A stretch of 64,000 nucleotides of DNA from Clostridium sp. 'deep sea' (GCF_014931565.1 NZ_CP063353.1:1550001-1614000); one strand, 5' to 3'. Counted from the stretch's first letter, positions 1 through 64,000 are shown. The notes: generated from the sequence alone by a model not told the origin. Translations and numbers: made by a program.

Positions 1-512
1 CACATGTGTTTTGGAATATTTACTCTCCAATATCTTCTTAAATCCACCGACTCTTTCCACACCTGATTATTTAAAATCATAGACTCAATTTTTCTAATAT
101 ATTTATAATTTTCACTAAAGGCTGGGCACTCTCTTAAGTCGTCCCATAATACCTTTACTATTGGTCTAAAATAATTCTTGTCACATCTATAATATGCATT
201 TCTTGCCACAGTTGAGTCTAAAAAATTTTTTGTTAATATAGGATAACTGATTGCAATAATATAACCTAGCGTAATAACACCAAGGGCAATATCTTCACTT
301 ATTAACCAGCTGGCTGGTGTTCGATATTCAAAACCACCATGGCTCTTAACTCTAAAATCTCCTAACCTGCCATACTTTTTGCGCCTATTCATTGCAGGTA
401 TAGGTTTTTCAACCATTAACAATGGCAGAGATAAATAGTTATCGAATGCCCGTAACATTCTACTATTGGGTAAAATACTATAATGAATATGACCACCAAT
501 AGGAAACCCCAT
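1..512 (-). pseudogene. C-terminal fragment of split phiEco32-type COOH-NH2 ligase
   Basis: The minus strand is open from about 512 past the window edge at 1. It begins NTPMGFPIGGHIHYSILPNS, which carries the PIGGHIH motif of phiEco32-like COOH-NH2 ligase type 2 proteins (ATP-dependent peptide ligases of the glutamine synthetase-like fold). The matching N-terminal part, ending KGFPIG, lies at 5833-6732. The two parts are separated by the serine-recombinase element. An ATG at 512-510 lies in the attachment site, but no ribosome site precedes it. The rest of the C-terminus lies outside the window. What is seen is the motif and the split; a peptide-ligating function is inferred from the family. 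Confidence 0.75.
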
Positions 513-529
513 TGGTGTATTGTAATAAA
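494..529. other. left attachment junction of the serine-recombinase element
   Basis: CACCAATAGG at 494-503 is repeated directly at 5841-5850. Just inside, 511-529 (ATTGGTGTATTGTAATAAA) is the exact inverted copy of 5829-5847. Joining the two element ends rebuilds a 48-bp dyad (19-bp arms around a 10-bp centre with a TT core), the size and form of a large serine integrase attP. Confidence 0.8.
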
Positions 530-612
530 CTGAGATAATGAGTTATTCTCTCTTACTATTCTATGTATATGTGTTCATAAAAGGACTCAAATTTTACCTT
601 GCACCCACAATA

Positions 613-652
613 ACAACTAACGCTATGTAGGGGATGTCCTTGTGTCATCCCG
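613..652. repeat. dispersed imperfect palindrome (TAGGGG...CCCGTG family)
   Basis: The stretch GTAGGGGATGTCCTTGTGTC followed by ATCCCGTG is an imperfect palindrome. Related copies occur near 1921, 2346, 5716, 9924, 33627, 42373, 43640 and 59217, always outside genes. It behaves like a REP-type intergenic repeat. Confidence 0.5.
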
Positions 653-756
653 TGTTTATTTATAAGGAATCGTTAATAAACCACGTACCAATTTATTTAA
701 TTCAGTTTATGCTTTATAATGAAATATATTGATATACATAAATTGGGAGGGTTAAT

Positions 757-1737
757 ATGAAACTACTTATTATTGGTGGTAAAAAGTTTTTAGGATACCA
801 TGTAGCACAAGAGGCTGTAAAAAGAGGCCACCAAGTAACACTATTTAACAGAGGTAAAACTTACCCTGAGTTATTACCAGAGTTACCTACAATTATTGGA
901 GACCGTAATACAGATATCGACCGTTTAGCAAATATGCAGTTTGATGCCGTTATAGATACCTGTGCTTATTTTCCTAAGCAGGTAGAACAGGCCGTAAAAG
1001 TGTTAGGTGATAACATAAAAAAATACCAGTTAGTATCAACTATTTCAGCCTGTGATAATACCGTAGTTGGCATAGATGAAGACGGTCCTATTTGTGGTTT
1101 AGATTTTGAATCAACTGAAATTACTGGCGAAACCTATGGACCATTAAAGGCTGCCTGTGAAAAACAGCTTACAGATATGTTAGGTGATAAAGGGCTATTA
1201 ATAAGACCAGGCTTTATAGTTGGTGACCGTGACCATACCGACCGATTTAGTTACTGGCCAGTAATGATGCATAACCATAATGAAATGATAGTTCCTGAAA
1301 CAAACGATTTAAAAATTCAATTTATTGATGTAAGAGATTTAGCTATATTTATGATAGATGCTCTTGAAAAAGACCTTAGTGGAATATACCATTTAACAGG
1401 CCCTGTAGAGCCACTTAATTTTTCTAACTTTATAGAAGCCTGTCATAAAACCATAAATGAGAATTGTAAGCTAATAAAGGTTAGTGATGAATGGCTTGAT
1501 AATAATAAAATAGTAAAGCATGCTGCTTTTCCACTCTGCATTGAACTAAAAGAATTTGCGGGACTCCATAAGGTAAATATTAATAAAGCTATAAATGCAG
1601 GACTAAAAACACGAGCAATTGAAGATACCCTTAAATCAACATTAGCTTGGTATCAAGAGTATAAAGGCGATGTAAGCAAATTAGCAGCAGGAATGAAACC
1701 TAGTGACATGAAAGAGCTTATTGAAAAACTTAATTAG
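757..1737 (+). CDS. NAD(P)-dependent epimerase/dehydratase-like SDR protein
   Basis: 326 aa. The N-terminus LLIIGGKKFLGYHVAQEAVKRG is a Rossmann beta-alpha-beta nucleotide-binding motif with the GxxxxxG spacing of atypical extended SDRs (NAD-dependent epimerase/dehydratase family). GETYGPLKAACE has a YxxxK-like pair and RPGFIVGDRDHTDRF is the usual substrate-domain region. It is a cytosolic enzyme with unknown substrate. The ATG follows GGGAGGG at good distance, with TATAAT at 715-720 upstream. It is the first gene inside the integrase element and is followed by its own terminator, so it looks like cargo rather than part of mobility. Confidence 0.8.
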   Translation: MKLLIIGGKKFLGYHVAQEAVKRGHQVTLFNRGKTYPELLPELPTIIGDRNTDIDRLANMQFDAVIDTCAYFPKQVEQAVKVLGDNIKKYQLVSTISACDNTVVGIDEDGPICGLDFESTEITGETYGPLKAACEKQLTDMLGDKGLLIRPGFIVGDRDHTDRFSYWPVMMHNHNEMIVPETNDLKIQFIDVRDLAIFMIDALEKDLSGIYHLTGPVEPLNFSNFIEACHKTINENCKLIKVSDEWLDNNKIVKHAAFPLCIELKEFAGLHKVNINKAINAGLKTRAIEDTLKSTLAWYQEYKGDVSKLAAGMKPSDMKELIEKLN

Positions 1738-1740
1738 TAA

Positions 1741-1772
1741 AAAAAGCTAGCTCGCAAGAGTTAGCTTTTTTG
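1741..1772 (+). terminator. terminator of the SDR gene
   Basis: AAGCTAGCTC-GCAA-GAGTTAGCTT stem-loop followed by a T run, directly after the stop codon. Confidence 0.8.
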
Positions 1773-1794
1773 TGGTATACTTGCATTTTATTAA

Positions 1795-1839
1795 CCTGTT
1801 TAAATTCTACTTTGGGGTCAGGCTCGAAACTAGTATTTT
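1795..1839. repeat. 45-bp direct repeat, copy 1 (GGGGTCAGGCTCG)
   Basis: Matches 2019-2063 with two differences. The core TTTGGGGTCAGGC is the inverse of the GAGGCCTGACCCC ends of the small elements at 43.8 and 46.3 kb. This motif type is common at ends of REP/Y1-transposase-mobilised elements; that link is inference. Confidence 0.65.
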
Positions 1840-1920
1840 TGCTGTGGTTTGAGGTTGCTCCCTCGCTTACAACAATGTGTTTAATTTTCATTAAATATTT
1901 TTATAAGCTTAAGTTTTCGT

Positions 1921-1968
1921 CATACCATACAACGGTACGCATACACTGCGTACCCTACATAAGTACAT
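1921..1968. repeat. dispersed imperfect palindrome (CATACAACGG...CCCTACAT family)
   Basis: CCATACAACGGTACGCATAC then ACTGCGTACCCTACATAAG: an inverted GTACGCA/TGCGTAC pair in the same frame of sequence as the repeats at 59.2-59.6 kb. Confidence 0.55.
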
Positions 1969-2018
1969 TATTAGTCATACAGTTCAGTTATGCTTAAATA
2001 CCTATCGTTATATGAATA

Positions 2019-2063
2019 GCCTGATTAAATTCTAGTTTGGGGTCAGGCTCGAAACTAGTATTT
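2019..2063. repeat. 45-bp direct repeat, copy 2 (GGGGTCAGGCTCG)
   Basis: Second copy of 1795-1839, same orientation, 224 bp downstream. Recombination between the copies would delete the intervening palindrome. Confidence 0.65.
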
Positions 2064-2098
2064 TGTTTATGCATTGTATTAATGTATAATTTTCTCTA

Positions 2099-2263
2099 TT
2101 AATCGCTAATTTTAATTTCGATATTATTGTTACTAGCAAATACTCTTACCATTTTTATTGCCATAGCTTTTATTTTAATTGGATACTTAGCTATTATTTC
2201 ATCCTTACTTAGTTTTTCATTATTAATTACATGTACAACATTCCAGTTTTTTATATGTACCAC
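2099..2263 (-). CDS. small uncharacterised protein, 54 aa, possibly a fragment
   Basis: Open frame too short for routine calling. From a GTG at 2263 it reads VVHIKNWNVVHVINNEKLSK and goes on with a KYPIKIKAMAIKMVRVF stretch to a stop at 2099. The composition (lysine, isoleucine, regular hydrophobic pattern) is protein-like. The frame is closed by a TAA only two codons upstream of the GTG, and no strong ribosome site is visible, so it may be the tail of a decayed gene. I do not recognise the family. Inside the integrase element, divergent from the recombinase. Confidence 0.4.
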   Translation of the reverse strand: MVHIKNWNVVHVINNEKLSKDEIIAKYPIKIKAMAIKMVRVFASNNNIEIKISD

Positions 2264-2345
2264 CTTCTTTTAATGCAGTTATATATTTATATGAGAATAC
2301 GGGTTGTACACTTTACAATTTACTTTTTTTGAAAGCTTAAGTTCT

Positions 2346-2397
2346 CGTAATGCCATACAAGGATACGCATACAATTCTTACTCTACACAAGTACAAT
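2346..2397. repeat. dispersed imperfect palindrome, degenerate copy
   Basis: Reads TAATGCCATACAAGGATACG and CATACAATTCTTACTCTACA, related to 1921-1968 but with a decayed right arm. Confidence 0.45.
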
Positions 2398-2424
2398 ATT
2401 ACAAATAATTTTAAGTGAATTAAA

Positions 2425-2461
2425 TCACCCCTTTTAACAATATAAATGTTATAAGGGGTGA
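2425..2461 (+). promoter_or_regulatory. inverted repeat enclosing the recombinase ribosome site
   Basis: TCACCCCTTTTAAC and GTTATAAGGGGTGA form 14-bp arms with one mismatch around a 9-nt loop. The right arm holds the AAGGGG Shine-Dalgarno sequence 4 to 11 bases before the recombinase ATG. As RNA it would bury the ribosome site; as DNA it could be an operator for autorepression. Confidence 0.6.
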
Positions 2462-2465
2462 ATTT

Positions 2466-3980
2466 ATGAAAAAGGCAGCATTATATATTAGAGTTTCTAC
2501 TACTGGGCAAGCTGAAGAGGGTTTATCTATACCGGCACAAAAAAAGTTACTTAAGGAATATGCCTTAAAGCATGACTATGTTATTAGTGCTGAACATATT
2601 TATATAGATGCTGGTGAGTCTGCTAAATCAGCAGATAGGCCTAAGTTTCAATTAATGATAGCCAATGCCAAAGTAAAGCCCAAACCTTTTGATGCTGTTT
2701 TGGTTCATAAAACAGATAGATTTGCCCGTAATAGGTTAGACAGCTCGGTATATAAAACTCTGTTACGTAAAGAGTGTGGTATTGATGTTATTTCTATAAC
2801 TGAAAACTTTAGTGATGATCCCTATGGTGTAATGATGGAAGGTATTATGGAGTTATTTGCTGAGTTTTACTCACTTAACTTAAGTACTGAGGTACGTAAA
2901 GGCATGAGTGAGGCTGCAGGCTCGGGCATTGCTTTAGGTAGAGTGCCTTTTGGTTTTGTTATTGACCCTAATACTAATAAGTATGTTATTAGTGAAAATC
3001 AGGCAGAAATCATAAGGTATATTTATGAGCTGTATGTTAAAGAGGGTTATGGTGTTGATAGTATTCATACTTATTTAAACTCTAAGGCTGCAGAACATAA
3101 ATTTGGTAAGTCTTTAAGAGTGCAAAGCTCTAAGGCCCAAAAAAAGATTCATTACTTTGGTAAAAAGCGTGAGCTTAAATGGTCGGCTCATGCTATTAGA
3201 TATATTTTAAAGAACGATGTTTATACAGGTGTTTTTAGGTGGAAAGCAAAAGATAAAGAGGAAATAGTTATTAAAGATAACCACCCTGCTATTATAGCTG
3301 AATCTACATTTATAGAAGCCCAGCAGTTAATGGCTAAACGCCGTACTAGGCGTAATGGTGTTGCCCATGAGTATATGTTAAGGGGTTTAGTTAAGTGTGC
3401 TTACTGTGGCAGACAAATGGTTATTTTTTCGACTAAACGCAAAGATAAGTATTATAGCTATGTTAGGTGCAGCAATAAAAATAAAGACAGTGTATGCCAT
3501 AAAAACGGTATGCCTTTAAATGCCTTGCAGGGCTTGGTAATAGATAATTTAATACCTGTGTTAGATAACGCTAATTTGCTTGATAAGATTAAAATTGTAA
3601 GCAATAACAAGCTTAATAATGAAAAAGAAATTAATAGGGTTAAAGGTTTATTGGCTGATTTTAATAGTAAGTTCGACCGCCAAATGCAGGCGTTTGAGTC
3701 CGGTATTATTGACTTACAGCAGCTTAAACACTATAAAGAAAAGCTACAGGCTGAAAAGCAAGGGCTTGAGGCTGAGTTAGTGCTATTAAAAAAACAAGCT
3801 AATAATAGCTTGCAGATAAATGAACAAGAGTTTATTACCCAGTTAACTAATGTGGCTAAGCAGCTTAAAAGTGAAGATAATAGTGAATATAGTAAGCAGA
3901 GAGCTTTGACCAGTATTGTTGATAAAATTAAAGTTGATAAGTTTAATAAATCTATAGAAATATACTATAAAGGGGTGTAG
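2466..3980 (+). CDS. large serine recombinase (site-specific integrase)
   Basis: 504 aa, the usual length for large serine integrases. Domains in order: resolvase catalytic domain (1-150) with YIRVS, nucleophile Ser11, and the DRFARNR motif; recombinase domain (about 160-300); zinc beta-ribbon with CAYC...RCSNKNKDSVC (about 315-360); then a lysine/glutamate-rich coiled coil (about 385-450) as used for synapsis control. It would catalyse attP x attB integration and, with a directionality factor, excision. It lies within the element bounded by 48-bp-dyad half sites, so it is the likely enzyme for that junction. Translation may be limited by the hairpin that covers its ribosome site. Confidence 0.93.
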   Translation: MKKAALYIRVSTTGQAEEGLSIPAQKKLLKEYALKHDYVISAEHIYIDAGESAKSADRPKFQLMIANAKVKPKPFDAVLVHKTDRFARNRLDSSVYKTLLRKECGIDVISITENFSDDPYGVMMEGIMELFAEFYSLNLSTEVRKGMSEAAGSGIALGRVPFGFVIDPNTNKYVISENQAEIIRYIYELYVKEGYGVDSIHTYLNSKAAEHKFGKSLRVQSSKAQKKIHYFGKKRELKWSAHAIRYILKNDVYTGVFRWKAKDKEEIVIKDNHPAIIAESTFIEAQQLMAKRRTRRNGVAHEYMLRGLVKCAYCGRQMVIFSTKRKDKYYSYVRCSNKNKDSVCHKNGMPLNALQGLVIDNLIPVLDNANLLDKIKIVSNNKLNNEKEINRVKGLLADFNSKFDRQMQAFESGIIDLQQLKHYKEKLQAEKQGLEAELVLLKKQANNSLQINEQEFITQLTNVAKQLKSEDNSEYSKQRALTSIVDKIKVDKFNKSIEIYYKGV

Positions 3981-4340
3981 TTTTTTTCCACGGTGGCTTC
4001 CACAATTAAACTATCTTGGCGTCATACACTTAAATCTGACACCATAATAATCGATTATTTTAATATTACTATTAATCGATTTACAAGTGATTGATAGTAG
4101 CTGAAAGATATAAATATATCTTTTTCCTAACTTAAAGTACTTTATTCTTTTATAGTTTTGAGGTGTTGTTTTTTTTATTATTGATTACAGCAACTACAGC
4201 ATGTGGATTTAAGCAATTAGTTAGATTAGTTAAAAGCTTATTAACTACCTACTCATGACTCCATGTATTTCATTAATACTATTATACCAAAAATAAATAC
4301 TCTCTTATATTATTAATAAAGAGAATATTAAATTTAGATA
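3981..4340. other. intergenic, no supported gene
   Basis: Between convergent genes. An inverted pair AATCGATT...AATCGATT lies at about 4049-4081. A very short plus frame with GAGGTG upstream (about 4169-4258, 28 codons) is seen but not supported further. Confidence 0.4.
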
Positions 4341-4610
4341 TTAATTTTTCTTGCTAATAATAGATTCAACTAGTTCTTCTATATCATTATATGATGCTAA
4401 ATCGAACTTAAAATAATTATCGTAGCTACCTAATTTTTTAGGAAGATCATCACTTTTATTAATACTAATCATATCTGGCCATAAACCAAGCCAATAAGTT
4501 ATATCATTCTTGGTTATTGACAAAGAATACATTGGTCCAGTACGAAATTCATCAGTTTTCAAAGGTTTATGCTTGTCTTTAAATATTATTTTATTAACTT
4601 TATTATACAA
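4341..4610 (-). CDS. uncharacterised small protein, 89 aa, TTG start or 5'-truncated
   Basis: The reading frame ends ELVESIISKKN and contains TYWLGLWPDMISINKSDD. No family recognised. The only in-frame start is TTG at 4610, without a good ribosome site. The frame stays open upstream to about 4662 with coding-like residues, so the gene may have lost its 5' end. It lies in the integrase element, convergent with the recombinase and divergent from the membrane-protein triplet. An accessory role (excision factor or immunity) cannot be excluded or shown. Confidence 0.45.
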   Translation of the reverse strand: MYNKVNKIIFKDKHKPLKTDEFRTGPMYSLSITKNDITYWLGLWPDMISINKSDDLPKKLGSYDNYFKFDLASYNDIEELVESIISKKN

Positions 4611-4762
4611 TTCTTTATTGTTAATGTTATTTAGCAGCTTTGTCTTAAATGTAATATATCATATTTTAAGATACTTGTTATCAGTTCATTAAAATAATTA
4701 TGTACTATTATATAAATTTTGGATATATGGTATTATTTAATGTATGACATTAGGAGATTATT

Positions 4763-5026
4763 ATGAAAGATAAAACTAAAGGTATCAGTTTATTAATTAT
4801 TTTAGGTATTATATATGGCTATGTTATGAGTATTCTTTTGAGTTTAGGATCAAGTCTAAATGATAGAAAAATAAGATTTGTAATTATAATGATAATAGTC
4901 ATTGTAGGTCCAATGATAATGCGTTGGGTTGCAAATAAGTTCTTAAGCAAAAACAGATTTGTTGCTGGGTGTATAGCTCTTTTTACAGGAGTTGTATTTG
5001 CATGGGTATTTTACAGGTTAGGTTAG
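4763..5026 (+). CDS. small membrane protein, paralogue 1 of 3
   Basis: 87 aa. Starts MKDKTKGISLL, the signature shared by the next two genes. About three hydrophobic helices: residues 9-29, 37-56 and 66-85. The ATG follows AGGAG. A promoter-like AT-rich stretch precedes it (TATATGGTATTATTTAATG). No known family recognised. The gene starts a three-gene operon inside the integrase element; function unknown. Confidence 0.7.
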   Translation: MKDKTKGISLLIILGIIYGYVMSILLSLGSSLNDRKIRFVIIMIIVIVGPMIMRWVANKFLSKNRFVAGCIALFTGVVFAWVFYRLG

Positions 5027-5033
5027 GTTTAAT

Positions 5034-5294
5034 ATGAAAGATAAAACAAAAGGAATTATAGTATGTTGTATAGCTGGGCTAATTGGTGCAATAGGTTGTG
5101 TAATTAGTATTTATTTACCGAGAAATTATATAATAAGATTTTTGATGTTATTATTTCTTGTGATTATACCCCCTTCAATAACTAGCTCAGCAGTGAGTAC
5201 TTATTTAAATGGGAATAGACGGCTTGGTATTTTAATATCTTTAGTACCTATGTTTTTATTGCTGCTTGCTTTAACTATAGGTAATTCGATATGA
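5034..5294 (+). CDS. small membrane protein, paralogue 2 of 3
   Basis: 86 aa. Starts MKDKTKGIIVCC and has hydrophobic helices near 8-28, 34-55 and 66-84, the same plan as its neighbours, with little identity beyond the first eight residues. Starts 7 bp after gene 1 and ends overlapping gene 3 by four bases (ATGA), so the three are translationally linked. Function unknown. Confidence 0.68.
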   Translation: MKDKTKGIIVCCIAGLIGAIGCVISIYLPRNYIIRFLMLLFLVIIPPSITSSAVSTYLNGNRRLGILISLVPMFLLLLALTIGNSI

Positions 5295-5557
5295 GAGATA
5301 AAACCAAAGGTATTTTAATATGTTTGTTGTCGGGAATAGTATTTATTACGATTTTTGCAATGGGACTTGATTTGGAACCAGAGTGGTTGAGTTATTTATT
5401 ACTATTTTTAGGTGTTTCAACTTCATCTTCATTAACAAGGTCAGCTATTAAAAGATATTTAGATGAAGATAGCTTTGTGGGTTGGTCTTATACTGGTATG
5501 CCAATTATTTTAGGATTTTTTATAGTATACATAGCTATTTTAAAAAAAACATTTTAG
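5291..5557 (+). CDS. small membrane protein, paralogue 3 of 3
   Basis: 88 aa. Starts MRDKTKGILICLLSG, with three hydrophobic segments and a short charged loop (RSAIKRYLDEDS) like the ANKFLSKNR and STYLNGNRR loops of its neighbours: a basic residue, then N/D/E-rich turn between helices 2 and 3. Overlaps the previous stop as ATGA. Together they look like a duplicated and diverged subunit set. Confidence 0.68.
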   Translation: MRDKTKGILICLLSGIVFITIFAMGLDLEPEWLSYLLLFLGVSTSSSLTRSAIKRYLDEDSFVGWSYTGMPIILGFFIVYIAILKKTF

Positions 5558-5828
5558 ATGTTAATAGGTGTAACAATTACTTTATGTTAGCTATTAAAGT
5601 ATACTAAAAGCATGCTACTTTATAAAAATTCACTTCTTTAGATAGCTGAAAAAGTCGCTCTCGGAAGTATTAAAATTGTTTTTTTAGGGTAGGATATTTT
5701 ATTTTAAAAATCCCTGTCATACGAAATTTAGCAAGAAAACGCATACTACTTGTATTACGTTTCCCTACTAAATTTCTAGCTCCTTGACAACAGACTTTTC
5801 AAAACACAGTAAATTACCAATATATGTA
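5558..5828. other. right inner flank of the element with a long imperfect palindrome
   Basis: No gene. At 5720-5776 GAAATTTAG...CTAAATTTC forms a long imperfect hairpin enclosing ACGCATACTACTTGTATTACG, a member of the CATAC...CCCTAC repeat family. Confidence 0.5.
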
Positions 5829-5850
5829 TTTATTACAATACACCAATAGG
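5829..5850. other. right attachment junction of the serine-recombinase element
   Basis: TTTATTACAATACACCAAT (5829-5847) is the exact inverse of 511-529. CACCAATAGG (5841-5850) is the direct repeat of 494-503. The interrupted ligase frame stops here as FPIGVL-stop, two codons into element DNA. Confidence 0.8.
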
Positions 5851-6732
5851 GAATCCTTTTAACGGGCAACTGCCTGCTATCCATGCTACATTGTTACATG
5901 GTATATAGTGGATTCCCTTTTGCATTGTTTTACGAATATTTTCTACTAATTGTTTTGGATTATTAGCAGGATTTGGTCTAAGCTCGGCTAACGGATAACC
6001 ATGTCGTGGATAATAAATTGCTCTATCATCTGTTCCTACTGTTCCATTACGAGGAAAATATTCTGATGCTATTAACCACCTTCTTGTGATGCGATCATAT
6101 AATAAAAACTCCGGATCGGCACCTAATTTTAGATTAGTCCAACTCTCAGTTTTTGGTTTTTCTACAAACCTAATCTCATTGCTCCATAAGTTTTTTTCAC
6201 GATTAATCCATTTACTCCATAATCCTAAAGACCGCTCAGATAAGTTATTGGCAATTTCTATAGACTGTACAAACTTTGTATCGCTATTAGAAACGCATAC
6301 CGTCACTACACCAAAATCTAAACCCAATGAATAGAGCGTTTTTACTGCTATTTCACAAACAATTTTGGTTGTTTTAAGACTCATGTTTTTTATTTGCACA
6401 TAATTTTTGTTTTTAGAATAACGAGCCATTACCCTAATAACTTGCAAATCAAAAACATCTATAATATACTTGGTTTTCCATCTATAATTGTGTGAATCGC
6501 TTCTAATATAATTAATTCTTTCTCCCTTTAAAATACTCTCTACTCTGTCTTCGTAATTTAAGATACTTATATTTTGGTTAAAAGTATAATAGGTACCTAA
6601 GCTTTCATTGTTATGAGAAAAATTTAGTACAACATCAGCTTTATCAATAACATCACAACTATTTATTCCGGACACCAAGGATCGTAATTTATTTACATTA
6701 GCATTAGAGCAGCCTGTAACGGCAACTCTCAT
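5833..6732 (-). pseudogene. N-terminal part of split phiEco32-type COOH-NH2 ligase
   Basis: 299 codons before a stop supplied by the inserted element. The first ~200 residues are a lineage-specific N-terminal region. Then come GADPEFLLY, GTVGTDDRA and LAELRPNPANNP, the metal/ATP-site motifs of phiEco32-like COOH-NH2 ligase type 2, and CPLKGFPIG, where the protein is cut before GHIH. Family members form amide bonds between a carboxylate and an amine using ATP. The ATG directly follows the stop of the ATP-grasp gene, so the two form one operon. Active only if the element is excised. Confidence 0.8.
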
Positions 6733-8136
6733 TTACTCACCCCCTGGCCTGACAGTGAACCCAGCTAAATAACCTGCATAGTCTATAATTCTTCGCGATG
6801 AGAGTCTAGCACTCTGAGGTATTCTCTGGACATCTGTAGAAATATCACGTGCTGGACGAGAGTTAACTTCAATTAACCAAAGGTATCCGTATACATCCAT
6901 AGCTAAATCAAGACCTAACTCTCCAAATTTTATTTGCATTGAACTCTCTAACTGGTTACATACGTCTATACTATAGTTAATTATTGCTGTTTTAAGCGTT
7001 CTATAGCTTGTATGTTTACCAGCATTTCTCTTAAGTATATAATAAACAGATGTTAAACTGCCTCCATGTTCAAAGTTGCTAACTTTGCTACCATCAGCGG
7101 CAACCCTACCAATGAATGTAGTAAATTTCCAATCACCTTCACTGTTTTTTTGCATTAACACTCTTATGTCTGCGGGTTTAGAATTAGCATAAGATAAATT
7201 TAATCCTTGCTGTACTATATATCTTTTACGTCTAATTAATCTTCCTACAAATTTAGATAATTCTTGCGGATGACCTACACACCAAGCACTCTCATCACCT
7301 TGCCAGTTGATATAATGGCCATAATATCCGTATCTGTTTTTGGTAACCCAGCAAATACCTTTACCATGGCTCCCATTCACAGGTTTAATATAAATTTGCC
7401 GATACCGATTTAACATGTAGTATATATCGTTCATGTCAACACATAATCTTGTTTCGGGCATGTGTCTTCGTATAGTAGAATTTGGAGATAAATGTTTGTA
7501 AACATCCCATTTATCAAGATAGCTTTTGTTAAAATAATTTGAGTTACAGGTATCTATTAAAAAGTTACGTGTTCTTCTTACTCTAGGCTTACGTTGAAGC
7601 CTTCTACTTAAAACACGGTCATATACTACATCTGGAATAGGAAATTTTCTTTTTACCCATCGTTTGCTTTTAAATTTAAAGTAATAGCCAGTTAATGTTA
7701 ATTTACTGTAATCGATGTTTTGAGGTCCAAAAACGTAAACTAGTGCTCCATTACGTTGACCTGCCAATTGAATTTCCTGTATTAACCTATTAATTTCACC
7801 ATAGGGGTTACTTGCAGACCCTGTTCTAATAGCATAAAGTCCTAATATAGGACCTAAACTCAGTTGATTAAAGCCTTGATTATAGTTTACTTTCACACTT
7901 ATATCAGATGGTATATTTAGTTTCTTTAAAATAGCAGTGCTAATTTTAATAACTTCTTCATTATGGAATGATGTTAAATCTACTACTGCGTCACTAATGC
8001 AAGTACCAGCCTTAAGCTGGATGGCTTGCTTTGACCTAAAACTGCATATTCTTGCTAAACCTCTATTTGGTACAAACACAAGCTCATCTGAAACAATTTC
8101 TTCTATTCTATATGTTTTAATTTCCTTATGTTTCAC
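6733..8136 (-). CDS. YheC/YheD-like ATP-grasp protein (spore-coat associated)
   Basis: 467 aa. The N-terminal half resembles the region found ahead of the ATP-grasp fold in YheC/YheD proteins (SLGPILGLYAIR). The C-terminal half has YIKPVNGSHGKGICWV (ATP-grasp lysine and glycine loop) and GLDLAMDVYGYLWLIEVNSRPA (Mg-binding D/E-x-N). ATP-grasp enzymes of this family are predicted to make peptide-like or amino-acid conjugates, and the Bacillus homologues are spore associated. It is followed with no gap by a second predicted amide-bond-forming ligase, which argues for a two-step modification. The substrate is not visible. Confidence 0.8.
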   Translation of the reverse strand: MKHKEIKTYRIEEIVSDELVFVPNRGLARICSFRSKQAIQLKAGTCISDAVVDLTSFHNEEVIKISTAILKKLNIPSDISVKVNYNQGFNQLSLGPILGLYAIRTGSASNPYGEINRLIQEIQLAGQRNGALVYVFGPQNIDYSKLTLTGYYFKFKSKRWVKRKFPIPDVVYDRVLSRRLQRKPRVRRTRNFLIDTCNSNYFNKSYLDKWDVYKHLSPNSTIRRHMPETRLCVDMNDIYYMLNRYRQIYIKPVNGSHGKGICWVTKNRYGYYGHYINWQGDESAWCVGHPQELSKFVGRLIRRKRYIVQQGLNLSYANSKPADIRVLMQKNSEGDWKFTTFIGRVAADGSKVSNFEHGGSLTSVYYILKRNAGKHTSYRTLKTAIINYSIDVCNQLESSMQIKFGELGLDLAMDVYGYLWLIEVNSRPARDISTDVQRIPQSARLSSRRIIDYAGYLAGFTVRPGGE

Positions 8137-8426
8137 AGTTTCACCTCAGTCTGGCATACAACTGCTCTTTTCTGGAATATAATATGTTTTTGTTTTAGAA
8201 AAGGGAACTATCAACTAGGGATATTTGGGTAGTACATATGGCATAATAATTGACTTAAATAACCTTAGTTTTAATACTAAACTATTTGTAATAGTTTAGT
8301 TAAAATCATTGATACTTTAAAATTGATTTATCACTCTATCTTGCTAATATTATATGATATAATTACATCTAATAATCGTTATAATTACTTAGGTTTTCAT
8401 ATAAAATTAACATACGGAGAAAAACC

Positions 8427-9749
8427 ATGATTAAAAAACTTATTTTACTAGACCTACTTATTATTGTATTTATTTTTCCACTTAAAGTTAATGCTTTAAC
8501 CGATATATCTGGTCATTGGGCAGAATCAGATATTATTATCTTAAGTAATGAGGGAATTATCAACGGTTATAATGATAAAAGCTTTAAACCCCAAAGCCCT
8601 ATTAAACGTGATGAGTTTATTTGTATGGTTGTGAGGCTTATTAAAGAGCATGTTGGGAGTAATACTTTTAATAGTTTATTAACAAACACTAATAAAAACC
8701 TTCAGTCATGGCAAAAAGATTATAATAAGGTTTATTACAATTTAGTTTTACCAAATACCTACTGGGCAAAAAACACTATTAAGCAAGCTGTAGACTTAAG
8801 GCTTTTGCCATATGAATATAATACTACGCCTTTTTTAAATATAAGTGATTATCAAAAAAATATTACTAGAGGTGAAGCAGCTTATATTTTAACTATGGCT
8901 GCTAGTTATTATGATTTACATGCTGATAAAATGCTACAAAACTATGCTATTAAAAAAATTACAGACTTAAATAATACTCACCCTTACAAAAATGCCTTAC
9001 TTAATGCTTATATTTTAGGAATAATATCTGGTTATGATGATAACACTATTAAGCCAAATAATAGCCTAAGCAGAGCAGAAGCTGTGGCCACTTTAATAAA
9101 GTTCTTTATACCATCAAGGCTTCAACCTTTTGCACCAGAGAGTACCCCATTTATTATGCTTAATAGTGTAGCTGGACCTCTCACATCATTACGATATTAC
9201 CCACCACTCATAAATGATAAAATAGTATTAGATACCCTTAATTTTGTAAAAAGAATTGTAGAAGCCAAAGAAAAAACTAAGGGTTATATTCAGTTATTAT
9301 ATAACCCTAAAAACGCAACTCTAGGGGTTGAATTTTATAACTCTGAGTATGATTATAAACAATTAATAAATGCATCTTCACAATCAAGCTATAATCAAAC
9401 AATACCTTATACCCTGTATATGACTTTAACAATTAGTCCCCAAAACATGCAAAAACATTCAGTATCAAAACGTGTTAACAAGTTAAATAGCAAATATAAC
9501 CCTTATATGCTAATTACTTGGGGTAATGGATTTGAGCAAGATATTCTCAATAATCACAGTGAAGTTTTACAAGAGTTATTTTCTTATTTGTTTGACACTG
9601 AAGCAAGTGACTTTATGGAAAAATTAAAAAACTACTTAACCTATGGAGAAGGTGGGCTAACTACTTATAGGCAGTATAATGGTAGGTATGCATCTTGGAA
9701 ACCATTGGGCCAGGGAGTATCCATAATAGAAATAATGGAATTAGACTGA
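8427..9749 (+). CDS. S-layer homology (SLH) domain surface protein
   Basis: 440 aa. A signal peptide (1-24, ending KVNA) is followed by three SLH repeats: DISGHWAESDI (about 26-72), TYWAKNTIKQAV (about 110-160) and HPYKNALLNAY with IISGYDDNTIKPN (about 175-225). SLH domains bind pyruvylated cell-wall polymer, so the protein should be anchored outside. The C-terminal ~200 residues are a separate domain I do not recognise. Start chosen at the ATG after ACGGAGAAAA. Divergent from the ATP-grasp operon across a 290-bp AT-rich gap. Confidence 0.88.
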   Translation: MIKKLILLDLLIIVFIFPLKVNALTDISGHWAESDIIILSNEGIINGYNDKSFKPQSPIKRDEFICMVVRLIKEHVGSNTFNSLLTNTNKNLQSWQKDYNKVYYNLVLPNTYWAKNTIKQAVDLRLLPYEYNTTPFLNISDYQKNITRGEAAYILTMAASYYDLHADKMLQNYAIKKITDLNNTHPYKNALLNAYILGIISGYDDNTIKPNNSLSRAEAVATLIKFFIPSRLQPFAPESTPFIMLNSVAGPLTSLRYYPPLINDKIVLDTLNFVKRIVEAKEKTKGYIQLLYNPKNATLGVEFYNSEYDYKQLINASSQSSYNQTIPYTLYMTLTISPQNMQKHSVSKRVNKLNSKYNPYMLITWGNGFEQDILNNHSEVLQELFSYLFDTEASDFMEKLKNYLTYGEGGLTTYRQYNGRYASWKPLGQGVSIIEIMELD

Positions 9750-9923
9750 TGAGAGTGACCTCTCTCGGCATTACTGAGATAATTTTAAACTTCAGCATAC
9801 AACTGTATTGCTTCGCCTTAGTTTATTTTTGCGCCAGAAAACATTTTCTCTATTCTACTTTTTTAAATGCATATGCTTCTTCTCTTCGTACCTTTTTTAT
9901 TTACTTTTTCTTATTAACTTACA

Positions 9924-9970
9924 CAGGCTGGCGTGGAAACCAGCCCCTACTTTGTCGTAGATGTTATTGT
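9924..9970. repeat. dispersed imperfect palindrome
   Basis: GGCTGGCGTGGAAACCAGCC followed by CCTACTTTGTCG, the inverse orientation of the GTAGGGGNTGG... family (compare 42373). Confidence 0.5.
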
Positions 9971-10022
9971 AACAAGTTGGTCAGCTTACATTGAGGTTGT
10001 ACAAAGGCTGTTTAAAATATAA

Positions 10023-10052
10023 AGTCGACATATTTCCGGGGAAATATGTCGA
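10023..10052 (-). terminator. long hairpin ending the cinA transcript
   Basis: GTCGACATATTTCC and GGAAATATGTCGAC give a 14-bp stem with T-rich flanks on both sides (bidirectional), just beyond the cinA stop. Confidence 0.75.
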
Positions 10053-10060
10053 CTGTTCTT

Positions 10061-11305
10061 TTAAACATATCTTTCTATAAGTTCTCTGCGCAACCAGTCT
10101 ATGCAACTTAACATAGCCCGTTTTCTAATACTATCTCTTGATCTATTGGGGAACAAGAACCTTTTAGTTATTACCTCACCATTTATATAGAGTCCACAGT
10201 AAACTAAACCTACTGGTTTGGTTTCGGTTCCACCAGTAGGACCAGCAATACCAGTAGTAGATAATCCTATGTTAGTACCAGCTGTTTTGGCAACACCTTC
10301 AGCCATTTCTGCTGCTACTTGGCAGCTGACTGCGCCAGTCTTTTTTAGACTATTACTGTTTACATTAAGTCTTTTAGCTTTTGCCTCATTACTGTAAGCA
10401 ATAACAGCTTCTTTAAAAATTTTAGAAACTCCAGGTACATTAATTAACAGTGAACTTACTAAACCACCTGTGCATGATTCAGCACACGCTAAAGTTAGGT
10501 TATGCTTGTTAAGTAAATCTATTGTAACACTTTCAATAGTATCATCATCAACCCCAAAGATATTAAGCTTAAACCGTTTTCTTAACTCTTGTTCCATAGG
10601 CTCTATAAGTGCTAATGCTTCTTGCTCGTTATCTGCTCTGGCAGTTATTCTAAATGTTACCTGACCATATTTTGCATAGGGTGCAATGGAAGGGTTACTT
10701 TGGTTATCTATAATATCCCTAATAATCTCTTCAGCAGCAGATTCGCCTATTCCTAAGATTTTTAGAACCCGTGAACGCAGTATAATTTTGGTTTGCTTTT
10801 GTATCCAAGGCTTTATGTATAGTTGAAACATTGGTTTCATTTCAACAGGTGGCCCTGGCATTAAAAATACAGTTTTTTGATTGATTTGTAGCATACATCC
10901 AGGCGCTGTTCCATATTCATTAAAAAGAGGAGTTGAACCTACTGGAAAATTGGCTTGTCGCCAGTTGTTTTCGGTTAGGGTAAATCCTTTATCTATAAAA
11001 CGTTGTTGAATCCAGTTAGCGGCATCTTCATTACGCTGTAACTCTAATGAACAGGCTTGTGCTAAAGCCTCTTTTGTTAAATCATCTTGAGTTGGTCCTA
11101 AACCACCGGTACTAATAACAATATCAGCACGTTGTAGGGCTAGTCCATAGGCCTCTTTTAATCTTTGGTGGTTGTCACCTATTACAACTTGGCGGTATAC
11201 ACTAACACCTAAAGAGGCTAACTCTTTAGCTATCCACGCAGCATTGGTATTAACTATGTCTCCAAGTAATAACTCTGTGCCAACACATAGTATTTCAGCA
11301 ATCAT
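10061..11305 (-). CDS. cinA: CinA, competence/damage-inducible protein A
   Basis: 414 aa, full length. The N-terminal MoaB/MogA-like domain shows CVGTELLLGDIVNTNA and STGGLGPTQDDLT (about 70-80). The C-terminal PncC-like domain shows ACAESCTGGLVSSLL with the catalytic Ser/Thr and GIAGPTGGTETKPVG. CinA proteins have ADP-ribose pyrophosphatase and nicotinamide mononucleotide deamidase activities in NAD recycling. Single gene with its own terminator; GGAG sits before the ATG (reverse complement of TCTCCTTTT). Confidence 0.93.
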   Translation of the reverse strand: MIAEILCVGTELLLGDIVNTNAAWIAKELASLGVSVYRQVVIGDNHQRLKEAYGLALQRADIVISTGGLGPTQDDLTKEALAQACSLELQRNEDAANWIQQRFIDKGFTLTENNWRQANFPVGSTPLFNEYGTAPGCMLQINQKTVFLMPGPPVEMKPMFQLYIKPWIQKQTKIILRSRVLKILGIGESAAEEIIRDIIDNQSNPSIAPYAKYGQVTFRITARADNEQEALALIEPMEQELRKRFKLNIFGVDDDTIESVTIDLLNKHNLTLACAESCTGGLVSSLLINVPGVSKIFKEAVIAYSNEAKAKRLNVNSNSLKKTGAVSCQVAAEMAEGVAKTAGTNIGLSTTGIAGPTGGTETKPVGLVYCGLYINGEVITKRFLFPNRSRDSIRKRAMLSCIDWLRRELIERYV

Positions 11306-11372
11306 TTTTTTCTCCTTTTCTATTTTTTGTAAATAACAAATAAAGATTTTATATTTACCTTAAAACTGACAT

Positions 11373-11401
11373 TTTACAAATCGTTATCATATGTTTATAA
11401 T
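11373..11401 (+). promoter_or_regulatory. sigma-A promoter of the 6S RNA candidate
   Basis: TTTACA (11373-11378), 17-bp spacer, TATAAT (11396-11401). Predicted transcription start near 11408. Confidence 0.8.
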
Positions 11402-11407
11402 AGAGAT

Positions 11408-11590
11408 GAAAAGAATTCCTGCGATGTACGTTGTGATTTGCTATTCTCAAACCAACACATTAACATTGGGAGCTTAAGTCATTTAACGATGTAATGCCTT
11501 TTCGAAAGGACTACAAAAGTAAGTGAGATAGCACCCCCCTAGTAGCTAGGGCTTTGAGAATAAAGATCATACGGCATTGTGGGATTCAGT
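11408..11590 (+). ncRNA. ssrS: 6S RNA candidate
   Basis: A ~180-nt transcript that folds as one long interrupted rod. The closing stem pairs 11414-11419 with 11581-11586 and continues through GCGATGT with GCATTGT. A 10-bp inner stem is TATTCTCAAA (11442-11451) with TTTGAGAATA (11553-11562). Then comes an open central bubble whose 3' side carries a small hairpin, CCCTAG-TAG-CTAGGG (11537-11551). The terminal arm pairs TCATTTA with TAAGTGA and ends in CCTTT-TCG-AAAGG. A bubble with a 3'-side hairpin inside a long rod is the plan of 6S RNA, which mimics an open promoter and holds sigma-A RNA polymerase. A good promoter and terminator flank it and no ORF fits. Confidence 0.72.
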
Positions 11591-11629
11591 TTTCAAATTT
11601 ATGTACGATTTACAAATTGTATAATTTAC

Positions 11630-11671
11630 AGAATCTCTCTTATTATGATAAGAGTAGATTCTTTTTATTTT
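11630..11671 (+). terminator. terminator downstream of the 6S RNA candidate
   Basis: AGAATCT-CTCTTA pairs with TAAGAG-T-AGATTCT (13 bp, one bulge), followed by TTTTTATTTTT. Confidence 0.82.
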
Positions 11672-12190
11672 TAGCTAAAGTTGTTTTTATATGTACTCTT
11701 TTTAGGTATTTGGTAAAGCATTGTTAGCAAAGTTAGCATTTTGCCATGTTAATAGTTTAAGCTTTTTTCACAGTCTATGCCTAAAATAGTACTTTTATTG
11801 TTCTTCAACCTCTGTTTAATTACATCGGCTATTTTTTTAACAACTGTAGCAATTTACAGTTTTGATTTTTAACTGCAAAAGTTGCTAGTTTAGCTCTTCA
11901 TGTTTGTAAGTTATAGCTTTAATATGGGTGAATTAAAAACCACAGCTATTGTTATATTTTCATGTACACTTTTGTTTATAACTAATGGTACAGCAATTTG
12001 TTTTGCCAGGTATTTTTATAATAGGGGTAGCCCATATATTATATATAAGGTAAGCTTGTTTATTTTAGGGTTATATTTATATCACAAAAATACAGGTTTA
12101 AAGTGCAAAAGAGCAAAGTATGTATTACCCGCTCTTTACTGTTATAAGTAACTTTTGATATTGCACCTTGCTACTAACATTTAATTACTA
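11672..12190. other. intergenic, possible decayed sequence
   Basis: No supported gene. A minus-strand stretch at about 11756-11850 reads TVVKKIADVIKQRLKNNKST in one frame without a start, so it may be a gene remnant. The 83-codon plus frame from 11900 lacks a ribosome site and protein-like character. Confidence 0.35.
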
Positions 12191-12964
12191 TTATCTTAAA
12201 AGTGATTTTATTTGCGGCACTGCCTTTTTAGCTGCTTCTTCCCCTAATTTCACTAATTGATCAACATCATTTATAACATGAAAAGGTATATTGCGCATAT
12301 CTGGTGATATTAAGACATCGGCAAATTGTCGTCCAATTGTAGCGTTATTTGTCATCATTAGGTTAAAAGTGGCGTAGAGTACTTCAAAATAACTTCCAGT
12401 ATTTATTTGAGGAATAGAGTTAGAATGAAGGTCAACACCAACAACTATATCGGAGCCCATAGCTTTAACAATATTTGTGGGAACATTGTTTAAAACTCCA
12501 CCGTCAACTAAAATTTGATCTTTACTCCTTATGGGAGAAAAAATACCCGGTACACAACTACTTGCCGTAACAGCATCTGCTACTTTACCAGTGTTAATAA
12601 TAACCTCTTTACCCTTAAGCACATCTACCGCAACTGCACAATAAGGTATCTTTAACTCTTCTATATTACAGTCGCCTATAATTTTAATCATTATTTTACC
12701 AATAGTATTGGGATCATAACCAATGCTCCAACGTTTCCATTTTAAAACATCACGGGTTTTAAAATAGCGGGCATAACTTAACATTTCTACCCAGGAAACA
12801 CCGGCTGCATAGGCGGCACCTATAATGCTACCTATGCTAGTTCCAGATACATAATCAAACTTTATTCTAAAATCATCAAAAACCTTTAACGCACCTATAT
12901 GGGCAATGCCACGGGCAGCTCCTCCACCTAAAGCTAATCCTATTTTCTTTTTTTGCTCACCCAT
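12191..12964 (-). CDS. patatin-like phospholipase (RssA type)
   Basis: 257 aa. GLALGGGAARG (10-19) is the oxyanion-hole loop, GTSIG holds the nucleophile Ser43, and VDGGVLNNVP has the catalytic Asp of the Ser-Asp dyad. Cytosolic serine lipase/esterase family found widely in bacteria; substrate unknown. The start lies 12 bp after the PHP gene's stop, with GGAG just upstream, so they share a transcript. Confidence 0.9.
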   Translation of the reverse strand: MGEQKKKIGLALGGGAARGIAHIGALKVFDDFRIKFDYVSGTSIGSIIGAAYAAGVSWVEMLSYARYFKTRDVLKWKRWSIGYDPNTIGKIMIKIIGDCNIEELKIPYCAVAVDVLKGKEVIINTGKVADAVTASSCVPGIFSPIRSKDQILVDGGVLNNVPTNIVKAMGSDIVVGVDLHSNSIPQINTGSYFEVLYATFNLMMTNNATIGRQFADVLISPDMRNIPFHVINDVDQLVKLGEEAAKKAVPQIKSLLR

Positions 12965-12976
12965 ATTATCTACTCC

Positions 12977-14314
12977 TTAAACTATTTCGCTTTCTTTAGC
13001 CCATAATTTATTGTATAAACTTTTGGTTTGACCTTGCATAAGAAGTAGTTGTTTTTCGGCTCGTTTGTCCTTAGCTAAATGCGCAAACATTTGCTCACCC
13101 TCACGGTTACATAAACGATCGTGTAAAGGAAATACCTCTCTCAATAAGTACTGGGTGTATTTAACCAACCGATATGGTCCATAAGATCTCTCGTGTTCAT
13201 TTGGTAAATTGGCTACAGCAACACTATAAAACTTTTTAATATTGGCAATTAAACACTCTGTTTGTAACTCTTCTGCAAATACAACTGTGTAAAACCAGCC
13301 AAAAAGCCTATTTATATTACAACCATGAGCATCACTGGCACCTAAAATGGCAATATTTCTCCCTTTAGCCCGCTCTTCTTGATACCTTGCTACCTGTAGT
13401 CTATTAGCATATTCTTCATGTGAATAAAATCCACCTAGTATTTCAACAGCATCAAATAAGCTATTTGCCATCATATAATCAATTACTGTGCGAGACACAT
13501 AGTAGCCAGTCCAAACCTCCCAAAATGGGTGACAAAAAACTCCTAGACCACCATATTGCCTAATTTTTTCAAAGCCCCATTTTGAGGAGGCCAGCTGAAA
13601 ACGAGCATCTTTATCTTGGATATGCATTAATTCTTTTTCGTTACGGTGTACCTGGTGATAATATTCTTCTTCATTTTTACGTACAAACTGGTTTAAACTG
13701 CTCTTACCACCAAAGTTAACAATATGTACAGGGTTATCTGGTAAATGAACTTCTTCTCCCTCACATATAAGTAAATCGGTTGCTGTTTCTGCAAAGCATT
13801 TTTGCGCCTCTAAAGATGGCTCATATTGATGGTGATCTGTTACTGCCATAAAATCGAAACCAACTCTTCTACAGCTAGCCGCTATAAAACCTGGAGACTC
13901 CTCCCCATCAGAGTAATAACTATGGGTATGGGTATCTCCTTTGTAAGGTCGTTTGCTGAATAAGTCTGGTTTTAGCGAATAAATACGTACGTTTAATGGT
14001 TCCATTTTTTCTTCAAGATCATTAATAATAATCATGTGCTCTTGTTCACCACTAAACAACTGCTCAATTACTAACATTCCGTTTTTAGCAACTGCTAATT
14101 TTGGCATTTCATATCTGTATTCACCGTGTGGAGAAATCCTCTCCATTGGGTAATACAATACCTCATACTCTGCACCTTCTTCGAATTGAACGTGCTCAAA
14201 TAATGGCCTTATATGAATAGTTACGGTTTTATCTGCCGGAACTAGCTTTGGATAAATATCATAAAATTCTAGTGCTTTTTGCATAAAATCATCCCTTAAA
14301 AGTGATATAAGCAT
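12977..14314 (-). CDS. PHP-domain (CehA/McbA-type) metallohydrolase
   Basis: 445 aa. An N-terminal beta-rich region (1-120) is followed by a PHP domain: GDTHTHSYYSDGEESP, the first metal motif HxHxxxSDG, then AVTDHHQY, GVFCHPFWEV and GASDAHGCN. These are the conserved His/Asp ligands of the trinuclear site of PHP phosphoesterases, and the order matches the CehA/McbA family. The substrate is unknown. First gene of a two-gene unit with the patatin-like gene. The ATG at 14314 lacks a strong ribosome site; an internal ATG (MQKALEF) nine codons in is an alternative. Confidence 0.83.
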   Translation of the reverse strand: MLISLLRDDFMQKALEFYDIYPKLVPADKTVTIHIRPLFEHVQFEEGAEYEVLYYPMERISPHGEYRYEMPKLAVAKNGMLVIEQLFSGEQEHMIIINDLEEKMEPLNVRIYSLKPDLFSKRPYKGDTHTHSYYSDGEESPGFIAASCRRVGFDFMAVTDHHQYEPSLEAQKCFAETATDLLICEGEEVHLPDNPVHIVNFGGKSSLNQFVRKNEEEYYHQVHRNEKELMHIQDKDARFQLASSKWGFEKIRQYGGLGVFCHPFWEVWTGYYVSRTVIDYMMANSLFDAVEILGGFYSHEEYANRLQVARYQEERAKGRNIAILGASDAHGCNINRLFGWFYTVVFAEELQTECLIANIKKFYSVAVANLPNEHERSYGPYRLVKYTQYLLREVFPLHDRLCNREGEQMFAHLAKDKRAEKQLLLMQGQTKSLYNKLWAKESEIV

Positions 14315-14797
14315 TATTCAACACCTAATTAATAAAACCTGCAAGTTTATTGTTACAAATCTATGTTTGCTTAGTTTTTTACATAATATTTTTGGTTTTA
14401 GCCTAATACTTACTATATAAGTATGGCTTTATTGAAAAATAATAATACTTTAGGCTTATATTTAAATTAATCTAAGAGGTAAACTAACAAATGGGGCTGT
14501 AGGTAAATATAAAAGCTTTTAAATAACATGTTAGAGAATTGCTTGGCTATGGTTTAAGCCTAAACTGCACCGAAATACGTTTAGCACAATGTGGTAATCT
14601 TAAGCTAATGGCTTGACTTTTGTTAGTCGAAACATGGAGTAAAAATTGTGAGGACGTAGCAAATTTTTTGGCAGTAATTGCATTTGGATACGTCAACAAT
14701 GAGATTGGGTTTTGTGAGCACCTATTTAACACATAAAGACAGCCAGAAAACTAAAAATTCTATTTTCCGACCATCTTATAACACGTTACTTATTTTA
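14315..14797. other. intergenic, nothing recognised
   Basis: AT-rich gap between two minus-strand genes. Frames seen on both strands near 14.5-14.8 kb overlap each other and lack ribosome sites. Confidence 0.4.
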
Positions 14798-15625
14798 TTA
14801 TTGTATATATTCTATATCTTTAATAGTGATTTCTATATAATTAAACTTAGATTGATCTAAGTCCCATTCAGCGTGACCAGCTAAAGGTAAATAAATGTCA
14901 CTTAATACACCCCATTTATTAAGTGGAGTTGACCATTTACGAGCTATATTTCCTTCATCTGCCATATACCATCTATTACACTCAAAGTTTAAGAGTTTAT
15001 TTTCGCTAATGGTTAACTCCGCAGTAGTAGTTATTGCTGAATCTATAAAAGTAGCCAGTAGTTTATTTTCTGCTGTTTGCTGATAATGCAGTTTATTACT
15101 TAAGTACATTTGAGGAAACCACATTATTTCATTCAGATAACGAGAGTGTGATCCTTCATTAACCTCTTTGCCAGTGGCATTCACTACCGTAAAAAATGGC
15201 AACACTTTAATTTTCATATAACCTTTGCCCTCTTGGTAAATGTCCATTCCTCTGATTATGGGTATCCCTAAAATTTTAATAGTAGTATTCCAAACAAAGG
15301 CAGGTTTATCTAGTCGATAATACTGTTCAGCTGTAAAGCTAAGCCATTTACCATTAGGCTTAAGTCTTATTCTACCCTGCTGTTCTAATCTAACTTTATT
15401 AACATATGGCTTACCAACTAAACCACTCTTAGCTAAATAGTTCTGCATAAGGGGTGGTAGTCTGTTTAAGTCTGCTTTAGATATTGTGCCCTGTGCTAGT
15501 GGTTTGTCTTTAAATATCTCTTTTACTTTAGCATTATAGGCCCTTTGAAAGCTATAATTACTATAGCTAAATGTTACAATTAAAAGTACAATTAGTACCA
15601 TAACTATTTTTAAAAAAATTCTCAT
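14798..15625 (-). CDS. DUF6544-like membrane-anchored protein
   Basis: 275 aa. Residues 5-25 form an N-terminal membrane anchor. The rest matches the pattern of DUF6544/DUF6920-type proteins: LPPLMQNYLAKSGLVGKPYV, RLEQQGRIRLKPNGKWLSFTAEQYY and FVWNTTIKILGIPIIRGMD. Function unknown; members are extracytoplasmic. The ribosome site TAAGGAGG lies 5 to 12 bases before the ATG. It is a single gene driven by a near-consensus promoter covered by tandem dyads, so expression is probably tightly repressed. No regulator gene is adjacent. Confidence 0.72.
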   Translation of the reverse strand: MRIFLKIVMVLIVLLIVTFSYSNYSFQRAYNAKVKEIFKDKPLAQGTISKADLNRLPPLMQNYLAKSGLVGKPYVNKVRLEQQGRIRLKPNGKWLSFTAEQYYRLDKPAFVWNTTIKILGIPIIRGMDIYQEGKGYMKIKVLPFFTVVNATGKEVNEGSHSRYLNEIMWFPQMYLSNKLHYQQTAENKLLATFIDSAITTTAELTISENKLLNFECNRWYMADEGNIARKWSTPLNKWGVLSDIYLPLAGHAEWDLDQSKFNYIEITIKDIEYIQ

Positions 15626-15790
15626 AATTAATCCTCCTTAGTACAGTAGTTTCTTTAAGTGGCCTACTGATTTTACCTTATCTTTACCTAAACACCGGGG
15701 TCCCCTCATTTTATAGAGCTTTTTGCCTTGCTTGCTCTTAACTTCTAGTCATTTTAAATACTTTAGAACCTAATATTATTAGCTCACCAA

Positions 15791-15849
15791 TTAGGTAATA
15801 TGTTACCCTTTATATTAGGTAGTATATTACCTAATTTAAATTATGTCAA
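15791..15849 (-). promoter_or_regulatory. consensus promoter with two tandem operator dyads
   Basis: On the minus strand TTGACA (15849-15844), 17-bp spacer, TATACT (15826-15821). Two dyads overlap the -10 and start: TAGGTA-n-TACCTA (about 15815-15834) and GGTAATATGTTACC (about 15794-15807). The spacing suits a dimeric repressor binding twice. Confidence 0.75.
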
Positions 15850-16013
15850 GATTTGTCCTTTACATGTTCATTTTAAATATCTCAATAAAGTAGTATTTCC
15901 TGATTATTAGTAGTTAACCTCTTACATAAATACATATTAAAATTGAGAAAGTGCTGAATATGAGTTTGCGTTATAAAAGAAAAAGGTAGTAAAATAAAGG
16001 TATAATCAATAAT

Positions 16014-16044
16014 AAAAAAAGATTTAGTAGCAACTCACTAAACC
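16014..16044 (-). terminator. terminator of the C_GCAxxG_C_C gene
   Basis: Minus strand GGTTTAGT-GAGTTGCT-ACTAAATC stem followed by TTTTTTT, 10 bp past the stop. Confidence 0.78.
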
Positions 16045-16053
16045 TTTTAATTC

Positions 16054-16449
16054 TTAATTACTATATTTGGTTATGACTTCATCAAGCATTTTAGCTGTTT
16101 CTGCAATTATCATATTACAGTCATTTTTATGCATAGCACGGAGTTCGTAACATTCTCTGCTACATAATTGTTTGTCGAAATAATCTATATAGTCTTTAAC
16201 TATATCTTTTAAATGGGGACATTTATGGGCTTTTTCTATAGCAAATATTCGTCCAAGTATCATAACAGCACCTATCATAGCCCCGCAGGTTCCCCGTACG
16301 GCCATTCCTCCACCTAAACTAGCAGCCATTTTTTGGTCTTCCCGAGTTATACCTAAGTTATATGCTTTATTTGCACCGCAAACTATCTGTTCTGCTCAAT
16401 TTAAATCTAATGCTTTCATATCTGTGTCTTTTAAAAATTGATATAACAT
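16054..16449 (-). CDS. C_GCAxxG_C_C family protein with predicted selenocysteine
   Basis: 131 aa if the in-frame UGA at 16398-16396 is read as selenocysteine at residue 18. The start ATG at 16449 follows GGAGAG at good distance. The frame is otherwise unbroken across the UGA. The residues around it, DLN-U-AEQIVCG, align with the family's first conserved Cys (usually N-C-A). Downstream come GTCGAMIGA (GCAxxG motif), CPHL and QLCSREC, the remaining conserved cysteines. The family binds or shuttles redox groups; exact role unknown. A hairpin fitting a bacterial SECIS follows the UGA. If read as stop, only an N-terminally trimmed 91-aa product from 16329 would be possible, and it has no ribosome site. 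Confidence 0.78.
16369..16398 (-). promoter_or_regulatory. bSECIS-like hairpin after the UGA codon
   Basis: On the minus strand UGA is followed by 18 nt, then loop GGU capped by the stem GUUUGC/GCAAAU (16383-16378 with 16374-16369). The guanine-bearing apical loop and the distance match the known E. coli fdhF element, where 18 nt also separate UGA from GGU. Confidence 0.68.
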
Positions 16450-16732
16450 TACGCTCTCCTTTCACTTTTAATATATCTTTCTTAATAATTCTCAATCTTA
16501 GTAATTATTCAATTACATTTATAAAATACCTGCCCATATCCTTAAAACATTGCATATTTTATTATTATTTATACATTGTATAAATAGTACACGTTATTTA
16601 GTGAGTACTTATTCTAGTCGATAATTTAACTGATTTGCTAGGATAATTTTTGTTTTTAAACAATGAGTCAATGTGATAAACAATTATATTTAAGAGCAAT
16701 TAAAAAAACTTTATTTTTTTTAATCAAAAGTA

Positions 16733-16780
16733 TTGACAAAATACAAAATTGAGTTTATTATTTAATTGTAATCATTACAA
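16733..16780 (+). promoter_or_regulatory. promoter with PerR box upstream of rubredoxin
   Basis: TTGACA (16733-16738), 17-bp spacer, TATTAT (16756-16761). A perfect 7-1-7 palindrome TTGTAATCATTACAA lies at 16766-16780, over the start site, and matches the PerR/Fur box pattern TTATAATnATTATAA at 13 of 15 positions. It predicts derepression by peroxide. Confidence 0.83.
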
Positions 16781-16839
16781 ATTTGAAAGTAAAACAATTA
16801 ACAATGAAAATAAACTATATAACTTAGGAGGTTATAAAA

Positions 16840-16995
16840 ATGAAAAAACATGTATGTGGACCTTGCTTTTATGTGTATGAGCCTGAAATGACAGATGTAG
16901 ACGGTAACCCCATGTCTTTTGAAAATTTACCTGAGGATTGGGTTTGCCCAGTTTGTGGTGCAGGTAAAGAAGCCTTTGAAGAGCAAGAAGAGTAG
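16840..16995 (+). CDS. rubredoxin
   Basis: 51 aa, absent from routine length cut-offs. [10 protein letters not shown] gives the first CxxC knuckle and [13 protein letters not shown] the second, binding one Fe(SCys)4. Small cytosolic electron carrier, here most likely feeding electrons to the rubrerythrin 210 bp downstream. The ATG follows TTAGGAGGT. The central loop ([18 protein letters not shown]) differs from the usual GDPDNGIKPGT but keeps length and the FxxLPxDW motif. Driven by the PerR-box promoter. Confidence 0.92.
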
Positions 16996-17206
16996 CGCTA
17001 ATAAGTTTAGTTGATTTGATTTTAACCCTAAATGCGATTAATATTAACAGTACTTAACTGATGAAAAAGAGCATGTTAGTAAAGTATTACCCAAAAATTA
17101 CTATGTACTACTTTATTGACTTCTTTTTCAACAGTCAGCCAGAAGGTACATAATAACTTACTGGCGAATAATTAACAAACTTTATTATAGAAGAGGAGAG
17201 TTTATA

Positions 17207-17746
17207 ATGAAATATGTATGTACAGTTTGCGGTTATATTCATGAAGGTGATGAAGCCCCAGAAAAATGTCCTATTTGCGGTGCCCCACGTGAAAAGTTTA
17301 AGCTATTAAACGATGAAATGGATTTTGCTGATGGCCACGTAGTTGGTGTTGCTAAAGGCGCTAATGAAGAGGTTGTTGAAGGTTTAAGACAAAACTTTCA
17401 AGGTGAATGTATGGAAGTAGGCATGTATTTAGCTATGAGTAGACAGGCTGAAAGAGAAGGTTATCCAGAAGTAGCTGAAGCATTTAGAAGATATGCATTT
17501 GAAGAAGCTGAGCATGCTGCAAAGTTTGCTGAATTACTTGGTGAAGTGTTAACTGACTCTACAAAGAAAAACTTGTCTCTAAGAGCTCAAGCAGAACATG
17601 GCGCTTGCGCTGGTAAAAAAGAGTTAGCCACCCTAGCTAAAAAACTTAACCTAGATGCTATTCATGACACAGTTCACGAAATGGCCAAAGATGAAGCGCG
17701 TCATGGTCAAGGTTTTAGAGGTTTACTAAAGAGATATTTTAGTTAA
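17207..17746 (+). CDS. reverse rubrerythrin (NADH peroxidase)
   Basis: 179 aa. The rubredoxin domain is at the N-terminus ([10 protein letters not shown]...CPICG, residues 5-24) and the ferritin-like diiron domain follows (about 45-179), with EEAEH and DEARH (ExxH) ligands plus the CMEVGMY helix. This reversed order defines the 'reverse rubrerythrin' group of clostridia, which reduces H2O2 using rubredoxin electrons. The start follows AGAGGAGAG. It lies between the rubredoxin gene and PerR, a peroxide-defence cluster. Confidence 0.93.
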
Positions 17747-17758
17747 TAATATAAGGGC

Positions 17759-17786
17759 ACCGTATTAGCATAGAGGCTAATACGGT
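17759..17786 (+). terminator. hairpin after the rubrerythrin gene
   Basis: ACCGTATTAGC-atagag-GCTAATACGGT, an 11-bp perfect stem with no clear T run. It may protect the mRNA end or attenuate read-through into perR. A second stem AGGGTGG/CCACCCT lies at 17813-17834. Confidence 0.55.
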
Positions 17787-17864
17787 AGCCTATTGTTACT
17801 CTTTAAAAGAACAGGGTGGAAAAATCCCCACCCTAAATGTATAAATTAGAAAGAAGATGGTATT

Positions 17865-18284
17865 GTGACAATTAGTGAAATTAAAGCGCATTTAACTGAA
17901 CATGGAGTTAAACCATCTTTACCAAGAATAAAAATATTTGATTATTTAATTAAGTATAAATCTCACCCAACAGTTGATGAGATTTATAATGCCTTGTCTT
18001 CTGAACTAGTTACGCTATCTAAAACAACTGTATACAATACACTTGATTTATTTATAAAAAATAATATAGCTATTGCAATACTTATTGAAGATAAAGAAAC
18101 AAGATACGATGCCGATACCTCCAACCATGGTCATTTTAAGTGTACTCAATGTAATAAAGTTTACGACTTTGATTACGATTTATCTAACTACCAAATTGAA
18201 CAGCTTAAGGGGTTTAAAGCAACAGAGTACCATACCTATATTAAAGGTATTTGTAAAGAATGTTATAAGAGTTTAAAGCACTGA
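17865..18284 (+). CDS. perR: PerR-like peroxide-sensing Fur-family repressor
   Basis: 139 aa. Winged helix (1-80) with TLSKTTVYNTLDLF as recognition helix. RYDADTSNHGHFKC carries regulatory-metal His/Asp. CTQC and CKEC form the structural zinc site. The TSNHGHFxCxxC pattern and position beside rubrerythrin favour PerR over Fur. GTG start, chosen because AGAAAGAAG lies ahead and no ATG fits. It probably represses the PerR-box promoter at 16.73 kb, and itself by read-through. Confidence 0.86.
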   Translation: MTISEIKAHLTEHGVKPSLPRIKIFDYLIKYKSHPTVDEIYNALSSELVTLSKTTVYNTLDLFIKNNIAIAILIEDKETRYDADTSNHGHFKCTQCNKVYDFDYDLSNYQIEQLKGFKATEYHTYIKGICKECYKSLKH

Positions 18285-18295
18285 GTTATAGTTAT

Positions 18296-18346
18296 AGCCT
18301 ATTCCCCTACTCAGGGCTTCTTTTTTTTTAAAGGCTTTCAGCCTTT
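18296..18346 (+). terminator. probable perR terminator
   Basis: AGCC...GGCT hairpin followed by a run of nine T, then a second short hairpin AAAGGC-TTTCA-GCCTTT. Confidence 0.5.
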
Positions 18347-18386
18347 GTTGGGGGTAATTGTTATATTTAAAAAATATAACAATTAC

Positions 18387-18600
18387 GGGGTGGACTTGCC
18401 TACGGCTTCGTGGAGTGGGTATTCCCTTGGAATACGGGGTGGGCTTCGCGGATTAGCTCCTTACCAATACATTTTTAACCAAGTATAGTAGAGTTATGTT
18501 ACCTACCGCGCTAGCCCAATCCGTGAACGCAGTGAACCCACTCCGTATCTCGCAGAGGTACCCACCCCGTTTGTCATCAGCAAACCCTAACCATATAAAT
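18387..18600. repeat. G-rich multi-hairpin repeat, copy 1
   Basis: Left arm 18387-18457 holds GGGGTGG boxes separated by small palindromes (GTATTCC-ctt-GGAATAC). Right arm 18510-18587 has the inverse boxes (CCCACCCC) with GTATCTC-gca-GAGGTAC-type and GTTTG-tcatcag-CAAAC hairpins. The arms form one large inverted repeat around an AT-rich centre. No coding frame is supported. Confidence 0.8.
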
Positions 18601-18677
18601 AGAGTGGATAATTGTTTTATTCTATTTTTAATGTAACGATTTTTTACATTACATTCCATAAATCGTAGCACAATTAT

Positions 18678-18920
18678 GGGGTGGACTTGCCTACGGCTTC
18701 GTGGGGTGGGTATTCCCTTGGAATACGGGGTGGGCTTCGCGGATTAGCTCCTTACAATACACTTTTAACTTACCATTACATCAGCCAAAATCTTTTTTTA
18801 AAAATAGTAGCAACTATTGTGTTGCTTAATTTCCGCTCTAGCCCAACCCGTGAACGCAGTGAACCCACTCCGTATCTCGCAGAGATATCCACCCCGTTTG
18901 CCATCAGCAAACCCAATCCG
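18678..18920. repeat. G-rich multi-hairpin repeat, copy 2
   Basis: Same arms as copy 1, about 291 bp downstream. The centre (TACAATACACTTTTAACTTA and onward) is shared with copy 3 more closely than with copy 1. The linker between copies (GGAGTGGATAATTG...CATAAATCGTAG) is also repeated, so the unit is a tandem duplication. Confidence 0.8.
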
Positions 18921-19008
18921 CTATAAATGGAGTGGATAATTGTTTTTATTCTATTTTTAAATGTAACGATTTTATTACATTACATTTCATAAATCGTAGA
19001 ACAATTAC

Positions 19009-19256
19009 GGGGTGGACTCGCCTATCGGCTTCGTGGTGGGGGTATTCCTTTGGAATACGGTGGGGGCTTCGCGGATTAGCTCCTTACAATACACTTTTAA
19101 CTTACCATTACATCAGCCAAAATCTTTTTTTAAAAATAGTAGCAACTATTGTGTTGCTTTAACTTCCGTGCTAGCCCAACCCGTGAACTCAGTGAACCCA
19201 CTCCGTATCTCGCAGAGATACCCACTCCGTTTGCCATCAGCAAACCCAAACCGCTA
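19009..19256. repeat. G-rich multi-hairpin repeat, copy 3
   Basis: Third tandem copy, 331 bp after copy 2, with small changes (GGACTCGCCTATCGG, TGGGGGCTTCGCGG). It ends just before the terminator of the AbgB-like gene. Confidence 0.8.
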
Positions 19257-19283
19257 TAAAAAAGCTCGCCACTAAAGGCGAGC
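19254..19283 (-). terminator. terminator of the AbgB-like gene
   Basis: Minus strand GCTCGCC-TTTAGT-GGCGAGC followed by TTTTTTA. Confidence 0.85.
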
Positions 19284-19296
19284 GTATTTTAAAGCA

Positions 19297-20709
19297 TTAA
19301 TGTTTAGGCAATAAATCAAGTGGTGGCACAGCGTTAGCTGGTAGTGGACATTTATAAGGGTTGTCTTTTGTTTTAGCCTTAAATTCTGCCTGTGCCTTTT
19401 TTACAAGCTCTTGGTCATGTAATAACTTACTTGCAGTTAGTGCCATTGCTTTAGCGGCATATATTAGCCCTTTATGACCTATGCTCATGCCTGAGCAAGA
19501 CACAACTTGCCACGAGTGTCCTGGGGTACCCAATGCTAAACAAGCTGTTGTTATTTGACCTGTTGCTGTGATCCAACTTACGTCAGATACATCTGTAGAG
19601 CCAGCACCACATTTACCTTTATCTAAAGGATCTATTACCTCATCATGAAGATAAGTACTTTTGTATTTTTCATATAAGTTATTAACACGTAATGACTTAA
19701 CTTTCATAGGCTCAAATGTTTGTGTCAATTCTTTAGCAAAATTAATTTCTGTTTCACTCCATTTGGGAGCCCCTATTTCTTTAAGGCTCTCGAGCATTAC
19801 ATCACCTATAGTATCATTGGGTAAGTAGTTATAAGCTGCTGCAAGAATATTGTAATCCATGGTTGTTCCTGTCATTATAGCTGCACCTTTAGCTACATCT
19901 ACTACTCTCTCAAATATTTCGTCTACATAGTCTCGGCGTGGTGCTCTAACATAATACCATACCTGTGCTTTATCAGGCACAACATTTGGCTCACCACCCC
20001 CATTGGTTATTACGTAATGTATACGAGCATCGGGTATTACATGCTCTCTTAAGTAGTTTACACCTACATTCATTAACTCAACTGCATCTAAGGCTGATCT
20101 ACCATTGTGGGGATCTCCTGCAGCATGAGCTGTTTTTCCATGAAAGTTAAATTTAACAGAGTTCATGGCATTACAGCTACCTGCCCAAGTTGTGTTCATT
20201 TGACTTGGGTGCCAAGTTATAGCTAAATCAAGGTCATTAAATAAACCCTCGCGTGCCATAAATACTTTGCCAACTAGGGTTTCTTCAGCAGGGCAGCCAT
20301 AAAATACTATTGTACCTTTAAGATTATCTGCTTTCATTTCTGCTTGCAAACCTAAAACAGCACCTAAAACAGCAGCGCCATATAAGTTATGTCCACAGCC
20401 ATGACCTGGAGCATCATTAATTAGAGGTTGTTTAGTTGTTTGAGCTTTTTGGCTTAAATGTGGTAAGGCATCATACTCAGCTAAAAATCCTATTTTAGGC
20501 TTACCGTTACCCCATGTGGCAGTAAAAGCAGTCGGCATTCCTGCCACTGCACTCTCTACCTTAAAGCCATGTTTTGTTAGTACCTCTGCTAACAGTTTCG
20601 ATGACTTGTGCTCCTGTAAACCAACCTCAGCATATTGCCATATTTTATCACTCACATCAATATAACAAGTCTTGTGCTCTTCAATAAACTTAACAGCTTT
20701 GTTTACCAT
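19297..20709 (-). CDS. M20-family amidohydrolase, AbgB-like
   Basis: 470 aa. GFLAEYDALP and APGHGCGHNLYGAA carry the His/Asp metal ligands; PAEETLVGK gives the bridging Glu pair. GKTAHAAGDPHNGRSALDAVELMNVGVN is the dimerisation (lid) domain start. Closest family by pattern: p-aminobenzoyl-glutamate hydrolase subunit B / aminoacylase-type M20 peptidases, which split amide bonds of acyl-amino acids or dipeptides in the cytosol. No AbgA partner is adjacent. Start preceded by GGGGGC and AT-rich promoter sequence. Confidence 0.86.
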   Translation of the reverse strand: MVNKAVKFIEEHKTCYIDVSDKIWQYAEVGLQEHKSSKLLAEVLTKHGFKVESAVAGMPTAFTATWGNGKPKIGFLAEYDALPHLSQKAQTTKQPLINDAPGHGCGHNLYGAAVLGAVLGLQAEMKADNLKGTIVFYGCPAEETLVGKVFMAREGLFNDLDLAITWHPSQMNTTWAGSCNAMNSVKFNFHGKTAHAAGDPHNGRSALDAVELMNVGVNYLREHVIPDARIHYVITNGGGEPNVVPDKAQVWYYVRAPRRDYVDEIFERVVDVAKGAAIMTGTTMDYNILAAAYNYLPNDTIGDVMLESLKEIGAPKWSETEINFAKELTQTFEPMKVKSLRVNNLYEKYKSTYLHDEVIDPLDKGKCGAGSTDVSDVSWITATGQITTACLALGTPGHSWQVVSCSGMSIGHKGLIYAAKAMALTASKLLHDQELVKKAQAEFKAKTKDNPYKCPLPANAVPPLDLLPKH

Positions 20710-20998
20710 TTTTATGCCCCCTTATTAAAATAATAAATTTAATAATACTTAATAACACTTTTACAATTCATAAATTTATGTATAACATAAAAAAATAAAT
20801 ACTATATTAAAAGATAAGTTTGGGTTTAGTTAGGTCATAGTTTTAATCAACAACAGGTTGATCAATAAAAATAATAGGATATTAAAGTTTTAGGTTATAA
20901 AACGAAGTAAGATTAGTCATGTTGCGGATTATACTGTTAGATGTTTAGCTTAATTAAGAATTTTCTATATCAAATTGCTACCACATTAAATACAAGAA
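20710..20998. other. intergenic, nothing recognised
   Basis: Upstream region of the AbgB-like gene; AT-rich, no conserved element or ORF seen. Confidence 0.4.
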
Positions 20999-21023
20999 AG
21001 AAGAGGTACATAATACCTCTTCT
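20999..21023 (-). terminator. terminator of the amidohydrolase pair
   Basis: AGAAGAGGTA-cataa-TACCTCTTCT, 10-bp stem, with a pyrimidine-rich tail on the minus strand. Confidence 0.75.
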
Positions 21024-21032
21024 TATGTTATT

Positions 21033-22202
21033 TTAATATATAGGGGTTTCCCAAACTTTTTTACCTTCGATATAAGTTGCTTCAATTGCAGTTGTGTGGG
21101 CAAATGGGTGTCCACCTAAAACAATAAAGTCAGCGTCCTTACCAACCTCTAAAGAACCTACTCTATCTTCAATTCCTAGCTGTTCTGCTGGGTTTATGGT
21201 CATCATTTTTAAGGTATCGTTTAAACTAATACCATACTTTGATGAAACCGCACCGTAAACTAAGAAATGACGGCAGTTCAAAAACGGATGATCGGTCATT
21301 AAACAAACCTTTACTCCGGCCTTATGCAAAATAGCTGGGTTAGCATCTGTAAAATTAGCTGTTTCAACTTTGCTTGCACCGCTTAGACCAGGTCCTACAC
21401 AGGCTACAACCTTATGTTCAGCTAAATAGTCGGCAATTAAGTGACCATCTGTACAGTGCTCAATAGTATATTTAACACCTAATTCTTCACATAAACGCAC
21501 TACTGTTACTATGTCATCATGACGATGGGCGTGAACTCTAAATGGAATTTCACCTTTCATTACCATAACGCCTGGTTCATAGTGCATGTTTTTATCAAAG
21601 GCTGTATCTTCGGCCTCTGCTTTATTCTTTTTAACCATATAGGCCTTTACTTCTTCGAAGTATTCACGAATTAAACCAGCAGTTCCCATACGAGTTGATG
21701 GAGCATGTTTTAAGCTTTGACCGTGAAAACGTTTAGGATTTTCTCCTAAAGCACCCTTTAATCCGGTAGGATTTTTTATAACCATATTATCTATAATGGT
21801 GCCTTCAGTTTTACAAGCAAAACCTAAACCACCAATAGGGTTACCAGAACCAGGTAATATTTGAACAGTTGTAATACCACCCTCTTGGGCACCTTTAAAG
21901 CTTATTTGACGTGGATTTGCAGCATCAAGGGCACTAACCTTAGGGTTAACAGCTGCAGGTTTTTCGTTTCCATCATAACCAGCAGGGCCTTCACCATCTC
22001 CCCATACACCTACGTGAGAGTGAATATCTATTAAACCTGGTAAAACTGTTTTACCATTTAAATCTACTACGTTAACATTGGCTGGGGCATTGACTGTTGT
22101 ACCAATAGCGGCAATTTTACCACTATCATCAACTAACATTTGACCATTATCTATAACATCACCTGTTACGGGATATAATTTAGCGTTTTTAATTAATAAC
22201 AT
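21033..22202 (-). CDS. amidohydrolase-superfamily enzyme (second of pair)
   Basis: 389 aa. GLIDIHSHVG (HxH metal motif), HAHRHDD, IEHCTDG and MTDHPF supply the His/Asp ligands of a binuclear-type TIM-barrel amidohydrolase. The C-terminal IEDRVGSLEVGKDADFIVLGGHPF is the usual small beta-domain closing motif of imidazolonepropionase-like members. The start overlaps the upstream gene's stop as TAATG, so the two are translationally coupled. Its paralogous partner shares the layout, suggesting a heteromer or two related substrates. Substrate unknown. Confidence 0.83.
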   Translation of the reverse strand: MLLIKNAKLYPVTGDVIDNGQMLVDDSGKIAAIGTTVNAPANVNVVDLNGKTVLPGLIDIHSHVGVWGDGEGPAGYDGNEKPAAVNPKVSALDAANPRQISFKGAQEGGITTVQILPGSGNPIGGLGFACKTEGTIIDNMVIKNPTGLKGALGENPKRFHGQSLKHAPSTRMGTAGLIREYFEEVKAYMVKKNKAEAEDTAFDKNMHYEPGVMVMKGEIPFRVHAHRHDDIVTVVRLCEELGVKYTIEHCTDGHLIADYLAEHKVVACVGPGLSGASKVETANFTDANPAILHKAGVKVCLMTDHPFLNCRHFLVYGAVSSKYGISLNDTLKMMTINPAEQLGIEDRVGSLEVGKDADFIVLGGHPFAHTTAIEATYIEGKKVWETPIY

Positions 22203-23353
22203 TATAGTACCTCCCGTTCGTAAACTACTTTACCTTCTACTACGGTTAAATCTGCAAATGTTGTAAAGGCCAAAGGATGACCAGACCATACTACAAAGTC
22301 AGCGTCTTTACCAACCTCTAAAGAACCAACTTGGTCTTGTAAACCAATATGACGAGCTGAGTTAATAGTAATTGCTTTTAAAGCTAAGTCCTCACTCATA
22401 CCTCTACTTACAGCAATACCAGCTGTTGTTCTTAAATGACGGCCAGATACTACACTGTGATCGGTGGTAAAACAAAATTTTACACCCTCACGAGCAAATA
22501 ATATTGGAGTTCTAAAATCACGTTCTTTATTCTCAACTTTAGAGCCATAGTGCATGGTTGGTCCAACTGCACAATCTATATCATTATCTACAAAGAAATC
22601 TACAATTAAATAACCCTCTGTAACATGCTCTAACACATAACGTAGGTTAAACTCTTTACATACACGTACTGCTGTAACTATATCGTCAGCACGATGACAG
22701 TGTATTATTAAAGGAAGCTCTCGCTTCATAACTGGAATCATTGCCTCATAAGATTTATTAAACTTAGGGTTTTCGCCTGCCTCTTTTTTTCGTAAATATT
22801 GCTGTGCTTTAAGTAAAGCTTCACGCATAACAGCAGCATTACCCATACGGGTTGAAGGAGATTTATTTTTTCTGCCATAAGCACCTTTTGGATTTTCACC
22901 ATAGGCAGATTTCATGCCAGTTTCTTTAATAACTGCTTCATCTACTATTGAAGTTTTCTTTAGCTTAACGGCTACCCCAATACCACCTAATAAATTTGCA
23001 CTACCTGGTAATACTCCTGCAGTTGTTATACCAGCCTCACGAAACTCATTAAAATCATCTGCTAACATATTTATAGCATCTTTAGCATTACACCAAGGAG
23101 TAATAGGTGAGGTAGCTTCGTTTGCATCTCTACCTTCGGCACCTAAACCTTTTTCATTTATGCCTGCATGGCAATGAGCCTCTACAATACCTGGTGTAAC
23201 TGTGCGTCCTGCTGCATCAATTATTTTTGCACCCTCTGGAACTTGAACATCAGCACCAAGTTTAGCTATTTTACCATCTTTTACTAAAAGTGTTCCTTTT
23301 TCTATAACACCATTAGTAACTGTATTAATACGTGCATTAATTACTGCTAACAT
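22202..23353 (-). CDS. amidohydrolase-superfamily enzyme (first of pair)
   Basis: 383 aa, paralogue of the next gene. EAHCHAG replaces the HxH with the same spacing, then IHCHRADD, LEHVTEG and TTDHSVV. It ends with LQDQVGSLEVGKDADFVVWSGHPL. Both have the ENPKG/ENPKR and SPSTRMG/APSTRMG segments that are shared signatures of this subgroup. GGAGGG precedes the ATG. Together with the AbgB-like peptidase nearby, this could reflect amino-acid or peptide catabolism, but no pathway gene confirms it. Confidence 0.82.
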   Translation of the reverse strand: MLAVINARINTVTNGVIEKGTLLVKDGKIAKLGADVQVPEGAKIIDAAGRTVTPGIVEAHCHAGINEKGLGAEGRDANEATSPITPWCNAKDAINMLADDFNEFREAGITTAGVLPGSANLLGGIGVAVKLKKTSIVDEAVIKETGMKSAYGENPKGAYGRKNKSPSTRMGNAAVMREALLKAQQYLRKKEAGENPKFNKSYEAMIPVMKRELPLIIHCHRADDIVTAVRVCKEFNLRYVLEHVTEGYLIVDFFVDNDIDCAVGPTMHYGSKVENKERDFRTPILFAREGVKFCFTTDHSVVSGRHLRTTAGIAVSRGMSEDLALKAITINSARHIGLQDQVGSLEVGKDADFVVWSGHPLAFTTFADLTVVEGKVVYEREVL

Positions 23354-23524
23354 AGTTTTCCCTCCTTAATTAGCGTACTTTTTATTACCTTACTAGTATT
23401 CCACAACTCAATAATAATACCTTCTTTCTATAATGAAAATAAATATTACACATTTTGCATTTATGCAATTATTATTTGTGATGTTACAAATTTAATGCCT
23501 TATAATTTAGGATTCTAGATATAA

Positions 23525-23553
23525 CAAAAAATGAACGGCACAGAGGCCGTTCA
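23525..23553 (-). terminator. terminator of the efflux operon
   Basis: Minus strand TGAACGGC-ctctg-TGCCGTTCA-type stem followed by TTTTTTG. Confidence 0.82.
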
Positions 23554-23592
23554 CTACAAGATTTTATTAATATATTACAATTATTTGCTTGC

Positions 23593-24816
23593 TTATTCGA
23601 AACGCAGGGCCTCTATAGGATCTAACTTGGCTGCTTTATTGGCAGGGTATGATCCAAAGAATAGGCCAATTAAGGCCGAAAATGCCCATGCTATTAGTAT
23701 TGATGATACTGATATTACTCGCGGTATGCCAAATGCTCCTGCGATAACATAAGCTCCAGATAAACCTAGTATTGTTCCTATTATTCCACCACCCATTGTT
23801 AGCAGAATAGCTTCTAATATAAACTGAATAAGAATATCTCTTCTCCTGGCTCCTATTGCTTTTCTTATACCTATTTCACGGGTTCGCTCTGTTACCGAAA
23901 CTAACATGATGTTCATTACCCCAATACCACCAACTAAGAGCGAGATGGCAGCTATGCCACTAACTAAAAGCGTAATATTATTCATTACCTTGTTTACCAT
24001 AGATAATTGCTCTTCTGCACTGGAGCCACGATATTTATCTTCACCAGCATTTTTATGACGGCTCTCTAATAGTGAAATCATTTTATTCATTTCGGCACTT
24101 ACATTAACATCGGATGCCATGTTTATGTTAACACTATTAACATATCTTGAGCTGCCTGTTACTTTATTAACAGTTGTATATGGCATATAGGCTGAGTAGT
24201 TTTCATTCATTCCTGAAAACATACTATCCTGAAACTCATAAATACCTATAATAGTTGCAGGTGTTTTTTTCTTACCTGTATCCAGAAATATTCTTTGACC
24301 CAAAGCAGTTTTAGAGTTCTCAAATAGTTCTTCAGCTAAGTCCTCTCCTATTACAATTACATCTCTCCTGTTTTGTAAATCGTTTTCATTTAAATAACGA
24401 CCTAATAATATTTTTTTCTCTTCAATGGAGTTGTAATTATCATAAACGCCACTAATAGTTATATTAGCACTTTTCTTATTAACTGTTGAACTTGCTAACA
24501 TATTTTTTGTTGGAGATATAGCTACAGTTGTTTCCGAAAAGTTTTTTTGCAATGCTTTAATGTCTTCTTCTGTTAGCCTATCTTTATTGGTTACATCTTC
24601 TGTTCGGCCGTTAAGGTAAATTATTACTCTATTTACACCAAAGTCTTCGAAGTTTCCTTCAATAGATTTTCGGCTACCTTGCCCCATACTAACTACTGTT
24701 ATTACCGAAGAAATACCAATAATAATACCCAGCATAGTTAAAAATGAACGCATTTTATGGGCCCATATAGCTGAAAGAGATATTTTGAATCCCTCTAAGA
24801 ATTTCATTTTGCCCAC
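23593..24816 (-). CDS. MacB-like ABC transporter permease (FtsX type)
   Basis: 407 aa. One transmembrane helix at about 20-45 (MLGIIIGISSVITVVSMGQG), an extracytoplasmic MacB-PCD domain (about 50-270), then three C-terminal helices with VTERTREIGIRKAIGARRRDI, the FtsX/MacB coupling helix. It works as a dimer with the ATPase encoded just upstream. MacB proteins do mechanotransmission from the membrane rather than classic transport. Start overlaps the ATPase gene by 13 bp. Confidence 0.9.
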   Translation of the reverse strand: MGKMKFLEGFKISLSAIWAHKMRSFLTMLGIIIGISSVITVVSMGQGSRKSIEGNFEDFGVNRVIIYLNGRTEDVTNKDRLTEEDIKALQKNFSETTVAISPTKNMLASSTVNKKSANITISGVYDNYNSIEEKKILLGRYLNENDLQNRRDVIVIGEDLAEELFENSKTALGQRIFLDTGKKKTPATIIGIYEFQDSMFSGMNENYSAYMPYTTVNKVTGSSRYVNSVNINMASDVNVSAEMNKMISLLESRHKNAGEDKYRGSSAEEQLSMVNKVMNNITLLVSGIAAISLLVGGIGVMNIMLVSVTERTREIGIRKAIGARRRDILIQFILEAILLTMGGGIIGTILGLSGAYVIAGAFGIPRVISVSSILIAWAFSALIGLFFGSYPANKAAKLDPIEALRFE

Positions 24817-25505
24817 CTCCGCTCAGCTTCATTAATTTGTTTATTAGAGATAATCTCTCCATCACGCAAAGTTACCACTCTTTTAGTGTACTCTGCTACA
24901 TCATCTTCATGGGTTACAATAATTATGGTAACACCCTCGTCATTTAGCTCACAAAACAGGTTCATTATTTCTTTGGTTGTAGCAGTATCGAGGTTACCTG
25001 TTGGCTCATCTGCTAAGATTACTGTTGGGTTGCTTACTAAAGCCCGAGCTATAGCAACACGCTGTTTTTGACCACCCGATAATTCATTAGGTCTATGATG
25101 GGTACGCTCTGCTAAACCCACCCTTGATAAAGCTGACATTGCCCGTTTTCTACGCTCTGCTTGAGGTACGTGGGAATAAACCAAAGGAAGCTCTACATTC
25201 TGTAAAGCAGTTACCCGTGGCAAAAGGTTGAAAGATTGAAATACAAAGCCTATTTTTTTATTTCTTATTTGGGCTAAATCATCCTCTTTTAGGTTGGCAA
25301 CATTTGCTTCATCAATTTCATATATGCCATTTGTAGGTCTATCTAAACAACCAATAATGTTCATTAAGGTAGATTTGCCTGAACCAGATTGCCCCATTAT
25401 CGCCACAAACTCACCTTGATCAACATTAAAGCTAACCTTTTTTAAGGCGTTAACTTGAATATCTCCCTGCCCATATATTTTGTCTATCTCTTGTAGTTTA
25501 AGCAT
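24804..25505 (-). CDS. ABC transporter ATP-binding protein (LolD/MacB type)
   Basis: 233 aa. Walker A GQSGSGKST, Q-loop FQSFNLLP, signature LSGGQKQRVAIARAL, Walker B VILADEPTGNLD and H-loop VTHE are all intact. The LolD/MacB group is shown by the AEPTGNLDTATTKEIMNLF region and the partner's FtsX fold. Starts 5 bp after the adaptor gene. Confidence 0.92.
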   Translation of the reverse strand: MLKLQEIDKIYGQGDIQVNALKKVSFNVDQGEFVAIMGQSGSGKSTLMNIIGCLDRPTNGIYEIDEANVANLKEDDLAQIRNKKIGFVFQSFNLLPRVTALQNVELPLVYSHVPQAERRKRAMSALSRVGLAERTHHRPNELSGGQKQRVAIARALVSNPTVILADEPTGNLDTATTKEIMNLFCELNDEGVTIIIVTHEDDVAEYTKRVVTLRDGEIISNKQINEAERRWAK

Positions 25506-25510
25506 AGAGA

Positions 25511-26728
25511 CTACCTCCCACCTGACCTTTTTCCGCCACCTAGCATAAACCCTGCCTGCTTGTTTGTTGCTGCCCCTGCACCAGAAACAACTAGGTCACC
25601 TTCTTTTATTTCATCACTAATTATTTGTATATATAGGTCACTTTCAACTCCTGTTTCTACCTTTATTAGTTTAAACTCCTCACCATCTTTAAGCCTTACC
25701 ATATTTTCACCTTTGGCACCCTTAATTACTGTATCTATTGGAACAGTTAAAGCTGCCTCTACAGAAGATACCACTATGTCAGCATTGGCTGTAAAGTTTG
25801 GCTTAAGCTCCTGGGTTTCATCTTTTATATCTATAAGTATATCTACTACTGTTTCATTTCCAGATTTAGTAGCAGCAGCCGCAATATTACTTACCTCACC
25901 TGTATACTGATTATTAAAGGCATCTCCAGAAATTATTACGGGCATACCCACCTGTAGTTTGTTTACATCATACTCACCCACTGTAGTGGTTATCTCTAAC
26001 TCGTCTAAAACGGCTACTTCAAATAATGGACTTTTATTATTTACATAGCTTGTTTCAGCTATTTTAACGTTTGTTACTACACCTGTCATTGGACTTTTTA
26101 TGGTTGCAGCAGCTAAATCTTTATAGAGATTATTTAAGTTGGATTCACTTTGCTGATACTGTAGGTATTTAATCTCTAGCGTAGTTGGCGTATTATCATC
26201 TACATTTATATCTAACTCTGCCTTAGCATCGTCATACTGCTCTTTGGCATTATCTAACTCATTCTTACTAATAGAATCAACTGCATACAAAGCCTTTTTT
26301 TCTTCGTAGGTATCTTTACTGTCTTTAAGGTTGTCTTCGGCGTTTTGTTTAGCTTGTTGGTAGTTATTTTTATCAATTTTATAGCTAATTTCTTTTTGCT
26401 TAATTTGCTCTTTAAGGTCTGCTACTTCTAAATAGGCTATTTCTTGACCTTTAACAACAGAGTCACCAGCCTTTACAAGGATTTGAGCTACTACACCACT
26501 GGTTTCTGCTAAAATTGTGGCAGATTTTTTGGGCTTTATGGCTCCACTAGCGTAAATAGTACTTTGCAGGTCTCTAATAGTTACTGGTACTGTACTTAGC
26601 GCTTGCGCTTGCTGATTATTTGTGTTGGCTTTTGCTGATTTACTTTTGTAAATACTGCTTACCCCAATAACCGCTATTATTGCTACAACAACAATTATAA
26701 TAATAGTTTTCTTAGTTAGTTTTTTCAT
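25511..26728 (-). CDS. HlyD/RND-type efflux adaptor (MacA-like)
   Basis: 405 aa. Membrane anchor at 7-26, biotinyl-lipoyl halves around 60-100 (VAQILVKAGDSVVKGQEIAYLEVADLKEQI) and about 205-230 (AATIKSPMTGVVTNVKIAE), a long coiled-coil hairpin between them (105-200), then beta-barrel and membrane-proximal domains. Adaptors of this kind join MacB to a TolC-type duct in diderms and act with a cell-wall spanning partner in monoderms. The C-terminus is glycine-rich (MLGGGKRSGGR). Confidence 0.9.
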   Translation of the reverse strand: MKKLTKKTIIIIVVVAIIAVIGVSSIYKSKSAKANTNNQQAQALSTVPVTIRDLQSTIYASGAIKPKKSATILAETSGVVAQILVKAGDSVVKGQEIAYLEVADLKEQIKQKEISYKIDKNNYQQAKQNAEDNLKDSKDTYEEKKALYAVDSISKNELDNAKEQYDDAKAELDINVDDNTPTTLEIKYLQYQQSESNLNNLYKDLAAATIKSPMTGVVTNVKIAETSYVNNKSPLFEVAVLDELEITTTVGEYDVNKLQVGMPVIISGDAFNNQYTGEVSNIAAAATKSGNETVVDILIDIKDETQELKPNFTANADIVVSSVEAALTVPIDTVIKGAKGENMVRLKDGEEFKLIKVETGVESDLYIQIISDEIKEGDLVVSGAGAATNKQAGFMLGGGKRSGGR

Positions 26729-26739
26729 AAATATGCTCC

Positions 26740-27843
26740 CTACTTACTCTCGTAAATGTATTTAATATTAAAGCTTTCATAGCTTTTATTAAGATTTGCT
26801 ATATTAGATTGAAGCTGATACTGAATATTTTTTAGTGACAAATTTGCCTGTAAATATTCATTTTTACTTACAGCACCCTTATTGTATTTAAGTTGAACAG
26901 CTTTAAAATTGCTTTGCTCTATTTTTAACTGTAGCTCTAATAGCTTGTTGTTTTCTAGTAAACTTAAAACACTATTGCCATCAACAGTAATACTCTTATA
27001 GAGATTTTTCTTGGCTTTTACAAGGGCATTATCTGCTTTCTCTTTTTCTGTAGCTACATCTAGGTATTCGTCTTTAGATGTTTTAAATTCTTCACCTGCA
27101 TACTGTAGCTTCATTTTTGCAAACTCTGTTTCTTTTTGCAATTTATAAATGTTTTCGTTTACTATTAAGGCTTTTTCATATAGTGAATCGGTATTAAAAC
27201 TCCATAGTTTTGGCACCTTAAGCTCAAGATTATCTGCAATATTTAAATTATTATTAAGCTCTTTACCCAAAAATTCGTTTAAATTATATTGGGCTTTTTT
27301 ATAGTTATTGTTTGCCTCAAATACCTTAAGCTGTTTAGCAGCAACATTATGTTTTTGACTTGTAAACTGGTTTGCAGATATATTGCCGTTTTGTAGTTTT
27401 ATTTTAGCTGATTCATAATTATTATTGGCAATTTTTAGTTCAAGATTTGCTTTATCTATAGCTATTGTTGCTAAATGAAGTTGCCAATAGGCATACTCTG
27501 TATCTACTAAACGCTGGGTTATCCGTTGATTTTCATTTCTTGTTGCTAATTCTATATTCATTTGAGATTGCAACGGACTGATATATTTTTTCACCTTACT
27601 GTTTAATTGGGTTTCTGCTGTACCAGCTAAAACATTAGTATCTTCAGCATCTTCTAAGGCTTGATCTTTAGCTTCTACTAACTCTGTAATATCTTTTTGA
27701 GCAAGTATAGCATCTATATCTGAAGACTGAGATTCTTGTCTAGCTTGAGTTATTGTTAAAATGTTTTCGATAGCCTGAACTGAAAACGTTGTTACAATAA
27801 CTAAAGTGGTAATTAAGGCTATTACCTTTATAACTTTACTCAT
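26740..27843 (-). CDS. TolC-like coiled-coil protein, exported (1)
   Basis: 367 aa. Signal peptide or anchor (1-24), then long alpha-helical heptads with the repeated ANL/KLQNGNISANQFTSQKHNVAAKQL pattern of outer-membrane efflux protein (OEP) repeats. No beta-barrel strands are evident, and the protein is shorter than TolC (~470). Stop and start with the upstream gene overlap by one base. With the second TolC-like gene and the MacAB genes it forms a five-gene operon. Confidence 0.72.
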   Translation of the reverse strand: MSKVIKVIALITTLVIVTTFSVQAIENILTITQARQESQSSDIDAILAQKDITELVEAKDQALEDAEDTNVLAGTAETQLNSKVKKYISPLQSQMNIELATRNENQRITQRLVDTEYAYWQLHLATIAIDKANLELKIANNNYESAKIKLQNGNISANQFTSQKHNVAAKQLKVFEANNNYKKAQYNLNEFLGKELNNNLNIADNLELKVPKLWSFNTDSLYEKALIVNENIYKLQKETEFAKMKLQYAGEEFKTSKDEYLDVATEKEKADNALVKAKKNLYKSITVDGNSVLSLLENNKLLELQLKIEQSNFKAVQLKYNKGAVSKNEYLQANLSLKNIQYQLQSNIANLNKSYESFNIKYIYESK

Positions 27844-29063
27844 TAGTGACCCCTTCCTTGTGATGTACTTATTTGAGCTGTTTGAGCAATATTAATGTTT
27901 AAACCAGCATTACTAATACAATTAAATTTGTAAACTTGAGTATTATAATCATAAATAGCTTTTAAGTATGTTATATGAGCATCGTTATAATTTAATTGAG
28001 CCTCTAAAACCTGATTTTCTGTTGCTTTACCCTGTTTAAACTGTTCTTTTAGCTTTAAGTAGTCACTGTTTAAATCGTTACGGTTATTAATAAGCGTTTG
28101 AATTCTAAAATTACTATATTGTAAGTCTAAATAAGCATTTCGTATTTCTTTTTCGACCTGTATTTTCTTTTTTTGAAGTTCGTAATATAAACGATCATTA
28201 TCTTTATTTAATTGATCATAGCTTTTTTGTTGAGTTTCACTTAAATCACTGTAATTAAGGTATTTATCATAGGTATCTATAGTTAACTTATTAGTGGCAA
28301 TTTGGTCTTGTAATAACACTATATCTAACCTATTTTTTAAAGCCTGTTTGATATATGGCTCTACGAAATTATGTTCTAGCTTTTCTTCACTCTCCCATAT
28401 ATTTATTTCATATATTTTTGCAAAGTCAGTACCAATAAGCAAAGCAAGCGCTTGTTCACTTTGCTCTTGTTTTCTTTTAGCATCATTTAAATTGTTTTGA
28501 TTTTGTACTAAGTTAAGCTTTGCTTTTTCTAAGTCCTGTAAACTAATTTTATGTTGTTTATAAAGTAGCTCGTTCTTGGCATAATTTGCCTCACTAATAC
28601 TGGCTGTATTTTGTAATAAATCAGCCCTAACTCTGCTCTGCCAATAGTTTAAATAGCTATTTCTTAGCTCTATATATAGGCTACTTTTTTGTGTTTCTGT
28701 GGATAGCTGTTGCTGTTTATACAAAACCTCAGCTTTTGTTAAAGCAACACTTCTTTGCATAACTGTGCCAAATTTCATTTCATTGGTAATCTCTATAGCC
28801 AGTTTATTTAGCATATCTACGGTATTGCTCCACGAAGAACTTGCATCTTTTACATCTTTTTGAGATTGTTGATATGATCTTAATGCATCATTAAGACTTA
28901 GTTGTTTTTCTCTTAAGTCAGTATTATTATTCTCAAATGTTTTAAGCATTTTACTATAGCTTATTTCACCATTAGCACTAGAAACATTTAGCTGAGGTGA
29001 TAATATTATTAAGCCAATAGCTAAGATTATGATGAGTATTTTAGGCTTAAATGTCATATACAT
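27843..29063 (-). CDS. TolC-like coiled-coil protein, exported (2)
   Basis: 406 aa. Signal peptide (about 1-30, ending NVSSANG). Two similar helical halves: LYIELRNSYLNYWQSRV...LLYKQHKISLQDLEKAKLNL and KEIRNAYLDLQYSNFRIQ...KLKEQFKQGKATENQVLEAQLNYNDA. That duplicated helix-hairpin with the GK/HK-[IA]-[ST]-x-x-[DN] turn is the OEP repeat signature. Two paralogous TolC-like proteins in one operon could form a hetero-oligomer. First gene of the operon; GGAGGATG region precedes the start. Confidence 0.75.
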   Translation of the reverse strand: MYMTFKPKILIIILAIGLIILSPQLNVSSANGEISYSKMLKTFENNNTDLREKQLSLNDALRSYQQSQKDVKDASSSWSNTVDMLNKLAIEITNEMKFGTVMQRSVALTKAEVLYKQQQLSTETQKSSLYIELRNSYLNYWQSRVRADLLQNTASISEANYAKNELLYKQHKISLQDLEKAKLNLVQNQNNLNDAKRKQEQSEQALALLIGTDFAKIYEINIWESEEKLEHNFVEPYIKQALKNRLDIVLLQDQIATNKLTIDTYDKYLNYSDLSETQQKSYDQLNKDNDRLYYELQKKKIQVEKEIRNAYLDLQYSNFRIQTLINNRNDLNSDYLKLKEQFKQGKATENQVLEAQLNYNDAHITYLKAIYDYNTQVYKFNCISNAGLNINIAQTAQISTSQGRGH

Positions 29064-29208
29064 CCTCCTTGATTTTTATATGTAATTTCACTCTTTCTTA
29101 ACTGTTTTATTGTAGCCTTTGTTTTAGGCAAAAATGTGGCATTTACTATAATATAATGTGAATATGATGTTATATTTTAAGTTGTTTTTAAATTATTATA
29201 AACTAAAA

Positions 29209-29233
29209 AGAGACCACTTTAAATATGATCTCT
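29209..29233 (-). terminator. terminator of the CPBP protease gene
   Basis: Minus strand AGAGATCA-tatttaaag-TGGTCTCT followed by TTTTTAG. Confidence 0.78.
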
Positions 29234-29251
29234 TATCGTGGGATATTATTA

Positions 29252-29779
29252 TTAAATATCTAGCTCTTGCATTACTTCGTTAATGCTCATTTCATGTAAA
29301 GCTATACTTAATTTTCTCCCTAATAATCTTTCGGCCTTTTTAACTAAATAAGTAACAGATATTATATTATGCACACTATGAGCCATTATTGAAGCTACTA
29401 AACCATAAGACAAATAGGTAAATGCTAAAATGAGTCCAATAATTCCTGTAATAATATTAACTGGATACTGATTATGGGCTAAGCCAAACAAGATTGAGGT
29501 AATTAGTAGGGGTAATAAGCCTGGTAAAACGTGATTTAGTAAACTAATACCTATAAATCTAAACAATACTTCTTCTGCTACTGGTGCTATAATGGCTACT
29601 AACAATACTGTTTTTAAGGGTGATCTTTTCCATAATATTAGTATACCTTTTAGGGACCTATCTTCTCCTTTTGATTTAATAAATTTACCAAAGTGAGAGG
29701 TAATGATTCCTGTTGCACTACCAATTAATAAACCCATAAACAAATTAAATATATTAAAGTTAATACTACTCCACTGCAT
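29252..29779 (-). CDS. CPBP-family intramembrane metalloprotease (Abi/CAAX type)
   Basis: 175 aa. About five hydrophobic helices. APVAEEVLFRFIG is the EExxxR motif 1, FGLAHN motif 2 (FxxxH) and MAHSVHN motif 3 (HxxxN), the Glu/His catalytic set of CPBP glutamic proteases. Family members process prenylated proteins in eukaryotes and act in bacteriocin immunity in some bacteria; the target is unknown here. Shorter than average (~200-280) at the N-terminus but with all motifs. Confidence 0.88.
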   Translation of the reverse strand: MQWSSINFNIFNLFMGLLIGSATGIITSHFGKFIKSKGEDRSLKGILILWKRSPLKTVLLVAIIAPVAEEVLFRFIGISLLNHVLPGLLPLLITSILFGLAHNQYPVNIITGIIGLILAFTYLSYGLVASIMAHSVHNIISVTYLVKKAERLLGRKLSIALHEMSINEVMQELDI

Positions 29780-30012
29780 AAATTCATCTCCTATATATCT
29801 CTAATGATGTAAAACCCCAGTATTATTACTATTCTGCTGCTGAAAATAACTCTAGTTCTTATTTTTTTAGTATAGGCTTATTATAAGAAAACAATGTTAT
29901 TTATTATTATAGCCTTGTCAACTATTATTAGCTATATATATCTTAATAATATCTGTATTACAAACAATAATAAATAATATACTTTAAATATAAATGACAA
30001 TTTTAGAGGAGG

Positions 30013-30332
30013 TTGTTGATTATTAAAAAATCACTATTAATGGTTTTAATATTAGTTATGGTAGTTACAATAATAAGCTTTGTAACGAATCCCAGTAAGA
30101 TCAGTTCACTTTATGGTTAGCAGATAAAATTGAAAAACGAATTGCCAGTGAAAATCCTAGTGAGCTTGAATCCAAAATAAGTAACTACTTAACTAACTAC
30201 CTAGGCAAAAACCTCTTAGACATGGCCACCACCCATTATGATTACAAATTATTTAGCATATATAAGCTTAAAATGCTGAATGAAGAATTAACTTTTGTAG
30301 GGTTATTTAATGTTTTTATTAAAATTAAATAG
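30013..30332 (+). pseudogene. frameshifted DUF4359-like gene
   Basis: From a TTG after AGAGGAGG the frame reads a hydrophobic anchor, then SFVTNPSK, and hits a stop. One base out, the sequence continues DQFTLWLADKIEKRIASENP to LGKNLLDMATTHYDYKLFSIY and FVGLFNVFIKIK-stop. TNPSK plus a D-x-x-x-W segment and a C-terminal VGxFxxF is the DUF4359 layout. A single missing A in AGTAA(A)GAT would account for it. Either a recent pseudogene or a sequencing error. Confidence 0.7.
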
Positions 30333-30350
30333 GCTATAAAAGACACATTA

Positions 30351-30386
30351 CACCAAAATGCTTAAAGCATTTAGGCGTTTTTTTTT
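30351..30386 (+). terminator. terminator after the DUF4359-like gene
   Basis: CC-aAAATGC-TTAAA-GCATTT-AGG stem with a run of nine T. Confidence 0.75.
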
Positions 30387-30408
30387 ATAAGCAATATTTA
30401 AAATTAAT

Positions 30409-30477
30409 AATGTAAAGCTAACTTGACATTAGTTAATCTTGTATGTTATTCTAGCAATGTAAAGCTTGCTTTACATT
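30409..30477 (+). promoter_or_regulatory. promoter with two 22-bp operators for the ABC/XRE operon
   Basis: TTGACA at 30423-30428 and TTATTC at 30446-30451. Operator 2 (30456-30477) is a perfect palindrome with arms AATGTAAAGC and GCTTTACATT. Operator 1 (30409-30430) is an imperfect copy of the same 22 bp that covers the -35. They bracket the promoter, as expected for repression by a dimeric HTH protein; the operon's own XRE gene is the likely repressor. Confidence 0.75.
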
Positions 30478-30499
30478 ACGCTTAAGAGGTGGAGCCTAA

Positions 30500-31255
30500 A
30501 TGAATATTATTTGTAAAGATATAAGTAAAGTTATTAAAAACAAAAAGATAATTAAAAATATTAGTTTTAATGTTAATGAGGGTGAAATTTTTGGTTTAGT
30601 TGGACCTAATGGGGCCGGCAAAACTACCTTAATTAGACTAATACTAAATCTCTACAATTTATCTAATGGAGATATATGGGTAAATGGTATTAGTGTTAGT
30701 TCTAAAAGCTTTTTAAAACTCAAAAGTGATATATCTGTATTACTTGATTCGCTATGTTTATATAAAGATTTAACAGCTTGGGAGAATATTGAGTTTTTTG
30801 ATAGGATTTATTATAACAATTCAACTATGCATGATAGAAAAAAACGAATACAAGAATCCTTAAAAAAGGTAGGATTATTAGATAATAAAAACGATAAAAT
30901 TATATTTTTTTCTAAGGGCATGCGCCAAAGATTAGCTTTAGCAAGAGCATTTAATGCCAATGCTAAACTCTTAATTTTAGATGAGCCGACTATAGGCTTA
31001 GATGTAGATGGTCAATTAATGATTAGAGAACAGCTATTGCAGTTACAAAAAAGGAAAACGACTATCATAATTAGTTCACACAACTTAAATGAGCTACAAA
31101 AAATTTGCAAGCGTTATGCTTTTATTAAAGATGGTAAGCTTAAGGCATCTGGTACACTAACAGAAATTAATAACAGTATTTTACTAGATACAAACAATAC
31201 CGACCTTGAGACTATTTATAAAGGCATTATGGATATATCAGATAATGGCCAATAA
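30500..31255 (+). CDS. ABC transporter ATP-binding protein
   Basis: 251 aa. Walker A GPNGAGKT, signature FSKGMRQRLALARAF (S-K-G variant of SGGQ usual in ABC-2 exporters), Walker B LLILDEPTIGLD and switch His in ISSHNLNEL. Drives the two membrane subunits that follow. GAGGTGGAG precedes the ATG. This layout (one ATPase, two six-helix proteins, small XRE regulator) is typical of peptide or lantibiotic export/immunity systems, but the cargo is not visible. Confidence 0.9.
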   Translation: MNIICKDISKVIKNKKIIKNISFNVNEGEIFGLVGPNGAGKTTLIRLILNLYNLSNGDIWVNGISVSSKSFLKLKSDISVLLDSLCLYKDLTAWENIEFFDRIYYNNSTMHDRKKRIQESLKKVGLLDNKNDKIIFFSKGMRQRLALARAFNANAKLLILDEPTIGLDVDGQLMIREQLLQLQKRKTTIIISSHNLNELQKICKRYAFIKDGKLKASGTLTEINNSILLDTNNTDLETIYKGIMDISDNGQ

Positions 31256-31865
31256 TCCGTTTCTCTGGAAGGAGTTAAAGACGCTAAAAAACAATCTGCT
31301 ATATACGATTATGATTGTAGCTATTTCAATAGCTTTGGCTGTAAAGGTAGATTTGAATATTAATTATATAACCTATTATCTATGTGCTTATATTTTTCTT
31401 TCAGGCATAAGCTTTAGCTTTATTAAGATATTAAAAACTAATATACAGGCTATGTTAACTCTTCCCTGTTCTATAACTAAAATTATAAAATTAAAAGCAG
31501 CTGCCTATTTATTAATTAAGCTCGTCACAATAATAGTTATTACCATTTTAATTGTGTTATTTTATTGCTCAAAATTTAGTTTTACAGTAGAGTTGGTTAT
31601 TAATCTTCTACAATATCTTTTATTTTTAATATCTTTATGGAACTGGGGTTTGTTAATAGCTACCTTAACCCTGTTAAATGGAAAAAACAGCATAATAATT
31701 GAGCTGTGTAAATGTATTTTTTTCTTGGCAATATTCAAATTTTCAAATACATCTTATGTTTATGGGGGCTACAGTCTACTAACACTGGCTACAATTCTAT
31801 TAAATAAAATAGCTTTTAAAAAATTAAATAATGAAAGCTTACTAATGAAAGGATTATTATCATGA
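31245..31865 (+). CDS. ABC transporter membrane subunit (1)
   Basis: 206 aa from the ATG at 31245, which overlaps the ATPase stop by 11 bp; an ATG at 31206 in the same frame is less likely because it would overlap by 50 bp. Starts MANNPFLWKELKTLKNN, a cytoplasmic lead typical of ABC-2 permeases, then about six hydrophobic helices. No conserved family motif seen. Confidence 0.72.
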   Translation: MANNPFLWKELKTLKNNLLYTIMIVAISIALAVKVDLNINYITYYLCAYIFLSGISFSFIKILKTNIQAMLTLPCSITKIIKLKAAAYLLIKLVTIIVITILIVLFYCSKFSFTVELVINLLQYLLFLISLWNWGLLIATLTLLNGKNSIIIELCKCIFFLAIFKFSNTSYVYGGYSLLTLATILLNKIAFKKLNNESLLMKGLLS

Positions 31866-32545
31866 AGGCAATATTATGGAAAAAGTATCTTAATATTAAA
31901 AAAAATAAGGTAAAAACACTTCTGTTTTTACTAATGCCTATTGTCTACTTTATACTAAATACTATTAAAGAAATAAACATTAACACTACCATTGCTTATT
32001 TTCCTTTTATATGCACCTTGCTTAGCAATTTATGTAATTGGAGTTTAGAAGACTTAGTATATACTGAGGTAATACTAACAAGTAAAATCAACATTAAAAG
32101 CATTTGGAAAGCAAATCACTTATTTATAGCTATAGCTGGCTATTGTTATTCGTTAACTGTCTTGTTTATAGCTGTAATAACAAGCTCTATACTATATAAT
32201 AATGTTCATGGCATATCTGTTTTGGCTGTGCTAATGTGTTTCTTTTTTGTTTTAGCTGATATTGCAATTTTAGCTAACTCAACAGTGCATTATTCGGATT
32301 TCTCTAAGCTTAAGCAAATATACTCAAGTATATTTGGTATTGCATCTATTGCTTTACCCACTTTGTTTTTATTTAAAACTCAATATTTTGCAGTAAACCC
32401 TTTGTATTTTTCAGGTATTGTTGGAGGCTCAATAATTTTATTGTATGTTGCTAACTTAATTGTTAACACAACTAATAATGAGTCATTAATCATAAACATG
32501 CAAAAATTACAAATAGGGTATATTAACAGCGTTATTTTAGAATAG
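31862..32545 (+). CDS. ABC transporter membrane subunit (2)
   Basis: 227 aa. Overlaps the previous stop as ATGA. MKAILWKKYLNIKKNK lead, then six hydrophobic helices with a central loop containing HYSDFSKLKQIY. Probable second ABC-2-like subunit of the same exporter. Similar lead peptide and helix number to subunit 1, so likely distant paralogues. Confidence 0.72.
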   Translation: MKAILWKKYLNIKKNKVKTLLFLLMPIVYFILNTIKEININTTIAYFPFICTLLSNLCNWSLEDLVYTEVILTSKINIKSIWKANHLFIAIAGYCYSLTVLFIAVITSSILYNNVHGISVLAVLMCFFFVLADIAILANSTVHYSDFSKLKQIYSSIFGIASIALPTLFLFKTQYFAVNPLYFSGIVGGSIILLYVANLIVNTTNNESLIINMQKLQIGYINSVILE

Positions 32546-32555
32546 AGGTAATAAT

Positions 32556-32741
32556 ATGAATAGAATCTTAATGGGTATTATTTGGAGTTTTCTTGGTTTA
32601 GCAATAATGATTGCTATCATGTTAATTAAGTATAGTCCAAAAAATGGACTCAGCAAAAAAGCTATAAAAAAAACTTTTATTAAAATGATAATGATATGGT
32701 TAATGATATCTGCATTTTTTTTATTAGCTAAAAAATGGTAA
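32556..32741 (+). CDS. small two-helix membrane protein
   Basis: 61 aa. Helices at about 6-24 and 41-58 joined by a lysine-rich loop (KYSPKNGLSKKAIKKTF). ATG after AGAGGTAATA. Between the permease and regulator genes in the same operon. Function unknown; could be an accessory or immunity peptide. Confidence 0.62.
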   Translation: MNRILMGIIWSFLGLAIMIAIMLIKYSPKNGLSKKAIKKTFIKMIMIWLMISAFFLLAKKW

Positions 32742-32762
32742 CTTTTAGTTAGGAGAATTATA

Positions 32763-32972
32763 TTGATTAATAAAATAAAAGAATATCGAGAAATTAATAA
32801 TATAACTCAACAGGGTTTAGCAGAATCTGTAGGTGTTTCAAGGCAAACTATTAGCTCACTAGAGAGTGGTAGGTATAACCCTTCTGCTATTTTGGCCTAT
32901 AAAGTTGCTCAGGTTTTTAATGTAAGTATAGAGGAAGTATTTTTATTTGAGGAGGAGTTACACAATGTATAA
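32763..32972 (+). CDS. XRE-family transcriptional regulator (CylR2/YozG type)
   Basis: 69 aa, a bare helix-turn-helix. MINKIKEYREINNITQQGLAESVGVSRQTISSLE covers helices 1-3 with recognition helix SRQTISSLESGRYNPS, and the tail VFNVSIEEVFLFEEE is the short dimer strand of the CylR2 group. TTG start after TAGGAGA. Likely represses its own operon through the twin 22-bp operators at 30.41-30.48 kb. Confidence 0.88.
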   Translation: MINKIKEYREINNITQQGLAESVGVSRQTISSLESGRYNPSAILAYKVAQVFNVSIEEVFLFEEELHNV

Positions 32973-33369
32973 AAAGCTTAAAAAAGAGATTATTAACAAC
33001 ATATTATTCGTTGTTTTAGGCTTAGCTTTTATAGGTTATGGTTATTTTATGGCTAAGGATAATCCTTACCTTATATCTATGGGAATAATGTTTGCTGTTA
33101 TAGGTAGTATACAATGCCTAATTTACTATTTTAATAAAAATAATAAAAAAATTGCAAAGAATTTAAGCCTTGAAAATGAAGAAAGAAATGTTTTTATTAG
33201 AAACGAAAGCACACGTAAAGCGTTTTGGATTATGTTCTTTTTTGTGCTAATTACTAGTAATTTAAACTACTTTAATAAGCTTAATGTTAATACCTATGGA
33301 GTGGTAATAATATGTGTAATGTCTGTTTTATACTTTGTTTTGTTAAGTATTAATTGTAAAAAGTATTAG
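32965..33369 (+). CDS. membrane protein paired with the XRE regulator
   Basis: 134 aa from the ATG at 32965, which has GAGGAGGAG eight bases ahead. It overlaps the regulator's stop by 8 bp. Four hydrophobic helices in two pairs with a charged middle loop LSLENEERNVFIRNESTRKAFW. The E-E-R-x-x-x-I-R-x-x-(S/A) loop is common to membrane proteins encoded next to CylR2-type regulators (DUF2178-like), which may sense a signal for the regulator. Confidence 0.72.
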   Translation: MYKKLKKEIINNILFVVLGLAFIGYGYFMAKDNPYLISMGIMFAVIGSIQCLIYYFNKNNKKIAKNLSLENEERNVFIRNESTRKAFWIMFFFVLITSNLNYFNKLNVNTYGVVIICVMSVLYFVLLSINCKKY

Positions 33370-33387
33370 TAGGCTTCTCTAACTACT

Positions 33388-33453
33388 GGGTGGACTCGCC
33401 TGCGGCAGGTGGATAGTTGGTAAATCAACTACGGTTGGGGCTTACGCGGGTTT
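33388..33453. repeat. G-rich multi-hairpin repeat, distant left arm
   Basis: GGGTGGACTCGCCTGCGGCAG, then TAGTTGG-taaat-CAACTA, then GGTTGGGGCTTACGCGGGTTT. Same box-and-hairpin plan as the arms at 18.39, 18.68 and 19.01 kb. Confidence 0.68.
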
Positions 33454-33590
33454 AAACCAGCTCTTTAAATAAAGCAGCTTTGATCTTATAGTACATTTTA
33501 TTAGCAAACATGAATACAACTGCAAAAACAACTTGAAGTGCCATGATTTTAAAGACCAAGTTACCATAGTAGGTGGTAAGCTGGTCTTCG
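33452..33590 (-). pseudogene. possible small membrane protein remnant
   Basis: An open minus frame reads KGEDQLTTYYGNLVFKIMAL and then VVFAVVFMFANKMYYKIKAA to a stop at 33452. It looks coding (one hydrophobic helix with basic flank) but has no ribosome site or clear start, and it sits between the two arms of a repeat. A gene fragment is more likely than an intact gene. Family not recognised. Confidence 0.3.
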
Positions 33591-33626
33591 CCTTTTTATT
33601 GATTATTCGAGGTATTACTTAGGCGA

Positions 33627-33652
33627 ACACGAGGTTCGCCCCTACTACCCCT
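33627..33652. repeat. dispersed palindrome (GCGAAC-acgag-GTTCGC)
   Basis: AGGCGAACACGAGGTTCGCC followed by CCTACT; member of the same dispersed family as 613-652 with its own stem. Confidence 0.5.
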
Positions 33653-33730
33653 TTTAACTCAATTAACTTAATTGGTGGTTTAAAATGTAATAAGATATTT
33701 TTTGAATACTAAGTTACTCACCGTACTCAT

Positions 33731-33815
33731 AAACCCACCCCGTAACCCAGGGTTACCCACACCGAAGTTGCGTTAGCTACTTGCCAAACCATGGATGCAA
33801 AGCAAATCCACCACG
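33731..33815. repeat. G-rich multi-hairpin repeat, distant right arm
   Basis: AACCCACCCC, GTAACCC-a-GGGTTAC, CCACACC, then a CGAAGTTGC...CTACTTG pair and GGATGCAAAGCAAATCC. The hairpin bases differ from the 18-19 kb copies but stay paired. Confidence 0.68.
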
Positions 33816-33818
33816 TAC

Positions 33819-34406
33819 CTAAAGCATACCTACTCTATTAACAATTCTGTTAAAGACCTCCCATATTATCCAACTAGGTAAGGATTTTAATAAGCTCAAT
33901 TGCCAACGCTCTGGTTCACTTATTATTCCTTTTTCATGTAGGTTTTCTAAGGCTTTTTTGCCTAAAGAAAGTCTCCAGTCATCTGCTTTTTTTAATAGCC
34001 TCATAGGATCAACAGAGTTATTAAATTGACTATTAGTAGAGTGCCAAAAATGCTTATCATTATAATGACCAATTCGTATTTCAAAGTATAAAAACGGAGG
34101 TGATATACAACTCACTACCCCAGTTGTAGCTACTGAATCACCCTGTTTAACGTTAAAACCTATATCAACATCAATAGAGTTTAAATTAGCATAAATACTA
34201 CAAAATTCATTGTGTTGTATAATTAAATATTTTCCATATGCTGTTTCATTACTAAGTTCCACAACTGTTCCATCTGCAACTGCGAATACTTCTGAAAAAA
34301 GTGCACAATTAAATTTTATGCCATCACATTTATTATTATTGCTTTGTAGTTCACCGTATTTACTAATTATATGGCGTGATTTACTAGGATATATTATAGA
34401 TTCCAT
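33819..34406 (-). CDS. degenerate M23/LytM-domain protein
   Basis: 195 aa. The core AVADGTVVELSNETAYGKYLIIQHNEFCSIYANLNSIDVDIGFNVKQGDSVATTG and FLYFEIRIG is an M23 (LytM) fold. The zinc ligands are missing: the HxxxD motif is replaced around KCDGIKFNC, and HLHFE reads FLYFE. So it is probably a non-catalytic cell-wall or sporulation factor (SpoIIQ-like use of the fold is known). The C-terminus ALENLHEKGIISEPERWQ resembles the repeat after cell-wall amidase domains. No signal peptide seen. Confidence 0.72.
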   Translation of the reverse strand: MESIIYPSKSRHIISKYGELQSNNNKCDGIKFNCALFSEVFAVADGTVVELSNETAYGKYLIIQHNEFCSIYANLNSIDVDIGFNVKQGDSVATTGVVSCISPPFLYFEIRIGHYNDKHFWHSTNSQFNNSVDPMRLLKKADDWRLSLGKKALENLHEKGIISEPERWQLSLLKSLPSWIIWEVFNRIVNRVGML

Positions 34407-34729
34407 TATTTATTGCTAATGCAAATACACCTCCGCAAAATTAAAGATTATTATAAAGTAGGCACTAATTTTCTTTTATTCATAACATACTTAAAGAATT
34501 TTATTAGCTTTAAGGTTTGTCTTGTAATATACACTATGCGTAGGGTTGTTCTAAAATACATTAATTAGTTAGTAAAATGAGATATAAAAGCAATTTATTT
34601 TAACTAGCTTACTGTAACTCTAATTTTTTAATACTTAAACGATAAAATATGTTTTTGTGTGGATTATATACATTTTTTAGTATCTTAATTAATACACTAG
34701 GTACAAGATAGTTAACTGGAGATACTTTT
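34407..34729. other. divergent intergenic region, nothing recognised
   Basis: Separates two divergent genes. AT-rich; no clear dyad, RNA or ORF. Confidence 0.35.
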
Positions 34730-35152
34730 ATGTCTAAAAAATTTATTTTAGTTTACTTACCGTTTCTATTAATGCTTATTTTAGTAATTATGGCTTACAA
34801 ACCAATATTTATTAGTTTAAATAATGTGCCTATTGAGTTTACTATAAATCCTATTTTAGTAAATGATACTATTATTGTTTCACTACCAGAAATTGCGAAT
34901 ATACTTAATGCAAAAACATTAATAAATAACAGCAAACAATCAATATTAATTTTCAATAACTATAATTACATTATGTTTTATCCTCAAGCTAAAAAGTATA
35001 TTGTTGATGGCTTAGAGTATAACCTTAAAATTGATTTGCCAATTATAAAAAACACCTACATGGTACCCTTAAACCCTGTTTTAAAATGCTTTGGTGCTAC
35101 TATAGAAAGAGAAAATTATAGAAAAAAGCTAGTTATTAATATTAGCTACTAA
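34730..35152 (+). CDS. exported protein with copper amine oxidase N1-like domain
   Basis: 140 aa. Signal anchor at 6-25, then a beta-alpha repeat (VPIEFTINPILVNDTIIVSLPEIANILNAKTLINN and YMVPLNPVLKCFGATIERENYRKKLVINI) of the copper amine oxidase N-terminal domain type, used as a cell-surface module in clostridia. Only one domain and no enzyme part. ATG after TGGAGATAC. Overlaps the convergent CotS-like gene by 11 bp. Confidence 0.72.
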   Translation: MSKKFILVYLPFLLMLILVIMAYKPIFISLNNVPIEFTINPILVNDTIIVSLPEIANILNAKTLINNSKQSILIFNNYNYIMFYPQAKKYIVDGLEYNLKIDLPIIKNTYMVPLNPVLKCFGATIERENYRKKLVINISY

Positions 35153-36104
35153 AGCTTTTTATTAAATGAGAAATACAAGATTTTTTTTGATCTTCATAGT
35201 CTATAAATTTTTGCAAATTTAATCTGTAAATATCTAAGCCTGTTTTGAGATATTGAGTGGTATATGAAATAAACTCAAATGGTATGTTTAAAATATTAAG
35301 TAATAAAATAATATCACTATTACTATAACCCGATCTTTTAACGTAGCTTGCTAAACAATTACCAATAAGTTCTGTATTCCATTTTAAACTTTTAATAAAT
35401 TTTATTAAATCATATATAACTGTGTTATATTGAAAACTTTCTAAATCAATAATATAAATACCAGAGTCACTTTTAATAAAATTACGCAAACCACTATCTC
35501 CATGGCATAACTGTTTTACCTTTTGGCAGTATATTAAATGCTCATTTAAAGTAGGCAATATCATATTACCTTTAATTGCTTGCTCTTTATAATAACTATA
35601 GTGATTTAAAAAAATATTACTAACTTCGCTTTGATGAGTCTTAACCTGATTATTTAATGTTTCAAATTCCTGACTAAATCCTTTTATTTTTTTTGGCAAT
35701 CTATCATACTTTATTTTACTGTCAAGAATATTTATAGTTAAGTTTTGCATATGTTTATGCATTAATGCTAAGCTATTGATAGCTTGTAAAACATTTTCGC
35801 CTTCGCTTGAAGAAATATTGCTTCCATCAATAAAGTCATATAGATAATAGTAATTTGTTTCATATAAAAAATATCTTTGATTGTTGATGTTTATAAGAAT
35901 ATTAACTGTGCTAAGTTTACTTTGCATAATAAAGTTTATAGCATTATTGTATTGAATTTCAACTAAATCTGTATTCCATTTTTTTAGTACTTTTAGGCCC
36001 TTATTGGTTATTAGCTTAATAACTCTATTGGGTTTTAATACTTTAAAATCCAATACAGTTAAATCATATAAATGTTCTACTATACTCATATTGTTTATAA
36101 ACAA
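35142..36104 (-). CDS. CotS-family spore coat protein (APH-like kinase fold)
   Basis: 320 aa. A choline kinase/aminoglycoside phosphotransferase fold: YNNAINFIMQSKLSTVN region in the N-lobe, CHGDSGLRNFI (catalytic HGDxxxxN) and YIIDLESFQ (Mg-binding D). The overall pattern is that of CotS/YutH spore-coat proteins in Firmicutes, so spore envelope assembly is likely, with an uncertain substrate. Single gene, ATP site residues appear kept. Supports a spore-forming host. Confidence 0.78.
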   Translation of the reverse strand: MFINNMSIVEHLYDLTVLDFKVLKPNRVIKLITNKGLKVLKKWNTDLVEIQYNNAINFIMQSKLSTVNILININNQRYFLYETNYYYLYDFIDGSNISSSEGENVLQAINSLALMHKHMQNLTINILDSKIKYDRLPKKIKGFSQEFETLNNQVKTHQSEVSNIFLNHYSYYKEQAIKGNMILPTLNEHLIYCQKVKQLCHGDSGLRNFIKSDSGIYIIDLESFQYNTVIYDLIKFIKSLKWNTELIGNCLASYVKRSGYSNSDIILLLNILNIPFEFISYTTQYLKTGLDIYRLNLQKFIDYEDQKKSCISHLIKSFSS

Positions 36105-36296
36105 GTTTATCCATCCTTTTTAATTAACCATTATCATATTATTGTATTAGCTAATAGCCTATAATGTTAGTTAAGTTATTAATAAACTTGAGTATAGTTA
36201 TGTAATAGCTATCAGTAATAGAAAAACGTGTTTAACTATAGTAGAACTAAAAATTATTATACCTATCATATTTAACATTAACCTCACAAAGCCAAA

Positions 36297-36328
36297 AAGG
36301 CTGTTTTACCTTTTGGTAAAACAGCCTT
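36297..36328 (-). terminator. terminator of the TPR lipoprotein gene
   Basis: AAGGCTGTTTTACC-tttt-GGTAAAACAGCCTT, 14-bp perfect stem, TTTTTGG tail on the minus strand. Confidence 0.88.
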
Positions 36329-36363
36329 ATATTATACTATTATTTTTATGCTATTTATAATGT

Positions 36364-37014
36364 TTATTGCGCTTTAGCAATGTCTAATTCTATTTCACCA
36401 CTAATAATTTTTTCTAAAACATCAACAGATTCATACTCTAAATCTTTTGCGTATTGTAAAAACTCATCACGCTTTTCTTCTTTACCAGCATAGTGATAAA
36501 CAATACATAAATTAGAAGCAATAACAGCATTCTTTTTATCACTTAACTCCCAAGCTTTTTCACCATGTTCTATGGCGCTTTCAAACTCACCAATATAAAG
36601 TTCAGCAAAAACTAAACTTTGTAAAGCTGGTGCATTATCTTCATTGATTTCTAAAGATTTATTATAATACTCTATAGCTTTATCGTAATCACCTTGACTA
36701 CGATAAAGTACACCAAGACCAACATAAGAATTGTCGTCTTTATCATTTAATGAAAGAGCCTTTTCAAAGTTCTCAGTAGCTTTTTCATACTCATCTAACT
36801 CATAGTTTATCCAACCTAAAAGCCTAAATCCTAAATAATCTTCAGAATATTTTTCAACATACTCAGTTGCCAAATTAAATGCTTCTTGGTATTTTCCTTC
36901 ATCATATAAATCACTGATCTCTATAACTTTCTTAGTATTTGATTTGCTTGAACAGCCAACTAATAAACTCAAAGTTACTAGTAAAACAACTACAATTTTT
37001 ACAAACTTTTTCAT
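36364..37014 (-). CDS. TPR-repeat lipoprotein
   Basis: 216 aa. Lipoprotein signal with lipobox LLVGC (Cys21). Then five or so tetratricopeptide repeats: GKYQEAFNLATEYVEKY, EYEKATENFEKALSLN, DYDKAIEYYNKSLEIN and EFESAIEHGEKAWEL. Membrane-anchored scaffold on the outer face; partners unknown. Single gene with its own strong terminator. Confidence 0.85.
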   Translation of the reverse strand: MKKFVKIVVVLLVTLSLLVGCSSKSNTKKVIEISDLYDEGKYQEAFNLATEYVEKYSEDYLGFRLLGWINYELDEYEKATENFEKALSLNDKDDNSYVGLGVLYRSQGDYDKAIEYYNKSLEINEDNAPALQSLVFAELYIGEFESAIEHGEKAWELSDKKNAVIASNLCIVYHYAGKEEKRDEFLQYAKDLEYESVDVLEKIISGEIELDIAKAQ

Positions 37015-37185
37015 AGTTTAGTTTCCCCTTTTTTTCTTAAGTTGCAATAAAATTTTAACATTTAAAAAGAATCTGAGCAATTTATTAACAGTAGTATATG
37101 TTGTAACTAATTATAAGATAATAACATTATTATATACTCAAAGCATATAAACATGTAACACCTATTAACAAGAACTTAATATATA

Positions 37186-37548
37186 TTATTGATCTAACAT
37201 TTCTAAAAAAGTATTAATTCTCTGTTGTTCTTTAATTAAAGCTTGTTTCCAAATTTGCAGCTGTTGTTTACCTTGCTCGGTTATCATATAAACCCTTTGC
37301 TCAGGCCCATTACTAGATTCACGCCAAGTTGATGAAACAAAATTTAACTGCTCAAGGTTTCTTAAATTACGATAGAGTGAACTAATATCTACCTTCTCTT
37401 TAAGGTTATGTTTAATAATATCTTGCTGTAAAGTATAACCATATTGTTCTCCCTTACTAAGTAACAGTAAAATCGAGGCACGTAAAAAGCCTTTTATTTG
37501 GCATCTGCATTTTTCTTTTTTATTTGAACATGTATTTGTTTCACACAT
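37186..37548 (-). CDS. PadR-family repressor with Cys-rich N-terminus
   Basis: 120 aa. Winged helix ILLLLSKGEQYGYTLQQDI...SSLYRNLRNLEQLNFVSSTWRESSNGPEQRVYMITEQGKQQL is the PadR signature; C-terminal helix for dimerisation. Unusual extension MCETNTCSNKKEKCRC with four or five Cys could bind a metal or redox signal. Divergent from the ABC exporter genes; each promoter region holds a PadR-type palindrome, so it probably represses both. Confidence 0.86.
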   Translation of the reverse strand: MCETNTCSNKKEKCRCQIKGFLRASILLLLSKGEQYGYTLQQDIIKHNLKEKVDISSLYRNLRNLEQLNFVSSTWRESSNGPEQRVYMITEQGKQQLQIWKQALIKEQQRINTFLEMLDQ

Positions 37549-37569
37549 AATAACTCTCCTTCACTTCTC

Positions 37570-37588
37570 TATATGCATAATGCATATA
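37570..37588. promoter_or_regulatory. PadR-type operator 1 (padR side)
   Basis: TATATGCATAATGCATATA, a perfect 19-bp palindrome of the ATATGCAT-n-ATGCATAT type. Confidence 0.8.
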
Positions 37589-37691
37589 CTAGCTATAATG
37601 ATAATAAAAATAGCTATTGTTTGTCAAATAATTATTACCAGTTATAATAACTTACTTGGGCAAATATTTTATTATTTTCACTATATGCACC

Positions 37692-37743
37692 TTGACAATA
37701 GTAAAGATGCTGTTATACTCATAGTATATGCATAGTGCATATA
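37692..37743 (+). promoter_or_regulatory. ABC exporter promoter with PadR-type operator 2
   Basis: TTGACA (37692-37697), 16-bp spacer, TATACT (37714-37719). TATATGCATAGTGCATATA (37725-37743) is an operator copy with one mismatch, over the start site. A half site TATATGCAC lies at 37682. Confidence 0.8.
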
Positions 37744-37859
37744 GCTAAATTAGATTTTTACCCCTTTTTACTTTAGCTTAAAAGAGGTAATTAGTTGTTT
37801 ATAAATTAAGCTTAAATACAGGTAATTTTAATTATTTGTTTTGAAAGGAGTTAAACTAC

Positions 37860-39614
37860 ATGAAAAAAAGTAAAAACAAAGCCAGTTTTAAAACAGTAAT
37901 AAAACTTTTTGCTCTATTTAAAGGGCATAGCAAAGCGCTATTTTTAGGTTTGTTTTTATTATTTACTACTACCTTATTTACTTTATTGCCACCAGTATTA
38001 ATTAAACAGGCAGTAGACACTATAAAAACATCACAGGCAGACACCTTATTTTATACCTTTTTATTAATTATTGTAGCTACTATTGTAAAAGGCTTTTTTT
38101 ACTATGGTCAACGCATTTTAATGGAAAACACTGGTCAAAAAATTGTGCATAACTTAAGGTCTCAAACTTTAGCCCACATAAACAGCTTAAGCTTTTCATT
38201 TTTTGATAAAACTGAAACAGGTGATTTAGTAAGCAGGGCTACCTCAGATGTAGATATGTTAGCCAAGTTTTATAGCTTTAGCTTGGTTAATATTATTAAT
38301 AATATTCTTACCTTTATAGGAATACTGGCAGTTTTGCTTTATTGGCAGCCGCTACTTTCTTTATCCTTTATTGCATTATTACCATTTATTTTTCATGCCA
38401 TGAAAAAGTATGCCTTAGGTGTTCGTCCTGTATTGGGGCAAATACGTAAAGGATTTGGTGGTTTAACTACCTCTGTTCAGCAGACTTTTTCGGGCATTGA
38501 AACTATTAAAATATTGGGTGCCGAAGAATACGAGAGTAAAAAGTTTGCTAAAAGCTCTGCTCAGCTGTTAAAACGCAATATAAAAGCAGGTAAAATTGCC
38601 TCTACTTGGTTTCCTTATGTTCATTTTTTAATGGCATTAGGTACAGCTTTTACACTGCTTTGGGGTGGTTATTTAACCATAACTAACTCAATTTCTGAAG
38701 GTATGTTGTTTGGTTTTTTAACCTACCTAGGCATGTTATTAAGACCTATCCGACAAACTGGTATGTTAATGGGTATGACCTTAAGCTCTGCCGCAGCTGC
38801 TGAGCGTGTTTTTGAAATTCTAAATCATAAAACAGAAGATTTACATAGTGGTCAGTTTCCAAAACAATTAAAAGGTAAAATTGAGCTTAAAAATATTAGC
38901 TTTGCTTACGATAACAGCCAACAAATATTAAACAACCTTAACTTAACTATAAAAGCTAAAGAAACGCTGGCCTTAGTAGGGCCTTCGGGAGCGGGTAAGT
39001 CTACAATTGCCTCCTTAATTCCGGGTTTTTATACTGCTAGTGAAGGCGAAGTAGTGATAGACAATATTTCACTAAACAATATTAATTTAAACAAGTTAAG
39101 AAAATCTATTGGCTACATGCACCAGCAACCATTTATGTTTGATGGAACAATTTATGATAACCTCACCTTTGGCAAACCCCATGCTACCAAACAAGAGGTT
39201 AAACAAGCCGCTCAAAAAGCCATGTTACATGACTTTATTGAGTCTTTACCTAATAAATATCAAACTCAAATTGGCGAAAAAGGGGTTTTATTATCTGGAG
39301 GTCAAAAACAGCGTTTAGCAATGGCTAGGGTACTAATAACAGACCCCAAGATTTTAATACTAGATGAGCCAACATCTAATTTAGATAAAGAAACAGAAGA
39401 AAAGCTGAATAGAGCTCTAGTTGAGGTATTTAAAGATAGAACGGTCATAATTATTGCCCATAGACTATGGACCATTAAAACTGCCTCTAACATTGCTTTT
39501 ATTAAAAATGGTGAGCTAGTAGCTAGTGGTAGTCATGAACAGTTAATCGCAAACTCTACTGAGTATCAGCAGTTTTTACAGAGTCAGGTAAGTAATGATA
39601 GGAGTGAAGCATAA
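37860..39614 (+). CDS. heterodimeric ABC exporter, subunit 1 (YfiB/LmrC-like)
   Basis: 584 aa fusion of a six-helix exporter domain (1-315) and an ATPase: Walker A GPSGAGKST, signature LLSGGQKQRLAMARVLI, Walker B ILILDEPTSNLD with catalytic Glu, and H-loop AHRLWT. ATG after GAAAGGAG. The TAATG overlap with the next gene gives tight coupling. Likely multidrug or peptide exporter induced through the PadR repressor. Confidence 0.92.
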   Translation: MKKSKNKASFKTVIKLFALFKGHSKALFLGLFLLFTTTLFTLLPPVLIKQAVDTIKTSQADTLFYTFLLIIVATIVKGFFYYGQRILMENTGQKIVHNLRSQTLAHINSLSFSFFDKTETGDLVSRATSDVDMLAKFYSFSLVNIINNILTFIGILAVLLYWQPLLSLSFIALLPFIFHAMKKYALGVRPVLGQIRKGFGGLTTSVQQTFSGIETIKILGAEEYESKKFAKSSAQLLKRNIKAGKIASTWFPYVHFLMALGTAFTLLWGGYLTITNSISEGMLFGFLTYLGMLLRPIRQTGMLMGMTLSSAAAAERVFEILNHKTEDLHSGQFPKQLKGKIELKNISFAYDNSQQILNNLNLTIKAKETLALVGPSGAGKSTIASLIPGFYTASEGEVVIDNISLNNINLNKLRKSIGYMHQQPFMFDGTIYDNLTFGKPHATKQEVKQAAQKAMLHDFIESLPNKYQTQIGEKGVLLSGGQKQRLAMARVLITDPKILILDEPTSNLDKETEEKLNRALVEVFKDRTVIIIAHRLWTIKTASNIAFIKNGELVASGSHEQLIANSTEYQQFLQSQVSNDRSEA

Positions 39615-41359
39615 TGAGAGGAGGAATGGGCCACAGATTTGGCAGTAACGGGGAAAAATTTAATTTACGCAAATTAAATAAACAGGCTTTAGCTATTCTA
39701 AAAAACAACTTAAAAGGGCAAGGCAAAAGTCTATTTGTGGCAATTACCTTAACCCTAATTATTTCTGCTTCACATACTATACTGCCCTTGTTAACTAAAA
39801 CAGCAATTGATGACCATATAGTGGCAAAGCACTTTAACGGTTTAGTATTAGTTGTGATTGCTTATGTTGCAGTAGCTTTAATACAATGGCTTACTTCTTC
39901 TTGGCAAATGTATTTAGCTAGAAAAATTGCCTATAACGTGATAACCTCATTACGAAATAAAATTTACAGTCATCTTATAAAACTAGATATCAATTTTCAT
40001 AATAACAACAAGGTTGGAGATATTAGCTCGGTAATTATGAATGATGTAGAGACCCTTTACAACCTTATATCACAGGGTTTTGTTTACTTTATAAGTGACT
40101 TAATAACCATAGTAGCTATTGCTGTAAGCCTGTACTTGTTAAACGGAAAATTAGCTATTATTTTGCTTATAAGCATGCCAATTATTATATTTTGCACCAA
40201 TCTTATTGGCAAGTTATTACGTAAAGCTCAACAGCAAGTGCGTAAAAATATTGCTAAATTAACAACAGGCATAGAACAAAACATATCGGGAGTAAGGGCT
40301 GTAAAGACATTTGCTCAAGAAACAACTCAAAACAAAAAGGTCGAAGAATTAAGTCAACAGGCACGTAAAGCTAATATTAAGTCTACCGCTATCTCGGCTT
40401 TGTTGTTTCCAATAATGGACTTAGCAGGAGCTATTGGTTTGGCCTTAGTTATTTGGCAAGGTGGTTTATTATATGCCCAAAATGCTATCTCTTTAGGTGT
40501 TTTAATGGCGGCAATAAGTTATAGCCGTAGAATCTATGGTCCGTTAATGGATTTAAGCCAAATATATACCACCTACCAAACAGCCGCCGCTTCACTTGAT
40601 AGGGTTTATTCATTCATTAAAAATAAACCCAACATAAAGTATTTAAAACACGATGTGGAGTTAAAGGATTCAACTATTGAGTTAAATAAGGTAAGCTTTG
40701 CTTATGAAGAAAATCAAGAACATATACTAGAAAACCTAGATTTTACAATAGCGAGTGGTGCAAAAATAGGCATTATTGGACCATCTGGGGTAGGCAAAAG
40801 TACTATTATTAAGCTAATATCTCGCCAATATGACCCCTTACAGGGTGTGATAAGAATTGGTAATATACCGCTAAAAAATGTACCTAAAACTAAGTTGCGT
40901 AATATGGTGCAGGTTATACCTCAAGACACTTATTTATTTCCGGTTTCGGTATGGGAGAATATTGCCTATGGACTACCCCATACTTCTAAACAAGATGTAG
41001 AAAAAATTATTAACGACTTGCAGTTAAATGAGTTTTTTGACAGGCTAGATAATGGCATAGACAGCCTTGTTGGGGAGAATGGCAAAACTTTATCTGGTGG
41101 GCAAAGACAGGCAATTGCTATTACGAGAGCCATGGTAAGGAATCCTAAGATATTAATTTTAGATGAGGCGGCCTCTAATTTAGACCCTCAAATCGAGCAA
41201 TTAATATATAGTAACACTAAAAAGCTATGGCAAGATAAAACTATTATTATAGTAACCCACCGTACCACATCTTTAAAATTAGTAGATAAGGTATATGAAA
41301 TAAATGAAAAGAAGCTAGTGGAGATTAACAAAGAGCAGGTTAAATTGGCGGGTTGGTAG
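39614..41359 (+). CDS. heterodimeric ABC exporter, subunit 2 (YfiC/LmrD-like)
   Basis: 581 aa. N-terminal glycine-rich lead (MRGGMGHRFGSNGEK), exporter domain (20-330), ATPase with GPSGVGKST, TLSGGQRQAIAITRAMV, ILILDEAASNLD and THRTTS. Both subunits keep the catalytic Glu, unlike exporters with a degenerate site. Shares the operon and PadR control with subunit 1. Confidence 0.92.
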   Translation: MRGGMGHRFGSNGEKFNLRKLNKQALAILKNNLKGQGKSLFVAITLTLIISASHTILPLLTKTAIDDHIVAKHFNGLVLVVIAYVAVALIQWLTSSWQMYLARKIAYNVITSLRNKIYSHLIKLDINFHNNNKVGDISSVIMNDVETLYNLISQGFVYFISDLITIVAIAVSLYLLNGKLAIILLISMPIIIFCTNLIGKLLRKAQQQVRKNIAKLTTGIEQNISGVRAVKTFAQETTQNKKVEELSQQARKANIKSTAISALLFPIMDLAGAIGLALVIWQGGLLYAQNAISLGVLMAAISYSRRIYGPLMDLSQIYTTYQTAAASLDRVYSFIKNKPNIKYLKHDVELKDSTIELNKVSFAYEENQEHILENLDFTIASGAKIGIIGPSGVGKSTIIKLISRQYDPLQGVIRIGNIPLKNVPKTKLRNMVQVIPQDTYLFPVSVWENIAYGLPHTSKQDVEKIINDLQLNEFFDRLDNGIDSLVGENGKTLSGGQRQAIAITRAMVRNPKILILDEAASNLDPQIEQLIYSNTKKLWQDKTIIIVTHRTTSLKLVDKVYEINEKKLVEINKEQVKLAGW

Positions 41360-41603
41360 TTGAAAAACAATAGTTTACACGAACGAAGTGAGTACACCAC
41401 ATAATTTATACGTTTTATGGAATGAAATGAAGTAAAATCGTTACCTTTAGAAATTTAATAAAAATTCAATTATACACCACACGAAGTAATATGATTTTAT
41501 GAAGCGTAAAGTAATAAAATCATTTCCTTATAAAATAAGGTGAAACCAGTAAATGATAAAAGCGAGTACACTACGGGGCTGTATATACAGCCCCTTGAAT
41601 ATC
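41360..41603. other. intergenic with several inverted repeats
   Basis: ATGATTTTAT...ATAAAATCAT (about 41490-41521) and GGGGCTGTAT-ATACAGCCCC (41575-41594), the latter likely ending transcription between the convergent genes. A related ATACGTTTTATGG...GTAAAATCGTTA stretch lies at about 41409-41440. Confidence 0.5.
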
Positions 41604-42182
41604 TTATTGACTAATGCCTATTAATTCATCTACATAATTATCTCCGTAAATTCTTTTTACTAAACCAATATCTTTTGCATAATAACTCACTGATTTAAAA
41701 TCTCCTAAGCTATAGGTAATCTCTATTGTTTTATACTTGCCTAATGGGGTTTCTATTTTTACATTTACGTCTGTTATTTCGTATTCTCCCCCATTGTCAG
41801 TACTCCATTTTGTGCCTTTTTTTATAGGGGTTTTAATAATTACATTGTTCGCATTGGGCTGAAAGTTAGAGATATAGTCTTCTTCAAAATGGCCAACTAT
41901 CTCTTTATTGTAGACTTGAACTACCTCTTCATCACTTAATTCATAAATAAACACTACGTCAACTGCACAATCTTCTTGTTTAACTTGAACCTTATTTTCT
42001 TTAAACAAATCATAATTACGACTAAAACCTTCGTTTTCAAAACCACCACTAAACTCTTTAACCATTGGCTCTTTAGGGAAATAGTCTTGGGCTGTTAAGT
42101 GCTTTTTATTAAGATTATTAAACATACATAAACCAGCTATTATAAACAAAATGAAACAAACAGTGAAAATTTTATTTTTCAT
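41604..42182 (-). CDS. exported protein of unknown function
   Basis: 192 aa. N-terminal signal or anchor (6-22, no lipobox certain: AGLCMF). A beta-rich remainder with YELSDEEVVQVYNKE and GKYKTIEITYSLGDFKSVSYYAKDIGLVKRIY. The last segment, where a side chain is tested for 'YYAKDIGLVK', is common in secreted clostridial proteins of unknown role. Single gene. Confidence 0.65.
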   Translation of the reverse strand: MKNKIFTVCFILFIIAGLCMFNNLNKKHLTAQDYFPKEPMVKEFSGGFENEGFSRNYDLFKENKVQVKQEDCAVDVVFIYELSDEEVVQVYNKEIVGHFEEDYISNFQPNANNVIIKTPIKKGTKWSTDNGGEYEITDVNVKIETPLGKYKTIEITYSLGDFKSVSYYAKDIGLVKRIYGDNYVDELIGISQ

Positions 42183-42372
42183 TAAACTCCCCCCCCCTTA
42201 TATATGTATATTGAAGGTAAAGTCTTTATACCTGTAACTATTAAAAAACTAATTTAAGCTACTATAACAACTCCCACAATGAATAAAAAGATTATTTAAA
42301 CCGCAAAGAACGCAAAGAACACAAAGAAAAGATAAAGATAAAAAAAATATAACCCATCATAACAACTATCAC

Positions 42373-42407
42373 AACGTAGGGGTTGGTTTCCATGCCAACC
42401 CTTGTTT
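42373..42407. repeat. dispersed palindrome (GTAGGGGTTGG...CCAACCC)
   Basis: ACGTAGGGGTTGGTTTCCAT then GCCAACCCTTG; inverse of the copy at 9924. Confidence 0.55.
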
Positions 42408-42430
42408 CTTTTTAGGAATTTAATTTAATG

Positions 42431-42898
42431 CTATCTTTTAATATCCCTAACAAACTCATCTAAATCTTTATCTATTTCATTGTTATTAATCTGTTTTTGA
42501 CCAAATTTTGCATATGCTACCATTGAGTCCTTAGGGGTAGGAAACTGGTTTATGTTATTAGAGCTGTTGGCACAGGTTATTACCCATGCTACTTTAGGCA
42601 GGGTATACTTATCACAAAGTGCTACTAGAGCAGGGGCAATATTGCCCGCCCACATGGGAGAGCATAAAACAACTAAATCATACTGTTCTGGGTTATGTTT
42701 TAGGGGCTCTATATTTGTGCTTTTATGTTTAGCAGCAGTATAACCACCTTTAATAAAACCAAAAATACCTTTATAATTTGCTTTATCAATAATCTCTTCG
42801 CAATCTGCACCTAGTTTTTCTGCTAATTTTTTGGCTACTATTTTTGTTTTACCAGATCTACTATAATAAGCCACCAAAATTTTATTATTTAAAGACAT
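42431..42898 (-). CDS. flavodoxin
   Basis: 155 aa. VAYYSRSGKTKIVAKKLAEKL is the FMN phosphate loop (S/T-x-T/S-G-x-T type), CSPMWAGNIAP the isoalloxazine-side loop (usual WG/WAG). Low-potential electron carrier in the cytosol, likely iron-sparing. GGAGG precedes the ATG. Single gene. Confidence 0.88.
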   Translation of the reverse strand: MSLNNKILVAYYSRSGKTKIVAKKLAEKLGADCEEIIDKANYKGIFGFIKGGYTAAKHKSTNIEPLKHNPEQYDLVVLCSPMWAGNIAPALVALCDKYTLPKVAWVITCANSSNNINQFPTPKDSMVAYAKFGQKQINNNEIDKDLDEFVRDIKR

Positions 42899-43058
42899 CT
42901 ATCTTTACCTCCATAAGTATTACTAATAAAAGACGTTTATAATAATTTAATTACACACATGCTCTAAAAATCCTCTATAAATTAAATATTGCCTAAAAGA
43001 AGGTATTAAAACCCTATAATTGTGGTATAATTGTTTTTGAGCAAAGGAGGTTTTGCCA

Positions 43059-43406
43059 ATGACAGAAGACAAAAATACTTGCCATGACGAATGCTGCGAA
43101 GAAGAAATGGATGTTATTACAATTACTTTAGAAGATGATTCAGAAGTTGATTGTTATGTAATTATGACATTTGAGCTAGATGGCAAAGATTATATTGCGT
43201 TGTTACCAGAAGATGCTGACGAAATTCTTTTGTATAACTTTAAAGAATTAGAAGATGGCGATCTTGAATTAGATAATATTGATGACGACGCTGAATTCGA
43301 AAAAGCCGCTGAAGCATTTCACGCTTTATACGAAGAAGAAGAAGGATGCGACTGCGACGACGAAAACTGCGAGTCAGATAACTGTGAATGTGGTAACCAC
43401 AAATAA
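43059..43406 (+). CDS. DUF1292 protein with Cys-rich acidic tail
   Basis: 115 aa from the ATG at 43059 (AAGGAGG eight bases ahead; a TTG two codons earlier is less likely). ITLEDDSEVDCYVIMTFELDGKDYIALLPE is the DUF1292 core (also in YrzB). Both ends are odd: CHDECCEEE at the start and GCDCDDENCESDNCECGNH at the end, with nine Cys plus many acidic residues, suggesting metal binding. A TATAAT lies at about 43026. Confidence 0.82.
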   Translation: MTEDKNTCHDECCEEEMDVITITLEDDSEVDCYVIMTFELDGKDYIALLPEDADEILLYNFKELEDGDLELDNIDDDAEFEKAAEAFHALYEEEEGCDCDDENCESDNCECGNHK

Positions 43407-43455
43407 TTACTTAGAATATTAATCATGAATGACCTTATTATCAAGTGTTTTACAG

Positions 43456-43484
43456 TTGACGATAAGGTTGTTTGGGTTTATAAT
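43456..43484 (+). promoter_or_regulatory. promoter of tRNA-Arg
   Basis: TTGACG, 17-bp spacer, TATAAT at 43479-43484; start expected near 43491. Confidence 0.8.
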
Positions 43485-43496
43485 GTATATCTGCAT

Positions 43497-43573
43497 GCAT
43501 CCGTAGCTCAGCTGGATAGAGTAACGGACTTCGAATCCGGGGGTCGCAGGTTCGAATCCTGCCGGGTGCGCCA
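43497..43573 (+). tRNA. tRNA-Arg (anticodon TCG)
   Basis: 77 nt with encoded CCA. Acceptor stem GCATCCG/CGGGTGC, D arm GCTC/GAGT, anticodon arm CGGA-CTTCGAA-TCCG with TCG in the anticodon position, T arm GCAGG-TTCGAAT-CCTGC. Reads CGA/CGN codons. Confidence 0.95.
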
Positions 43574-43575
43574 TT

Positions 43576-43606
43576 AAAAAAGTTGCCTTTTTGGCAACTT
43601 TTTTTT
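43576..43606 (+). terminator. terminator of tRNA-Arg
   Basis: AAAGTTGCC-ttttt-GGCAACTTT stem and T run, three bases after the CCA end. Confidence 0.88.
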
Positions 43607-43639
43607 GATTTGTAGTTTTAATGGATAGCTATCTAATAA

Positions 43640-43680
43640 CACACACGGGATGCATAAAATGCATCCCTTACATAGGTATA
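43640..43680. repeat. dispersed palindrome (GGGATGCAT...ATGCATCCC)
   Basis: CACACGGGATGCATAAAATG followed by CATCCCTTACATAG; inner arms GGGATGCAT and ATGCATCCC pair perfectly. Confidence 0.55.
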
Positions 43681-43765
43681 ATCGTTACGGTTGTTTATGC
43701 GTTATTCGGTTGTTTATCATTTTGGTAACTAGACTATCACCAAATACATACGCCAAACCTCAGGT

Positions 43766-43859
43766 GGGGTCTGGCCTCAACATGACTGCAACTACATATC
43801 TCTTTAGGTAACACATGGCTGAAAGCACAAGCTAAATTACTTGTAAGAGGCCTGACCCC
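43766..43859. mobile_element. 94-bp MITE-like element, copy 1
   Basis: Ends GGGGTCTGGCCTC and GAGGCCTGACCCC are 13-bp inverted repeats with one mismatch. The end motif relates to the repeats at 1.8 and 2.0 kb. No coding capacity. Confidence 0.6.
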
Positions 43860-43945
43860 TAAATAGAATTTATATGTTGATTTTAAGAAATTGTCAGTGA
43901 ATGTTGTTGTAGTTGTTATGGTTAGTTACGTAATACCACATTAAT

Positions 43946-44095
43946 TTATGCATTAATTTTCTTTAATTCCCACTCATAAAACCAGATTTCTTTATGGTCT
44001 TTAGTTCTACATTTAATTTGTTCTCTACCTATTTCTAAAACAAACATGTAATCTTTTGATAACCTATGCATAACTTTATCTTTAGTATTAAACAT
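43946..44095 (-). CDS. small tail-operon protein, 49 aa (intact copy)
   Basis: MFNTKDKVMHRLSKDYMFVL then EIGREQIKCRTKDHKEIWFY to a stop at 43946. The ATG has TAGGAGGT seven bases upstream, a strong ribosome site. Last gene of the tail operon. Its twin at 46466-46615 is broken by a stop. No family recognised; small, charged, cytoplasmic. Confidence 0.7.
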   Translation of the reverse strand: MFNTKDKVMHRLSKDYMFVLEIGREQIKCRTKDHKEIWFYEWELKKINA

Positions 44096-44158
44096 TTTTA
44101 TACCTCCTAAGCAATATTCTATTAATTAGAAACTTCATTATATAAAAAAACACCCTAA

Positions 44159-44278
44159 TTAGAGCATTTGGGCTTCTTCTTCAGTTATCCAGTTTATTAA
44201 TATGGCTTTTTGTTTCATTGCTGTTGTTAGCTTACCTTTGTCACTTAGGCGTTTTAATATTTTGTACATTATTGACAT
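44159..44278 (-). CDS. XkdX-like small tail protein (module 1)
   Basis: 39 aa, MSIMYKILKRLSDKGKLTTA and onward with WITEEEAQML. Length, position after the fibre genes and the G-K-[LI]-T...I-T-E-E-x-x pattern fit XkdX-type proteins of PBSX-like tails. AAGGAGGG lies ahead of the ATG. Confidence 0.62.
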   Translation of the reverse strand: MSIMYKILKRLSDKGKLTTAMKQKAILINWITEEEAQML

Positions 44279-44279
44279 A

Positions 44280-44546
44280 TTACTGCCCTCCTTGTAGAAC
44301 AGCTAATGTTAGCTCTTCAATTTCAGATTCTAAAGCTGTAATACGTTGTTGTTCGGGTGACTCATAGCCATTATCATTGTTTGAAAGGGTTTTAATAAAA
44401 GAATCATTCTTATACATATCACCAATACCAAACCCCGACGCTAGCTCTTTAATAGTTGCTTCTGGAAACAACCCTTGTGCAATCTCTAAAGTCTCAACTA
44501 ATATTGTGTTTTTGACTACTTCGTTTTGAATTATTGCTACTATCAT
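44280..44546 (-). CDS. XkdW-like small tail protein (module 1)
   Basis: 88 aa. The N-terminal half (MIVAIIQNEVVKNTILVETL) is a short beta domain and the end ITALESEIEELTLAVLQGG a coiled coil, like the short proteins that follow fibres in Firmicutes tails. The C-terminal coil is shared with the module 2 counterpart (KQIEALTLAMLQS) while the N-terminus differs. Confidence 0.62.
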   Translation of the reverse strand: MIVAIIQNEVVKNTILVETLEIAQGLFPEATIKELASGFGIGDMYKNDSFIKTLSNNDNGYESPEQQRITALESEIEELTLAVLQGGQ

Positions 44547-44556
44547 TTTCTTTCTC

Positions 44557-45435
44557 CTATCCGTAAATTATAATAATTCCATCTGCTCCATTACCGCCTT
44601 TACCACCACTACCAACCTCACTACTGCCCCTAGCTCCACCACCTCCTCCGCCTCCTCCTCCGCCGTTGCCTGGAATGAGAGGGGTAGAACCATTACCACC
44701 ATTTGCTGTATCGGGTGCTCCATACCTACCTCCACCTTCGCCACCAGTACTACCGTCAGCACCTTTACCACCCATGGCACAACCGTTATTTAGCGTACAT
44801 GAACCTGCACCTCCGCCACCTCCTCCGCCACAACCATAATTAACTCCAGGCTCATATGGGTTTTTATAAAAGTATCTCGCTTTCTCATATGAAGCGTAGT
44901 CAGTTATCAAGAAACTTGCTGTTTTACCATCTTCACCACGTTGCCCTATATAACTGTTATTTTGTTGACCATTTCGTCCACCTCTGCCGCCAAGAACCCA
45001 TTCTGCTTCTCCTGTTGTAAAATTATTAAATGATGAGTTTCCTCCCGAGTTCCCATCTTTCCCACCTTCGCCAGAATAACTCGATGAAGGTAAACCTCCT
45101 AACCCACCTGTACCACCAGCACCCACTACACATATGTAATTATGACCTGAAACCACAGGAAGCTTGGATATAAATAAAGATTTGCCTGCACTACCGCCTA
45201 CACCACCTTCTCCACCAAAACCGAAAGAACTTGAATTAGAATAACCGCCTCCTGATCCGCCCCTGCCTCCTTTGCCACCACCAACAAGAAACACATCTAT
45301 CTCAGTAATATCGGCAGGGCAAATCCACGTTCCACTTGTTGTAAATCTTGCAATCTCTTTTTTAGGCTGTAGCGACTTCAAAAGCCTTGTATTCTCTTGA
45401 ATTTGCAGATAACTAAATAATGATATGTCAGACAT
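44557..45435 (-). CDS. glycine-rich tail fibre tip / adhesin (module 1)
   Basis: 292 aa. After a short N-terminal helix (MSDISLFSYLQIQENTRLLKS) comes FTTSGTWICPADITEIDVFLVGGGKGG, the start of the glycine-rich domain common in phage fibres, then many GGxGG runs (for example GCGGGGGGGAG and GNGGGGGGGGGGARG). Such runs can form polyglycine-II tip domains, as in phage gp38-type adhesins that bind the host surface. It replaces the beta-propeller protein at the same place in module 2, so it is the likely receptor-binding part. Confidence 0.75.
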   Translation of the reverse strand: MSDISLFSYLQIQENTRLLKSLQPKKEIARFTTSGTWICPADITEIDVFLVGGGKGGRGGSGGGYSNSSSFGFGGEGGVGGSAGKSLFISKLPVVSGHNYICVVGAGGTGGLGGLPSSSYSGEGGKDGNSGGNSSFNNFTTGEAEWVLGGRGGRNGQQNNSYIGQRGEDGKTASFLITDYASYEKARYFYKNPYEPGVNYGCGGGGGGGAGSCTLNNGCAMGGKGADGSTGGEGGGRYGAPDTANGGNGSTPLIPGNGGGGGGGGGGARGSSEVGSGGKGGNGADGIIIIYG

Positions 45436-45440
45436 TCTAT

Positions 45441-46130
45441 TTACTCCTTCTGTATTACTTCATTAGTGATACCAGTTATATTTCCACTTTCATCTTTAAC
45501 AAGCGACGTAGTTCTCTTATAATCGCTTATTTCTGTTTCTATCTTATTTACAGCTCCTTCACTGTCTCTTATTACACGAAGTGTTTTAGTAACTGTATCA
45601 CCGTTCTTAACTTTAACTTTGGTTATTAACCCTTCATCATCCTTTACAATTTCTACTGACCTTGTATCTATATTAAAAGTATCTGAATATACTTTATTTA
45701 TATCACTGTTTGATTCTCCAAGCTTTAGGGCACCTATCTGGTCTGTTGAAATTCCATGTGGATTACCAAAGTCTGTGGCATGAGCTAAAGGGGTAGCCCC
45801 TACTTGATTAGCAGTAACCCTATGTGGATTATTAGAATCCGATGCATGAGCTATAGGTGTCGCACCTATCTGCTCTATAGTAACACTATGAGGATTACTC
45901 TTATTTACTAAATGTTCATCAATCTCTGAACTATCAAAATTACTAAGCTCCGCCAACTTCTGCTTTTGCTCATTTGTAAAGTCATTACTAGACAAACCCT
46001 TACCAACTTCTTTATCTACCTTATTAAACAGCTCCGTATCTACAATATCCATATTATTATTAATAACTGCTATATCAGCTATACTATTATCATCTGGTAT
46101 TTCTAAGTTATAATTTGTTGTTTTTGGCAA
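45441..46130 (-). CDS. tail fibre base protein (module 1)
   Basis: 229 aa. The N-terminal ~85 residues, MPKTTNYNLEIPDDNSIADI and onward to FTNEQKQKLAELSNF, are nearly identical to those of the module 2 gene and would attach to the baseplate. Then NPHSVTIEQIGATPIAHASD, NPHRVTANQVGATPLAHATD and NPHGISTDQIGALKLGES are collagen-like short repeats of fibre shafts (NPHxVT-x-x-QxGA). The C-terminus is unique. Analogue of XkdV. Confidence 0.82.
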   Translation of the reverse strand: MPKTTNYNLEIPDDNSIADIAVINNNMDIVDTELFNKVDKEVGKGLSSNDFTNEQKQKLAELSNFDSSEIDEHLVNKSNPHSVTIEQIGATPIAHASDSNNPHRVTANQVGATPLAHATDFGNPHGISTDQIGALKLGESNSDINKVYSDTFNIDTRSVEIVKDDEGLITKVKVKNGDTVTKTLRVIRDSEGAVNKIETEISDYKRTTSLVKDESGNITGITNEVIQKE

Positions 46131-46215
46131 TTAAATCTCACCCTCTCTTATATCTTTCTATATTTTTATTTTGATTTGTCCCCAAGTTCTATACTTAAAG
46201 GTATATATTATACAT
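46131..46215 (-). pseudogene. remnant of the XkdU 3' end
   Basis: The plus sequence AATCTCACCCTCTCTTATAT and the stretch up to TACTTAAAGGTATA match the 3' end of the XkdU gene at 49224-49330 but with stops and a deletion. It shows that the fibre module was duplicated together with the end of the gene before it. Confidence 0.65.
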
Positions 46216-46285
46216 CAGTCTAAAAACGCGTTGTTAATGCGTTATCTTAGTTTCCTGCCCAAAAACATATATCAAACCTCACGGT

Positions 46286-46379
46286 GGGGTCTGGCCTCAA
46301 TATGACTGCCACTACACATCTCTTTAATTAACAGATTGCTGAAATTACAAGCTAAATTACTTGTAAGAGGCCTGACCCC
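46286..46379. mobile_element. 94-bp MITE-like element, copy 2
   Basis: Same inverted ends and length as 43766-43859, duplicated along with the module. Confidence 0.6.
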
Positions 46380-46465
46380 TAAATAGAATTTATATGTTGA
46401 TTTTAAGAAATTTTCAGTGAATATTGTTGTAGTTGTTATGGTTAGTTACGTAATACCACATTAAT

Positions 46466-46615
46466 TTATGCATTAATTTTCTTTAATTCCCATTCATAAA
46501 ATCATATCTCTTTATAGTCTTTGGTTCTACATTTAATTTGTTCTCTACCTATTTCTAGAACAAACATGTAATCTTTTGATAACTTATGCATAACTTTATC
46601 TTTAGTCCTAAACAT
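46466..46615 (-). pseudogene. broken copy of the 49-aa tail-operon gene
   Basis: Reads MFRTKDKVMHKLSKDYMFVL and onward to YKEI, then TGA where the intact copy has Trp38 (TGG), then FYEWELKKINA. The ribosome site is also weaker (AGGACT versus AGGAGGT). Since the window may use UGA for Sec elsewhere, note that no SECIS-like hairpin was seen here. Confidence 0.7.
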
Positions 46616-46678
46616 TTTTTAAGTCCTAAATAATCCTCCAATTATTAGCAATTAATTTTATATAAAAAAACACTCTAA

Positions 46679-46798
46679 TTAGAGCGTTTGGGCTTCTTGT
46701 TCAGTTATCCAGTTTAGAGATATGGCTTTTTGTTTCATTGTTTCAGTTAATTTATTTGAGTCTTTTAAGTTTTTTAACACTACATACATTGATGACAT
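46679..46798 (-). CDS. XkdX-like small tail protein (module 2)
   Basis: 39 aa, MSSMYVVLKNLKDSNKLTET followed by MKQKAISLNWITEQEAQTL. Homologue of 44159-44278, with an identical MKQKAI..NWITE core and intact frame. AAGGAGGTATG precedes the start. Confidence 0.62.
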   Translation of the reverse strand: MSSMYVVLKNLKDSNKLTETMKQKAISLNWITEQEAQTL

Positions 46799-46810
46799 CT
46801 ACATACCTCC

Positions 46811-47113
46811 TTAACTTTGAAGCATTGCTAATGTAAGTGCTTCAATTTGTTTTGCTTGTAGTTTTAATTGAGCTTCTACATCTACTGGTTCTTCATAATT
46901 TGGGTTTAAAGAAAAAGTATCATTATTAAATAAATACTTTCCACCCACAAGATCATCTGGTACCTTTATATCTGTCTCTATTAAAGTTAAGTTAAGTGAA
47001 AACGGATAAACAGTGTTTAGAGACTTAATATAAAATCCTTTTTTATTATCATCACTAATAATATCACTGTCTGTTACTATAACTACGTTATCGTTATCTA
47101 TAAGTAACTTCAT
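46811..47113 (-). CDS. XkdW-like small tail protein (module 2)
   Basis: 100 aa from the ATG at 47113, chosen because GGGAGGTAG lies just ahead and the codon overlaps the stop of the upstream gene by one base. An N-terminal beta domain (MKLLIDNDNVVIVTDSDIIS) and a C-terminal coil QLKLQAKQIEALTLAML. Role as in module 1. Confidence 0.62.
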   Translation of the reverse strand: MKLLIDNDNVVIVTDSDIISDDNKKGFYIKSLNTVYPFSLNLTLIETDIKVPDDLVGGKYLFNNDTFSLNPNYEEPVDVEAQLKLQAKQIEALTLAMLQS

Positions 47114-48546
47114 TAATCTACCTCCCAAAATGGTTTTACTATTATTGAATTTTTAGATATACCATGACCAACTGTTCTTTCCAAGCCAACATACTTATCT
47201 CCACAATTTACTTCTTTAAACTCATTAGATGACCCAGACATTAAAACTCTAGCTGTTTCTCCAATGATAGCATCTTCTAAAGCTATTCCTATATCCTTAG
47301 CATCTGGCTTTACTGATTCTACTATTAATGCCTGCCCATTATTATGATTAAATGCAATTACTACTTTAGAATTTGTTACTGAGACTATTGAACAGTAATT
47401 CAGCGTTTGCTCATTAGATAAGTATTCATATTTACTATCACTAACTAAATTATTGTCATCAGATATTGTAAAGTATTCAACATATCCACATGTACTGTTA
47501 CTATTTTTACAGTAATTAAGAGCTACTCTATTATCATTTAGAATTGTTACATCTGTATAGTGGCTAATCGTTACACGAACAGCAGATCCATAAACAATTG
47601 ATTGATTATCTTTAATTTCACCAATACAAAGATAACTCCCATAATTATAACTATGGGAATATAAAAAAATAAATTTATTATTGGATAATACACATATTTT
47701 TATTTTAAACAATGTACGATCACCTATATGGAAGTGGCTTTTCTTACCTATCTCAATTGAACTATTATTATTTATTTTGATTACATTACTATAAATATAT
47801 TTACCAAGATTATGAATAACTGCTATTTCATTCTGAGATAATTTAGTGGCTGAAATATGACCTACATCGCTGCTTTCAAAAACCATCTCGGAGCTAAAGT
47901 TTATAGACTGATCACAAAGAATATTAGCTATTTTTATTTTCCCATAAGAATTATCAGCATCAGGATTATTATTTACATACAAAATTCCAAACTTGCTTTC
48001 TGTTAAAACTACTATTGAGTTATTATAAGACCTATTTTCCCCATTAAAAAAATACGCTAATCCAAACTCTATAGTTTTGTTACTATTGATATCACCAACA
48101 ATAATTTTACAAGCATAGGATGATCCAATTTGATACTTTATTAACACTCTCGAATTACTTACAGCTACAACGGAAATATTACCGTAAAGAGATGTGCTCT
48201 CAAAAGTATAATCAGGACCAAATTCAATGTTTTCGTCAACAATATCTCCAACAATAATATTGCCTGTATAAATTGATGATGGATAAGTTCTTCTATAAGC
48301 TATTATAATTCTTTTATCTGTTAATTTAGTAATAGATATACTATCCACCCTAACTGAATTAAAGTTTTGAATATTACCTAAAGCCTTGCTGTTAAATACT
48401 TTATTGCTTGCAACATGAACAACCTCTTGTGCTTTAATATCATGTAATCCTGTTACTTCAAACTCATTGATAATTTTTTGAAGGTAGTTATTAATATCCA
48501 AGTTATTTTCAGCTACCATACTCATTAATACTGGTACGGAACTCAT
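47113..48546 (-). CDS. beta-propeller-like tail fibre tip (module 2)
   Basis: 477 aa from the ATG at 48546 (GGAGTGGTGG ahead; ATGA overlap with the fibre base stop). After an N-terminal helix there are about seven repeats of ~48 residues: ISITKLTDKRIIIAYR...GNIIVGDI, ISVVAVSNSRVLIKYQ...CKIIVGDI, SIVVLTESKFGILYV...GKIKIANI, ISATKLSQNEIAVIHN, and others. Each has the pattern [V/I]xxLx[D/N]xxx[I/L/V]xYx(n)G, as in beta-propeller blades. It holds the position of the glycine-rich tip in module 1, so it is the alternative receptor-binding part. Confidence 0.72.
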   Translation of the reverse strand: MSSVPVLMSMVAENNLDINNYLQKIINEFEVTGLHDIKAQEVVHVASNKVFNSKALGNIQNFNSVRVDSISITKLTDKRIIIAYRRTYPSSIYTGNIIVGDIVDENIEFGPDYTFESTSLYGNISVVAVSNSRVLIKYQIGSSYACKIIVGDINSNKTIEFGLAYFFNGENRSYNNSIVVLTESKFGILYVNNNPDADNSYGKIKIANILCDQSINFSSEMVFESSDVGHISATKLSQNEIAVIHNLGKYIYSNVIKINNNSSIEIGKKSHFHIGDRTLFKIKICVLSNNKFIFLYSHSYNYGSYLCIGEIKDNQSIVYGSAVRVTISHYTDVTILNDNRVALNYCKNSNSTCGYVEYFTISDDNNLVSDSKYEYLSNEQTLNYCSIVSVTNSKVVIAFNHNNGQALIVESVKPDAKDIGIALEDAIIGETARVLMSGSSNEFKEVNCGDKYVGLERTVGHGISKNSIIVKPFWEVD

Positions 48547-49223
48547 GTTACCACCACTCCTGTCTTTGTAACTACACCATTCTGCCATGTATAAGTAACA
48601 GTAACTATTGTAGTTTTAATCAGCTGATTACTATCATCAAATTCATTAAGTAAATATGTTTCTCGCTGGACTCTAACTCCATCCCACACGTAATCTACTT
48701 GTTTAATTATGTTGTTGTTACTATCATAATGTAGTTGCTTAATAATCTTTTTAGCATCCCATTGATACTCTACCCTTACACCTTCAAAGGCATCTTGCAT
48801 TTTAAGAGTCAAAATTTCATTAACTGTCATAGCGCCCAATTGCTCAGCAGTAACCCCATGCGGATTATTAGTTAATGCTATATGCTCATCAATATATTGC
48901 TTTGTTTTCTGCTCCGCAGCATTAGCTTTTTCTTGTGCACCTCCAGGAGTCTCTGCACCAACCTGCTCAGCAGTAACCCCATGCGGGTTACTCTTGCTTC
49001 CTATATGCTCATCAACGCCAGAACTATCAAAATTACTAAGCTCCCCCAACTTCTGCTTTTCCACATTGGTAAAGTCATTACAAGACAAACCCTTACCTAC
49101 TTCTTTGTCTACCTTATTGAACAGCTCAGTATCTACAATATCCATATTATTGTTAATAACTTCTATATCAGCTATGTTATTATCATTTGGTTTTTCTAAA
49201 TTGTAATTTGTTGTCTTTGGCAA
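48543..49223 (-). CDS. tail fibre base protein (module 2)
   Basis: 226 aa. N-terminal baseplate-attachment part as in module 1, then SNPHGVTAEQVGAE, NNPHGVTAEQLGAM shaft repeats and a coiled stretch GGAQEKANAAEQKTKQYIDEHI. The C-terminus (VRVEYQWDAKKIIKQLHYDSN) is unlike module 1. Its start follows the XkdU-like gene closely, so this is the ancestral place of the fibre in the operon. Confidence 0.82.
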   Translation of the reverse strand: MPKTTNYNLEKPNDNNIADIEVINNNMDIVDTELFNKVDKEVGKGLSCNDFTNVEKQKLGELSNFDSSGVDEHIGSKSNPHGVTAEQVGAETPGGAQEKANAAEQKTKQYIDEHIALTNNPHGVTAEQLGAMTVNEILTLKMQDAFEGVRVEYQWDAKKIIKQLHYDSNNNIIKQVDYVWDGVRVQRETYLLNEFDDSNQLIKTTIVTVTYTWQNGVVTKTGVVVT

Positions 49224-49763
49224 TTAAATCTCACCCTCTCTTACATCTTTCCAGGTTTTTGTTTTTATTTCTGCCCATGTTTTAGCTTTTAGTTCGCCCC
49301 ATGTGCGATATTTAAAGGTATAGGTTATGGCTAAATGGGCGGGTTTTGATGTTTCTAGAGAATTTTTTATTCCTTGAAAATCACGCGGTACGCCATAAGT
49401 ACTTATAAACTCAACCTCTATGGTATCTTCTTTAAACTTTATTTCTATAGCTCCATTACGCCAGCTATCTGCTAGGTTTTGTAATAGCTCTAGGTCGCTT
49501 TTACCACCCATCTTCCAGCGGGCTTCTATTTGGCTTCTGCGGTCTTCTATGGTGCTATTGTTATTGGTTTTAAAGTTTAGTTGTTTTTCGTAGATAGCTA
49601 TACCAACAATACTCATTGTATCGAACCAATGTTCTTGTTCTAGAGCGGTTATATCGGCATTAAGGCTATTTAAGGCTTGACCTGCACTATTAAACAAGGC
49701 ATTTATAAACTCATCTTGACGAAAGAGTTTTTGCAGATTGTTAATTAGTGTTTGTTTACTCAT
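49224..49763 (-). CDS. XkdU-like tail protein (DUF2313/YmfQ)
   Basis: 179 aa. LYGVPRD-like region STYGVPRDFQGIKNSLETSKPAHLAI, and ERRSQIEARWKMGG-like IEDRRSQIEARWKMGGKSD are the DUF2313 landmarks. It joins the baseplate wedge to fibres. C-terminal tandem W-x-x-[L/I]-K-x-K-T repeats (TWGELKAKTWAEIKTKTW). ATG overlaps the baseplate J stop by 8 bp. Confidence 0.85.
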   Translation of the reverse strand: MSKQTLINNLQKLFRQDEFINALFNSAGQALNSLNADITALEQEHWFDTMSIVGIAIYEKQLNFKTNNNSTIEDRRSQIEARWKMGGKSDLELLQNLADSWRNGAIEIKFKEDTIEVEFISTYGVPRDFQGIKNSLETSKPAHLAITYTFKYRTWGELKAKTWAEIKTKTWKDVREGEI

Positions 49764-50835
49764 TTAAGGTTACACTCCTTAATACGGCAACCTCTTCTTC
49801 GCCTATAGTTACATTTACATTTGCGTTATTAAGTAAAACCGAAGTCCATTCTTCTACCCCATTGGTATCTAAGATTAGACTGGTTATTTGGGCATAAGAG
49901 ACATAGTTTTTTTCGAAAGCAATTTCCTTGAGGTATTCTGTTATTTTAGTGCTAATTGCCTCTTTAACATTAACCAGTTCAAAGCCTGTTTGAAGCTTTA
50001 TAGTAGCTATTACGTCAATATCTACTTTTGTTGCACTATTTACTGTGCAGTATGCTCCAATAGGTGCTTGACCTTTACCTATGCCCCAAGTACTATTGTT
50101 TTCACCTTTGGGGTCGATATGTTCTTGTACTTTGTTTATTAGGTTTTGATCGGCTGGTAGTTTATTGTCATCTATAATGAGCACCTTCACTGTGTTTTTA
50201 CCATTCCATTGCGAAAATACCTTGGCATCACCTACACCTGTAACCTCTCGTGCCCATAATAAATAGTGATAGATATTGGCACTTGTAGGGGGTTTTTGTA
50301 GGGCTAAGTAATATCTATCTCTTAGGCTATCATCGCTTTCTTGATCATAACCCCCTGTGGTTTGATTATTAGTTACTGCGGTAATACCTGTTATGGTTAT
50401 AGGCAAATAGGTAATTGTATTGGCACCCACCATGCCACTTGAGCCAGTTATTACGGCCTCTATTTTTACCTGACCAGAGCTGTTAATGTTAACTGTTTCA
50501 GTAGCCCTAAATTGAGTACCTAACTCTGTTTCAAATAGGTCTCCTTTGTTGATTGTTCCTGTACCGGTTACCGATAAAATACCCTGAGCTCTGCCTGCTG
50601 GTTTTCTGTTTATTCCTTTGCGTTGTTTTATAAACCTAGTTAGTTCTTCTCCTGTCAGCTTATCTACATCGGTTTTGTTTAGTACTTCTGCTACCTTGTT
50701 ATAGGCTTTTTTTAGCTCTATGGCAAAGGATTTTGTTAAATCAGCTACTAAAAATCCGGTGCTTTTTTCATAGTCATCGGAAATATTGTTGAGTAATTCT
50801 TGATGAATATTTTCTACTGTTTTGTTTTCATACAC
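49756..50835 (-). CDS. baseplate J-like protein (XkdT)
   Basis: 359 aa. YDQESDDSLRDRYYLALQKPPTSANIYHYLLWAREVTGVGDAKVF is the diagnostic baseplate J (gp47/XkdT) segment, preceded by FETELGTQFRATETVNI. Wedge component of contractile tails. Start overlaps the previous gene's stop by one base. Confidence 0.9.
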   Translation of the reverse strand: MYENKTVENIHQELLNNISDDYEKSTGFLVADLTKSFAIELKKAYNKVAEVLNKTDVDKLTGEELTRFIKQRKGINRKPAGRAQGILSVTGTGTINKGDLFETELGTQFRATETVNINSSGQVKIEAVITGSSGMVGANTITYLPITITGITAVTNNQTTGGYDQESDDSLRDRYYLALQKPPTSANIYHYLLWAREVTGVGDAKVFSQWNGKNTVKVLIIDDNKLPADQNLINKVQEHIDPKGENNSTWGIGKGQAPIGAYCTVNSATKVDIDVIATIKLQTGFELVNVKEAISTKITEYLKEIAFEKNYVSYAQITSLILDTNGVEEWTSVLLNNANVNVTIGEEEVAVLRSVTLNE

Positions 50836-51275
50836 TATAGTTCCACCTCATTTACCATAAGCTCACCATGCTCTAAAATGACTGTTAGTTTAATTACTAG
50901 CTTATTTTTTGTAAAGTTTAAGAGTATTTTTTCTAGCCTTTTAATTAGCTTACATGACTCTAGTTTTTCAGTAATTTCTCTTTTTATTTCAGCCTGTAAA
51001 TAATCGCTGGAGATTAGGTTATGACCCCTTAGGTTATAGAGGTCTAACATACCAAAGTTAGTTTCTTTGTATACCTCGTATTTATTTAGCTCAGTTCTTA
51101 AAAGCAGCTCAATCCATTGCAGAGCTGCTTGTTTGTAATTAGCTTTTACAGGCTTACCATCTTTAAATATTAACTGACCTGTTTTAAAATCAAACAAAAA
51201 AATTCTACCCATTTTTTGCTGTAGAACCTCTTCTTTATTAGCTGTAGAAATATTTACTTTTGGAAAGATAGACAT
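50835..51275 (-). CDS. XkdS-like baseplate protein (DUF2634)
   Basis: 146 aa. FDFKTGQLIFKDGKPVKANYKQAALQWIELLLRTELNKYEVY and the GMLDLYNLRGHN end match DUF2634, the gp25-type wedge protein of PBSX-like tails. Cytosolic until assembly. Confidence 0.82.
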   Translation of the reverse strand: MSIFPKVNISTANKEEVLQQKMGRIFLFDFKTGQLIFKDGKPVKANYKQAALQWIELLLRTELNKYEVYKETNFGMLDLYNLRGHNLISSDYLQAEIKREITEKLESCKLIKRLEKILLNFTKNKLVIKLTVILEHGELMVNEVEL

Positions 51276-51542
51276 TTAATCACCCACCTTTTTAAGCTTG
51301 TAATCTATAAACCAAGTTTGTTCATTTTCTGCTGGTGTTACTTTAACAAGATCATTTTTTAGAAGAGCTAGGTTACTATTTATATATAACTGCTGGGCAA
51401 ACAATACCACCTTACCATTTAAGATACTCACGCTTAGAGGATTTGTAGATATTACTTTACCCACAACAGTACCAATTTTTAGGGGGTTCTCATTTTTGGC
51501 TATTATTTTTGTCATTTTGATACCATAATTAATACCACTCAT
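51276..51542 (-). CDS. XkdR-like tail protein (DUF2577)
   Basis: 88 aa. The size and the OB-like pattern (GTVVGKVISTNPLSVSILNGKVVLFAQQL...LKNDLVKVTPAENEQTWFI) and position between hub and XkdS fit DUF2577. Probably part of the spike or hub base. Confidence 0.7.
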   Translation of the reverse strand: MSGINYGIKMTKIIAKNENPLKIGTVVGKVISTNPLSVSILNGKVVLFAQQLYINSNLALLKNDLVKVTPAENEQTWFIDYKLKKVGD

Positions 51543-52550
51543 TTATAGTTCCTCCAAACTCAAGCTACATTTATGCAAACCATTATTGTAAGTATGTTTG
51601 CAGTCTTTTATTAAAAAGTCTCCGTTTATATCATAACTTGCTAAGTTTAAGTGCAAAATTCTACCAGCATTTAATTCATCGTTACCCAATATTTCAATAT
51701 TAGTGCTGGTAATAATTTTACTTAACTCTGCTAATTTTTTACTGGCAATATTACGGGCTTGAGCTATATCTTTGTTTTCCACTTTAATAGTGTCTTGTAA
51801 TAAGCCAAACTGTTGCATATTAGCTGTATCTTTAGCAGTTGCTTCTACACTGTTATAACTCTCACTGGCAGAATACACTACTATACTGTTTTTCATGTCT
51901 ATGATGCTTCTTGACCTTTTTAGGCTTGCTATAGCCTGTAAAGAGTTAAAGCTAGCTATGTTTTTGGCTAGCTGTACCTTTGCTTGCACCACTAAATCAG
52001 TATATTTCTCTACAAATAGCTTGCCTTTACGCATCTCTAAGCGATATTTTAGGCCTGTTTCGGCAGTTGCTTTATTAAGCATGTCTTTAATTATCTCTGC
52101 TAGAGATTTTTCGTTATAGATATTAGTAATTAGTGTTGCTATATTACATACTTTGCCTATAGGAATACTGTAGCTATTACATAACTGGGTTATGGCATTT
52201 GATACACTAATAGCTTTAAACTGTTTAATAATTTTGTTTTGATTAAGGTAAAAGGCAAAATCTAAACAGGAAAATGCTTTTTTATACTGCTCAATATCCT
52301 CGGTAACCACAATACCTCTAAAGATCTCATTATTATTGTTGGTAAGAACTATAAAACTCCCAACCTCTACTGAATCAAAAACATTGAGGTATTTATCTTT
52401 AGGGTTTCTGGCTGTATCGAAGCTAAGCTTGGTACCTAAAGAGTTAATACTATTAGACCAACTAAGGTTTCCGATAATATTAGTTATATCAATTTGTAAG
52501 TTATTTTTTACTAGTTTAACTTTGTAATTATCCATGTTAAATACCCACAA
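51543..52550 (-). CDS. XkdQ-like tail hub protein (gpD/gp27 family)
   Basis: 335 aa. Order KVKLVKNNLQIDITNIIGNLSWSNS...DSVEVGSFIVLTNNNNEIFRGIVVTED...LDFAFYLNQNK fits XkdQ/gp27-like hubs, with a helical C-terminal half ending in HLNLASYDINGDFLIKDCKHTYNNGLHKCSLSL. Forms the hub below the tube. Starts 14 bp inside the previous gene. Confidence 0.85.
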   Translation of the reverse strand: MWVFNMDNYKVKLVKNNLQIDITNIIGNLSWSNSINSLGTKLSFDTARNPKDKYLNVFDSVEVGSFIVLTNNNNEIFRGIVVTEDIEQYKKAFSCLDFAFYLNQNKIIKQFKAISVSNAITQLCNSYSIPIGKVCNIATLITNIYNEKSLAEIIKDMLNKATAETGLKYRLEMRKGKLFVEKYTDLVVQAKVQLAKNIASFNSLQAIASLKRSRSIIDMKNSIVVYSASESYNSVEATAKDTANMQQFGLLQDTIKVENKDIAQARNIASKKLAELSKIITSTNIEILGNDELNAGRILHLNLASYDINGDFLIKDCKHTYNNGLHKCSLSLEEL

Positions 52551-52947
52551 ATCTGTACTCTTTAATATCTAATGTGTAGGCAATATCTTTATTTTGTTTA
52601 ACTGAATAAGAGAAATTATTTATTGTACACGGCATATTTAATATTGTTTTGTCACCATCTATAATTACAACCCTAATAGGTATTTTGGCTTTACGCCATT
52701 TTTCAAAAAAGTCTACACATTGCCAGCCTAGGGTTGCTGCTTTTGCAAGCCAGGGATAGCTTTTAGTAGGAAAAAATGTTGCTAAGCTTAAACTTATTAA
52801 ACCTATATCACCAATAATATTAAGAGTTCCATTATTAATAGTTTTAAACTCTTCATTTTGCTGGGGTTTGTTTATAGCAATATTAGGAGGAACATAGGGT
52901 ATTTGAATTATTTCTTCGTTGTTATTTGCAGAAAAAGTTATATTCAT
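52537..52947 (-). CDS. XkdP-like tail protein without LysM
   Basis: 136 aa. IPYVPPNIAINKPQQNEEFKTINNGTLNIIGDIGLISLSLATFFP and INNFSYSVKQNKDIAYTLDIKEYR are the XkdP N-terminal landmarks. XkdP normally adds a C-terminal LysM peptidoglycan-binding domain (~235 aa in Bacillus); here it is absent. Confidence 0.8.
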   Translation of the reverse strand: MNITFSANNNEEIIQIPYVPPNIAINKPQQNEEFKTINNGTLNIIGDIGLISLSLATFFPTKSYPWLAKAATLGWQCVDFFEKWRKAKIPIRVVIIDGDKTILNMPCTINNFSYSVKQNKDIAYTLDIKEYRFVGI

Positions 52948-52957
52948 TTTGCACCTC

Positions 52958-55015
52958 CTAAACCGTTACAATATTAGCTCTATTGGCTTTATAAACTTCT
53001 ACAAAAGCCTGAGAAACTCTATTTTTAAAGTCATCAAATCCATAAACATCACCTTTAAATATAATTTGTATATTTTCACCACTTGCCCCATTTAAACTAG
53101 CTATTTGATCTGCATTGTAGCCAGTATTAAAGGATTGCTGTGTAGTAGCATTTTGAGGTGCTGCTATATCTTTGGCTTCGGTAGAAGACTCAGCTTTGCT
53201 GTAAGCTGTGCTGGTAAGCTCTGGATTTTGTACTAACTCATCCACTTTGTTAAGTACCTTTTTTTGAGGGCTTGTTAATAAATCTGCTTCTTTTAAATTA
53301 AAGCCAAAGGTTTTGCCACCAATACCTGGCACCCATTTAGGTATTTTAATTTTAAACTTATTAAGTTTGCCTACTATCCAATTCCATATTTTAATAAAGA
53401 AATTGGCAAAGCCTCTTACTCCTTCTTTAAGACCATCCCAAAGTTTAGCACCTGTGGCTTTTATTTTATCCCAGTTTTTTACAATTAAGATTCCTGCTGT
53501 TATTAAAGCTGCTATACCTGCAATTACTAAACCGATAGGGTTAGCATTCATAGCTACGTTCCACGCCCATTGAGCAGCAGCTAACGCATTTGTATAGCCT
53601 GTTTGAGCTAAAGTAATAAGCTTATAGGTAGCCATAGCGCCTACTATAGTAAGAATTATAGGAGCTATTGTGCTCCAATTGTTACTTATAAAGTTATACA
53701 GTTTTACAGCTTTATCTATGATAAAGCCTATAACAGATTTTACGATTTCAAGCTGTGGCTTAGACTTTTCAACAAACTCTTTTACTTTATCTAATACTCC
53801 TAAAATAAATGTTTGAATCATTGGTATTTTAGAACCAAACCACTGATACAAATTAGCTAAAACGGGCAATAATTTTTTACCAACTTCAGCTTGCATATTA
53901 TGCCAAGCATTTTTGGCATTTTGAATTTTGCCAGAGTCAGTATTTGCTAGCTTTTTATTTACCCCACCTACATTGGCTTTTAATACATCTGTTACAACTG
54001 CTGCCTTTTGTGATTCCGTACCAAACTGCAGAATTTTTTGTTGAGCCTTGGTAAAGCTAATGCCTACTTGGCTTAAGGCATCATGTTGACCATTCATTAC
54101 TTTACCAACCATATCACCTATATCAGTAGCATCTTGCTGTGTTGCATTAAGTCCTTTTTGCTTTGCCAATAAATCTTGCATTCCGGGCATTAGGGTTTTT
54201 ATTGTATTTGCTTGTAATTTATATGAACCTAATTGACTTACACCTGCTAGGCTTACTTCTTTGCTGATAACACCCTGTTTTTGCAAAACAGAGTTATATC
54301 TTTTAATACCTGCTATTTGTTTACCTGTAATACCTTGAGTATTTTGTAATACTTCTTGTAGTCTATTTTCTGCTGTTATTTGAACTTTGGCAGCATTTAT
54401 GGATTGTTTAGCAAATTCACAAGCCAAAGAGGCTGCCTGTTTTGCAGTATTTTTAAGAGTTTTTAAGGCTTTTCCTTTAAAATTCTTGAGTGAATTAATC
54501 AGCTTTCCTTTAAAAGTTTTTGCAGAACCACTACCCTTACTAGCTGCTGCTTTAAGAGAGCTATTATTGGCACTATTGTTTTGTTTTTTGTTGGTATTTG
54601 TACCGTGTGCCTTTTGGGCATTATAAGCAAGTTTTTTTAGCTCCTTAGACTGTTTTTTATAGTTCTTTATTTTCTTTTCAACAGCCATATTATGTTTTTT
54701 TATGCTTACATTGTTTTTATCATATATCTTTTTGGTATTTTTTAAGGTTTGCTGTAAATTCTGCTCACAAACATCTTGCATAATAGTTGCCTTAGATGCT
54801 CTAGAAAGATAATTACTCATACGATAAGCAGCATTAGCTACCTTATTAGCATTTATAGCCATTTTTTTCATTTGTAAATTAGCAGCATTACCAAGCTTTT
54901 CTATAACTACTTTAGTATTTTTTAGCTCTTTGTTTAGATCCTTAATGCTTTTAATTACTTTAACAGCAGGAGAGCTAAACTGGTCATCTAATATTATTGT
55001 TTTTGTAGTTACCAT
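52958..55015 (-). CDS. tail tape measure protein
   Basis: 685 aa. Long, helical, lysine/alanine-rich (coils at 15-170 and 170-400), with two hydrophobic stretches near 430-500 (FILGVLDKV, IIGFIIDKAVKL, WAWNVAMNANPIGLVIAGIAALITAGILIVKNW) common to tape measures. GVAELQKYGVLS-like cue (VLQKQGVISKEVSLAGVSQLGSYKL) and TKAQQKILQFGTESQKAAV are familiar from phage tail tape measures of this group. Its size would set a tail of roughly 100 nm. No lytic domain seen. Confidence 0.88.
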   Translation of the reverse strand: MVTTKTIILDDQFSSPAVKVIKSIKDLNKELKNTKVVIEKLGNAANLQMKKMAINANKVANAAYRMSNYLSRASKATIMQDVCEQNLQQTLKNTKKIYDKNNVSIKKHNMAVEKKIKNYKKQSKELKKLAYNAQKAHGTNTNKKQNNSANNSSLKAAASKGSGSAKTFKGKLINSLKNFKGKALKTLKNTAKQAASLACEFAKQSINAAKVQITAENRLQEVLQNTQGITGKQIAGIKRYNSVLQKQGVISKEVSLAGVSQLGSYKLQANTIKTLMPGMQDLLAKQKGLNATQQDATDIGDMVGKVMNGQHDALSQVGISFTKAQQKILQFGTESQKAAVVTDVLKANVGGVNKKLANTDSGKIQNAKNAWHNMQAEVGKKLLPVLANLYQWFGSKIPMIQTFILGVLDKVKEFVEKSKPQLEIVKSVIGFIIDKAVKLYNFISNNWSTIAPIILTIVGAMATYKLITLAQTGYTNALAAAQWAWNVAMNANPIGLVIAGIAALITAGILIVKNWDKIKATGAKLWDGLKEGVRGFANFFIKIWNWIVGKLNKFKIKIPKWVPGIGGKTFGFNLKEADLLTSPQKKVLNKVDELVQNPELTSTAYSKAESSTEAKDIAAPQNATTQQSFNTGYNADQIASLNGASGENIQIIFKGDVYGFDDFKNRVSQAFVEVYKANRANIVTV

Positions 55016-55017
55016 TT

Positions 55018-55592
55018 TTAGACCCCCATTATGGCTTCAATATATTTTTGTTTATCTTCAAGGTCTTTTTCCATAAAGACCTTGAGTGTTACTTTTTCAA
55101 CTGTGTTTAGATTACATAAAAACTCTAGGCTTTGACCCCGAGCAAGGTAATATCTCATAAGTGTTAAATCAATATCACCTTGCTCTAAACGTTTTTTACT
55201 AAATCTTCTAGTTGTTCAAGTCCATAAAAAGAGTTGGCAATGTTTACGATATCGGCCATTTCGCCAATATTGTCTTCTAACATAACCGATGGTAAATCGG
55301 TTGCCTCACCTACATTATAAAGCTGCAGGGCTTGTTTAACTTCATCTGCTGGAGCATTACAAAACATAGGGCACATGTGATAAAGAAGCCTATTCATACC
55401 CTCTATGCTTCCTAAGTTTTCGTTGTTTTCAGCTATTTCCATAAACTGATTTAGGGGAATTTTTTTAATTTCAATCTCCATATTAAGTGTTTTTGAAAAA
55501 TATGTTTTAATTCTTAGTTTGTTTAATTCACCCTGTTGTTTACGAGCTAGTATCTCTGTTAAGCTTGCTTTTACTCTTTTATTCTTACCCAT
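55018..55592 (-). CDS. XkdN-type chaperone, -1 frameshift product
   Basis: The extended form of the tail assembly chaperone, about 191 aa. Ribosomes reading GTA AAA AAC at 55199-55191 can slip one base back on A-AAA-AAC and continue as RLEQGDIDLTLMRYYLARGQ and onward to AIMGV-stop at 55018, just before the tape-measure ATG. Long-tailed phages use this G/GT arrangement, where the extension binds the tape measure. A stable downstream hairpin supports it. Confidence 0.8.
55140..55197 (-). promoter_or_regulatory. programmed -1 frameshift signal
   Basis: Slippery heptamer A-AAA-AAC at 55197-55191 (minus). After GTTTA comes a 15-bp stem, GAGCAAGGTGATATT (55185-55171) with GATATTACCTTGCTC (55154-55140), two G-U pairs and a 16-nt loop. 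The zero-frame stop TAG lies at 55187-55185. Confidence 0.85.
55185..55592 (-). CDS. tail assembly chaperone (XkdN type), short form
   Basis: 135 aa, zero-frame product. TLNMEIEIKKIPLNQFMEI and DLPSVMLEDNIGEMADIVNIANSFYGLEQLEDLV are typical of XkdN chaperones, gpG equivalents that keep the tape measure soluble. Located, as usual, between the tube and tape-measure genes. Confidence 0.86.
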   Translation of the reverse strand: MGKNKRVKASLTEILARKQQGELNKLRIKTYFSKTLNMEIEIKKIPLNQFMEIAENNENLGSIEGMNRLLYHMCPMFCNAPADEVKQALQLYNVGEATDLPSVMLEDNIGEMADIVNIANSFYGLEQLEDLVKNV

Positions 55593-55602
55593 GGCTTAAC
55601 TC

Positions 55603-56007
55603 CTACTGTAAAACTTCATAGTCAGCAGCCTTCAAGGGCAACTCTATTTCGGTAATTTTGCGGTTCTCAAATTGACTTAAAGGAAACTCATCAACGGTAA
55701 CCCCAATATACTTTATACGTTCTGTTTTGCCTGTTACTGGGTGTTCTTCTTTAATGATTACACTTATATCAAGGGCATTGTCTTTATCTCGCTTTAGTTC
55801 TTGTAAGATTTTTTCATTGCCTTTTTTGCGAATTGAAATGCTGCCACTAATTGCATAACCAACTGGTACTTGTAACATACCGTTGCCGTTTTGACTTGGA
55901 ATTTCTTCGTAATTGTTTTGGCGTTTCATCTCCGCTTTATAACAATCGGCATATAAAACATCATTAATCCATACTCTACCTTTGTTGCCTATAAAATAAC
56001 TATTCAT
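55603..56007 (-). CDS. tail tube protein (XkdM type)
   Basis: 134 aa. YFIGNKGRVWINDVLYADCYKAEMKRQNNYEEIPSQNGNGMLQVPVGYAISGSISIRK is the XkdM/FII-like tube signature. Forms the inner tube driven through the target envelope. AAGGAGAT precedes the ATG. Confidence 0.9.
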   Translation of the reverse strand: MNSYFIGNKGRVWINDVLYADCYKAEMKRQNNYEEIPSQNGNGMLQVPVGYAISGSISIRKKGNEKILQELKRDKDNALDISVIIKEEHPVTGKTERIKYIGVTVDEFPLSQFENRKITEIELPLKAADYEVLQ

Positions 56008-56019
56008 GTTATATCTCCT

Positions 56020-57102
56020 TTACATAATGATATCTAGTTCAATATCTTCTTGAATATTAAGAATCTTAATTGTTGCTTTTAAGTAGATACTTGTGCCAAC
56101 AGTCATCTTTAAGAGTTTATCTTCACTCCATAAAGCTACTTCATCTTGTCCATATTTAGTTGTATTAGCTAAACGTTGTTTGTTAGTGTCTATTACGACT
56201 TTGTTTTCATAATCGCTATCTAAAATGTTATCGTCAGCTAATTTTTTAAAATAGGTGTTTAAGGCACTTACAACTAACATTTGGTTATCTAAGCTGTTGG
56301 GATATTTACCTTTATAAAAGTTTTTCCAAGTGCTATAGATATCGGTATATATTAAGTCCATAATTTCTACTACATGAATAAACTTCATATCATCAGTTAC
56401 ACCAGCACCAGTGGTAGTTAAGCTGTTTACACCACGGGCTACCATTACATCTTTTTCGTCATTAATTAAAACAAATTCACCATTATTAATGCTCTCTTCA
56501 ATATTGGCGGGTTGTTGTACATAACTTAATAAATTTAGTTTTTTGGCAATAGCACTCATTGAATTAGGTAAACCTGCTAAATATCCTAGGATATAAGGTA
56601 CAGCTTTATCACCATTCTGCTCAGCTCTAGAATCGTTAAAGTTAACTTTTTCATTGGTAAAGTTAACAACATGCATATTATCTGATGCTACTTTATAAAC
56701 AAGTGCTTTGTAACACTTATTAGAAGCTACTACAAAATCAGCTACTGCTTTTTGATCAGTGGCTTCACTAGAGGCTACTGCTAACCATGCTGCCATTGGT
56801 GCAACAGTTGCTAAGTAGTTTAAGGTATCAGCAATAGCTGAATCGGTGTTCATTCTAAACACAATTAACTTATTGGGTTTGCAAGATAAACAGTCTTTAA
56901 TTAACTGTAAGTTATCTGCTGTAAACTTAACAGCTTCTGTACTTGTTAAATCACTAATTGATCTGTATTCTTTAGTTTTAAAGCTTGTGTCTGTACTATC
57001 TTTAACAATTAAACAAGCAACTCCAGCCTGACCTCTTTGTACAGCACTTGATCCTAACCCTGAGAATTTAATATTTATTTTTGGTAATCCTACATTTGCC
57101 AT
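56020..57102 (-). CDS. contractile tail sheath protein (XkdK type)
   Basis: 360 aa, short for a sheath but with the expected ends. N-terminus GLPKINIKFSGLGSSAVQRGQAGVACLIVKD and C-terminus VGTSIYLKATIKILNIQEDIELDIIM (the handshake strands). SRAEQNGDKAVPYILGYLAGLP and RGVNSLTT fit XkdK. The presence of a sheath defines a contractile (R-type or myovirus) tail. Confidence 0.9.
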   Translation of the reverse strand: MANVGLPKINIKFSGLGSSAVQRGQAGVACLIVKDSTDTSFKTKEYRSISDLTSTEAVKFTADNLQLIKDCLSCKPNKLIVFRMNTDSAIADTLNYLATVAPMAAWLAVASSEATDQKAVADFVVASNKCYKALVYKVASDNMHVVNFTNEKVNFNDSRAEQNGDKAVPYILGYLAGLPNSMSAIAKKLNLLSYVQQPANIEESINNGEFVLINDEKDVMVARGVNSLTTTGAGVTDDMKFIHVVEIMDLIYTDIYSTWKNFYKGKYPNSLDNQMLVVSALNTYFKKLADDNILDSDYENKVVIDTNKQRLANTTKYGQDEVALWSEDKLLKMTVGTSIYLKATIKILNIQEDIELDIIM

Positions 57103-57539
57103 AATAAACCTCCTTGTATCTCTATATCTTCAATTTTTGGTAATTCATTAGCTAATTTTAGCTCGCCATATAACACTATATCGAACTCACACTGAAGTAC
57201 TTTTTCAACTACTTTAAAACGTAGTTCATAAATCTCTGCTTGTGAATTAGTAGTAGTAATAGTGTTATTTTCAAAAAATAATTGCTTTAAATCATTCTGC
57301 ATTTGTAATAATTCAAGGTAATTATTGTTTTCATCTTTAGCTAGATACTTTAAAGTAATTGTTAAATAATTATCTTGAGTAACAGCCATAAACTTTTCTA
57401 CTTTTATTTCTTTAAACTGCACAAAAAAAGAAGGCCTCTTAAAACCCTCTGTGCTTTCGTTGCTTACTACTGGGATATCGCTAAATTTACTGTTTAGCTT
57501 TTCTATGATTGAATTTAAAACCTGCTCATATTTAATCAT
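57090..57539 (-). CDS. tail terminator-like protein (DUF6838 type)
   Basis: 149 aa. SFFVQFKEIKVEKFMAVTQDNYLTITLKYLAKD and the alpha/beta layout match the tail terminator/completion family found ahead of the sheath gene in PBSX-like clusters. First gene of the tail operon; overlaps the sheath gene by 13 bp. Nothing phage-like lies upstream. Confidence 0.72.
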   Translation of the reverse strand: MIKYEQVLNSIIEKLNSKFSDIPVVSNESTEGFKRPSFFVQFKEIKVEKFMAVTQDNYLTITLKYLAKDENNNYLELLQMQNDLKQLFFENNTITTTNSQAEIYELRFKVVEKVLQCEFDIVLYGELKLANELPKIEDIEIQGGLLWQM

Positions 57540-58026
57540 ATAATCACCTGCTATCTTTACTTATTAATTACTACGCTGATAAAATGCAAAATTAACATTT
57601 ACATCTTTTATTTCCGTCTCCCTTCTTGTTGTTTAATACAAAAGCGACATATACTAACACTATGAATAACAGAATTTTCATGATAGTAAAAAAGAGCCCC
57701 CACAGGCTCTTTTTGCTTTTTATATTATTTTTCATTAACATAATAACATAAAAAACATAGATTTAAACGAACAAAAAAGGAACTTATTTTATTGGTGGAT
57801 TATATATAAAAGTCAGCGGGTAGAATTATAGCTAAAGATGTAAAAAGATATTTGTAATAATATTACATTAATGTAAATACCAATATAGAGGTGAGCTTAC
57901 CACTATTAAAGATTGTTGAGGTAAATTTAATGTTGTGATCAGTTTGCAGAGTTTTAGTGTTTAATATTTTAATATAGCAAAACAATAACCAGTGTAGCAA
58001 TTTAATTATAAGAAAAGGACAATAAA
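57540..58026. other. divergent intergenic region before the tail operon
   Basis: About 490 bp. It holds the tail promoter (not resolved), an orphan hairpin terminator at 57688-57714, and AT-rich DNA ahead of the amidase gene. No head, portal or regulatory phage gene and no tRNA repeat. Confidence 0.45.
57688..57714. terminator. orphan bidirectional terminator
   Basis: AAAAAAGAGCC-cccaca-GGCTCTTTTT, functional on either strand, between two divergent units. Confidence 0.7.
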
Positions 58027-59079
58027 ATGAAAAACTTAAAAATTGTATTATTGATAACTGTTTGTGTTTTAATAACAGTACCTCAAGTTGCTTTAGCTTT
58101 AGAAACTACAAATACCTTATCTGTAGAAGATATTTATGCTTCAATTAAAGAAAACATTGTAAACGACTATAGTGGAATATATAATTTAGCTAACTTTACC
58201 TATGACTATTCAGTTAGACATGAGAATAATGAAGAGTTTATAGATATTAACATATATACAGACATGACCCTTACCCGCCCGGCCTCTAAGAGTCCTTTTA
58301 TTAAGGGTATGCAAAAGGCCTTAAAAGACACTAATAATAAGCAATATGAGGGCTATATAAATAATTATATTGCGCTTATTAATGAAAATTATTTAGTTCC
58401 TAATAGCTCTACCTTTACTTACACTGCCAGAGTTTTAGCAGATGGTAGTTATAAGCTATATTATAGAAATGACACTGTGCTCATAGATGTTGAAAATTTA
58501 GCACCAGTTGAAGATAAAGCTACTGCTATTCAACAGGGTTATAACCGCTTGATTAGTGACATTAATAATAAAAATGAAGATTTTTCGCTAATGTCTTCGT
58601 TTACCTATGACAGATTAGCTGCCAGAAATTGGGCCAGAAATAATGCCTATGCAGCACAAGAATACCCTTCGAGTACAGTTAATGGTTCGGATTGTGCTAA
58701 TTTTGTCTCTAAGGCTTTACATGCTGGCGGTATTCCAGAAGATAAACCTGGCAAATGGTATGGTTCAACTACCTGGGGTGGTTGGTCTGGTATTAATTGG
58801 CTGAGAACAGGCTATAACAATAATGGTGGCGTTGTAACATACATGACTGACAAAGGCTATTTTTATAAACAAACCGACGAAAGCAAAGTATTTGCGGGTA
58901 GCATTATGTACTGGAAAACCACAAGCCATGTAGCTTTAGTAACTTATGGAGATGGAACAGCTATAAAATATACCCAGCATGGAGCAACTCAGTCTAAAGA
59001 TACTGTATATAGAGATGCCAATACTTTACCGACTATTAGCGTAAAGTTTTATATGCCATCGTCATCGATTATGGATTAA
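58027..59079 (+). CDS. secreted amidase_6-domain protein
   Basis: 350 aa. Signal peptide (1-24, ending ALALE). A helical spacer domain (25-195), then the putative amidase domain (PF12671): YDRLAARNWARNNA, SSTVNGSDCANFVSKALHAGGIPED with the catalytic Cys, WYGSTTWGGWSGINW, and TSHVALVTYGDGTAIKYTQH with the catalytic His. Family members are NlpC/P60-like Cys hydrolases found in clostridial secreted proteins, likely wall acting. It neighbours but diverges from the tail operon; a lysis role for the tail is possible but not shown. Confidence 0.88.
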   Translation: MKNLKIVLLITVCVLITVPQVALALETTNTLSVEDIYASIKENIVNDYSGIYNLANFTYDYSVRHENNEEFIDINIYTDMTLTRPASKSPFIKGMQKALKDTNNKQYEGYINNYIALINENYLVPNSSTFTYTARVLADGSYKLYYRNDTVLIDVENLAPVEDKATAIQQGYNRLISDINNKNEDFSLMSSFTYDRLAARNWARNNAYAAQEYPSSTVNGSDCANFVSKALHAGGIPEDKPGKWYGSTTWGGWSGINWLRTGYNNNGGVVTYMTDKGYFYKQTDESKVFAGSIMYWKTTSHVALVTYGDGTAIKYTQHGATQSKDTVYRDANTLPTISVKFYMPSSSIMD

Positions 59080-59145
59080 TAAGTTAACTTAAACATTTGC
59101 TAACGTAAAATATTACCTTGTAAATCACAATAAATTATCTTGTAC

Positions 59146-59176
59146 AAAAAAGTTTCCTTTTTAAGGAAACTTTTTT
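59146..59176 (+). terminator. terminator of the amidase gene
   Basis: AAAGTTTCCTT-ttt-AAGGAAACTTT stem with T run. Confidence 0.85.
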
Positions 59177-59211
59177 ATATGCCTCCGCTATTTTTTATAA
59201 CAAAGTGATTA

Positions 59212-59700
59212 GTAATGCCATACAACGGAATGCATGCAATGCGTTCCCTACATGAATACATATTATTGATAGATTATTGGTTGGCTGATTTGATACTGTA
59301 AAAATACCATTTTAGTTTAGATATTTTAATTCAAAAATTCTTGTTTACAGAATTAAGTTTAGTTTTAACAAAAGTAAAAATTTTTAAACATAATACTAGC
59401 TATGCCATACAGCGGAACGCATGCAATGCGTTCCCTACATGAATACATATTATTGGTAGGTTGTTGCTTGGCTGATTTGATACTGTAAAAATACCATTTT
59501 AGTTTAGGATATTTTAATTCAAAAATTCTTGTTTACAGAATTAAGTTTAGTTTTAACAAAAGTAAAAATTTTTAAACATAATACTAGCTATGCCATACAG
59601 CGGAACGCATGTAATGCGTTCCCTACATGAATACATATTCTTGATAGGTTATTGATTGGCTGATTTGATACATTAAAAAAACTAGCCAAGCCAGAGATAG
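59212..59700. repeat. three tandem copies of a 187-bp repeat
   Basis: GCCATACAACGGAATGCATG and the rest recur at 59217, 59404 and 59592. Each begins with a palindrome (GGAACGCATGCAATGCGTTCC type) followed by the same AT-rich segment (TTGATACTGTAAAAATACCA and on). The third copy is cut short. The lead palindrome is the dispersed family seen at 1921 and elsewhere. Confidence 0.8.
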
Positions 59701-59907
59701 ATCATTCTAAGAAGCGTCCGTGGAAAAAAGCAATGATTTAACAATTGAAGCTTGTCATTATGCCATGGTTTACAGAATTGAGTTTAGTTCAAGGCGTAGT
59801 ATAAAAATAGAACAACATAATATATACCTATATATGTTGTCTTATTTTTATGCGTACAACGCAGAAATAAACTTAATTATGGAAGCCTCCGTGGAAATAA
59901 CCTTTTA
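59701..59907. other. intergenic, no supported gene
   Basis: Only a low-quality plus frame. GCGTCCGTGGAA (59714) and GCCTCCGTGGAA (59884) are two similar short motifs, also found inverted near 4005. Confidence 0.35.
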
Positions 59908-60171
59908 CTAGACTCTAAACAAATACCACAAACACTGCCCCACCTCATACTTTAACTCCATCAATCGCTTTTCACCATTGAGCTCTGTTTGGCATTTATA
60001 TACATACATTTGATTACCAGCTAAACGCTCTTCTTTACATTCTAAAATTTTTTTTATATCTACTACATAATTTTTTTGTTTTTTACCTTGGGCAAGAAAA
60101 CGTACAGGTTTAGGAATTCCAGCTACTGAAACATACGTTATCATATCTATAGGCTTTGAAACTACACGCAT
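59908..60171 (-). CDS. uncharacterised protein co-encoded with DNA polymerase Y
   Basis: 87 aa. VVSKPIDMITYVSVAGIPKPVRFLAQGKK then ELNGEKRLMELKYEVGQCLWYLFRV, a small beta-rich fold. It starts 14 bp after the polymerase gene's stop, so the two are one unit. Firmicutes Y-polymerase genes often have such a small partner (YolD in Bacillus), but this one lacks a recognised YolD pattern. Confidence 0.68.
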   Translation of the reverse strand: MRVVSKPIDMITYVSVAGIPKPVRFLAQGKKQKNYVVDIKKILECKEERLAGNQMYVYKCQTELNGEKRLMELKYEVGQCLWYLFRV

Positions 60172-60185
60172 AATAACACCTCCCC

Positions 60186-61430
60186 CTATAGAATACTGCT
60201 CATCATTTGATAATCTTCTTCTACAATTCCACCTAGTATTGGTCTTTGACCACTGTGTAAAAATACCCCCCGAGTTAATGCATTGTTGCCATATCTTTTT
60301 CGTAAAGAGTCTACGGTTTTATCTATGTTTTGTAATTTATAGTGTTGTTTGGCATTCATTATTAACATCTGGCTTTCTTCTTTTTGTTTTAGCTGAGAGA
60401 GCCTTACTCTTAGGTGTCTTACTGGCTCATGTTGCCAGCACTCATCAAAAAGCTGGCAGGCTGTATAATAAATTTCGTTAGTTACATCTGTAGGAGCTCT
60501 TAGTTTCATTTGATGAGAATACCTTACAAACTCACTACTTTTTACGGATACACTAACAACCTGAGCTGTAAAACCACCATCTCTTAAACGCATTGCTACT
60601 TTTTCGGTTAAGGATAATAGTATTTTATAAGCTGTTTTTTTATCTGTAACATCAAATGCAATGGTTGAACCATTGCCAACCCCTCTATGGGGCAGGTAAT
60701 CACCCACATGTACCGCAGTGTCATCTATGCCATTGGCGTAACGCCAAACTAGTTCTCCATGGCTTTTTAAATGGGCTCGTAGTAAATTAACATCGGCTTT
60801 GGCTAAGTCTCCTATGGTGGTAATGCCTATTTTTAAAAGCTTGCGAACTGTTGCAGAGCCTGCCATAAATAAATCACTTACAGGCAAGGGCCACATTTTT
60901 TCTGCCATTTGCTCTGGAAAAAGAGTGTGTACATTATTTGGTTTTTTAAAGTCCGATGCCATTTTGGCAAGTAGTTTATTTGATGAAACCCCTACATTTA
61001 CGGTAAACCCAAACTGCTCTTTTATTTGATTTTTTAGTTTATAAGCAGCATCAATAGGGTCACCATGTAAGTGATTGGATCTTGTATAGTCTATAAAACA
61101 TTCATCCACGGAAAATCGCTGAACAAATGGCGAATAGGTTTGTAGTAAATCATATAACGCATTACTGGCTTTCATGTATAGCTCATAACGGGCTGGCACC
61201 GATACTAGTTTGGGGCATTTTTGTCTTGCTTTAACTAAAGGCTCTCCTGTTTTTACACCATACTTTTTGGCGGGAATAGATTTTGCTAATACAATACCAT
61301 GACGGCTTTTTTCACTACCACCAACCACCGCTGGAATAGTTCTTAAATCTAACTTTGCGCCATGTTGTAACCGATATACTGCCTCCCAACTTAAATATGC
61401 CGAATTAACATCTACATGAAACACAATCAT
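60186..61430 (-). CDS. Y-family DNA polymerase (DNA polymerase IV / UvrX-like)
   Basis: 414 aa. VFHVDVNSAYLSWEA (first metal Asp and steric gate region), SVDECFIDYT (DE motif), and AMRLRDGGFTAQVVSVSVK in the little-finger domain. Translesion polymerase in the SOS response. The N-terminal SAYLSWEA form is more like the UvrX/ImpB-type group than DinB of E. coli. A LexA-like dyad lies between the -35 and -10 positions. Confidence 0.9.
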   Translation of the reverse strand: MIVFHVDVNSAYLSWEAVYRLQHGAKLDLRTIPAVVGGSEKSRHGIVLAKSIPAKKYGVKTGEPLVKARQKCPKLVSVPARYELYMKASNALYDLLQTYSPFVQRFSVDECFIDYTRSNHLHGDPIDAAYKLKNQIKEQFGFTVNVGVSSNKLLAKMASDFKKPNNVHTLFPEQMAEKMWPLPVSDLFMAGSATVRKLLKIGITTIGDLAKADVNLLRAHLKSHGELVWRYANGIDDTAVHVGDYLPHRGVGNGSTIAFDVTDKKTAYKILLSLTEKVAMRLRDGGFTAQVVSVSVKSSEFVRYSHQMKLRAPTDVTNEIYYTACQLFDECWQHEPVRHLRVRLSQLKQKEESQMLIMNAKQHYKLQNIDKTVDSLRKRYGNNALTRGVFLHSGQRPILGGIVEEDYQMMSSIL

Positions 61431-61450
61431 TTTTCTACCCCCTTTGTATT

Positions 61451-61479
61451 ATTATACTACAAACATATGTTTGCATGTA
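61451..61479 (-). promoter_or_regulatory. LexA-like dyad in the polymerase promoter
   Basis: CAAACATATGTTTG (61460-61473), a 14-bp palindrome resembling the Gram-positive LexA box CGAACATATGTTCG, placed just ahead of TATAAT (minus 61456-61451) within a 17-bp spacer. Confidence 0.6.
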
Positions 61480-61548
61480 TGTTTTTTTTAAAATTTTTTT
61501 ATGGAAAAGTTTTAAATAAAAAAAGCTTACTATTTAAAAGAAACAACT

Positions 61549-61575
61549 AAAAAACCCTGTACTGCAGTACAGGGT
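61549..61575 (-). terminator. terminator of the VanY-like gene
   Basis: ACCCTGTACTGCAGTACAGG then GT: a perfect 22-bp palindrome, with TTTTTTAG after it on the minus strand. Confidence 0.8.
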
Positions 61576-61651
61576 AAGGTGCTATTTTACAATTTTTAGT
61601 GAGGATAATGCTATTTTTATACCTAAGTACTAATTTTATTATTTTATCTAG

Positions 61652-62344
61652 TTACAAAGTATAAATTTTATTATAAATTGATTGCCAGTATTCCTCATAA
61701 GTTAATTTACTCTCATATATTTTAACTGCATGTTTTTTACCTACATATCTTATATGCCATGGCTCAAACTTTACGCCTGTTTGCCATTGTTTATCTTCAG
61801 GATACCTAATAATAAAGCCATGTTTGTGGGCATTAGTTTGTAAATATTTATAAAACTCGGTGTGCTGTAGTTGGTTAGAGCGCACCCCTGCCTGGGCAAT
61901 ATCGATTGCTAAGCCCGTTTGATGTTCGCTACAACCTGGCGTAGCTACGTAACCTTTTCGTTTATACTCAGGAACTCTATCATAAAGATTTTTTTGTATA
62001 TCATATGATCTGTAGGCGCTAGTAACTCTGATATCATAGTTTTTAGAGCAACTTTTTTTAAAGTCCTGTAATAATTCAATTAGGTGTTTTGCAACATTTT
62101 TATTTGCTAAATACAACCTATTATCATTAACTCTAATTAAATTATTTAACTCTACTAAATCCTGAGGCACAAAATCATTACTTAATTGATTGTTTTCATT
62201 TACTAGTATTAAAAGTTGCCAATCTTCATATAAAGTTGGATCTATCAAAAACTTATCTGTAGTCTCTGGTTTTCTACTATTTATATAGAAAATTGTTATG
62301 ACAATTAAAGCTACAGTTGCTATTGTCATAAGTTTTTTCTTCAT
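61652..62344 (-). CDS. D-alanyl-D-alanine carboxypeptidase (VanY/M15B)
   Basis: 230 aa. Signal anchor (5-24). RVTSAYRSYDIQKNLYDR, SEHQTGLAIDIAQ (HxxxxxxD zinc pair) and EPWHIRYVG (general base Glu and third zinc ligand) are the complete M15B set. It trims the terminal D-Ala from peptidoglycan stems outside the membrane. No VanS/R or VanH/X genes are nearby, so housekeeping wall turnover is more likely than glycopeptide resistance. Confidence 0.9.
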   Translation of the reverse strand: MKKKLMTIATVALIVITIFYINSRKPETTDKFLIDPTLYEDWQLLILVNENNQLSNDFVPQDLVELNNLIRVNDNRLYLANKNVAKHLIELLQDFKKSCSKNYDIRVTSAYRSYDIQKNLYDRVPEYKRKGYVATPGCSEHQTGLAIDIAQAGVRSNQLQHTEFYKYLQTNAHKHGFIIRYPEDKQWQTGVKFEPWHIRYVGKKHAVKIYESKLTYEEYWQSIYNKIYTL

Positions 62345-62428
62345 AACTCTACTCTCCTATTTCTTACTTAAACTGTTTAATATTGTAGTGGCCTTAAGTA
62401 CATTTGTAAAGTTTGTTAACAAAACAAT

Positions 62429-62452
62429 ACAGGCAGTATCTACACTGCCTGT
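62429..62452 (-). terminator. terminator of the GNAT/ligase unit
   Basis: ACAGGCAGT-atctac-ACTGCCTGT stem with a T-rich tail on the minus strand. Confidence 0.75.
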
Positions 62453-62481
62453 TTGTATTATACCTATTTTATTAGATTTTA

Positions 62482-62943
62482 TTATTTTAGCTTAAGTTCC
62501 ATTACCAGTTCGTCTTCTTCCATTCTGTCAGTATCTACAAATCCCAATCTTTTATATACGTTAACAGCACTATGCTCACCTGGTACATAACTTAACTCAA
62601 TTTTTTCAGCATTAGCAAATGTTTTCACATACTCAATTACTAGTTGTAAAGCTTTTGAACCAAAGCCTAACTTTTGATATTGTTTATCTATCATAAAACG
62701 CCATAAGTAAAAATCGGGCTTTTCTGTATCAATATATAACATTAAAAATCCTACAGGTGTATCATCGGCATATATTGCCCTAAACCAAGCATGTTCATCA
62801 AAATATGCTTGGGCAATAGAAACTGCATTACTGGCAACATAGTTTTTTTGATAATCATGTACCTCTAATTTCATGATAGAGCGTGCTGTATCTTTAGTAA
62901 CTTCTCTCAAAAACACCTTAGAGTTTTTGCTTATTTCGCTCAT
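62482..62943 (-). CDS. GNAT-family N-acetyltransferase
   Basis: 153 aa. VGFLMLYIDTEKPDFYLWRFMIDKQYQKLGFGSKALQLVIEYV has the acetyl-CoA pyrophosphate loop Q/R-x-x-G-x-G (QKLGFGSKAL). SAVNVYKRLGFVDTDRMEEDELVMEL is the usual C-terminal motif. Small-molecule or spermidine-type acetyltransferase; substrate unknown. Starts 4 bp after the ligase-like gene. Confidence 0.87.
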   Translation of the reverse strand: MSEISKNSKVFLREVTKDTARSIMKLEVHDYQKNYVASNAVSIAQAYFDEHAWFRAIYADDTPVGFLMLYIDTEKPDFYLWRFMIDKQYQKLGFGSKALQLVIEYVKTFANAEKIELSYVPGEHSAVNVYKRLGFVDTDRMEEDELVMELKLK

Positions 62944-62947
62944 AGTT

Positions 62948-63919
62948 CTAATTTCTCCTTTTATTAAATCTTATTATACATGATTCTACTATACGTTCTA
63001 TCATATCTTCATAACAAATTCCAGCCTCTAAAGCAGCTTTTGGAAAATCGCTATATCCTTTTTGTAATCCAGGAAGTGTATTAACCTCAATAATTTTGGG
63101 CTGCTCGTTTTTTGTTAAACGAATATCTATACGGGCATAATCACAGCATCCTAAAGTTTTATAGGCATTTAGGACTACACTTGCAATATTCTTTTTTAGT
63201 GACTCACCTACATTTGTTGGGCAAATTGTTTCTACTCCATCTAATGACTTTACATTATGAGAATAAAAACCTCCCTTACTTTTAAATGCAATCTCAACAA
63301 AAGGAAGTACTTGAGGGTTTTCATTGCCCAATACACCTACTGTAAATTCTCGACCAATAACAAACTCTTCCACTAAAGCAGGTTGCTGATAGTTATTGAT
63401 TATATAGTTAGCTTTTGTAATACAATCACTTTCGTTATAAACAATGCTATCATTAGATATTCCTATACTAGAGCCTTCATGCTCTGGTTTCACTATTAAT
63501 GGATATTGTAAGTCATTATTTAATTCTTCGCCTGAGTGTTTAATAACCTGAAATTTAGGGGTAGGTAAACCCTGAGATTGAAATATTAATTTTGCCAATG
63601 GTTTATAGAGGGCTAAATTATGAACCAATTGGCAAGATCCTGTAAAAGGGATATTTAAAAGCTCTAACATTCCAGCTATTTGAGGCTGACTGCTTTTATC
63701 ATGTATTCCGGTGCAGTTGTTAAAAATACAGTCTGGTTTTATTTGCTGTAATTTCTGCATCATACTATAGTCTGCTGGTAGGCTTATTACTTCATGTCCC
63801 TTGCCACGTAAAGCCTGGCAAATATTATGATTAGTTCCTTGTAGTTGTGTAACTCCATGTTGATTATGCGGTCGGTATTGACGCTTTTCTTCTACGGTAT
63901 AAACAAGTGCTATTTTCAC
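62948..63919 (-). CDS. D-alanine-D-alanine ligase family ATP-grasp protein
   Basis: 323 aa. IFNNCTGIHDKSSQPQIAGMLELLNIPFTGS (Ddl N-terminal region), PLIVKPEHEGSSIGIS (ATP-grasp loop with the GSSxG Ser), and DIRLTKNEQPKIIEVNTLPGL (ExNxxPG). Ddl-like fold that ligates two amino acids or related. Divergence at the substrate loop and coupling to a GNAT gene rather than murF suggest a Ddl relative, not the housekeeping enzyme. The ATG at 63919 follows AAGGGG. Confidence 0.84.
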   Translation of the reverse strand: MKIALVYTVEEKRQYRPHNQHGVTQLQGTNHNICQALRGKGHEVISLPADYSMMQKLQQIKPDCIFNNCTGIHDKSSQPQIAGMLELLNIPFTGSCQLVHNLALYKPLAKLIFQSQGLPTPKFQVIKHSGEELNNDLQYPLIVKPEHEGSSIGISNDSIVYNESDCITKANYIINNYQQPALVEEFVIGREFTVGVLGNENPQVLPFVEIAFKSKGGFYSHNVKSLDGVETICPTNVGESLKKNIASVVLNAYKTLGCCDYARIDIRLTKNEQPKIIEVNTLPGLQKGYSDFPKAALEAGICYEDMIERIVESCIIRFNKRRN

Positions 63920-64000
63920 CTAAAAACCCCTTACTCACTATTTTTTTCGTCATTTTTTGCTACTAATTAGTCCAAGATTTTGACAAACAATAGGCAAATC

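Follow-up and report, generated by a model that had tools for sequence, protein, structure and literature searches.

Results

A ligase gene split by a 5.35-kb element

We analysed a 64,000-nucleotide stretch of DNA from Clostridium sp. 'deep sea' (hereafter the window; positions 1,550,001-1,614,000 of a 3.83-Mb genome in a single contig). Near its start, a gene for a phiEco32-like COOH-NH2 ligase lies on the minus strand in two halves, as an earlier note on this DNA had described. Profile searches bore out this division. Each half scored above the cut-off for PF14395, the two covering complementary parts of the domain (Table 1), which was full-length only once the halves were joined. Neither half contains a frameshift or a stop. 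The 5' half as read encodes 299 amino acids ending in KGFPIGVL, of which residues 1-295 are native, and the 3' half runs 12 bases past the window edge (genome C1:1549988-1550512, minus strand), its reading frame here taking an ATG supplied by the element. The halves abut exactly at KGFP-IGGH, so that the break falls inside the conserved PIGGH motif. Computed joining at the repeat gave a frame of 465 amino acids that reads KGFPIGGHIHY across the joint, and the in-frame KGFPIGGHIH that the note had predicted was thereby recovered.

The gene directly upstream was confirmed as a YheC/YheD-like ATP-grasp gene, which abuts the ligase 5' half without a gap in the same operon. Outside the window, on the 3' side of the ligase, the operon continues with another three YheC/D genes and then a GNAT gene; neighbouring genes past the ligase overlap, or stand apart, by about 12 bases at most. 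We infer an effect on the operon as well: since the insertion parts its upstream end from the three distal YheC/D genes, removing the element may turn on the distal part of the operon.

Table 1. Features of the split ligase locus. Positions are counted from the first nucleotide of the window; G001 is the second genome discussed below.
Feature	Position	Strand	Remarks
Ligase 3' half	1..512	-	PF14395 positions 91-254
Direct repeat CACCAATAGG, 3'-half junction	494..503	.	Crossover dinucleotide AA at 505-506
19-bp inverted arm ATTGGTGTATTGTAATAAA, attP half-site	511..529	.	Perfect
NAD-dependent epimerase/dehydratase	757..1737	+	326 aa; PF01370; core cargo of both elements
Small ORF, candidate recombination directionality factor	2099..2263	-	54 aa, GTG start
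Promoter-like block AAGTGTACAACCCGTATTCTCATATAAAT	2288..2321 (approximate)	-	Upstream of small ORF
Large serine recombinase	2466..3980	+	504 aa, complete; PF00239, PF07508, PF13408
Three tandem small ORFs	4763..5557	+	87, 86, 88 aa; lineage-specific cargo
19-bp inverted arm TTTATTACAATACACCAAT, attP half-site	5829..5847	.	Perfect
Ligase 5' half	5833..6732	-	PF14395 positions 1-95; split at same residue as G001 orthologue
Direct repeat CACCAATAGG, 5'-half junction	5841..5850	.	Crossover dinucleotide AA at 5852-5853
YheC/D ATP-grasp gene	6733..8136	-	PF14398 E 5e-71; same order in G001

The direct repeat and inverted arms of the earlier description were located at both ends of the element. By aligning both junctions on the rejoined attP we placed the crossover one base past the perfect repeat, where the junctions agree again; the dinucleotide there is AA on the plus strand, that is TT on the gene strand, and the segment between the TT crossover points extends from about 507 to 5853. 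The rejoined attP is TTTATTACAATACACCAAT-AGGGAACCCC-ATTGGTGTATTGTAATAAA. This is a near-perfect 48-bp dyad centred on TT, again as proposed, with 22 of 26 positions matching its own complement about the centre, above every other centre in the window (best of 63,930: 21).

The element is about 5.35 kb long, and its main genes read opposite to the ligase operon. The large serine recombinase expected between the halves proved to be an intact gene with Resolvase, Recombinase and Zn-ribbon domains and no internal stop. An orthologue of the epimerase (75%) was found, among 101 genomes, only in the G001 element. The three tandem ORFs, none of which was seen in the G001 element, start with M[KR]DKTKGI, are hydrophobic and look like membrane proteins. 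No conjugation genes were found in the element, its matches in PHROGs were confined to the integrase, a weak hit to a sugar epimerase and some marginal ones of unknown function, and an Rfam search gave no match. A prophage or prophage remnant, which should carry phage structural, packaging or lysis genes, was also considered; no recognisable ones were present in the element.

The same dinucleotide is interrupted in a second species

The only other sampled genome of the genus, the MAG G001, has its ligase split at the same codon and dinucleotide by an element of 5,210 bp. The occurrence of the same split in two independent assemblies rules out an assembly artefact. The G001 element encodes an orthologous recombinase of 504 amino acids, 62% identical to that of the window, and carries an NlpC/P60 gene and a 240-aa ORF where the window has its three tandem ORFs. 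Its rejoined attP, likewise centred on TT, forms a weaker dyad (15 of 26), a score equalled at 124 of 63,930 centres in the window. The element-encoded end of the 5' half differs between the species, being IGVL in the window and KLILCKSDYTFL in G001, and the G001 3' half has no ATG.

Across the phylum the ligase is present in 52 of 398 sampled genomes and is split only in these two. In 49 of the other 50 it matches essentially the whole domain in one piece, the remaining genome (G240) showing a weak partial match only. A ligase profile search of the genome contigs returned 79 loci, with a split only on the contig of G001; a protein search of the same contigs with the YheC/D neighbour gave no match. 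The earlier note had set beforehand, as its refutation test, the sequence of uninterrupted homologues across the joint. In other families these read FP[IV]GGHIHF or similar through the predicted joint, so the proposal withstood this test.

We then compared the two species by counting substitutions. The pN/pS ratios, crude counting estimates with synonymous sites saturated, were 0.29 for the ligase 5' half and 0.22 for its 3' half, similar to those of the YheC/D operon genes that are not interrupted (0.15-0.37), and 0.30 for the recombinase. The saturation of synonymous sites means that the divergence is old. If the gene had been broken permanently since the species split, then it should have decayed. 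On these estimates both ligase halves show purifying selection, which would be unexpected for a permanently disrupted gene, and the comparison of two independently evolving copies gives evidence that the split gene remains in use. The divergence of the recombinase (62% at the amino acid level) matches that of the flanking genes (58-80%). The GC content of each element also tracks its own host (31% against 33-34% in the window genome, 39% against 40-43% in G001), as expected for long residence. Taken with the recombinase divergence, host-like GC would fit vertical descent of the element better than two recent arrivals of related elements.

The setting points to sporulation

Both Spo0A and an intact SigK were found above curated cut-offs in the window genome and in G001. 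A third genome of the family, G002 (72% complete), has no ligase, and in it neither Spo0A nor SigK scored above cut-off. SpoIVA was present in 51 of the 52 ligase-bearing genomes, compared with 335 of 398 overall (hypergeometric P = 8e-4, uncorrected for phylogeny); the lone ligase-bearing genome without it is 61% complete. In Bacillus subtilis, yheC and yheD belong to the sigma-E regulon and are upregulated by SpoIIID, as is spoIVCA (PMC517825), and YheD coats the spore (PMC7911427). There is thus a strong circumstantial case that the interrupted gene acts in sporulation, and its product is probably a spore-coat or spore-envelope ligase.

A candidate directionality factor and the kin of the recombinase

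The ORF at 2099-2263 is the only small ORF common to both elements. Its homologue in the G001 element is 68 amino acids long and 33% identical; the ORF evolves fast and is oriented oppositely relative to the recombinase in the two elements. Elsewhere none was found in 149 genomes at E 0.01, save for one marginal partial match. The product has no family or structural match and a structure model of low confidence (pLDDT 64), and it is a candidate directionality factor, a kind of small protein that known elements require (PMC5025042, PMC5595907, PMC10747680). About 30 nt upstream of its start lies a 29-bp block with 20 of 29 positions in common with G001, a match reached by 0 of 300 shuffles and 0 of 300 random pairs. 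The block holds CATATA preceded by a TGNACAA box, and as a conjecture it could be a mother-cell promoter. Scans for sigma-E and sigma-K consensus sequences upstream of the recombinase, the epimerase and the operon returned weak matches, none of them common to both species, and no convincing sigma-E or sigma-K promoter is conserved before the recombinase in both. A sigma-70 scan gave sites no more numerous than in shuffles.

After G001, the nearest relatives of the recombinase among the sampled genomes were two proteins of a genome from another family, G303 (43% and 40% identical). The 40%-identical one belongs to an element of roughly 2 kb that separates two sigK halves (TIGR02846 positions 6-71 and 76-224, from the HMM result and translation), a minimal skin. 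The other adjoins a truncated P-type ATPase gene; a phage-like repressor lies beside it. The closest phage integrases are about 32% identical, and no close relative was found in viral contigs. The nearest solved full-length structures are complexes of the SP-beta integrase (YokA). In a 13-sequence tree the window recombinase grouped with that of G001, and the two from G303 with each other, each with full support; no branch joining these two groups was well supported.

Discussion

Proposed excision to rebuild the ligase

Since two long-diverged species carry the insertion at one and the same position in the ligase gene and both halves are under selection, excision during spore formation is the most likely explanation: the cell would remove the element and rebuild the gene, as Bacillus does with skin. 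We put a probability of roughly 0.75 on the element being a small gene-intervening element of the skin, SP-beta and gin kind that is excised to rebuild the ligase in sporulation. The resemblance to skin and SP-beta that the earlier note had suggested gained support from the G001 split at the same dinucleotide, from selection on the halves, from co-occurrence with sporulation genes, and from the kinship of the recombinase with one that splits sigK.

Excision itself, its timing and its cell type are what we infer. In growing cells the element would be kept in the chromosome, leaving the ligase split and the downstream YheC/D genes cut off by 5 kb in which most genes run the opposite way. During spore formation the recombinase, probably together with the small protein as directionality factor, would recombine the junction sites at TT. 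The released circle would carry the attP dyad, and the ligase would be rejoined as ...KGFPIGGHIHY.... By analogy with known cases, the cell type would be the mother cell, in which the element can be lost at no heritable cost, and the spore genome probably retains it. The predicted outcome is a 465-aa amide ligase and a reconnected YheC/D-ligase-YheC/D-YheC/D-YheC/D-GNAT operon for spore-envelope assembly. A fuller version, in which a minimal, phage-free element has been kept vertically since the genus ancestor, gates the ligase along with the three downstream YheC/D genes, and encodes a small directionality factor dedicated to it and driven by a separate sporulation promoter, is possible, with the odds somewhat against it.

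If a mobile element merely used a conserved coding sequence as its attachment site, then the two insertions would be separate recent entries, the ligase would be functional only in element-free strains, and no developmental control would be involved. Serine integrases commonly target conserved genes, the cargo differs between the two elements, and one G303 relative of the recombinase, with a phage-like repressor next to it, sits in a gene for a P-type ATPase, all as such a history would have it. However, the element lacks phage structural and conjugation genes, and its recombinase divergence and GC are as expected for vertical descent. The recombinase, epimerase and small ORF are common to both elements, the latter two were found in none of the relatives searched outside the genus, and even the closest phage integrases are distant (about 32%). 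We therefore consider this account unlikely. Less probable still is a ligase that is permanently split, whether working in trans as a two-subunit enzyme of two polypeptides or dispensable and dying. Both halves are indeed open frames with possible starts, the element providing that of the 3' half, but the break lies within PIGGH, a conserved motif of the domain, the end of the 5' half is element-encoded and differs between the species, and the 3' half in G001 lacks an ATG. The symmetry of the att sites would be irrelevant to a fixed split, and conservation of both halves argues that the ligase is not dying.

Excision could also be real and yet be cued by something other than sporulation, such as vegetative stress or a switching akin to phase variation. 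The scans that gave no shared sporulation promoter for the recombinase are consistent with such a cue, but in B. subtilis the operon genes have homologues that belong to sporulation (PMC517825), and SpoIVA accompanies the ligase across genomes, so that we give this possibility only a small chance. Excision in sporulation remains our preferred reading.

Comparison with known intervening elements

Only a handful of sporulation genes have been reported to be rebuilt by DNA excision, namely sigK, spsM, spoVFB, spoVR, gerE and yabG. Because it has no recognisable phage structural genes, the element is best classed as a new and very small sporulation gene-intervening element, joining skin, SP-beta, vfbin, vrin, gin and yin. 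A search of the open-access literature turned up no description of an element of this kind interrupting a COOH-NH2 ligase or YheC/D locus. The element would add the amide-ligase gene of a YheC/D operon to this group and extend it to a lineage remote from Bacillus and Clostridium, and with 5.3 kb and few genes it shows how little such an element needs. Its two copies offer a natural test of whether intervening elements are tolerated parasites or retained regulators.

In sigK, skin is excised by SpoIVCA in B. subtilis and by CD1231, with the 53-aa directionality factor CD1234, in C. difficile (PMC5025042). The window element shares with skin a large serine recombinase of the same three domains, the in-frame restoration of a gene (predicted for the window element; a mother-cell gene in the case of skin), and a recombinase relative that forms the sigK element of G303. 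It differs in interrupting the gene of an enzyme, part of a spore-envelope operon, rather than that of a sigma factor, sigK being intact in the window genome, and in having no phage-like genes. SP-beta, at 134 kb, is an active prophage, whereas the window element has no recognisable phage structural genes. SP-beta in spsM nevertheless resembles it in its inverted-repeat att sites; it restores a spore-envelope enzyme gene, as the window element is predicted to do, and uses a small directionality factor (PMC4191935), for which the window element has a candidate; SprB is the small directionality factor of a known element (PMC10747680).

The elements yin (in yabG of Clostridium botulinum V73; PMC10747680), vfbin (in spoVFB) and vrin (in spoVR) are likewise recombinase-bearing insertions in sporulation genes, but they are prophage-like and the window element is not. 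Further, yin is known from one strain, whereas the split described here is found at one position in two species that diverged long ago. The closest counterpart is gin, which is phage-free and lies within gerE of Bacillus cereus ATCC10987, a sporulation gene with a short reading frame; it spans 28.6 kb, with 31 genes and three recombinases (PMC5595907). Its serine recombinase GirC acts with a 42-aa directionality factor, GirX, at sites with a 9-bp shared core, a 27-bp imperfect inverted repeat at the element junction and a predicted AA/TT cut (PMC5595907). Compared with gin, the window element, whose excision is predicted, is far smaller at 5.3 kb, carries a single recombinase, and interrupts another gene in a distant lineage.

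Conserved sequence before the operon

The first YheC/D ATP-grasp genes of the window species and its genus-mate G001 are only 63% identical, whereas the ~54 bp lying 5' of them (CATATTATATTCCAGAAAAGAGCAGTT..ATGCCAGACTGAGGTGAAACTGTG) are nearly the same and occur once per genome in both species. Judged from sequence, this block is a strongly constrained promoter or leader.

Coordinates of features in and around the elements
Feature	Position	Description
Conserved block, ~54 bp	window 8137-8190; L027 (G001 locus) 2147-2203	near-identical sequence, two species
Three tandem hydrophobic ORFs	window 4763-5557	86-88 aa; common start M[KR]DKTKGI
Recombinase hairpin	window 2425-2465	z-score -4.3
Repeat TTTGGGGTCAGGCTCGAAACTAGTATTTT	window about 1800-1840, 2030-2075	two copies
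NlpC/P60 pair	L027 6141-6668, 14635-15615	
Broken recombinase	G000:C1:765788-766018 (L124)	window species' genome
43%-identical recombinase	G303:C111, 164-3147 (L121)	
sigK and the element splitting it	G303:C35, 8867-11550 (L122)	~2 kb

Contents of the elements

A strong hairpin (TCACCCCTTTTAACA...TGTTATAAGGGGTGA) pairs the ribosome-binding site of the window recombinase and may limit its translation from read-through transcripts; no counterpart was seen in G001. The two copies of the TTTGGGGTCAGGCTCGAAACTAGTATTTT repeat lie around the region of the small ORF, a candidate directionality factor, and may be related to the differing orientation of that ORF in G001. No family matches were found for the three tandem ORFs. 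Within the G001 element, the NlpC/P60 gene is very similar to a portion of a second such gene just downstream of the operon, a likeness suggesting that the element captured this neighbouring host gene.

Related recombinases

Another serine recombinase of the host genome is broken; its neighbours are a transposase and a fragment of an Rhs-like repeat protein. In G303, from another family, the 43%-identical recombinase adjoins a calcium P-type ATPase gene that is truncated, and an XRE-like repressor ORF lies close by; the region is probably a mobile element that used the ATPase gene as its attachment site. The sigK gene of G303 is split by an element with one serine recombinase and no evident directionality factor; this element may rank among the smallest of the skin kind.
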